Virus record (IMG/VR): IMGVR_UViG_3300049489_000088
Location: 1-30,118 of that record
Origin: a virus
DNA: 30,118 nucleotides
Direction: 5' to 3' (one strand)
Shown: positions 1-30,118 of the stretch, in pieces
Layout of the letters: every line of letters begins with the position of its first letter
Numbering within the stretch: position 1 is the first letter of the stretch
The notes under the pieces: generated by a model
What the model was told of the DNA's origin: nothing
Database searches by the model: none
The model's input: only the letters and a program-made list of their open reading frames with translations
Translations under genes and position numbers: made by a program

Positions 1-350
1 TTGGAGATATCAATATCGACCCGGTACTCGCTCGGCAGACCCTTGCGCTGTGAGTATTGCCAGGAGAACCACTCTGAGCCATCGTCACGCCCGAGCATCG
101 ATGCGACCTCGTCCCGGATTGCCTTGAGCGCGCTCTGGAGGTTGTCGCTGTCGAGCGCACGCGGCGCAACACGGATCAGGGTGACGGTGCATCCATGCCA
201 GCGATCCGTGTTGAGCCGGGACTGTAGCCCGGCTCCGCCCAGGCAAGTGTACGTCGCGAGGCGCTGCCGTTTCACGCGGGAGGCCTTGGCGCGCCAGTGT
301 TCTCGGAGGTTAGCCGCACTCGGGACTTTGATCGGAATAGCGAAGGTCAT
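1..350 (-). CDS. RusA-like Holliday junction resolvase, 3' end outside window
   Basis: The ATG at 350-348 opens a frame that stays open to the window edge (116 codons seen, C-terminus missing). The product resembles RusA-type endonucleases, dimeric enzymes that cut Holliday junctions and branched phage DNA. The family signature is visible: LDSDNLQSALKAIRD around residues 66-80 (acidic D67 and D69, then N70 and the helix), followed by the LGRDDG turn with D89 and D90. These correspond to the metal-binding aspartates of RusA. It begins one base after the stop of the upstream small membrane-protein gene, so it is probably co-transcribed with the tail genes. In phages such enzymes clear branched DNA before packaging. 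The family call is fairly secure; activity is inferred. Confidence 0.82.
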   Translation of the reverse strand, partial: MTFAIPIKVPSAANLREHWRAKASRVKRQRLATYTCLGGAGLQSRLNTDRWHGCTVTLIRVAPRALDSDNLQSALKAIRDEVASMLGRDDGSEWFSWQYSQRKGLPSEYRVDIDIS

Positions 351-351
351 G

Positions 352-525
352 TCAGCACCCCATCGCGTAGAACAGCACGGTCACGACGCCAGCGACCCAC
401 GGGCCAGCGAACCATGCGGTATCCCGTCCGCGCTCTTGCCATGCGCAGCACGAGACGTTGGATGCCTCGGTCCGATACGTCTGCACACGATGCTGGCTAT
501 TCGTCCACTCAATGGTGAGATTCAT
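352..525 (-). CDS. small protein with C-terminal membrane segment
   Basis: A 57-residue protein. The start chosen is the ATG at 525, which overlaps the TGA of the preceding gene in an ATGA junction; the longer open frame upstream of it has arginine-rich, out-of-frame-looking sequence. The N-terminal 37 residues are polar and include a Cys-Cys pair near residues 27-28. The last 20 residues (WFAGPWVAGVVTVLFYAMGC) are hydrophobic enough for one transmembrane helix. No family is recognised. A single-pass protein in a late phage operon could be a holin-like or envelope-associated factor, but nothing here proves that. Confidence is for a real coding gene rather than for a function. Confidence 0.55.
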   Translation of the reverse strand: MNLTIEWTNSQHRVQTYRTEASNVSCCAWQERGRDTAWFAGPWVAGVVTVLFYAMGC

Positions 526-725
526 ACCGCTCCCTCCGTGCCCTCGTCTTCGCACCGCTTTAGCCACCGTTCTTCGTTCGCGCGCTCGCGTTTCCACATG
601 CGCGCGAATTTCCCATGCTTCTGTCGGTTTTCCCACACGACGCGGATAGCGCGGATCAGGAGTTCGCTGCCCCTGCCGAGCTTCTCTTTTCGATGCGCAA
701 GACTATTCAGCCGCGATGCTCTCAT
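522..725 (-). CDS. small basic helical protein, unknown function
   Basis: A 67-residue protein rich in Arg, Lys and Glu and predicted helical throughout, with two Trp-containing stretches (VVWENRQKHGKF and MWKRERANEERWLKR). It starts at the ATG at 725, overlapping the stop of the upstream gene by the ATGA arrangement, and ends overlapping the next start in the same way, so it is translationally coupled on both sides. Its charge pattern would suit nucleic-acid or protein binding, but no family is recognised. Tight coupling and normal amino-acid composition argue that it is real. Confidence 0.6.
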   Translation of the reverse strand: MRASRLNSLAHRKEKLGRGSELLIRAIRVVWENRQKHGKFARMWKRERANEERWLKRCEDEGTEGAV

Positions 726-1054
726 CCGATCATCCTCCGCGCAATCGCCGCCGCGAGCCGTGCGGTCAGTCGTGCGTCCTCCAGCCTATCCGCGGCGGTC
801 AACGCTGTCCATGATTCGGGTGTCGCTGCGTGCGCCGCGAGTCGCGCAACCACCGCTCGTAGCACGATCCGCTCCGCATCGTCGTCGTTCTTGCGCTTGT
901 CCGGGTCGTGCGCTGCGAGGATCTGCGCCGCTGCCGCAGCGTGTTCTGGACTCGGTGTCCCGTTCCATTGCACGCGGCCCGTGCTGTCGCAGCCGTGGAT
1001 CGATAGACCGGCGGCTCGTAGATCAATGTCTAGTTGGGTCGCATCGTAGATCAT
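722..1054 (-). CDS. conserved-looking phage protein of unknown function
   Basis: A 110-residue protein. I chose the ATG at 1054 (MIYDATQLDID) because it forms an ATGA overlap with the TGA of the upstream fibre gene; the longer frame starting at 1123 would overlap that gene much further. The N-terminal third has the pattern LRAAGLSIHG..STGRVQWNGTPSPE, then an alanine-rich region with ILAAHDPDK. The C-terminal half is a basic alanine-rich helical region. The layout resembles small proteins that often follow phage tail-fibre genes, but I cannot name the family. No membrane segment or catalytic motif is visible. Confidence 0.65.
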   Translation of the reverse strand: MIYDATQLDIDLRAAGLSIHGCDSTGRVQWNGTPSPEHAAAAAQILAAHDPDKRKNDDDAERIVLRAVVARLAAHAATPESWTALTAADRLEDARLTARLAAAIARRMIG

Positions 1055-2052
1055 GCGAGGATTTCTCCAGCCATTCCTGTCGGCAGGTTGCTGCTCCCAT
1101 ACCAAGTAATTGTCGTCGAACAATCAGACCCAGCCCCTTCCAACCACGCAAGATAGTGGTAGCCGATGCTGGGAACGCCTGTGTACAAGCATGACCCTGC
1201 CGGAATCGTGACGTTGGTCGGGTAGATCGCACCTCCGCGTGCGCTGTTCACGGTTGTTGAGTCAAGTCCTATCCCGGCTTCTGCCGAACAGCCACCGGAG
1301 GAATTGACACATATATTGTGGGCAAATGCCCACACGGAATCGCCGGACACTCCACACACAAAACCCACCTGATTCGCAGACGAGGCGCGAACCTGTCTAT
1401 AGGTTCCGGCCGTCGAAAACGTCCATGACGTATTTGTCTCGGATACTCCGAACGGACGCGGTGCCCGGTTATACATATTCCACACGAACCGATTTGCGAC
1501 GCTATCCTCGCACTGCCCTGACGCGCTCGGGTACAGCGTCGCGAGGTGTCGCCAGAACGGGTCGATGCGGCCCGCCGCAGCAGCTTTCGCGTTTCCATCC
1601 GAACGAACGAGAACACCGTCATGCATGCCGAGGCCGGATTCGTGCAGCCACGGGGCAGAGATGGATGCACCGTTGCGTGCCGTCGCGCTACCCCACGCAA
1701 CCATCTTTGTCTCCGGTTTCCCGGCTCGCCAGCGCACGAACAGGTCGTGTGGCACGGTCGTCGTGGTCATGACGGACAGGTCAGCAGTCAGCACCGCACG
1801 AGTGTTTGTTTGGTCCGGGTCGTACTGGATCTTGCGCGGGACCCAGTCCTCGCCGTCGAACAGGTCAAGGATCAGACCCCGACCGACCGGCACCAGGTAT
1901 GCCAGCGTTTTCGCGGTCTGGTCTGCGGACGGCGCAGCACTCGTGCGCGAGAGCGACACGCGGAAGTCACTGCGGCCACCGGCACCGCGCCACAGCCTGC
2001 GCTCGTGCGCGTCGTGTTGGCTGTACGACATCCCCTGCGTAATCGGGTTCAT
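1051..2052 (-). CDS. distal tail / receptor-binding-like protein
   Basis: A 333-residue protein starting at the ATG at 2052 in an ATGA overlap with the upstream gene. The N-terminal ~160 residues contain beta-strand-rich segments such as LVPVGRGLILDLFDG and LFVRWRAGKPETKMVAWG. The middle has the segment QCEDSVANRFVWNMYNRAPR and the C-terminal part is Gly, Ser, Thr and Cys rich (ICVNSSGGCSAEAG, TNVTIPAGSCLYTGVPSIG). I recall similar sequence in phage proteins at the end of tail operons, where they act as tip or receptor-binding subunits. The position after the long fibre gene supports this. The six or so cysteines are unusual for a cytoplasmically assembled virion protein. Exact role is inferred. 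Confidence 0.6.
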   Translation of the reverse strand: MNPITQGMSYSQHDAHERRLWRGAGGRSDFRVSLSRTSAAPSADQTAKTLAYLVPVGRGLILDLFDGEDWVPRKIQYDPDQTNTRAVLTADLSVMTTTTVPHDLFVRWRAGKPETKMVAWGSATARNGASISAPWLHESGLGMHDGVLVRSDGNAKAAAAGRIDPFWRHLATLYPSASGQCEDSVANRFVWNMYNRAPRPFGVSETNTSWTFSTAGTYRQVRASSANQVGFVCGVSGDSVWAFAHNICVNSSGGCSAEAGIGLDSTTVNSARGGAIYPTNVTIPAGSCLYTGVPSIGYHYLAWLEGAGSDCSTTITWYGSSNLPTGMAGEILA

Positions 2053-2438
2053 GACGTGAGCGACTCCGCTTCAGCGACGACCTTGAACGTCTCAGCCTTC
2101 TCGGTTGACACGCGCAAGGAATGCGACGCTTCGAGCCGCAGGCGACATTCCCACACACCTTCCCACGCAGGAACCGTCGCGCTCTTGGTGATTGCGGGGA
2201 TCGGCTCCTCATGCAGCAGAAAATACGCAGATCCATCGTACAGGTAGAACCGGAGCATCCCGGCTGTCGTGGTTACGATGGCCTTGGCCCACACGCGGTG
2301 GACAAACGCTCCGTCCGATCCCGCCGTGTAGATCGTCTCTACGGTGCCGGTCCCATCCAGATTCGCGTTGGCAGTTGCTACGGACACCGGGCCGAGTTCG
2401 GGAGCTTTCGTGAATACCGGTGACGTGTTGATTGCCAC
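2049..2438 (-). CDS. small virion-associated protein, unknown function
   Basis: A 129-residue beta-rich protein, MAINTSPVFTKAPELGPV at the N-terminus, with no signal peptide or membrane segment. Segments such as GAFVHRVWAKAIVTTTAG and LRFYLYDGSAYFLLHEEPI suggest a beta-sandwich like those in tail-fibre accessory or tip proteins. It lies 10 bases after the long fibre gene and overlaps the next gene by ATGA, so it belongs to the tail-tip cluster. Small proteins beginning like this commonly sit among phage structural genes, but I know of no defined activity. Confidence 0.6.
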   Translation of the reverse strand: MAINTSPVFTKAPELGPVSVATANANLDGTGTVETIYTAGSDGAFVHRVWAKAIVTTTAGMLRFYLYDGSAYFLLHEEPIPAITKSATVPAWEGVWECRLRLEASHSLRVSTEKAETFKVVAEAESLTS

Positions 2439-2448
2439 GGGCTATCTC

Positions 2449-4776
2449 CTAGGTGAATGACATTGCGCGTATCCGTGCGTTTGCGGAAGCCTCGCTGCTG
2501 CCGCTGGCCGATATTGAACCTGCGGACAGGGTGAGTCCAGAGCCTACCGTGATTTCTTCCATCACCCCGGTGCCTGCGGTTGATCGACCGATCAGTTTGC
2601 CGGTGGCCATGCTGGTGCTGATGGTCGGAGTCGCGCCACCGCTTGATGTAATCGGAGCCGTTGCACCGACGCTCGTGACCGTACCATCGCCGGTGCCCGC
2701 GCCGATGGTTGCGCGTACCGCCGCCGCGTTCACGTCGTCGAGGATCGTGCGAGCGAACGCTGTCAGGTCGGTCAGCGCAGCCGTACCTGCACCGGTGAAA
2801 TACGGGAGTTTGTCCGCCGCGCTCGTCAGACCTGCGATTGCCGCGAGTTCCGCATCGTATGCCTGCACGTCGGTGCCGATTGCCAGTCCGAGCGTGGTGC
2901 GCTGGTCAGATGCCGTCGCGTCATCGATGATCGCGCGGCCTGCCGCAGTACACGCGATTTCCTCGCCAGCGCCAGCGCCTGCGGTTGATCGTCCGGCGAG
3001 TTTGTCCGTCGCCGTGAACGACAGCGCGCCGACGACGTGGTCAGGATCGCTCAGGCCGGTGAGCGCACCATGGTCGGTGGCACCACCGGAGCTGATATCC
3101 GAATACGCCCCAGCGTCGATTGATGCCTCGATTTTTTTCGTGGAGTCGTTGTACCGAACGCGCGCGTGTCCTGCCCCACTAACCGGTGTAGTCTGCCCGT
3201 CGTCCCAATCAACATACACGTCGTCCGTGTCTGCACTGGTCAGCTCAAGCGCGGTCGGATCAACGATGCCAGCGACGGTTAGCTTGCCCTTGCCGATACT
3301 CGGATCGTACGCAAGCTGCGTGAGCGCGTGCGCCATCTGCCCGGCGGCTGTCGCCCCGCTGAAGAAGATCGCGCCGGCTCCAGACGGGGTAGTTGCCATC
3401 ACGCCAACGGTTCCGGTGATGTCCGGGTGCGTGTGCGTGCGAGCGGCACTAGCAGACGAGTCTAGCGTGATGTTCGCGTTTGCTCCGGACCCGCGAAACG
3501 CGACTCCGCCGGCGGACAGCACGCGGAATCGATCGACCTCCACGCCGGACGATACCGCGCGAATCGGCAAATCCCCGGTGCCGGATTCCAGGCTCTGCGT
3601 GTAACCCTCGTCCATCGCGCCAGTCGATAGATCCACCTGGCCGAAGCCGAGTTTTGCGCCGCTACCGAACGCGAACACCGTTGACGACACCGTCCCACTC
3701 GGGGTCTGGTTGAGTGCAGACGCTTCAGGCGGGACTACGATCCACCCACCGGATGCTGTGCCAGACGAGAACCGAGACACTGCGGGCCTCGCGGTGTAGA
3801 CGAATTCCCCGCCGGCGGCCTGCGCACCGAACGCGATCATCCGGCCTGTGACAGGAGTCCGCGAGTTGATATCCCGGATCGCAGCATCATTCAGCCGTAG
3901 ATACGCGAAATCGGCGAGCCCGACAGCGGTCGGCATTGCACGGGCGAGGATCTCCGGGCATCCGATCGACATGGTATAGCCGAGATACGGTTGCTGACCG
4001 TCGCCCGGATTCCAGCCCTGCGTCTGGATGCACGGCGGCGTGGTCGGCGGGGTAGTCGTGATCAGCGTAGATCCAGACTCCGCCCACCAGCGCCACTTCT
4101 GCAAGTCCTCGTCCCACTGCAAATGCACCGGGGACTTCTGCGGTTTCGGAGATACATCCGGATACGGATCCTTCTCGAAATCAAGCTCGCCGTCCCGTGT
4201 GTCGTCCATGCGGAACAGCGCACCGGTCCATATGTGGGCTGAGTTGATTGCGCGACCATCTCCGTCGGTGCCGAGCCTGTGCTTGTCCGTACTGGACCCG
4301 ACGTCGATGAAGCCCCGGAAGTTCCTCGACACGGAGGCAATCGCGCGGTCGGTGTTGCTCGCGGATGCAATGCCGCCACCGGCCCCGCTTGCGATGAACG
4401 ACTTCCCGCTACCGCCACCACCGGCCGGCGAATCTACTCCGGCTGCACCACCGCCTCCGCCACCAGATCCGCCGGTGATCTGGGACAGAGTGAACAGTTG
4501 CCCGCCGGTCTGCCCGGCCTGCTGGTTGATCGGCGCGATCTGACTCAGATTTGCGTTCGCCGGATTGATCCCGTTAGCCTGCATGAACGCTAGAGCCTGC
4601 TGAATCGCCTGCGTCGGCAGGCCAGCCATCCACGGGGGAAGAGGGCCAGTCAATCCGGATTGCGGCAACGGATTCGGCGTCTGGCCGAATAGGTTGATCG
4701 GCGTGCCTGCCGGGGCCTGCGCGGACCCGCCGCCAGCAGCAGCACCGCCGCCGAATCCTCCGAACTGATTGCCCAT
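2449..4776 (-). CDS. long tail fibre-like protein
   Basis: A 775-residue protein that looks like a trimeric tail fibre. The first ~130 residues are Gly, Ala, Pro and Gln rich ([31 protein letters not shown]), probably a flexible attachment region. Residues ~130-400 contain mixed beta segments, including [21 protein letters not shown]. The C-terminal third carries fibre-shaft motifs: two copies of KLxGRSTAGxGxxEEI, a segment of the form [24 protein letters not shown], and [19 protein letters not shown] followed by GTVTSVGAT. These are typical of phage fibres that repeat short beta-elements. It lacks an obvious C-terminal chaperone domain, so the downstream genes may provide the receptor-binding tip. 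The ATG at 4776 has only a weak ribosome site. Confidence 0.72.
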
Positions 4777-4785
4777 GCATCAACC

Positions 4786-5673
4786 CTAGAATCCGAGGTC
4801 TTTTTTTGCCTGCTCAGATGTTGCGTTGGTGTTCCCGCCCTCGACCGGAGGAGGTGCAATCGGTGGAGGCGGCTCCTGCGGCGGAGGATTCTGCGCGCCG
4901 GTCGGAATCGTCGGCGGTTGCTGCTGACCCCCGCCACCTGGTGTCTGGGTAGTTCTGTCCCCGGCCGGACTCGGTAGGTCAACTACGAGTCCGCCAAGCG
5001 TGTCCGACTGCTGCGATAGGTTGATGTTCCACGCGAGACTATTCGGGGACGGCCCCCAATTGCGGATCACCCACAGATGCGATTGTAGCGGGACGGTCCG
5101 ATTGCTCGCAACCGATGAGTCCCCTGCGAGGTCACACACCAACGAACCGCATCTCACGTCGCCCGCAGCGTGTACCGCGATCAAGCGCGGATCGGTCGGC
5201 ATGAACAGGTTGACCTGCTCATACTCTTCTGTCGCGGCGAGCGCGATCCCACGGAATCCGAGTGGGAATGACGGCCAGTCATTTGGTTTGGCCGGTTTAA
5301 CAGCGGTGAAACGAGTATCCGGCGCGTATCTGTCAGTCTGGATAGGTCGCATGTTCGTCGGTGCTGGTGCGCCGCCACCCCCAGCACTCGGGCCTGACAG
5401 GGTGAACGGCGAGTCACTGATCATCGTCGCAGGCCATGCATAGGCCCAACCACCGACCTTGCGCTTGTCCTTGACCGCTTTCCAGTGCGATGCGCAAAGC
5501 ACGTCGCCGATGGTGTCCTCGTCTTTGTCGTCGGTAATCGATGCTCCGCCAAATACATCTTGTTTGCACACACGCGCACCGAATTGCACGTGGCGGACTT
5601 CCAACGCGAATGCCTTATCATGATGCCGCAGCAGCGTGATACCGCCGCGAACCTGTTCGTTCAAATTACTCAA
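4786..5673 (-). CDS. tail-tip region protein with proline-rich C-terminus, unknown
   Basis: A 295-residue protein. It begins with TTG at 5673, whose last two bases join the upstream TGA stop (TTGA overlap). An alternative TTG lies three codons later. The N-terminal ~230 residues look globular, with segments such as ITLLRHHDKAFALEVRHVQ and SLAWNINLSQQSD. There is a Gly/Ala/Pro linker (GPSAGGGGAPAPTN) near residue 100. The last 60 residues are almost entirely Pro, Gly, Gln and Asn, including PPPQEPPPPIAPPP, which suggests a disordered tether. Position between the large tail protein and the fibre suggests a linker or baseplate accessory. No family recognised. Confidence 0.6.
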   Translation of the reverse strand: MSNLNEQVRGGITLLRHHDKAFALEVRHVQFGARVCKQDVFGGASITDDKDEDTIGDVLCASHWKAVKDKRKVGGWAYAWPATMISDSPFTLSGPSAGGGGAPAPTNMRPIQTDRYAPDTRFTAVKPAKPNDWPSFPLGFRGIALAATEEYEQVNLFMPTDPRLIAVHAAGDVRCGSLVCDLAGDSSVASNRTVPLQSHLWVIRNWGPSPNSLAWNINLSQQSDTLGGLVVDLPSPAGDRTTQTPGGGGQQQPPTIPTGAQNPPPQEPPPPIAPPPVEGGNTNATSEQAKKDLGF

Positions 5674-7826
5674 GGCTGCACCATCCGCAACAATTTACGA
5701 CGTAGCGAGGAAGACATAAATGACCAGATATCGCGACTCGGTCCGAGTGTATCGGACATTGAAATCGTGGTGAGCAAATCACCTGACGGGGTTAATGAGT
5801 GCTGTACGGCAGCAATGGTGCCGTTGATATCTCGACCTGGCATCATGTATACCGTGTGACTACCTGTCAGCCGATCAACGTAATTAGCGTTGTATGCCTG
5901 AATAGCTGCCTCTGCAACCTCTTCGCATTCATCGAAATTGATCCACAGAAACTGCATCTTCTCAGAAATACTGGACCCATATGTAGCAGATCCGGGGAAA
6001 GGCGAAGGACCGCCCGCACTCGATCCAGCCCCAGTCTCAATCACACGTTCAAACCCGAACAACTGCCTGATCAATGAAGCCTGTTCACTGTTGTCAACCC
6101 ATGCAAATTTTGCTGTGACAACACCAGCACCTATCCGAATATCCACCTCGTCACCATCTGCTGGCAGATATGCACTTTCTTGCGGATATACGATCAATTC
6201 CTGCATCCGTTCATTGCTGTTTGGTGAGCCTTCCGCAACCGTCAAAATAATAGCGATGCCGTGATCCTCAGCAAGCACCGGATGCTTGCGATTGAAGAGC
6301 GCTGGCTCATACCACCAACGCGCCCCGTTCTCACCACTCATGTCTCCAGTACATGGATCGTCCACGTTGCATGGAACGAACTGCTCAATCACCCCCTTCG
6401 GATCTTCACCTAGCTCTACGCGAATCACGCCGACTTCCGCATCCAGCACTCGCACAGTCATGGGAGCTGCGCGCGCCTCATCCAATTCCGCAGCGTAGCC
6501 AGTCACATTGACCGCCCGAGTTTGATCCCCTTTCAGAGGAGACTTTGTTCGGTCCTGATATGTGATGCAGTAATTCGTCCACACGGAAGCAGCACCGTAA
6601 TGACCCGTACCCTCATCCATCATGGATAGACGATTAGCACGCAAAGATACGATGCGGTCCATCCATGACCGCTGGATTCGGTAGGTTTGTCGGTAGTGGC
6701 GTTTTAGTGCGGCAATACGTGCTGGCCACGGGCTGTTATCTGGGTCATCATTTGCCCCGACCAGCGCGTACATATCCAGTCCCTGGAACCAGTGTTCACG
6801 CAGTACCTCTTCGGTCAATGCGGGTAGTCCGGTAGGAGGTGCGGTTTGTCTCCATGCGGCAAGCGCATCAGATACTTTTAGCCATGTGCCAGCAACCACA
6901 GGCTGGCTATACCCACTCACGGTCAGCGAAGCATCGGGTGATGGCAACACATTGTGCATGTACCCGGCACCAGCGGGTGTCAGGCTACCCTCGACAGAGT
7001 CAAAACGCACTTCCACTTCCCGGTTGATCAGCACTCTAGCTTTTTTCGTTCGGTGGTTCCGCAGATCCGAACGAATGATTTGACCTGCGCCGACCACTAC
7101 GTCAGTGGCTTCCGAAACCGGCACACCGGCGGGCATAAATTCGCTGTAGAAAATCACTTCCCCTGCTGCGTTCACAATTACATTCAGGCCGGGGATGAAC
7201 CCCAACACACGGGTAATAGCTCCACCGAACGAATCGTCAATCTCCAGATTTGCCACATCGAGGGCCATCAGTTCTTCCGTGCCGTCCATGAATTTGAATA
7301 CTTCGCCGAACCCCGCACTTGCTGTGATGTCCTGAAGTATTTCCAATGCCGTCCAAACTTTCCCTCCATTCAAAGACCAATCAGCATAGATCAAATCGTC
7401 GCTTGTGGCGATTTCCTCAAGCCGTGACAGTGATACCAATCGTTTTGCACCGCTTCGGCGTTGAATATTGTAGCCACGAATAACATGGTGCTTTTCCCAT
7501 CTCCATCTTAGATCCGATAAGGAGATGGAGCGCAAGTACGGTGATGGGCCGGGAAGAATGTCAGTGATCCACACACCATTCACTGTCAACTCGACTGGAT
7601 TGGGCACAGCTTTCGGAGCTAAAATTGAGAGTTGCAGCGGAGATAGCCTGACTTTCGGTCCCCACTTTTCAGCATCTTCTTTTCTCACCGTAATAGAAGT
7701 CTGATACGGGCTAACACCTGGACGCAATGTCCACTCAATGGTCTGATCGGCCATCAAATGAACATCGCCAAGCTTTGCCTTCGTGGCCGCTTGGTTACTG
7801 GTTATTTCTGTTGGTTGCAGAGACAT
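5670..7826 (-). CDS. large tail protein, probable baseplate hub/tip component
   Basis: A 718-residue protein starting at the ATG at 7826. The N-terminal region contains TIEWTLRPGVSPYQTSITV and LTVNGVWITDILPGPSPYLRSI, beta-rich segments of the kind found near the start of hub-like tail proteins. The centre has charged segments around an HYRQTYRIQRSWMDRIVS region. Residues ~550-590 include PADGDEVDIRIGAG, and the protein ends in a helical basic tail (SSLRRKLLRMVQP). It follows the 481-residue tail protein and precedes the fibre cluster, the usual place for hub or tip proteins. No peptidase or lysozyme motif was seen. Its DNA is poorer in GC than the fibre genes just downstream. Function is inferred from size and position. 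Confidence 0.6.
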   Translation of the reverse strand: MSLQPTEITSNQAATKAKLGDVHLMADQTIEWTLRPGVSPYQTSITVRKEDAEKWGPKVRLSPLQLSILAPKAVPNPVELTVNGVWITDILPGPSPYLRSISLSDLRWRWEKHHVIRGYNIQRRSGAKRLVSLSRLEEIATSDDLIYADWSLNGGKVWTALEILQDITASAGFGEVFKFMDGTEELMALDVANLEIDDSFGGAITRVLGFIPGLNVIVNAAGEVIFYSEFMPAGVPVSEATDVVVGAGQIIRSDLRNHRTKKARVLINREVEVRFDSVEGSLTPAGAGYMHNVLPSPDASLTVSGYSQPVVAGTWLKVSDALAAWRQTAPPTGLPALTEEVLREHWFQGLDMYALVGANDDPDNSPWPARIAALKRHYRQTYRIQRSWMDRIVSLRANRLSMMDEGTGHYGAASVWTNYCITYQDRTKSPLKGDQTRAVNVTGYAAELDEARAAPMTVRVLDAEVGVIRVELGEDPKGVIEQFVPCNVDDPCTGDMSGENGARWWYEPALFNRKHPVLAEDHGIAIILTVAEGSPNSNERMQELIVYPQESAYLPADGDEVDIRIGAGVVTAKFAWVDNSEQASLIRQLFGFERVIETGAGSSAGGPSPFPGSATYGSSISEKMQFLWINFDECEEVAEAAIQAYNANYVDRLTGSHTVYMMPGRDINGTIAAVQHSLTPSGDLLTTISMSDTLGPSRDIWSFMSSSLRRKLLRMVQP

Positions 7827-7835
7827 TTTCTGCGC

Positions 7836-9281
7836 CTAAAACACAGGTGCTGTGGACGTAGATCCACCACTGCCGGAAGTCACTGATCCACCTGAGCCGC
7901 TTGACGCTGAACCGATCGGTACAGCGCCAACTGAGCCATCGCCACCAGCCACGGAAATAACGTCCATCCAACGCTCGGTCCATGATGTCTGGCGCTCGAT
8001 GACCTTGAAGGTGAAATCACCTGTCCCTATAAGCAATGGCACTTCCGATATCTGCACCGGAGTAATGCGATGCCATTTCAGACCGGTGCTGGGCATGCCA
8101 AGACTTTCCGGTGGCGCATTCAAATAGGCTTTCGTGGAGTCGAATAATCGTCGTTCGGTCTGGACAACGCTACGCGTAGATGTTCTCGGCCCTTGAAACA
8201 CATGCACACTATAGGGTGTGTCCCACACCGGTACGATGCTGTAGCCGCTGTCAGGGGCGGCCGAATACGTGATGTTCCATTCCAGCAGTTTGCCGCTTCC
8301 TGCTGTACCGATGAAAGACAGGTTCCCCTTGATCGACCCGCTCTTCAAGTCAGGTGTCATTGACTCGTCGGTCAGAGCAAGCGTACCGGGGGAGTATAGC
8401 GCGCGCATTTTCGCGATTGCCCACGTTCGGGTAGTCCGCCAATCGTGCATGATCGTAGACAAAGAGGTCGAAGAAGCCAATCCGGTGATCGAGATATTGT
8501 ACGCGATCAACCGTTCCGCGACTTCAGACGAATCGAATGCGTCTCCCGGGCCAATGTATGTCCGGGTGATCGTCACCGACCATTTCTCTAGGTCAGGTGG
8601 TTCTGTAGATCCGCCACCACTTCCCGCTGAGCTAACGGCTTCATAAGTCCGGGAAAAAGCCAACACTTTATCCGTGTCGTCAACAGTGGTGACTTCGTGT
8701 GTTTTGTCCCACGTGGAGGTGGGAGAGACAGATAGCTGTATCGCTGCACAGTACGCGCCGATAGATGCCGCATATTGTGCGGTCGCACCGGTAGCACCGA
8801 TCGCAGTGTAGACCCCTGAAATCTCGATCGTAGTGTGGTTATTCGCCTCGGTACTGACCACAATCTTGGTGTCTTGCCAGCGTCGCCCGTTGTAACCGGT
8901 GAGATCCGCAGGACGACCAACAACGAGCGAGCAGTCGTATTCTCGACTGCGTGCATTATCACCATCCCCTGCGACTTTGGTGATAGACGGCACAGCGTTG
9001 AAGCCGGTGGAAGACGAATGGCTGAACGAAGTCAGTGTCGAGCCGTCGAGTATCACAGTAGCCGCCGCGAGCGGCGTGCGGAATGCAGTCTCTAGCGTAT
9101 CGCAATTGGTTTTCAATGTTGCTGCCGACGAACCGACCACCAGTACGCGAAATTCCAGCGTGCTTGAAGTGTAATCCTGCACCAACCGATATTTGCCGGT
9201 GAGCAAATGCGTGGCCGATGATCCACCGATAGTTACTCCAGCGTATGTGATGGATAATTCACGTGTGACAGCAGGGGGCAT
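7836..9281 (-). CDS. tail protein, distal-tail-like
   Basis: A 481-residue beta-rich protein whose ATG directly abuts the TAA of the previous gene; GGAG lies about nine bases upstream. The N-terminal sequence (ITYAGVTIGGSSATHLL) and the segment STLEFRVLVVG resemble beginnings of siphophage distal-tail-type proteins. A Ser/Gly-rich linker occurs near residues 222-232 (SSAGSGGGSTEPPDLEKW), dividing two halves that may be related folds. A second Ser/Gly-rich tail ends the protein (GSASSGSGGSVTSGSGG). It follows the two tape-measure-like genes, where distal-tail proteins normally sit. No enzymatic motif was seen. Assignment is by position and overall character. Confidence 0.55.
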   Translation of the reverse strand: MPPAVTRELSITYAGVTIGGSSATHLLTGKYRLVQDYTSSTLEFRVLVVGSSAATLKTNCDTLETAFRTPLAAATVILDGSTLTSFSHSSSTGFNAVPSITKVAGDGDNARSREYDCSLVVGRPADLTGYNGRRWQDTKIVVSTEANNHTTIEISGVYTAIGATGATAQYAASIGAYCAAIQLSVSPTSTWDKTHEVTTVDDTDKVLAFSRTYEAVSSAGSGGGSTEPPDLEKWSVTITRTYIGPGDAFDSSEVAERLIAYNISITGLASSTSLSTIMHDWRTTRTWAIAKMRALYSPGTLALTDESMTPDLKSGSIKGNLSFIGTAGSGKLLEWNITYSAAPDSGYSIVPVWDTPYSVHVFQGPRTSTRSVVQTERRLFDSTKAYLNAPPESLGMPSTGLKWHRITPVQISEVPLLIGTGDFTFKVIERQTSWTERWMDVISVAGGDGSVGAVPIGSASSGSGGSVTSGSGGSTSTAPVF

Positions 9282-9785
9282 TTACTGGACTCCAACACGC
9301 TGGGGAAATGCGATGTCCATATCGTCCGGTATTCTCTGGCCCTTAACCTTTTCCCGCATTTTCTGAATATTCGTTATCGATTCTTTAATCGCCTGTTCTA
9401 TAGCGGCAGCTTCCTGCACGCGCTTCCGAATGATAGGCTCGCGGATATCGCGTTCACGTTGAATCATCGTCGCCGTGACCGCCCCCGCCCACGGTTTATC
9501 CTCACCAGTCAATCTATCTGTTAGATCCTGCATCAACGCTTCCTGCACGCGCTGATCTTCCCCCCATTGCTTAAACGCAGGATTATTATGCAATATCGCC
9601 TGCGCTTCAGATTTGGCGAAATTCTTTGCGAGATCCAATACTTCGTTCATCGCACTATTAACCACTCTGTTTAGTACGCTCTGCGCGGCTCCTACCACAC
9701 CTGACAAAACACCTTTCAACCGCAAAGTCTTTTCTTCTGCGGGAGCGGTGTCAAATGTGATGGGGATCTGTACGGCGGTAGCCAT
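9282..9785 (-). CDS. miniature tape-measure-like protein 2
   Basis: A 167-residue, largely helical protein. The ATG at 9785 overlaps the TAA of the upstream gene (TAATG), which decides this start over the longer open frame. The N-terminus, QIPITFDTAPAEEKT, matches VIPVTLDTAPAEKKV at the start of the upstream neighbour, so the two genes are paralogous at least there. The rest contains long charged helices (EAQAILHNNPAFKQWGEDQR, IEQAIKESITNIQKMREKVKG). N-termini of this type occur in phage tape-measure proteins, but those are normally many hundreds of residues long. It could be a very short ruler, a tape-measure chaperone or a tail-core protein. Confidence 0.55.
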   Translation of the reverse strand: MATAVQIPITFDTAPAEEKTLRLKGVLSGVVGAAQSVLNRVVNSAMNEVLDLAKNFAKSEAQAILHNNPAFKQWGEDQRVQEALMQDLTDRLTGEDKPWAGAVTATMIQRERDIREPIIRKRVQEAAAIEQAIKESITNIQKMREKVKGQRIPDDMDIAFPQRVGVQ

Positions 9786-10306
9786 TACTGTCCCTTGCCT
9801 TTCAGCACGCCAATAGCTCGCCACATGTCTTCTAGCACATGGGCGGTATCCACAAAGAGCAGGTCAAAATTCTTCATCCGTGTTTCGTTTTGAGCGAGTA
9901 TGCCATACACATCCAGCCGTTCTTCAGACGTTGCTTCGTTGATAATCCCAGAAGATTTCGCAAGCGCAGCGCCCATACTCTCTATTTCGCCAGCCGTTAA
10001 TGCTCGTGCCCCAGGAACAGCAGAGATTTCTTTCAGCTTACGGCGTAATTCTTCCTGCACTTTCTGCGCGATTCTTGTGTCGATGTTCGCATCTGTGCCG
10101 AAACCGGATGCCGCTGCCTGCCACTTGAAAAACTCTTTGCCAACTTCAAGGCCAAGTTGAATCAATGCAGCCTGCGCCGATGCACGCAAGCTACCTGCCA
10201 TGTTCTGACCCATTTTGCTGAACACCGACCCCATCCCACTGACTTTTTTTTCGGCGGGGGCAGTGTCGAGCGTAACAGGAATCACTACTGGTGCGTCACC
10301 AGCCAT
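9785..10306 (-). CDS. miniature tape-measure-like protein 1
   Basis: A 173-residue helical protein beginning MAGDAPVVIPVTLDTAPAEK at a TAATG overlap. After the conserved N-terminal segment it has SVFSKMGQNMAGSLRASAQ, similar in style to the amphipathic start of tape-measure proteins, then charged helices (AQKVQEELRRKLKEIS). It lies after the tube and terminator candidates and before the distal-tail protein, which is the tape-measure slot in siphophages. The length is far below normal. A run of eight A residues in the coding strand lies at the EKK codons (10251-10244). No soluble-enzyme motif is seen. Confidence 0.55.
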   Translation of the reverse strand: MAGDAPVVIPVTLDTAPAEKKVSGMGSVFSKMGQNMAGSLRASAQAALIQLGLEVGKEFFKWQAAASGFGTDANIDTRIAQKVQEELRRKLKEISAVPGARALTAGEIESMGAALAKSSGIINEATSEERLDVYGILAQNETRMKNFDLLFVDTAHVLEDMWRAIGVLKGKGQ

Positions 10307-11112
10307 TATGTCACCACTACAGAAAGTCGTGTCGTCCCGGTCGCTGCGGATGAATAGCGTTCGTTTGTCGCAGCACCAGTCTCTGTGTAACCGCAGAAGA
10401 TCGCATATGAATATGTGCCAACCGCTACAGTATCCACGACACTTGTGGCTAGATCCCCAGCCAGCGTAACCCCGGTTCCGTCTGTCGGGCCGGTAGGAGC
10501 GGTAGCGCCCGCAGCCCTGCGCAGCACAATCTGTCTTCGGTCATAGCGATCGGGCGGGAGCGTCCATGCCAGCGTGACAGATCCTACCCCGCCTGTAGCT
10601 ACGAGATTGGCGGGTGGATGATAGAAACGGGTACGGGTTGCAGGCACTTCCCAAGTGTACACTCGATGGACCGCGTACGGTGTGCCAGCATCAGTTTCGA
10701 TGCCCTCTGTATCAGACGCGCTGACAAACGTAAAACGATACCCCGACTGCACCATCGACTGGAGTACAGCTTCAAGTTCCTCTTCCACTTCGAGCAAACC
10801 ACGCCCGCGACTAGAACCCTGCCCGCCAGATCGATTACCGCCAATCATCGCATTCTGGCCGACCTCATCACCTTCGACCGCGACTAAAATCATGAAATCG
10901 ATCGACTGCGTAGTGAGATCAAGGCTCTCTGCGTCACCGTCGGATTTTCCGGGTCGAATAGCCACGAGCGGCGTACGTCTGTTGGACATCAGACTCGCCC
11001 ATGCAGCAGCGGTCACCACCACCACGGGGAACACTGGCTCATTCGGGCTGTCCGGCCATGTTCTAGCCACCAGCCGTGCCCGCAGCGTCTTGACCAATTG
11101 CCAGATCGTCAC
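10306..11112 (-). CDS. tail terminator-like protein with C-terminal fibronectin III-like domain
   Basis: A 268-residue protein starting with GTG at 11112 (TAGTG overlap; a G-rich stretch precedes it). Residues 1-165 resemble a tail-terminator or minor tail protein: an N-terminal helix (IWQLVKTLRARL), then a beta/alpha region with TQSIDFMILVAVEG and a helix LLEVEEELEAVLQSMVQSG. From about residue 170 the sequence changes to an Ig-like fold reminiscent of fibronectin type III: PPANLVATGGVGSVTLAWTL, then ATSVVDTVAVGTYSYAIFCG and TNERYSSAATGTTRL. The fold order suggests a structural domain displayed at the head-tail joint or along the tail. The terminator role is inferred from order. Confidence 0.55.
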   Translation of the reverse strand: MTIWQLVKTLRARLVARTWPDSPNEPVFPVVVVTAAAWASLMSNRRTPLVAIRPGKSDGDAESLDLTTQSIDFMILVAVEGDEVGQNAMIGGNRSGGQGSSRGRGLLEVEEELEAVLQSMVQSGYRFTFVSASDTEGIETDAGTPYAVHRVYTWEVPATRTRFYHPPANLVATGGVGSVTLAWTLPPDRYDRRQIVLRRAAGATAPTGPTDGTGVTLAGDLATSVVDTVAVGTYSYAIFCGYTETGAATNERYSSAATGTTRLSVVVT

Positions 11113-11450
11113 TATTGCCCCCCGCTCACTTGCCGGGCTGCATAAGCAGCGGCTTGCCTGGCCAACATATCACGTTTGGTTTGCCCGCCATCAGCCAACG
11201 CGGCCACTGCCGCATATCCCTCAGGGCCTTCAGAGGCAGTGGCGGCGGACAGAATATCTTCGACAGCGAGCACAAGCCCTGCGCGTGCGAGAGCCGCCTG
11301 TTCAACAGTAGTTAATTCGCTCCATTCAGTGAGCGATACGCAACCACCACCGCGCAGGAATGCCATTGCAGATTCGACCAGAACACGGTGGACATCATCT
11401 GATTCCGGCGGTGTGCTGATCTGAATGCCTGCGGCACGAATCAACTTCAT
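11112..11450 (-). CDS. small phage protein in tail-assembly cluster, unknown
   Basis: A 112-residue protein whose ATG at 11450 overlaps the upstream TGA. It begins KLIRAAGIQISTPPESDDVHR, then has alanine-rich helices (TTVEQAALARAGLVLAVEDI, RDMLARQAAAYAARQ). Size, helicity and place beside the tube and terminator candidates would suit a tail-assembly or joining protein. No slippery frameshift cassette typical of tape-measure chaperones was identified between this gene and the next. Family unknown. Confidence 0.55.
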   Translation of the reverse strand: MKLIRAAGIQISTPPESDDVHRVLVESAMAFLRGGGCVSLTEWSELTTVEQAALARAGLVLAVEDILSAATASEGPEGYAAVAALADGGQTKRDMLARQAAAYAARQVSGGQ

Positions 11451-11998
11451 AACGTGATGTCCTTCGCCATTTTCATCGCCACCATCCGACCAGTCGCATC
11501 GTACACAGCCTGAAATACTACCCCAATTTCCAACGGCTCATCCAAAGCCATCGTCAGTTTAGCGGCTGGATCGAGCATGGGAATCGCTCGGTAGAACACC
11601 ACTGAATAAGCGTCTGGACTATCGGGGGTAAATACTAGCTTGATACCGCTGGCCGCCAGCGTATTGCCAGCTCTGACTGTGCCGGGAGCGGTGATCCCAC
11701 GCTGCTGGGTGACCGTCCCAACAGATGTATTCGGAAACAATATCGCAATGGCGTCATTATCGAGCGCACGTAATACCGCAGCCATCACCCATGATTCAGA
11801 GGAGATCACTTCTTCAACTACAATCCCACCATATTCTTCTGCGGTTACTGGATGGTATTTGATATTTGGCATGACTTCGATAGATCGCACGATACCTAAT
11901 GCCGTGCCCCCATGTGGATACGCGGTAGTCAAATCTGTACAGCCGTACGACAATCTACCAGGGGATTTCAGCACTGCTGCCGCTGTCGGCGTACCCAT
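11447..11998 (-). CDS. probable tail tube protein
   Basis: A 183-residue beta-rich protein with a clear AGGAG site nine bases before the ATG at 11998. It contains LSYGCTDLTTAYPHGGTALG near the N-terminus and a C-terminal section with YSVVFYRAIPMLDP and DEPLEIGVVFQAVYD. Proteins with this alternation of short strands and this length commonly form tail tubes in siphophages or Mu-like phages. The order Mu G-like morphogenesis protein, this gene, terminator, tape-measure-like also fits. The assignment rests on position, size and fold character; no signature motif is diagnostic. Confidence 0.5.
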   Translation of the reverse strand: MGTPTAAAVLKSPGRLSYGCTDLTTAYPHGGTALGIVRSIEVMPNIKYHPVTAEEYGGIVVEEVISSESWVMAAVLRALDNDAIAILFPNTSVGTVTQQRGITAPGTVRAGNTLAASGIKLVFTPDSPDAYSVVFYRAIPMLDPAAKLTMALDEPLEIGVVFQAVYDATGRMVAMKMAKDITL

Positions 11999-12041
11999 GT
12001 ACCGATACTCCTGTTGTACTACTCAACTGCAAACAGTGCAG

Positions 12042-12608
12042 TTACAACTTACCCCGGAAAAACTGACTGAGCGTACTGCGCACAAACGCAGCATCTGCGG
12101 GCAGGAATTTCGCAAACGGACGTGCACGAGCGGTTACGGTCACTTCGCCGCCAGCATTGAAAATCCAGCCGAAATTTGCCCGCTGGCCCTTATTTTTTCT
12201 GAGCCAATTCGCGAGGTTCTTTCGTACGGTGGGGCTGATCTGGAATGTAGACGCTCCACCTTCCTGCATTCGATTTGCGTAGGCGAGATTTGATCCGAAC
12301 GTGATAGATTTCTTGCCGCGTAAAGCATAAGAAATAGACTGGCGCAATGCACCAGTATCAACTAGGGCCGGACGTGGTGAGAACCTGCGCGCCTTAATCG
12401 TCCCAGACTTTGCGAGGTCACTAAGTGCTCCGGCAATATTCGGAACACGTCTGGGTGCCCACTGGGTGCCACGGCCTTGTTGCTGCCACCCGCGAACAGT
12501 GACTTTGACTTGATTCAGGCCGATGACTTTCAACGCTGGAGTCAGATTAGCCGTGCGCCGCACAAGCTCGCCGAGCTTCGTGCCCTCGAATTTTATCGGA
12601 TTCGCCAC
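12042..12608 (-). CDS. Mu G-like virion morphogenesis protein
   Basis: A 188-residue basic protein beginning with GTG at 12608, preceded by AGGAG five bases upstream. Internal features match the phage virion-morphogenesis (Mu gpG) and HK97 gp10 style: GTQWAPRR after a helical N-terminus, then RPALVDTGALRQSISY, and ITFGSNLAYANRMQEGG. The LxxTGxLRxSI and GTNLxYAxxxxxG patterns are the family hallmarks. These proteins help complete the neck and join head and tail. The neighbours, a gp36-like connector on one side and a tube-like protein on the other, fit this role. The 43-base gap after it contains no gene. Confidence 0.8.
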   Translation of the reverse strand: MANPIKFEGTKLGELVRRTANLTPALKVIGLNQVKVTVRGWQQQGRGTQWAPRRVPNIAGALSDLAKSGTIKARRFSPRPALVDTGALRQSISYALRGKKSITFGSNLAYANRMQEGGASTFQISPTVRKNLANWLRKNKGQRANFGWIFNAGGEVTVTARARPFAKFLPADAAFVRSTLSQFFRGKL

Positions 12609-12625
12609 GGCAACTCCTAACCACG

Positions 12626-13057
12626 CTAGTCTTCCTCGGAAACCGAACCTTGGATGCCGGGGATAAACTGCGCCGTATTGCGATCGTCTGAGAATGGCAG
12701 ACCATCAGAGTCATCCGCAGTGGGCGTCTGAGTGGCTGTGGTGACCGGAGCGACACGCACGTTGGTGAACTGACTCAATGCCTCTTTGAACCGATCGCAT
12801 GGCCCAGTATCGGCAATAGGCACGCCCATACGCCGTTGCAACAGGCAGATCACACCATCCACACAGATCGACACATGAAAAGCATCGTTAGCGTCGTAAG
12901 TCTCGCCGGTCTGCCGCTGAAACTCTCCTACCGTGTCGGTCACGGCACGAGCGAGCCGGGTAGTATCGATAGTCGTAGCCGACGGCAACTGCGGATTGGT
13001 CAATTCAACCAACCGCTGTGCGCCAATACGGTCAGTGACTTCATCGATCAACGCCAT
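12626..13057 (-). CDS. head-tail connector, Mu gp36 (DUF1320)-like
   Basis: A 143-residue protein starting at the ATG at 13057, directly after a TAA. It begins ALIDEVTDRIGAQRLVELTN, the usual opening of DUF1320/gp36 connectors (a short helix, then a hydrophobic 'R..L..LTNP' segment). Next comes a helix, TTRLARAVTDTVGEFQ, followed by an all-alpha segment ending in CDRFKEALSQF. The C-terminal 40 residues are acidic and Thr-rich, probably disordered. Such adaptors bind below the portal. Its location before the Mu G-like gene is standard. Confidence 0.72.
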   Translation of the reverse strand: MALIDEVTDRIGAQRLVELTNPQLPSATTIDTTRLARAVTDTVGEFQRQTGETYDANDAFHVSICVDGVICLLQRRMGVPIADTGPCDRFKEALSQFTNVRVAPVTTATQTPTADDSDGLPFSDDRNTAQFIPGIQGSVSEED

Positions 13058-13408
13058 TTAAATGCTCAACTCGAAAGACAGCAAATACAAAGTTCGCGAA
13101 TCAGTCTGTACCACAGGCACAGCCGCCGTCCCCGAACGTAGGCGGAAATAACGCATCTTGCTCATGACCGGCCGCAATGCGCCAATTGCGACTACCCTAC
13201 CAGCATCCACCGTAAGTGCTACAGCAGTTCCTGCATCATTGTACAAATCAAAATAGTTAACCCCATCTGAAGATGCCTGCACAGTAATGTCTGCGGCATC
13301 CCATACATCAGACATGCGAATACCTGCGAGTTCTGTCGCAGTGCCGATATCTGCCGCAGTAAACAAGCCACCCGCAGCATTACCGCCAGTGATTGCAGTT
13401 TGGATCAT
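13058..13408 (-). CDS. small beta-sandwich virion protein, paralogue A
   Basis: A 116-residue protein that is clearly related to the gene immediately upstream. Shared positions include AITGG near the N-terminus, then FTAADIG, a segment of the type SSDGVNYFDLYNDAG followed by ALTVDAGRVV, and finally FRLRSG and a Leu-rich end. The spacing is the same in both. The fold is probably a small beta-sandwich as in head decoration or adsorption proteins. It sits between the connector and its duplicate, in the low-GC block. Family not recognised. Confidence 0.6.
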   Translation of the reverse strand: MIQTAITGGNAAGGLFTAADIGTATELAGIRMSDVWDAADITVQASSDGVNYFDLYNDAGTAVALTVDAGRVVAIGALRPVMSKMRYFRLRSGTAAVPVVQTDSRTLYLLSFELSI

Positions 13409-13409
13409 C

Positions 13410-13763
13410 TTACCCTGTCCTTGTAGTAACCATCAGAAACAAACTGCGTGCAGCCGCCTGGTTCACCGGCGCACCTGTCAGCCCAGATCGCAATTGAATA
13501 TATTTCCACGGGCGTAAACTAGATCTAATGTCGGAACGGAAGCCGATAATCCTCGACGCGGCAACAGTCAGCGATACTTCTGTTCCACCATCGTCGAACA
13601 GATCGAAAAAGTTAGTTCCGTCCATAGATACACGAAAACTGATTGCTGCGGCAGTCCATCCAGTGGACATCTCCACACCAATCAATTCATTCTCATTACC
13701 GATATCGGCAATACTGAACAATGCGCTCGTTGCAGCAGCACCACCAGTTATCGCAAGCCTCAC
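13410..13763 (-). CDS. small beta-sandwich virion protein, paralogue B
   Basis: A 117-residue protein starting with GTG at 13763, which has an excellent GGGAGGTG ribosome site. It aligns along its whole length with the downstream gene: AITGGAAATSALFSIADIG, SMDGTNFFDLFDDGG, SLTVAASRI, YIQLRSG. The pair is a tandem gene duplication that has diverged substantially. It is the first gene of the low-GC segment; the 35-base spacer upstream separates it from the GC-rich capsid block. Probably a virion surface or neck protein; no database family is known to me. Confidence 0.6.
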   Translation of the reverse strand: MRLAITGGAAATSALFSIADIGNENELIGVEMSTGWTAAAISFRVSMDGTNFFDLFDDGGTEVSLTVAASRIIGFRSDIRSSLRPWKYIQLRSGLTGAPVNQAAARSLFLMVTTRTG

Positions 13764-13798
13764 CGATCACCTCCCATCTCTTCATCAAGAGTACCAGA

Positions 13799-15394
13799 TT
13801 AAGCAGTGGGCTCAGCCCAGGTGATATCCTGCGTAGGAGCGACAGCCCCTAGTGATCCATCCGCTGTCGTGTCGATGTACGGTGATACTGCGTCACTGGC
13901 GACCAGCTTGTAGGTGCCGCCGACGCCGTCCCCAGCAATCGTGCGGTAGATCTTCGCCCCTGTGACGTGCGCGCTACCGGCCGTCCATGTCACGGTGACT
14001 TGGCCATCCGTCGCGTTGTCCACAACGGTGACGCCGTCACTCGCGGGACTGGCGGCAGACTCGCGGCCCAGCGCGTCGGTGTAAGTGTACTTGTAGTAGT
14101 GGACACCGTTGTCGACGCCGCCTGCACCTGCACCTGCCAACGCATCTGTCGGCGCAACACTCGGCGCGACAAGTTGGCTTGGCAGGTATTCGCGGAACAG
14201 ACGCCAGAACCAGTATTGCAGGATCGCGCCGGTTTCCAAATCCGTCCAGGTGAACGTGTCGTCGAGCAAGAACGCTGTAGCCCCGCCGATCAGCCAATAC
14301 CACAGCCCGTTGTATTGCTGGCCGGGAACGAACAACACGTCGTCAACCAGCAGATCCCCAGCGGTGCGCGTCCACTCGATGCGGATGTCCATCGCGGTCT
14401 CTGCGAACTGCCGGGGGAAGAACGGTCCGACCTGGAGCAATTGCCATCCGCTCTGCGCAGCCACGGCAACCGTAGTAGACTGGCTACCCATGTACACGGT
14501 CAGCGTACCGGATGCACCGCCTACCGATCGGTTCCACGCAACCTGCAAGAAGTATGGGGTGGATGCGTCCAGCCGGACGTTGTTTACGGTCAGCGCCTGC
14601 ACGACGTTCGCAGTCGCCTTGATGTTCAGTGCCTGCGGCGCGTCACCATCGTTCGGGTCGCCGCGATAGTAGTTGGTCGTGTCGAGCGTGAAGTTGCCCG
14701 TGCCGGTTACGCTGGTGGTCCAGTCGTTGAGCCAGGTGGTCGTCGCCGCCAACGTCCCATTCGTGAAGGTCGAGTTGGCTAGCAGGCTGGAACGAGCGGA
14801 GATCGAGGCAAGTTGGTCACGAGTACCGGACCCGCGAAGCTGCACGGCATCACGAGCAGGATCAGTACCACGAACCTCGAAGCGTTCCTCGTGCTTCGCC
14901 GTGCCGGACGATGCGTCAGCGATGCACCGGGCCGAGTATGATTCCGGCCATGCGTTCTCGATCGGAAATCCGTGGTCGTCCTTGCAGTGCCGAACGATGG
15001 TCCCGGTTCCCGTGTTCGATCCCGCGCTGACCGCCGGGAACAGAAACCCGCGCGTGGTGACGCGAAGACTGTTGTCATAGAAGTACTGCCGCGCGCGCCG
15101 GAAGATAGACGCGATGTCCGTTTCCGGCACCGTCATAATCTTCGCGAGATCGCGGAACAGCGGTGCAAGCAACGCCTGCCCGCCGGACTGCATCGCAGTC
15201 GCGAGCGAGCTGCGGATGCTGCCAAGCGCAGCGCCTACGGACTCTGGATAGTCCGTCTCAAGCACCTGGACGAGCGCGTCTTCCATGCCGATGTAGTTGT
15301 CGGAGTTAACGTCTCCGTACTGACGCAGCTCGTTCAGGATCTTGATGCCGCGCCGGATCTGGTCCTGATTTTCCGCGAGGCTCGGGGATGCCAT
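13799..15394 (-). CDS. large multidomain virion protein, unknown function
   Basis: A 531-residue protein with GGAGG nine bases before its ATG at 15394. Residues 1-200 are mainly helical (IRRGIKILNELRQYGDVN, FRRARQYFYDN), perhaps a scaffold or docking domain. Residues ~205-350 resemble a galactose-binding/CBM-like jelly roll (NSTFTNGTLAATTTWLNDW near the start, ending GDLLVDDVLFVPG). This pattern, with an opening 'N..F..G' and a closing 'lliDDV.l', is common in such folds. Near residue 410 a fibronectin-like segment begins (VHYYKYTYTDALGRES, VTWTAGSAHVTGAKIYRTI). It is GC-rich and lies between the capsid genes and the low-GC connector block. It may be a capsid fibre or adhesion protein. Confidence 0.58.
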   Translation of the reverse strand: MASPSLAENQDQIRRGIKILNELRQYGDVNSDNYIGMEDALVQVLETDYPESVGAALGSIRSSLATAMQSGGQALLAPLFRDLAKIMTVPETDIASIFRRARQYFYDNSLRVTTRGFLFPAVSAGSNTGTGTIVRHCKDDHGFPIENAWPESYSARCIADASSGTAKHEERFEVRGTDPARDAVQLRGSGTRDQLASISARSSLLANSTFTNGTLAATTTWLNDWTTSVTGTGNFTLDTTNYYRGDPNDGDAPQALNIKATANVVQALTVNNVRLDASTPYFLQVAWNRSVGGASGTLTVYMGSQSTTVAVAAQSGWQLLQVGPFFPRQFAETAMDIRIEWTRTAGDLLVDDVLFVPGQQYNGLWYWLIGGATAFLLDDTFTWTDLETGAILQYWFWRLFREYLPSQLVAPSVAPTDALAGAGAGGVDNGVHYYKYTYTDALGRESAASPASDGVTVVDNATDGQVTVTWTAGSAHVTGAKIYRTIAGDGVGGTYKLVASDAVSPYIDTTADGSLGAVAPTQDITWAEPTA

Positions 15395-15414
15395 GTGCTG
15401 TTACCTCCGTGAGC

Positions 15415-15864
15415 CTACGCGAGATTTGCTTCTGGAACCTCGTCACGCGCGTGCAAGCCAGCTTCGTAGCAGTAGAGGAACGTTCCGAGCGAGGCGTCTC
15501 CCGGCTCCTCGGTATATCGAGCATCCCGGCTGTCGTGGATCTGCCCGACGTGCCCGACCTGCCGAACCACCTTGTGTTTCGCGGCGGCTTTGATCGCTGC
15601 AACCTGCCGAGAGTTCATCGGGACAACTCGGCCGATCCGCTCGGACCGCTTCGTAACACCGTCAGGCCCTACGCTCACGTCCTCGGACCAGCGGCAGAAA
15701 TCCATCCCTCCGCAGGTGATCCGCTCGAACGGGAGACGGTCACGCGACGGCATCTCGCCATCGCGGAGCGCCGGCGCAGTGACAGGACCGGCGATCCCGA
15801 TCCAGTACCTGGTCTGCGCCTGCGTCTGCTTCGATTCTTGCTGCACAGATTCGTTTTTCGCCAT
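15415..15864 (-). CDS. small protein downstream of major capsid gene, unknown
   Basis: A 149-residue protein with a strong AAGGAGG site seven bases before the ATG at 15864. It opens with a Gln/Ser-rich polar segment (MAKNESVQQESKQTQAQTR), then YWIGIAGPVTAPALRDG. It contains ITCGGMDFCRW, two cysteines six residues apart, and ends with an acidic tail. The hairpin in the preceding 72-base gap separates it from the capsid gene. Its function is not recognised; a capsid-associated or head-completion role is suggested only by context. Confidence 0.6.
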   Translation of the reverse strand: MAKNESVQQESKQTQAQTRYWIGIAGPVTAPALRDGEMPSRDRLPFERITCGGMDFCRWSEDVSVGPDGVTKRSERIGRVVPMNSRQVAAIKAAAKHKVVRQVGHVGQIHDSRDARYTEEPGDASLGTFLYCYEAGLHARDEVPEANLA

Positions 15865-15881
15865 CGTGAGTCCTCCTTAGA

Positions 15882-15917
15882 GCGACCGGGATGCAGGAGG
15901 AGTTGCCTCCCGGTCGC
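15882..15917 (-). terminator. perfect 10-bp inverted repeat after major capsid gene
   Basis: GCGACCGGGA at 15882-15891 pairs perfectly with TCCCGGTCGC at 15908-15917, leaving a 16-base loop that can itself pair a little. It lies in the 72-base gap between the major capsid gene and the next gene. No T-rich tract follows on the transcribed strand, so it is not a standard intrinsic terminator. It could be a processing or mRNA-stabilising hairpin, or a partial attenuator that keeps capsid mRNA more abundant than downstream mRNA. Confidence 0.5.
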
Positions 15918-15936
15918 GGGCCGATACCGCCACAGA

Positions 15937-16914
15937 TTAGCTGTTCACCTGGATGATGCTGTACGGCATACCGATTCCGTAGCCGATGCGTGCGCGCCAC
16001 TGGATGAACTCCAGGTCATTCTCGCGTGCATCGTCGCTTCCGGACTGCACGTTGCTGACGGTCTCTTCGAGCGCGATACGCTCTTGCTCGATGAACGCCT
16101 TGGACTGCACGCCCTGCAACGCAACATACCAATCGTTGTCGGTGATTTCCGGGACGCTCATGAACGAGATGTTCCGGTAGACCTCGGGGACGATATTGGT
16201 CGGAGCCGAGACCAGCTTCTCGACGAGCATCGCGCGGAACGCAGTCTGGAACACCTCCAGATTCGCGGCCCCGTGAATGATCGTCACGCCGCGCTGCGCA
16301 ATGTTTGGATCGAGCAGCGGGAACCCCTTCGGGTTCGTGTAGAGCTGGAACCGGCTGATAGCGGAGAAGAAATCGCGGTGGATCGCAGCCGTGGTAGCGA
16401 CACCGTTTCCGGTGACGATGTTGCCGGAAGCGTGGCCGAACCGCGTAGAGCCGCTGAACAGGTTCACGCCGTCAGCTGCGGTCGGCACGCTGGCAAGCAA
16501 CGCAGCGTTGGTGGACCCAAGCAACATCTGGAAGAACACGCGGCGCTTGAGGCGAGCCCAGTTCGCTCCGGCCTCGCGAGCTTCGTCATACAGATTACTG
16601 ATCTGGTTGTCCTCGCGGTCCTCGCGGTCCCACTCGATCCGCAGGCCCCACTTGGTGTTCGACACGAAGAACGTCTTGAACTCGCCGCTTTCGCGCGGGA
16701 CCGGAGTGCCCTTCGCCCATCTGCGCGGATGCGGCATCCCGTCGCTGAACGGATAGGTTTCCGTGCGCAGCGTGGACGGGACACCGAACCGCATGATCTT
16801 GCCGAGGTCGGCAAGTTCGGTGTTCTCGGTTTCCTTGTAGATCGAGAGGAATTCCGAACGCAATCCCGCCTGCAATCCGGCGGCAGGAATCACCAGGGGA
16901 TTGAGCAAAGCCAT
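15937..16914 (-). CDS. major capsid protein, Mu T-like
   Basis: A 325-residue protein. The ATG at 16914 (MALLNPLVIPA) is chosen because GGAGG lies seven bases upstream; the longer frame begins with out-of-context residues. The protein resembles Mu gpT-type major head subunits, which have an HK97 fold. It has an N-terminal region ending in EFLSIYKETEN, a loop with PRRWAKGTPVPR and a helix with WDREDREDNQ, then ARLKRRVFFQMLLG. The C-terminus ends in a beta region with IQWRARIGYGIGMPYSI. The preceding genes, protease-scaffold and decoration-like protein, are the expected partners. It carries no delta domain, consistent with a separate scaffold. Confidence 0.85.
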   Translation of the reverse strand: MALLNPLVIPAAGLQAGLRSEFLSIYKETENTELADLGKIMRFGVPSTLRTETYPFSDGMPHPRRWAKGTPVPRESGEFKTFFVSNTKWGLRIEWDREDREDNQISNLYDEAREAGANWARLKRRVFFQMLLGSTNAALLASVPTAADGVNLFSGSTRFGHASGNIVTGNGVATTAAIHRDFFSAISRFQLYTNPKGFPLLDPNIAQRGVTIIHGAANLEVFQTAFRAMLVEKLVSAPTNIVPEVYRNISFMSVPEITDNDWYVALQGVQSKAFIEQERIALEETVSNVQSGSDDARENDLEFIQWRARIGYGIGMPYSIIQVNS

Positions 16915-16953
16915 TGCAATGCCTCCGAGAATTGAAAGCGGGATACGGGACAA

Positions 16954-17787
16954 CTACAGGCCGAGCAGGTATTCGATCTCGGCATAGATGTTCATGTAGC
17001 CGTCAGCGGCAGTGCCTGCGGTGCCAGCGGCGCATTCGACGTCGATCACCGAGCCCTCGTGGAATTCGTTCGCGGCGGTGATCGCGGTACCGGCGAGCTT
17101 CGCGCCGAGCAGGTCGGCGGTCGCCCAGGTGATTACGCCACCGGTCACGTCCACCGTGTCGATTTCGAGATTGAAGGTCGCGGTCGAATCGACGTCGGTC
17201 ATGGGTTCGGAAACGATGCCGTACACGCCGAGAATCAGGCCGTGGTTCGAGCATTCGACGCCGGTAGCGTGATTGCCGGCGGATTCGACGCCGTTGACCG
17301 TCGCGATGAATCGCTGTTCCTGTCCCCAGCCGGAGAGTGCGAGCAGCGCGAGTTCGGCAGTCGAGAAGAACAGCGCGTCACAGGTGGTGCCGGTGACCCA
17401 CTGGAGGACGATGCCGATCGGCGCGCCGAGCGTCGGTCGGGTCAGGGTGAACGTCGCGTCGTCGGTCGCATAGACCTTGCGGCCGTTCTGCGCGCTGGCC
17501 GATACGCCAGTCACAGAGACACGGCGCACCTGGCTCGTGAGCTGCACCGGGCTTTTGGTCCCGCCAGAAGCGGTGCCGGTCGCCCGGAAGCCGGTGAAGC
17601 CTACAGGCTGCATGAAATTCTCGTCGTTGAACGGAGTCACGCGGCCCTGACTGGCCCCGGTGCCGTGCGTGTAGGTGAACATGCCGACATACGCGCCGGC
17701 GTACAGCTCCGCAGCGTTGACCAGTTCAGCGTCAACGGCCGCAGCGGATCGGGCCTCGATGCTGGTAGAGTTCGCGGAAAGCGCCAT
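16954..17787 (-). CDS. capsid decoration / cement-like protein
   Basis: A 277-residue beta-rich protein with AGGAGA before its ATG at 17787. It begins MALSANSTSIEARS and has segments YVGMFTYTHGTGASQGRV and KVYATDDATFTLTRPT, the latter resembling DUF2190-type capsid cement proteins ('KVYATDDxTFT'). Near the C-terminus the sequence GSVIDVECAAGTAGTAADG leads into a final strand IYAEIEYLLGL. Its position between protease-scaffold and major capsid genes is the standard place for decoration proteins. It is longer than the usual ~110-residue DUF2190 cement protein, so part may be a second domain. Confidence 0.65.
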   Translation of the reverse strand: MALSANSTSIEARSAAAVDAELVNAAELYAGAYVGMFTYTHGTGASQGRVTPFNDENFMQPVGFTGFRATGTASGGTKSPVQLTSQVRRVSVTGVSASAQNGRKVYATDDATFTLTRPTLGAPIGIVLQWVTGTTCDALFFSTAELALLALSGWGQEQRFIATVNGVESAGNHATGVECSNHGLILGVYGIVSEPMTDVDSTATFNLEIDTVDVTGGVITWATADLLGAKLAGTAITAANEFHEGSVIDVECAAGTAGTAADGYMNIYAEIEYLLGL

Positions 17788-17861
17788 GACGTTCTCTCCT
17801 GATTCCGTGGCCGTTTTCTGTCCGGGTCAAACAGCGAGCCGCACGCGCGGCAGTACGCTGG

Positions 17862-18575
17862 CTATTCCTCGTCGAATTTCGCGCGGGTCGTGATCATCTG
17901 AGGGGCAACGTCCATGTTGATCCGCAGATACTCGGCAGCAGACAGGCGGGTATACGCACGCTGCGACAGCCATTCGCGGTGGTGCCGCGATGCGAGCTTC
18001 AACGCCTCGGGGCCTCGCGATTGATAGGCGAGGACTTCAGCGGGGGTGCCCGCGGCGGCCGGGGCGGTGCTGGACGTCGGCGGCTCTTTGGTCCCGGTAG
18101 CCATCACGGCGTCGCAGAAGGCTGTGACAGCGGCATCGCCACCAGCGAGCGCGTAGCGGGACAGCTGCACCTCGATGTCGGTCGGCAGCGCGTATCCTGC
18201 GAGCCGAGCGAGAGCGGCCTTGACCGACTTCTCGCGCTTCGCGTCGTCGCCCATCATCTTCACCTGGCCGGCGAGAGCGGCGACCTGGCCGGCGAGAGCG
18301 GCAGGCTCATTCCCAGCCGAGGCGGACATGCCGGCGGCCGGAGCGCCACCAGCACCCATCGCTGGCTCGCTACCGCCACCACCGCAGGCGACGAGCAGTT
18401 CATCGAGCTTCGCGGCAAGCGGAGTCATCGCGGCGGAGATTGCCGCAGTCATCGCCTTTCCGATAGCGAGGATGTCGGCATCTCCGAGCATTGCCTTGAC
18501 CTCTGGAGCGACTTCAGGGGCTGCCGGTTCAGGGGCAACCGCCGGTGCGTCAGGCTTCTTGGGATCGTCTGCCAT
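17862..18575 (-). CDS. nested in-frame start for scaffold protein
   Basis: Within the protease gene an ATG at 18575-18573 is preceded by GGAGGAAATC, an excellent Shine-Dalgarno at five-base spacing. It opens the same reading frame and would give a 237-residue protein beginning MADDPKKPDAPAVAPEP, exactly where the protease domain ends and the scaffold domain begins. This is the arrangement known from Mu I/Z and lambda C/Nu3, in which the scaffold is made in excess from an internal start. The site and frame are seen; its use is inferred. Confidence 0.72.
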   Translation of the reverse strand: MADDPKKPDAPAVAPEPAAPEVAPEVKAMLGDADILAIGKAMTAAISAAMTPLAAKLDELLVACGGGGSEPAMGAGGAPAAGMSASAGNEPAALAGQVAALAGQVKMMGDDAKREKSVKAALARLAGYALPTDIEVQLSRYALAGGDAAVTAFCDAVMATGTKEPPTSSTAPAAAGTPAEVLAYQSRGPEALKLASRHHREWLSQRAYTRLSAAEYLRINMDVAPQMITTRAKFDEE

Positions 18576-19163
18576 GATTTCCTCCGAGAACGAAACAGCC
18601 AGGCGGTTGCCGGACATGGCGAATTGTGCGGGTGCCGATGCCGCGAACATTGCGGCAGACGCGGCAATCGAGAACGTCTTGGCCTCGCCTTTGGCGACGC
18701 GCAAGAGCGGGAATTGGAACTGCGGTGCGCTGGACTGCATCAGCGCGAGAGACGAAATCTCCGGCTCGTCGATGTCGTTGATCTCGACCGATCGATACGG
18801 GAGACGGCCAGCGGCCATGCGCTGGTAGATGTCGTCCGGGATCTCGACCAGGTCTGCGTAGAGAACAGCGCGCTTTTCGCCGTTGTAATCAGAGGCGGCG
18901 ACGCGGACCGGAAGGATCTTCCCGGCGTCAGGCACCTCGCCGCCGAAGCAGCCGTGGTGCCCGATGTGCAGCGGGGCAAGATACCCGCTTTTTGCCTTGG
19001 CCCCAGACGTCGCGAGCGCCTGCTTGAGCCACGTTTCGTCGATCAGCTTGGCCTTGTCGCGGCCAGTAGGGATGCTGATTTCCGCGAAGATCGGAACATC
19101 TCGGACGGTCCAAGTCCCGTCGGAGTCCTGCTCCGATTGGTAGGTGACACCGACTTTCGCCAT
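17862..19163 (-). CDS. Mu I-like prohead protease with C-terminal scaffold domain
   Basis: A 433-residue protein. The ATG at 19163 (MAKVGVTYQSE) follows GGAGG by eight bases; a TTG seven codons earlier is less likely. Residues 1-190 form a protease of the Mu I type: the His motif LHIGHHG at 65-71 and YRSVEIN at 123-129 supply the probable catalytic His and Ser. From about residue 197 the sequence becomes Ala, Pro and Glu rich (APAVAPEPAAPEVAPEV), then helical with repeats of ALAGQVA, the signature of an internal scaffold. The C-terminal 60 residues are helical and charged. The protease would mature the prohead and clear the scaffold. Neighbouring capsid genes agree. Confidence 0.8.
   Translation of the reverse strand: MAKVGVTYQSEQDSDGTWTVRDVPIFAEISIPTGRDKAKLIDETWLKQALATSGAKAKSGYLAPLHIGHHGCFGGEVPDAGKILPVRVAASDYNGEKRAVLYADLVEIPDDIYQRMAAGRLPYRSVEINDIDEPEISSLALMQSSAPQFQFPLLRVAKGEAKTFSIAASAAMFAASAPAQFAMSGNRLAVSFSEEIMADDPKKPDAPAVAPEPAAPEVAPEVKAMLGDADILAIGKAMTAAISAAMTPLAAKLDELLVACGGGGSEPAMGAGGAPAAGMSASAGNEPAALAGQVAALAGQVKMMGDDAKREKSVKAALARLAGYALPTDIEVQLSRYALAGGDAAVTAFCDAVMATGTKEPPTSSTAPAAAGTPAEVLAYQSRGPEALKLASRHHREWLSQRAYTRLSAAEYLRINMDVAPQMITTRAKFDEE
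18262..18303 (-). repeat. two tandem 21-bp units in scaffold region
   Basis: Two copies of a 21-bp unit lie head to tail at 18262-18282 and 18283-18303, differing at the last base. They encode two copies of a seven-residue ALAGQVA repeat in the scaffold domain, consistent with a coiled-coil heptad. The near identity suggests a recent in-frame duplication. Confidence 0.75.
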
Positions 19164-19182
19164 GCCTTCCGCCTCCGCTGGC

Positions 19183-19227
19183 AACCGTTACTCTCGGTTG
19201 TCGCGGAAACGGTTCGTGACGTGTCAA
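19183..19227 (-). promoter_or_regulatory. inverted repeat and TTGACA element ahead of capsid genes
   Basis: The 69-base gap upstream of the protease gene holds AACCGTT at 19183-19189 and its complement AACGGTT at 19208-19214, separated by 18 bases. A perfect TTGACA lies on the minus strand at 19227-19222, but no good TATAAT match occurs 16-18 bases downstream. It may be a weak or activator-dependent promoter with an operator-like dyad for the head genes, or chance. This is one of few non-coding gaps over 60 bases. Confidence 0.28.
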
Positions 19228-19232
19228 GTGTT

Positions 19233-19484
19233 TTATTTTCGGCGCGGGTGCCGATTGAGCATCCGGTGTGCCTGCACGCGATGCCGCTGCATCGCGGCGT
19301 ACCCTCGCACTCGGTGTCCGCACTCGGAGCAGCGATACCAGGTGTCGCCGTGCGCGCTGGCGCGGTGAGCGCGCAGCGCAATCACGGACACGAACATCTC
19401 GCCGCACTCGCGGCAGATGCGCGGAGGCTCTCCGCTGGTGTTTCCGGGACGATTGGTTCCAGCACCGGAATATGGCTCGTTCAT
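19233..19484 (-). CDS. double C2H2 zinc-finger protein
   Basis: An 83-residue protein with GAGGAG four bases before its ATG at 19484. It has two canonical C2H2 zinc fingers of identical spacing (C-x2-C-x12-H-x4-H): finger one uses C24, C27, H40 and H45; finger two uses C52, C55, H68 and H73. The fingers are nearly adjacent, and the basic C-terminus ends HRMLNRHPRRK. The first ~20 residues are polar and probably disordered. C2H2 fingers usually bind DNA or RNA, so this could be a regulator or a DNA-binding virion component. It lies between the repeat protein and the capsid cassette, just upstream of a gap with an inverted repeat that could be a target. Confidence 0.8.
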   Translation of the reverse strand: MNEPYSGAGTNRPGNTSGEPPRICRECGEMFVSVIALRAHRASAHGDTWYRCSECGHRVRGYAAMQRHRVQAHRMLNRHPRRK

Positions 19485-19493
19485 TCGGCTCCT

Positions 19494-20474
19494 CTACACG
19501 ATCAGTCCGGCCGCGATCAGATGCGGGAGTAGAGCCGCAGCGTCCGCAGCGCCGACGTGGACATGCGGGAACGGCAGGATCATCAGCTCTGTCGATCCGT
19601 TCGGCGATGTCTCCCACGCTGGTGCTACGGTGACTGCGAGAGTGCTACCGTCGTACGCGGTGATGCGCCGCGCCTGCCCTGCTCCAGTCCCAGCCGTCAG
19701 CAGCACCATGCCGTGGACGTAGTAATCGTCCACCGTGGACGCGCCGGCGGACAGCGTCACGGACGTTGACGCGCCAGACGCAGCGGAGCCGGAATACATC
19801 GTCGGAGTCGCAATCGCGTTCAGGAGCGCGCCCATCGTGCCTGCGACATTGTTCGACGATGCGATTGCACCCCACACAGCAGCGCCGACGTTGCCAGTGG
19901 TCAACCCGGTTCCGGTCACAGTGATGCTCGCGGCCATGTCGCCGGTCGCGGTCGCTCCAGCGGCAGACACCGTCCCGCTGCCGGTCAGCGACGCCAACAG
20001 GCTAGCGAGCGCGCCCATCGCGGCAGCCGATATCGTCCCGCTCCCGGATAGGGACGCCTCGGCCTGCAACACACCGAGCATATCTGCCGACGTAATGTCT
20101 CCACTACCAGACAGAGACGCTGCCGCAGATACGATCAGGCCGAGGTCGGCGAGCGTGATATCCCCGCTGCCGGTCAGCGCAGCCTCGGCGTTCAGCCCGC
20201 CGGCGAGATTCCCGGCAGTCACCCCGCTGTCGATATCGTTGATCCGCGCCGACATCTCCCCGGCTATCAGCGGTGGGCAGAGCGAGTCCGGCGGGTACGT
20301 CCCGGTCGGTTTCGCAGCGAGTGCCAGCACCGTGCTGGCGTGGCACTGCCTGATCCAGCACTTCCACCCGTAGCCCTTGTAGTTCGCGCCGACGGACAGG
20401 GGCTGCGGCCCGCCCGTGGGCCAGCCACGGAACGCGCCGAGCGTCAGCCGGTTGATGTTGCCGAGCAGGCCCAT
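19494..20474 (-). CDS. virion protein with 21-residue tandem repeats
   Basis: A 326-residue protein. Residues 1-90 include an unusual segment with two cysteines (YGWKCWIRQCHA). Residues ~95-200 contain four to five tandem 21-residue units with the core (A/S)L(T/S)GSG(D/T)I(T/S)xAxxxG, a pattern expected to form a repetitive beta or helical stalk. A segment NVGAAVWGAIAS follows, typical of phage proteins that carry such repeats. The C-terminal 120 residues look globular, with DDYYVHGMVLLTAGTGAGQ and RRITAYDGSTLAVTVAPAW. It may be a fibre-like capsid or tail appendage. No enzymatic motif is seen. Confidence 0.65.
   Translation of the reverse strand: MGLLGNINRLTLGAFRGWPTGGPQPLSVGANYKGYGWKCWIRQCHASTVLALAAKPTGTYPPDSLCPPLIAGEMSARINDIDSGVTAGNLAGGLNAEAALTGSGDITLADLGLIVSAAASLSGSGDITSADMLGVLQAEASLSGSGTISAAAMGALASLLASLTGSGTVSAAGATATGDMAASITVTGTGLTTGNVGAAVWGAIASSNNVAGTMGALLNAIATPTMYSGSAASGASTSVTLSAGASTVDDYYVHGMVLLTAGTGAGQARRITAYDGSTLAVTVAPAWETSPNGSTELMILPFPHVHVGAADAAALLPHLIAAGLIV
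19972..20190 (-). repeat. 63-bp tandem repeat array within gene
   Basis: Related units begin near 19972, 20035, 20098 and 20161, a constant 63-bp spacing. They encode the 21-residue GSG-centred repeat of the surrounding gene. The units have diverged at many third positions, so the array is not a very recent expansion. Confidence 0.7.
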
Positions 20475-20477
20475 CTA

Positions 20478-21671
20478 CTACGACCATCCGAAGTTCAGTC
20501 GTCCGTCGAACGCGCTATTTGCCGGAGTCGCGACACCGGACTTGCTCAGCCAGTATAGTGCTGCCCCGTCGTACACGCGGGGGAAGCTGGGGAACATCAT
20601 CTGTGTGAAGTCCATGAACGTTGCTTGCCCAAGCACCTGGAGCGGGATTTCCGCGAGCGGGACGTACAACGCGACAGCGTACATGCCGGACGTGTAGGTC
20701 GCGTTGTTCCGCACCGTCTGAATCGTGCGGATGCCGCGATCCGTTGCTTGCAGTGGGATGCCGGGGCCGAACTTACCTGCGCCGGTTGCCCCGCTGTAGA
20801 GGACGTGCGATGCGGTCGCTGCCGTCTTGCCGATGGGCGCGGATGGGCTGGTCGGAGTCGCGCGTCCAGTCGCTGCCGTGCTTTGGTATCCGAGTGTGAG
20901 TTGTGGGGTACCAGCGCCGAGCGCGGTTGCCTGCGGGTTGAAAAACACGGCCTGCACGCCAGCACCATCCGAGTATCGCGGGAGCCGGACGTCGACCACG
21001 TTTGTGCCAGAGCCCGCATCCGTGTACGCAATCGCGGTAGCGGCAATTGCGTTCGTGCGCGAGGTCGCGAGGCGGCAGGTCGTCGATGATACCCGGATCG
21101 TGTAGTAGTCGGTCGCCGCGCTGATGCCGGTCGGCAATGCGCCACCGGAGTTGCGGAACCGGACCTTGCTCAAGTTCTGGATGTCGTTCGTGTACGTCGC
21201 CAGCAGGCCGGACGACGAACTGAACGTCACAGTCTCGCCGCCGCCAGTCGCCGTCCCGTCGTCGTACGGCCAGATCACAGTCTGCGCGGTCGTGGTCGTA
21301 ACCGTGGTAACGCGGAAGAAACCAAGCACGTCAATCAGCTGGAGCGTGTTCGGCACCGTTGTAGCAGCGGATGTAACCGCATACGCGGACAGCAGCGTCT
21401 TGTAGTCGTCGCCTGCCGCACCGATATCGCCGCCGTGGTAGATGCACCCGGCGTTGGTCGTTTGATCCGTCAGCGACTGGAACAGCAGATTCGTCCCTGC
21501 ATCGAAGATCGCGTCCGCTTGCGGGTAGCCACCGCCGCGAAACAGCGTGTGCCATTCATTCGCGACCGCAGCAGCCGTCGGATTGAACTGTTTCGTGAAC
21601 GGCATGGACCACAGTTTGCCGTCCGCGCTGATAGCGTCGATCATTCCGTCGTTCGACGAGAATCCTGCCAT
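20478..21671 (-). CDS. virion protein, paralogue of the upstream 286-residue protein, with inserted domain
   Basis: A 397-residue protein starting at a TAATG overlap. It shares landmarks with the upstream gene: a segment near DDYKTLLSAYAVTSAATTVP, then a core with RLPRYSDGAGVQAVFF, DRGIRTIQTV and a C-terminal ALYVPLAEIPL. Between the N-terminal part and RLPRYSDG it holds an extra ~85-residue domain (TVTFSSSSGLLATYTND, LPTGISAATDYYTIRVSS, AIAYTDAGSGTN) that I recognise as a widespread insertable phage Ig-like domain. A structural role is likely; position relative to the capsid cassette suggests a head or neck appendage. Confidence 0.62.
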   Translation of the reverse strand: MAGFSSNDGMIDAISADGKLWSMPFTKQFNPTAAAVANEWHTLFRGGGYPQADAIFDAGTNLLFQSLTDQTTNAGCIYHGGDIGAAGDDYKTLLSAYAVTSAATTVPNTLQLIDVLGFFRVTTVTTTTAQTVIWPYDDGTATGGGETVTFSSSSGLLATYTNDIQNLSKVRFRNSGGALPTGISAATDYYTIRVSSTTCRLATSRTNAIAATAIAYTDAGSGTNVVDVRLPRYSDGAGVQAVFFNPQATALGAGTPQLTLGYQSTAATGRATPTSPSAPIGKTAATASHVLYSGATGAGKFGPGIPLQATDRGIRTIQTVRNNATYTSGMYAVALYVPLAEIPLQVLGQATFMDFTQMMFPSFPRVYDGAALYWLSKSGVATPANSAFDGRLNFGWS

Positions 21672-22531
21672 TAGACTGCACTCCAGATAGTAGTCACGCT
21701 GCCGACGATCTGTGCACCAGCGATAGTCCCACTGGGCTTGCAGACGAGATTCAGATACGCATCATCCACGATGGTCGGTTGCATCGAGAAGTCTCGCCAC
21801 ATGCTGAACTGATTCGGGGCCGTAATTTCATGGATCGAGAAATACGCGAGCGGCTTTACGAGCACGCAGCAGAGCAGACCTACGTCCGCGCTCAGGATTT
21901 CCACCGATTCGATGGATCGCACCCCGCTATCACCCCTCTGGAGCGCCGCATACAGGCCCACGCATCCGGCAGTCGCGGTAGCGGACGTGACGATGGTGCC
22001 GGACGTGACCTGCGTGTTGCACGTCATCGTCGCTGTCTGCCGACCTGCGGTGCCATCGCTGTTCGTGTAGTTGATCCTGAACGTTGCCCCACCGACGTAC
22101 GGGCTTTGCTCGACGACCATGATTTGCACGCCCCTGCCGTCCGTGTAGCGCGGGAGCGTGGTCGTGTTGTCCATCGTGTAGGTATCGACGTCCATCGCGA
22201 TGCCTGGGTAGTACAGCAGGTAATCGAGCAACTCGAACGTGTTCACGCCTGCGGTAGCCCCGACGGTCTGAATGTCGAACTGTGCAAGCTTCTTCTGATA
22301 CGACGCCCCCAGCGACGGCCCGTGGTCGATCCCCGCATCCGTCGAGTGTGCCATCGCCATCGCTGCCTGAGGAGTCGCGAAGTAGTACTGTGCTTTCGGA
22401 TTGCCGGGCGACATGGACAGGTCAAACCAGATCCCGCTCGCCGTAGTCTGTGTCGGGGCCTTGCTCCACGAACGGTAGAGCCTGCGTCCCTCTAGGATCG
22501 CATCCGAGACGTACAGACCGTGAGCTGACAT
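21671..22531 (-). CDS. virion protein, paralogue lacking the inserted domain
   Basis: A 286-residue protein. The ATG at 22531 (MSAHGLYVSDA) overlaps the TAA of the previous micro-gene (TAATG), so I prefer it to the longer frame starting at 22567. It contains SLGASYQKKLAQFDIQTVG, LLDYLLYYPGIAMD, TLPRYTDGRGVQIMVVEQS and DSGVRSIESVEILSADVG. These match in order the same segments of the downstream 397-residue protein, showing they arose by duplication. No signal peptide or transmembrane segment is clear. Function is unknown; the pair is probably a structural component. Confidence 0.62.
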   Translation of the reverse strand: MSAHGLYVSDAILEGRRLYRSWSKAPTQTTASGIWFDLSMSPGNPKAQYYFATPQAAMAMAHSTDAGIDHGPSLGASYQKKLAQFDIQTVGATAGVNTFELLDYLLYYPGIAMDVDTYTMDNTTTLPRYTDGRGVQIMVVEQSPYVGGATFRINYTNSDGTAGRQTATMTCNTQVTSGTIVTSATATAGCVGLYAALQRGDSGVRSIESVEILSADVGLLCCVLVKPLAYFSIHEITAPNQFSMWRDFSMQPTIVDDAYLNLVCKPSGTIAGAQIVGSVTTIWSAV

Positions 22532-22683
22532 TACTCGTCTTTCACAATCGACTGCTTGGCAATCCACTCCGTTAAGATTTTGATCTCGTCACGCAGCACG
22601 TCCTCAAGCGGGACTCCGCGTTCTTTCGCGACCACTTCCGGTCGGGGAACAAGGACGCGCGGGTACTTCTTGTATCGCAACAC
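22531..22683 (-). CDS. 50-residue basic protein, unknown
   Basis: A small gene with GTG start at 22683 and a GAGGAG site eight bases upstream. It begins two bases after the preceding stop and ends overlapping the next start. The product begins (V/M)LRYKKYPRVLVPRPEVVA and ends in a helix with LRDEIKILTEWIAKQ. It resembles small phage proteins found between structural genes, but I cannot name it. The ribosome site and coupling are the main support. Confidence 0.6.
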   Translation of the reverse strand: MLRYKKYPRVLVPRPEVVAKERGVPLEDVLRDEIKILTEWIAKQSIVKDE

Positions 22684-22685
22684 AG

Positions 22686-22802
22686 CTAAGACTCCTCAAC
22701 CTCTTCCGTCTGCGGCGCACTACACGCGCAGGCTTTGTGCGGCGTGTCGCCCTCGGCACGGACCACGATCCCGCACTCGGTACAGGTGTAGATGATGATC
22801 AT
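22686..22802 (-). CDS. 38-residue zinc-ribbon-like micro-protein
   Basis: The ATG at 22802 overlaps the TGA of the preceding gene (ATGA). The product begins MIIIYTCTECGIVVRAEG and has a second pair in ACACSAP, giving C7-x2-C10 and C25-x-C27, a plausible single zinc site. The remaining C-terminal ten residues are acidic. It resembles the next upstream protein around the first Cys pair, suggesting a duplicated micro-gene. Function unknown; such proteins may bind nucleic acid or a partner protein. Confidence 0.6.
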   Translation of the reverse strand: MIIIYTCTECGIVVRAEGDTPHKACACSAPQTEEVEES

Positions 22803-22966
22803 TGCCGCTCACCCGCGACACGGGACTTTCCGCGCATCACACCAGCGCAACTGGCAATCACCGCAGCCTGGTGATGGTCGCAGGCACGGACAATCGCCCC
22901 GTCGATGATCCGCACCTCGCCGCCGCATGCCGTGCAGTTGTATGTCGTGGGTTGCTTTTCGCTCAT
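22799..22966 (-). CDS. 55-residue zinc-ribbon-like protein
   Basis: The ATG at 22966 overlaps the stop of the upstream gene by ATGA. The product starts MSEKQPTTYNCTACGGEVR, with C11 and C14, followed by ACDHHQ around residue 29 and C40; the two His residues after C29 could also bind metal. It ends in a basic segment (RGKSRVAGERQ). It looks like the more complete relative of the 38-residue protein downstream. Coupling on both sides supports it as real. Role unknown. Confidence 0.6.
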   Translation of the reverse strand: MSEKQPTTYNCTACGGEVRIIDGAIVRACDHHQAAVIASCAGVMRGKSRVAGERQ

Positions 22967-23400
22967 GATTCCGTCACCTCCAGCGCGCCGATAGCAAACT
23001 GAGGCTGGATCAGGTTAGCCACCGCGAGTGAGGACGTGAGCGCACCGGCATACAGCACGCGCCCACCGCCGGCGGAGTCGCGGCCGACGGCAACGTGCGT
23101 GATCGTCGCGCCAGTCACGCCACACTGCGCAAACTGGATCAGCGCCGCGTTCTGCGTCACGCCACCTACGGCAGCATCCCAGCCTGCGTACGCTACACGA
23201 GACACCGCCACACGGACATAGTTCGTGTACGCTGTCTCGTTCGTCGTCTGCAACCCGCCGACACCGGGGTCAGCGGTATGCAGCGATAGATACAGGTCGG
23301 TATTCGGGGACGTCGAATCGTTCTCCGCGAATCCGTTGAACGTGATCCCGTTGAAAATTAGGTCGATGATGTCGTTGCAGGTGTCGGTTGCCTTGGGCAT
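22963..23400 (-). CDS. Gp80-like phage virion protein
   Basis: A 145-residue protein with AGGAGAGG before its ATG at 23400. It contains LYLSLHTADPGVGGLQTTNE, then YTNYVRVAVSR and ITHVAVGRDSAGGGRVLYAG. This is the pattern of a small protein family often annotated as phage tail fibre or Gp80-like: 'YLSLHTADPG.....NE..Y..Y.R..V.R', then 'ithf.vg....g.G.ll..g.L'. These are thought to be virion components. Its location next to the portal and head genes rather than the tail cluster means it may decorate the head. The family match is recalled rather than searched. Confidence 0.72.
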   Translation of the reverse strand: MPKATDTCNDIIDLIFNGITFNGFAENDSTSPNTDLYLSLHTADPGVGGLQTTNETAYTNYVRVAVSRVAYAGWDAAVGGVTQNAALIQFAQCGVTGATITHVAVGRDSAGGGRVLYAGALTSSLAVANLIQPQFAIGALEVTES

Positions 23401-23411
23401 TTGCGCCTCTC

Positions 23412-23675
23412 CTATGTCTTGGTCACGGATGTCAGATTGCCCGCGGTATACGCGAGCGTGAGCGTCGCAACAATCGTCCCGCCTGCGCCGCCGGTGCGGA
23501 ACACCACGCCGGTCAGGTCGGCACCTGTGTACGATAGAGCAACGTAGTCATATTCGGCCGGGACCATCCGGCCAATGTCGAGAGTCTTGAGCGCAGCACC
23601 AGCGCGACCGATCTCGTCATATCGCGATTCGGCCGGGTCGTGCCCGAATAGGATCGTCCTGTTATCCACGCGCAA
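23412..23675 (-). CDS. small phage structural-cluster protein, unknown
   Basis: An 87-residue protein. The start is either TTG at 23675 or GTG at 23669, both overlapping the end of the preceding gene. It reads RVDNRTILFGHDPAESRYDE, then LKTLDIGRMVPAEYDYVALS, and ends GGTIVATLTLAYTAGNLTSV. This final beta-hairpin-like ending is typical of a small phage protein family found beside head genes; I know of no assigned activity. No membrane segment or catalytic residue was seen. Confidence 0.6.
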   Translation of the reverse strand: MRVDNRTILFGHDPAESRYDEIGRAGAALKTLDIGRMVPAEYDYVALSYTGADLTGVVFRTGGAGGTIVATLTLAYTAGNLTSVTKT

Positions 23676-24162
23676 GCTGCAATCCGACTGGCGATTCGTT
23701 GCCCATGCGCGCGATCTCGTCGTCCGTCAGCGCGCGAACCATCAGTAGACCATGTTTGAGCAGGACCGTTTTCGTTCCTGGAACGTCGCCGCATCCGCGC
23801 AGGAGTTCTGCGCAGATTGCGTATGCGACCGCTTTGCGCGACACGCTCCAGCGAGTCGCGTCCTGCGGTACGCCACGGACACCAACCGGATAGGCTGCTG
23901 TCACAGCCCATTGCCAGCGGTAGCCGAACGCGGCACCCTTCGTGACCGCGAGCGACGCAACCCAGCGCTGGCCGGATACTATGATCGGGAAAGCACACTG
24001 CGGAGGGATCGGCTTCGACGCGTCCTGATGCGGGTGCTGCATCGCGATCTTCTGCCGCGATGTCGATCCGATGTCGTCCCGTAGCGCCGATGCTGCGCCG
24101 CGCGCGATGTCCATCGCGTTCATTCTGGGATGCTGACCGTTGATCCTGAGTTGTCGCATTGC
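23662..24162 (-). CDS. head-cluster protein, unknown function
   Basis: A 166-residue protein. The ATG at 24162 (MRQLRINGQHP) is chosen because AAAGG lies upstream and the longer frame would overlap the preceding gene by 29 bases. The sequence has a helical stretch near ARGAASALRDDIG, then IIVSGQRWVASLAVTKGAAF and WQWAVTAAYPVGVRG. A helical ending follows, with SRKAVAYAICAELLRGCGD. Location right after the Mu F-like minor head gene suggests a head-associated or regulatory role. Family not recognised. Confidence 0.58.
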   Translation of the reverse strand, partial: AMRQLRINGQHPRMNAMDIARGAASALRDDIGSTSRQKIAMQHPHQDASKPIPPQCAFPIIVSGQRWVASLAVTKGAAFGYRWQWAVTAAYPVGVRGVPQDATRWSVSRKAVAYAICAELLRGCGDVPGTKTVLLKHGLLMVRALTDDEIARMGNESPVGLQLARG

Positions 24163-24169
24163 CGCCCTT

Positions 24170-25018
24170 TCAGAAGTCCACGTCTCGCCCACCACCATGT
24201 GGGATCTGCTGCATATGAACGCGCCCGTCCGTGTCCATCACTCCGGCCTCGATCAGCTCGTCTTGATCAGCGATCTCAACCGTACACCGGCAGTTGTAGC
24301 CGTTCGGAGGAGTGATGCTAGACCATACCGGGTCGGTGCGAGCGGCAACGAATCCGTCGAGCGCGAGATGGTTCGGGCGAACGTCGGCATCGTCAGTCGC
24401 AGCGTACCGCCACCCAGCGACATAGTCGGCAACGTCCGGGTCACTGGCTTGCGCCACTCGGCCTCGCGCGTAGGCTGTCGCCATGTTGGTTCGGTACACC
24501 GTCGATGCGTAGGACTGCGGCCAGTCGCCGAGCATCTCGATTTCGCTCGTCGTGTTCTTCCCGGTTTTGAGCGCTCGAATCACAGACTCCTGCACGCGGG
24601 CGGTAACGACCACCTCGGTTGCGCGGGCCAGCGCGAAGAAGTTCCCGCGCGTGTAGAGCCTGCGGACCTCGGCAGCAGATCGGGCAAGACGCGGCTCGCG
24701 ACGGACCATGTCTGCGATAGCCTCGTTGAACGGCACGCGCGCGACCGCCGGGACCGTGGACGGGACACCGTCGCTGTCCGTGCGAGACATGCGCACGCTG
24801 GCCGGCGCGCCCTTCGCATCGATCTCCAGCAACAGCCGCCGGCGGCCGAGCATGTCAGCCATGCCCGCGTTCGCCGCAAGCGTGTCGGCGAGAGCCTCGA
24901 TTGCGCGCTGCCGCTGCCCGCCGGTCGGATGCTCCACCAGGTCGGTGATAGCATTCACCAGGTCGGACGCGCTTGCGTCCTGCAGCCGCTCCAGGTCGTC
25001 GATCGGTGCAACGATCAT
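24170..25018 (-). CDS. Mu F-like minor head protein
   Basis: A 282-residue protein whose ATG at 25018 overlaps the stop of the portal gene. The C-terminal half has the phage Mu F (PF04233-type) pattern: ARGRVAQASDPDVADYVAGW, then YAATDDADVRPNHLALDGFV and finally PPNGYNCRCTVE with C243 and C245. This is the hallmark of minor head proteins that bind portal and capsid. The N-terminal half is helical and charged. Position directly after the portal is standard. No extra enzymatic C-terminal domain is present. Confidence 0.85.
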   Translation of the reverse strand: MIVAPIDDLERLQDASASDLVNAITDLVEHPTGGQRQRAIEALADTLAANAGMADMLGRRRLLLEIDAKGAPASVRMSRTDSDGVPSTVPAVARVPFNEAIADMVRREPRLARSAAEVRRLYTRGNFFALARATEVVVTARVQESVIRALKTGKNTTSEIEMLGDWPQSYASTVYRTNMATAYARGRVAQASDPDVADYVAGWRYAATDDADVRPNHLALDGFVAARTDPVWSSITPPNGYNCRCTVEIADQDELIEAGVMDTDGRVHMQQIPHGGGRDVDF

Positions 25019-26322
25019 GCGCCCAGCCCTGCCGGCGGAGCGCCGAACGGAGACGGCGCAGCAGGCGATCTCGGCTCGACGATCTCGTCATCCGGCCCGG
25101 GGATCGAGAAGCCGAGACGCTCATACACCTCATCGCGACGGAGCGGGATACCAGCCCCTAGCGCATTCTGGATTACCTGCGATGTCTGGAGCGGATCGGA
25201 CGCCTTCTCGCGAACGGTAACGAATCTCGGCATCTCCGCGCCGGCGAGTCCTGCCGCGACGATCTGTGGCCGGTTCAGATCGAGAACCAGCCCGAGCAGG
25301 TCGCGCGTCATCGTGTCGTCGAGCAAGCTGGTGTCGTAGCGGATCAGTGCATCCGTGCTGTTTTCTTGGACCTTGCCAAGCGCGTATGACCCGCCTTCGG
25401 TCGCCTCCGTCGGCAGGTTCGCGCCGAGCACAACGATGCGGATGCCGGAGTCCAGATAGCCGAGCAGGTCAATCACGATCTGGTGCCCTTGCCCGGGGCC
25501 ATCGACGTGAGTGAACTTGTCTGCCGCATTGTGAATCATGACGTGCTTCGATCGCATCTTGTCGTATGCGTCGAGATACTGCCGGTACACCTGCTCCATT
25601 GTCTGGCCGGACGATAGCGCCGCTGCATGGTCAATGCCCCAGAACGCCTTGCCGTGCGCCCAGTGTTCGGCACCGTCCAGCCCGCGCGCGAGAATCACGG
25701 CCTTCGCGCGGAAATAGTAGTAGATCGCCTTCAGCAGACCCTTGCCTCGACCGAGGGAGGATTCATCGTCGTTGTAGACATGCCGAATCAGCCAGCGAGG
25801 ATTCTCGACAGGCTTCCACGACATCGACGGAACATCCCAGATTTCCTCCTGCGGATGTCCGTCAACGATCATCGAGCGCACGCGGCGCTTGTCGATGTCC
25901 TTGATTTCCGTCGGCACCCACCAGTTTTGCGGGACTAGTCCGCCTGCGCCGAACAGCCTGCGGCGGCCGTACATCGCAGCATACGTCGATCCGCAGAACA
26001 CGGCTTTCGCGAGGTTGAATCGCGCGGACGCGATGCCGACGCGCGACGACTTGAGGACGATATCTTCGACGACGGAAGCGAGCGCCTTCGATGCAGGGTC
26101 GGTTCCGCCGGGGACGATTTGCCATTCCGGGCCTGCAACCAGGTGACGGCGCTGCTGCATCGCGTGCGCAATGACCGCGTCCGTCTCGACCTTCTCGTAG
26201 ATCTCCTCATCCTGCGTCAGCGCGAAATCTGGATCGTACAGGCGCATACCGTCGCGGAATGCTGCCGACAACTCGTGCGGGTATCGGTCGCTCTGCGCAC
26301 CGCGTGGAATGAGCTGCACCAT
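25015..26322 (-). CDS. portal protein, Mu gp29 (DUF935)-like
   Basis: A 435-residue protein with GGAG seven bases before its ATG at 26322. It carries the DUF935/Mu gp29 pattern: YDPDFALTQDEEIYEKVETD near residues 30-50, VIAHAMQQRRHLVAGPEWQIV, a central segment DKRRVRSMIVDG and ENPRWLIRHVYND, and the C-terminal stem-like TSLLDDTMTRDLLGLVLDLN. The portal is the twelve-subunit channel through which terminase packages DNA. The C-terminus is Pro/Ala-rich (PRSPAAPSPFGAPPAG). Neighbours terminase and Mu F confirm it. Confidence 0.87.
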   Translation of the reverse strand: MVQLIPRGAQSDRYPHELSAAFRDGMRLYDPDFALTQDEEIYEKVETDAVIAHAMQQRRHLVAGPEWQIVPGGTDPASKALASVVEDIVLKSSRVGIASARFNLAKAVFCGSTYAAMYGRRRLFGAGGLVPQNWWVPTEIKDIDKRRVRSMIVDGHPQEEIWDVPSMSWKPVENPRWLIRHVYNDDESSLGRGKGLLKAIYYYFRAKAVILARGLDGAEHWAHGKAFWGIDHAAALSSGQTMEQVYRQYLDAYDKMRSKHVMIHNAADKFTHVDGPGQGHQIVIDLLGYLDSGIRIVVLGANLPTEATEGGSYALGKVQENSTDALIRYDTSLLDDTMTRDLLGLVLDLNRPQIVAAGLAGAEMPRFVTVREKASDPLQTSQVIQNALGAGIPLRRDEVYERLGFSIPGPDDEIVEPRSPAAPSPFGAPPAGLGA

Positions 26323-26334
26323 GCGATTGCTCCG

Positions 26335-27696
26335 CTAGTCGTCGTCCCAGTCGTCGGCCCGTCGTAGTCTCGGCATCATACCGCCGAGTACCGAAGCTGG
26401 AAGTTTTATTTTCAGATCCGGAGGTGGACCGGCTGCGTCGTCGGCCAGAGATGTGAACGCGCACGATGTCGCGTCCATCTCGTCGAGCCCGGACTGATCG
26501 AACGATTCTAGCGCGTCCAGATACCATGTGATCCACGGGCCGGCGACTATGCCGATGTGGCCGAATTCGGCCTGCGAACAGAACGGGCCGGCGCGCGCGC
26601 GCTTGGGGCCGGTCGGACGGACAGGCTCTACCCAGTAGCCGGAGAGGGCACGCACGAGAGACTCTACCTGCGCGATACCGCCTGATCCGGGCTCCTGCTC
26701 CGGGAGGATCTTCACGCCTCGTCCGTCTGCTGCGGCCGTCTGAGCAATCACAAGGTCACGCTGACCGGGGGTCCACTGACCACGGACTGCGTGCCGGATC
26801 AGCCAACGGACTGGGGCACCAGGTAAGAGCCTCGCCATCCGCACTCCGACGGTATGCGCTCCGTCCTCGGTCGCGGCAAGATCCCAGGAGCGGCTCTCGG
26901 CGACGGATCGTCCGAGGTCTGCGTCGGCCGGGAACACTCGCAGCCACTCGCGGCGGAACATGCCGCCGGACTGGCGCGCGGTCCAGTCGCCGGACAGGAG
27001 CTGACGGCGCGTGACCGGATCGAGTCGAGATAGCGACGCGATGTAGGATGCCTGATCCAGGTGCGGATTGTCGGCGAGCGCGGCCGGGATGAACGCTGCG
27101 TCATGGTCGCGCGTGGACGGATCGACGAACCGCCGGCGCACCCACTCGTGGCCGATCCCGCCGGGGTTGCTGGCGGCACGCATCCGCAACGGAACATTGC
27201 TCGATGCGAGTCGGCGCAGGCGACTGAATAGGTAGGTGTAGTCCGACTCGACGAACTGGGTCGCCTCGTCGAAGCCGATGAACTGGAATTCAGCGGACTG
27301 GTAGCGGAACTTGTCGCGCAGGCTGTCGAGGTAGCCGAATGTTAGAGTGGCCCCGGATGGGAATGTCCATCGGTGTCCGGACGAATCCCAACGCGCGGCA
27401 GTACCGCCGAGCCATTCTTGCGAACGGGTGATGAGCGCGCCGGGTTGGGCGAGGTCTGCGAATGTGCGGCGGATCAGCAGCGCGGAGTAGCCCGGATGCT
27501 CGGCGTACTGGAGTGCTGCGGCGAGAAGTGCGGCCGATTTTCCTCCGCCGGCGGCTCCGCCGTAGAGTACCTGGGGAGTGTGGACGGCCAGAAACACGAG
27601 CTGCCGAGGCGTGGGTGTGATCGGGATGAATCGAGACCATGAGCCGAGTTCAATTGACGGTCCCGTTGTCTCCGATGTTTTTTTTGATTTCGGCAT
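26335..27696 (-). CDS. terminase large subunit
   Basis: A 453-residue packaging motor. ATPase motifs are complete: Walker A GGAAGGGKS at 46-54, Walker B QFIGFDE at 138-144, and coupling motif ASNPGG at 175-180. The C-terminal nuclease begins with the first catalytic acid in SWDLAAT (D272) and continues to EQEPGSGG at 333-340 and a distal acidic segment DEMDATSC. Start ATG at 27696 lies inside the end of the preceding gene (47-base overlap), with GGTGA about nine bases upstream. The coding strand has eight consecutive A at codons 5-7. Size and motif set are normal for the family (Terminase_6-like). Confidence 0.9.
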   Translation of the reverse strand: MPKSKKTSETTGPSIELGSWSRFIPITPTPRQLVFLAVHTPQVLYGGAAGGGKSAALLAAALQYAEHPGYSALLIRRTFADLAQPGALITRSQEWLGGTAARWDSSGHRWTFPSGATLTFGYLDSLRDKFRYQSAEFQFIGFDEATQFVESDYTYLFSRLRRLASSNVPLRMRAASNPGGIGHEWVRRRFVDPSTRDHDAAFIPAALADNPHLDQASYIASLSRLDPVTRRQLLSGDWTARQSGGMFRREWLRVFPADADLGRSVAESRSWDLAATEDGAHTVGVRMARLLPGAPVRWLIRHAVRGQWTPGQRDLVIAQTAAADGRGVKILPEQEPGSGGIAQVESLVRALSGYWVEPVRPTGPKRARAGPFCSQAEFGHIGIVAGPWITWYLDALESFDQSGLDEMDATSCAFTSLADDAAGPPPDLKIKLPASVLGGMMPRLRRADDWDDD

Positions 27697-28099
27697 CGGC
27701 GTTAATCACCGCAGGCGGTTCGAGCAGCGGCATGAGCTGCCCGCAGGCGTGCATCTCGCGCAAGAATTCCTCGATCTTGACGGTGCCGGAGACGATCAGG
27801 CGTGCGGGCGGTTCGACCTGCGGTTCGACCTGGACAGGTTCCGGCGGTTCGGCCTGGGCGGGTTTGCCGCAGGCGTAGCCCAGCAGCAGCGCGGCCGCTT
27901 GCACGTCGCCTTGGGTCGCCAGCGCCACGAGAGTCTTGACGACCCGCTTCACGTCGGCAGGTGTCACGGTTTTCAGCAGTTCGGCCCGCAGGCGCGCCGT
28001 CCGGGCACCATGCGGGTTCCCGGGCCCGCCCGGGTTTCCCGGCGCGAAGCGGCCCGAAGCGGCCCTGCCGTTTGCGCCGTTTGCTAACCGAGCGTTCAT
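27650..28099 (-). CDS. probable small terminase-equivalent protein (DUF5681-like start)
   Basis: A 149-residue protein starting in an ATGA overlap. It begins with a Gly/Arg/Pro-rich motif (GRFAPGNPGGPGNPHG) similar to DUF5681-type proteins that often lie just before terminase. This is followed by a helical region LRAELLKTVTPADVKRVVKT and ALATQGDVQAAALLLGYACG. The centre is a Pro/Glu/Val-rich linker with a duplicated VEPQVEPP element. Location directly upstream of, and overlapping, the large terminase makes it the best candidate for the DNA-recognition subunit, but no clear helix-turn-helix was confirmed. Confidence 0.6.
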   Translation of the reverse strand: MNARLANGANGRAASGRFAPGNPGGPGNPHGARTARLRAELLKTVTPADVKRVVKTLVALATQGDVQAAALLLGYACGKPAQAEPPEPVQVEPQVEPPARLIVSGTVKIEEFLREMHACGQLMPLLEPPAVINADAEIKKNIGDNGTVN

Positions 28100-28533
28100 G
28101 ACACCCTCCCAGTCCGCGCCTTGAACGCGGCAAGCGCGGCCTCATGCGCCCGATACCACCGAACCAGCGCCTTTCGCAACCCGGCGAGTTGCTCCGGCCC
28201 GTAGGGTCGCCACGTCCCGATACCGCCTATCGCTGCTTCCGATGCGGTAATCTCGGCGCTCAGGTCAAGGCGATGCTCGCTCACCCAGCCAATCGCCCCC
28301 GGGATGTACCGCTTGCCCATCTCGCCCAACGCCCGGTTGACCAACACCTCGAAGTCGGCGGATCCATCCGGCGGCGGGCTTGCGAGGCGCTTGAGCAGTT
28401 CGGGCTTGTTGGCCCGGATCGCCTGCCGAAGGTCATCGTCGAGCGCCAAGCCGTCGATCACCACAACGCCGGAGCCAGCACTGATAGTCCCGCCCCGCTG
28501 GCGGACGGTGGCAATCACTTCGTCGGCGGTCAT
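28096..28533 (-). CDS. TubC-docking-domain-like protein
   Basis: A 145-residue protein with a very strong AGGAGGTG site before the ATG at 28533. Residues 1-52 resemble the TubC N-terminal docking domain: EVIATVRQRGGTISAGSGVV, then a segment with DDDLRQAIRANKPELLKRL. The spacer contains Pro. Residues 60-145 form a second helical region with WRPYGPEQLAGLRKALVRWY. Domains of this kind occur in phage and plasmid replication-region proteins, though the partner is not known. It lies immediately after the other TubC-like protein and before the terminase cassette. Confidence 0.6.
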   Translation of the reverse strand: MTADEVIATVRQRGGTISAGSGVVVIDGLALDDDLRQAIRANKPELLKRLASPPPDGSADFEVLVNRALGEMGKRYIPGAIGWVSEHRLDLSAEITASEAAIGGIGTWRPYGPEQLAGLRKALVRWYRAHEAALAAFKARTGRVS

Positions 28534-28535
28534 CG

Positions 28536-28973
28536 CTACACCTCCTCATGAACAGGCTGGGGAAAATTCCCCACGTCGTCGAGCAGCGGATCCGGCGACG
28601 GTTCCCGGTCCCGGACACTGGCGGGCATTTCGTCGTCTCGCGAGGGTTCGCACGGTCCCGCAACGGTCGGCAGAGGCAAGGTGCCCAAGGTGCCCATCCC
28701 CGGGCGTTGGGCATCTTGGGCATCTTGGGCATCTTGGGCATCTTGCCCTGTCATCGGAAGCGCCCAAAGCCATCCGGCCCCGCCGATCTTGTTCGGCTTG
28801 ATGCGTAGTTGTTCGCGCGCCCGGCGCAAGGTCTTGGCGGATATCCCCGCCCCCCGGGCGTCCCGCTGGACGTCGGCGAGAACCGTCGCAGGCCGAACAA
28901 ACACCTTCCCGTTTTCGACGGACAAGGTGGCGCCCCTGCCCTTGAGGGTTTCAACCAGCATGTCGCAGGTCAT
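28536..28973 (-). CDS. TubC-like N-terminus fused to primase/helicase-type tail
   Basis: A 145-residue protein. The ATG at 28973 (MTCDMLVETLKG) follows GGAGG by nine bases; the longer open frame lacks support. Residues 1-40 look like a TubC docking domain. Residues 41-73 (ISAKTLRRAREQLRIK and GGAGWLWALP) match the wing-helix end seen in AAA-type phage/plasmid replicative helicases ('isw.TLrRAkk.l.v....g..W.W.LP'). Residues 77-89 are DAQ repeats from a 9-bp tandem DNA repeat. The last 32 residues repeat those of the next gene upstream. It is too short for a helicase and probably a remnant or adaptor. Confidence 0.6.
   Translation of the reverse strand: MTCDMLVETLKGRGATLSVENGKVFVRPATVLADVQRDARGAGISAKTLRRAREQLRIKPNKIGGAGWLWALPMTGQDAQDAQDAQDAQRPGMGTLGTLPLPTVAGPCEPSRDDEMPASVRDREPSPDPLLDDVGNFPQPVHEEV
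28555..28636 (-). repeat. 82-bp direct repeat, copy A
   Basis: This segment pairs with 28997-29078 at a constant offset of 442 bp and appears about 80% identical. It includes the near-palindrome TGGGGAA-AA-TTCCCCA at 28558-28573. It encodes the C-terminal peptide DEMPASVRDREPSPDPLL and following residues in the reading frame of the surrounding gene. Confidence 0.85.
28677..28727 (-). repeat. long inverted repeat with 20-bp arms
   Basis: The arm at 28677-28696 pairs with 28708-28727 around an 11-base loop, with two non-Watson-Crick positions (G-U if the plus strand is RNA, A-C on the mRNA strand). The left arm holds two AAGGTGCCC units, and the right arm lies in the 9-bp GCATCTTGG array. It falls in the coding region for the Gly-Thr-Leu repeat and DAQ repeat. 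Confidence 0.75.
28711..28746 (-). repeat. 9-bp tandem array, four units
   Basis: Four contiguous units of GCATCTTGG (last unit ends C) encode DAQ repeats on the minus strand. Because the unit is a multiple of three, copy number could vary without breaking the frame. There are no spacers of CRISPR length. Confidence 0.85.
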
Positions 28974-28996
28974 ATCAGAATTCCTCCCCTTCAGCG

Positions 28997-29078
28997 GTTT
29001 GGGGGATATTCCCCACCGGGTCAAGCAGCGGATCCGGCGACGGTAGCCGGTCCCGGACACTTTCGGGCATTTCGTCGT
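28997..29078 (-). repeat. 82-bp direct repeat, copy B
   Basis: Copy B of the 442-bp-offset repeat. It has the near-palindrome TGGGGGATATTCCCCA at 29000-29015 in the same position as copy A. It encodes DEMPESVRDRLPSPDPLL near the C-terminus of the DUF3987-type tail, in the same relative reading frame as copy A, which suggests gene duplication rather than chance. Confidence 0.85.
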
Positions 29079-29095
29079 TCTCCGACCCCAAAGTC

Positions 29096-29150
29096 TGCGA
29101 CATAATGCGACATAATTCCCCCGAGGGTATTTTGGTCGCATTATGTCGCA
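29096..29150 (-). repeat. perfect 16-bp inverted repeat with iteron-like 10-mers
   Basis: TGCGACATAATGCGAC at 29096-29111 pairs perfectly with GTCGCATTATGTCGCA at 29135-29150, with a 23-base loop. The 10-mer GCGACATAAT occurs twice in tandem at 29097-29116 and once inverted at 29140-29149. The array is inside the DUF3987-type tail and encodes VRHNAT and RIMSQT. Confidence 0.85.
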
Positions 29151-29341
29151 CGTTTTCAGGGACGGATTGTGCCGCGTGCCAGCGCTCGATTGGACGGCCG
29201 CGCCCTCCGGGATGTTCGGTCTCGCACCTCGCTCGCCCGGATTCCAGAAGTCCGACCAAGACTTGGGCCACCCGATCCGCCTTGGCGTGCCGCCCCAGCA
29301 GGTCCCGGATATCGGTCCGGGTCAGGCCGGACGGCGACCGT

Positions 29342-29647
29342 TCAAGCGCTGTCAAGATCTCGTCGCCTACCGGATCGCCCAGCCGATCGCCGAACAGATA
29401 CTTCGCCGACCGTTCGCAGTAATCCCAGATCGCCAGAGCAGCCCGAAGGTGGGCTTCCCCGATCGCGCTCGCTCCGTCCAGGCACGAATCGGTCAACGTC
29501 CTGCTTGGCCTTCAGTGTGTCATGTGCCTTCTCCATGCGATCAGCACTACTGGTGCCTATGATCTCGCGTTCGCGATATGCGCCCAGCGCGCATTTGTCC
29601 GCCTGCGCGAGTTTGAGTGCCTGGTCCCCGATGTACCGACTACTCAT
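29342..29647 (-). CDS. short ORF possibly broken at junction with DUF3987 tail
   Basis: The ATG at 29647 overlaps the preceding stop by eight bases. The first ~55 residues look coding (SSRYIGDQALKLAQADKCAL, then helical SADRMEKAHDTLKAKQD). After about residue 56 the composition changes to Arg, Ser and Gly rich text, which is the DUF3987 tail read out of frame. The overlap with that tail is 155 bases. This suggests the original gene was truncated near 29500, and its current stop was acquired from the neighbour. No family recognised; no clear ribosome site. Confidence 0.4.
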   Translation of the reverse strand: MSSRYIGDQALKLAQADKCALGAYREREIIGTSSADRMEKAHDTLKAKQDVDRFVPGRSERDRGSPPSGCSGDLGLLRTVGEVSVRRSAGRSGRRRDLDSA

Positions 29648-29969
29648 GGTGGGTGCCGATCTCCACAGCCTGATCTACGGCCCGGTCAAACGCGACGATC
29701 TGCCAGCCGATTGACGGCGGCATCTGGCACGCATCGGTTGCGGCGCGGATCAGCCGGTACTCCGGCTCTGACAGATCGAGCGTCGGGCCGAGGCCGGCGC
29801 GGAGCCGGGCCATGATCTGCGCGTGGATTGCGCGGGCGGGTTTATTCGCGCCCGCCGGAGGGTACGCGTCCAGGACTGACGCGAGGTAGTCCGCTAGCGT
29901 GTAGCGCTGCGGATCGGATGTCCCGGATCGGATCGTGATCGGATCCGGGACGGTGATCGAGTGATTCAT
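29640..29969 (-). CDS. small phage protein upstream of replication remnants, unknown
   Basis: A 109-residue protein. The ATG at 29969 (MNHSITVPDPI) is preferred to the ATG at 29990 because its last bases overlap the stop of the upstream partial gene in the ATGA manner seen throughout this genome. It has a helical middle with TLADYLASVLDAYPPAGANK and AIHAQIMARLRAGLG. Then comes a conserved-looking segment SEPEYRLIRAATDACQMP. No motif for binding or catalysis was recognised. Confidence 0.55.
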   Translation of the reverse strand: MNHSITVPDPITIRSGTSDPQRYTLADYLASVLDAYPPAGANKPARAIHAQIMARLRAGLGPTLDLSEPEYRLIRAATDACQMPPSIGWQIVAFDRAVDQAVEIGTHHE

Positions 29970-30118
29970 GCCGGGATGGTAGCTATCCATGTATCAGGCC
30001 GCAAGAGAAAGTAAACCGACCAACCAGATCCACTGGTGGGTCGGCGAACTACCGGGTACGGGGCCGGGTCCGTCCACTCGTCGTCGGGGCAGGTTCCCGC
30101 GGACGCCCGCCGCGGGTC
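29966..30118 (-). CDS. C-terminal end of a gene beginning outside window
   Basis: A frame open from the window edge to a TGA at 29968-29966, giving about 50 residues including TCPDDEWTDPAPYP and VYFLLRPDTWIATIPA. It overlaps the next gene by ATGA, which supports this reading frame. Nothing can be said about its identity because the larger part is missing. Confidence 0.45.
   Translation of the reverse strand, partial: DPRRASAGTCPDDEWTDPAPYPVVRRPTSGSGWSVYFLLRPDTWIATIPA

Follow-up and report, generated by a model that had tools for sequence, protein, structure and literature searches.

Organisation of the locus

The window analysed here, a virus record of 30,118 bases from IMG/VR, carries terminase, Mu-like portal and capsid genes and is coded mostly on the minus strand. 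Three small genes follow one another on that strand. The first, gene A (28975..29496), is predicted from its open reading frame, a hidden Markov model (HMM) and alignment with a DUF3987 helicase to be an orphan origin-binding protein with no ATPase part. It comprises 173 amino acids when read from a TTG, which is the only start codon available, the frame upstream being closed by stops; the position of the start is uncertain. Residues 14-108 (29173..29457) form a winged-helix domain that AlphaFold models confidently (pLDDT of approximately 95), with helices at residues 42-53, 60-67 and 73-85 and wing strands at 89-94 and 103-108, and that matches winged-helix regulators in the PDB. Gene B (28536..28973, 145 amino acids) consists of a TubC_N-like start, a winged-helix domain of the type found in AAA_25 helicases (28755..28880, ending in WLWALP), iterons and a tail. 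The AlphaFold winged helix is less certain for B than for A, and a PDB fold search with B returned no significant match. Neither protein reaches the cut-off for any Pfam or PHROG family. Gene C (28096..28533) encodes a small TubC_N-like protein, the match to that family being weak (E = 0.048, under the Pfam cut-off), and B begins with a copy of the start of C; TubC_N-like segments are found both at the beginning of B (28890-28973) and as the whole of C. Upstream of A, also on the minus strand, there is a 116-residue open reading frame without a family match (29640-29990), and no helicase is seen between the two. The record is perhaps incomplete, and a phage helicase may sit outside it.

The initial annotation of this region drew attention to a duplicated 3' segment lying behind large inverted repeats in two neighbouring genes, and each of these features is recovered. 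The tail copy in A (28983..29078, minus strand, DEMPESVRDRLPSPDPLLDPVGNIPQ...) and that in B (28541..28636, minus strand, DEMPASVRDREPSPDPLLDDVGNFPQ...) form a direct repeat that is identical at 79 of 96 nucleotides and offset by exactly 442. Self-comparison, which had been suggested as a check, places the next-best ungapped 96-mer in the whole window at 46 identities, on a background with a mean of 25.5 and a standard deviation of 4.5. Both reading frames are intact, as had been claimed, and share the C-terminal peptide DEMPxSVRDRxPSPDPLLDx; comparison of the copies, also proposed at the outset, counts five amino-acid changes and two codons that differ silently (dN 0.15, dS 0.30, from few sites). 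The near-palindrome TGGGGA..TTCCCCA is likewise present in both tails, as TGGGGGATATTCCCCA in A (29000..29015) and TGGGGAAAATTCCCCA in B (28558..28573), on neither strand in particular, and the copy in A folds no better than shuffled sequences (z = -0.5).

A local alignment of 135 bp prolongs the direct repeat, pairing 28944-29078 with 28504-28636, and reaches into the next genes, B and C, whose ribosome-binding sites and initial codons it covers; the starts of B and C are related (blastp E = 1e-4). The tail copy thus looks like a segmental duplication that included the start of the following gene, and for this reason a recombination target, one of four functions originally offered for the shared module, is not needed to explain it.

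The two inverted repeats lie at 29096-29150, with arms of 26 bases, a loop of three and 85% complementarity, and at approximately 28678-28746 (initially given as 28677-28727); folded as single-stranded DNA they reach z = -8.0 and z = -3.8, respectively. The key to the locus, absent from the initial annotation, is that both are built as opposed arrays of tandem units of 9-10 bp. Iteron array A (29096..29150, minus strand) is composed of TGCGACATAA-type units, two per arm with 10-bp spacing, around a GC-rich centre, while in iteron array B (28678..28746, minus strand) GATGCCCAA units spaced at 9 bp are opposed by GGTGCCCAA units. Tandem short repeats beside the gene for a putative initiator, as characterise iteron-type systems, are therefore present.

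Relatives of the two domains

Relatives were sought in planctomycete genomes and among IMG/VR viruses, the viral loci being fetched later by an alignment query. When genomes were scanned with the A domain, a single relative emerged: L083, a DUF3987 helicase from a Planctomycetia MAG (45% identity). At the end of its gene is a perfect inverted repeat of 23 bp around a loop of three bases, which is composed of ACGA-type units and shares no sequence with the window. Searches of planctomycete genomes yielded 82 loci with the A domain. In full-length relatives the domain stands at the C-terminal end, and of 20 such proteins 12 contain DUF3987, five Prim-Pol and one Toprim; some of the DUF3987 relatives carry Prim-Pol, PriCT or Toprim primase parts. 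The full-length relatives of B are uniform, with AAA_25 in all 18.

The identity of both domains is clear from these comparisons. The C-terminal winged helix of the DUF3987 primase-helicase family is present in A, according to both the HMM and an alignment of 52 sequences, and A covers just columns 474-582 of the 587 in the DUF3987-helicase HMM (domain E = 2.3e-39); neither Pfam nor the family HMM detects the DUF3987 ATPase domain in it. Alignment similarly identifies in B the C-terminal winged helix of AAA_25 helicases, which ends in W.W.LP, and no Pfam match to the RecA-like AAA_25 domain is found in its 145 residues. The description of the two products as replication-related proteins can consequently be made specific, as they correspond to the C-terminal ends of replication helicases. 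The combination of a helicase and an origin-binding domain in one protein, as in SaPI-type Rep, is found in the full-length relatives of A and B but not in A and B themselves, which have no ATPase.

Single-sequence searches of viral contigs, phages and plasmids identified no direct relatives of A or B, and nor were any found at useful E-values in 80 loci of terminase-related phages. The DUF3987 genes of the actinobacterial phages Ibantik, P318, Ponzi and Success, and of Nonomuraea, have no comparable array at their ends. Two further genome searches for relatives gave no new loci, and a third returned repeats of known loci with a few weak new ones.

Of 32 loci selected by hand, 22 are followed by a gene for a tyrosine integrase. 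Another orphan module is seen at L119 (763-1794), where a winged-helix end and an inverted array with 32-bp arms are joined out of frame to an integrase-like frame, without a helicase. At five loci (L120, L131, L245, L247 and L250) the array is followed by a small gene whose product begins M..YL..A.. (for example MGKYLDIARKL or MPDYLSIARRA), and at six others (L142, L153, L156, L157, L162 and L167) small TubC_N-like segments adjoin or end such helicases, again behind the array.

Arrays behind the domain

Inverted arrays are in clear excess behind the domain. For the A type, inverted repeats scoring at least 14 lie directly behind it in 35 of 76 loci, compared with 7 of 649 control windows taken from elsewhere in the same loci (Fisher p = 2e-31), and the positional profile of such repeats peaks at the domain end. 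With a score of at least 12, the same holds for the B type (21 of 33, against 8 of 217 control windows; p = 5e-16) and for the independent viral set (7 of 20, against 6 of 392; p = 3e-7). Approximately half of the relatives have no clear inverted array under the criteria used. The spacing between direct copies peaks at 9 bp, with 312 cases versus 11 in a control stretch for the A type and viral set together, and 78 for B. As this peak is found behind stop codons as well as within coding sequence, codon structure alone does not explain the period. The sequence of the unit differs from locus to locus, and the spacers between the arms range from 3 to 90 bases. One array is far longer than usual: behind the DUF3987 helicase of L243, at about 3395-3520, there are some nine GCGCGGTAA-type units of 9 or 10 bp.

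AAG is frequently the end of the first arm, with consecutive C bases after it (L123, L148, L242, L245 and L258, among others). Runs of at least four C or G occur in 24 of 50 A-type spacers and 201 of 1000 controls, a moderate enrichment, whereas in B there is none (6 of 19 and 72 of 380), and spacer GC-runs were accordingly dropped as a feature. No AT-rich unwinding element is evident in the spacers, which have a mean GC content of 0.59 against 0.61 for the loci. A switch in GC skew was uninformative as a sign of an origin for a record of 30 kb whose genes are almost all on the same strand.

One proposal was that the hairpins act as RNA, for instance as terminators, attenuators or structures controlling translation. 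Both do fold far better than shuffled sequences, by the z values given above. However, a search of Rfam for an RNA element found no match, the constant feature of the arrays is the direct 9-bp spacing while the spacers vary so widely in length, and covariation of the units with a protein residue, described below, would not be expected of an RNA element, making this explanation very improbable.

Iteron initiators often also autoregulate, and repeats placed at the 3' end of a gene, ahead of the next one, would fit repression or coupling. It could on these grounds be supposed that the array is an operator through which the winged helix regulates its own gene or the next, TubC_N-like or integrase, with no function as an origin. 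Against this, the domain belongs to primase-helicases, the array is behind or within the gene rather than at a promoter, and the closest tested precedents are origins (PMC7581432, PMC4234260). A purely regulatory role therefore seems improbable.

Correspondence between a residue and a base

Among A-type loci, the domain and its repeats covary. Similarity between domains tracks similarity between repeats (Mantel r = 0.22, 0 of 5000 permutations), the equivalent result for B being partly driven by near-identical loci. Approximately 90 columns of the bacterial set were screened, and once overall identity had been removed the best column was the residue just before the recognition helix (0 of 1000), which is His70 in A (codon 29287..29289, minus strand) and which varies with the base that begins the repeat unit. 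Histidine accompanies GCG units and asparagine ACG units, with counts in the bacterial set of 16:1 versus 1:17. The viral set gives 8:0 versus 0:5 (p = 8e-4), a good rather than a blind test, as the prediction preceded the viral search and the exact counting rule was set after the viral sequences had been seen. The automated rule looks within 200 bp, on either strand, for XCG....AA repeated at 9 bp; among 1529 control windows, 50 satisfy it. All loci together with A of the window, which is not called by the strict rule owing to its 10-bp rather than 9-bp spacing and was assigned by hand, give 25:1 versus 1:22 (p = 1e-11). Loci without a first-pass repeat set mostly agree (His 7 to 2, Asn 1 to 1).

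On a tree from which the recognition region was left out, the residue changes 12 times (Fitch) and the base 14 times, and all nine independent contrasts are concordant. One of these is the close pair L243 and L244, helicases from a single metagenome that have His and Asn, respectively, and units of GCGCGGTAA and ACGATTTAA, a difference that looks like a recent change of specificity. There is also a tendency for a lysine before the key asparagine (GKN) to go with GGGAG- or GGAGG-type units (L116, L119, L121, L138 and L143); this lysine is a possible second letter of the code.

Gene A itself conforms, with His70 and a GCGACATAA unit. From the way in which residue and base track one another in its relatives, it is very probable that the winged-helix domain of the A family reads these repeats. 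If the correspondence is a true code, an H70N change in A should shift its preference from GCGACATAA to ACGACATAA units.

The viral locus L242 has the same GCGACATAA unit as A, at 9-bp spacing, and this is one of several observations that would suit a role directed at satellites. The orphan domains might occupy the iterons of satellites or integrative elements with DUF3987 or AAA_25 initiators, or the arrays of the phage might titrate the initiators of such elements, in the manner of Odn but without a nuclease. The relatives of A and B do adjoin integrases, and orphan origin-binding domains encoded by phage ICP1 act against satellites (PMC8263062). Nevertheless, A and B contain no nuclease or other effector domain, and as the phage keeps matching arrays of its own it would be bound as well; such a role is quite improbable.

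The main rival is a different one. Lacking the helicase body, A and B could be decaying remnants of captured integrative elements, left as functionless winged-helix ends and arrays. Their lack of an ATPase would be explained in this way, as would the limitation of A to a TTG start behind a frame closed by stops, and L119 offers another orphan end, joined to an integrase fragment. Yet domain, array and tail are spanned by an open frame in both genes, 79 of 96 tail positions are kept with the few substitutions listed above, His70 and the GCG unit still match, and decay alone is unlikely to leave two adjacent remnants that have a tail in common. It is thus judged unlikely that the two genes are without function.

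Interpretation

The reading that we consider likely is that A and B are each an iteron-type initiator and origin module, in which the winged helix would bind the array within its own gene and the common tail would act in recruitment. Each winged helix would derive from a mobile-element primase-helicase, of the DUF3987 type for A and the AAA_25 type for B, in which it formed the origin-binding C-terminus, and would recognise the short units of the inverted array inside its gene. The conserved tail behind the array would most likely recruit the next replication factor, either a helicase or a loader. With the helicase body missing, the two proteins are expected to act like lambda O, and not as self-loading helicases. 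Duplication of the tail, along with the ribosome-binding site and initial part of the gene behind it, would have placed one tail on two DNA-binding domains. As both genes run in the order of lambda O, from binding domain through iterons to tail, the shared tail is best read as a common recruiter.

The initial annotation was thus right in part. Among the four functions it listed, an origin element has the best support, which applies to the repeat arrays, with their iteron-like units beside the winged helix of a primase-helicase and the covariation of unit and residue. A common binding peptide is a reasonable interpretation of the shared tail, given two different DNA-binding domains with a single C-terminus. 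Of the other two, a recombination target is superfluous and an RNA regulatory structure lacks support. A winged helix that covaries with the 3' repeats of its own gene, frequently with an integrase next to it, is how the initiator and origin pair of an integrative element would be expected to appear from sequence.

A bolder version holds that the phage has two complete initiator and origin modules of different specificity in tandem, derived from two helicase families and provided with one recruitment tail, and that the His/Asn-G/A code of DUF3987 proteins predicts the origins of mobile elements; we put this forward only tentatively. If it is true, the origins of uncharacterised mobile elements would be predictable from sequence. 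DUF3987 is still of 'unknown function' in Pfam, and the analysis provides it with a likely binding site, the inverted arrays of 9-bp units at the 3' end of the gene, which the correspondence between residue and base would predict across planctomycete elements and viruses. The occurrence of two origin-binding domains with one tail bears on the swapping of replication modules by phages and satellites.

Comparison with known systems

Lambda O has an N-terminal binding domain, iterons inside the initiator gene and a C-terminal part that recruits the helicase loader. A and B have the matching order, with their iterons inside the gene between the binding domain and the C-terminal part. They differ from it in having units of 9-10 bp in opposed arrays, in two tandem genes with one shared tail; neither has a Pfam match to the Lambda O family (Phage_rep_O), and no sequence relation was found.

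In SaPI Rep and SCCmec Cch2, the C-terminal domain binds iterons downstream of the protein's own gene (PMC7581432). As at the present locus, these systems (SaPI Rep and its ori, Cch2 and its putative ori) involve a mobile-element replication helicase with a DNA-binding domain at its C-terminus and short repeats immediately behind the gene that encodes it, with a specificity that varies between elements. By contrast, A and B are without the helicase body, the ATPase families concerned are different (DUF3987 and AAA_25), and the arrays in the window are opposed runs of 9-10-bp units that lie inside coding sequence and precede a shared tail.

The crenarchaeal plasmid pRN1 requires for its replication a stem-loop 3' of the primase-helicase gene, and similar stem-loops have been reported in bacteriophages such as BIP-1 (PMC4234260). 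This replicon resembles the arrangement described here in combining a primase-helicase with a C-terminal winged helix and a stem-loop 3' of the gene. Whereas pRN1 is described as being without iterons, the arms in the present case consist of tandem units that covary with the protein.

The RepA and ori of PLE, together with the phage protein Odn (PMC8263062), provide a precedent for phages carrying orphan origin-binding domains. Theirs is a RepA_N domain, with semi-palindromic iterons of approximately 30 bp, and no Odn-like nuclease is fused to the origin-binding domain of A or B. The domain families seen here are also those of the PrimPol-PV1 proteins, with DUF3987 and a C-terminal winged helix, and the available part of the account of these proteins suggests that such winged helices, those of DUF3987 proteins included, recognise origins (PMC5862659). 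That part of the account proposes neither a binding site nor a residue determining specificity, and candidates for both are identified here from covariation.
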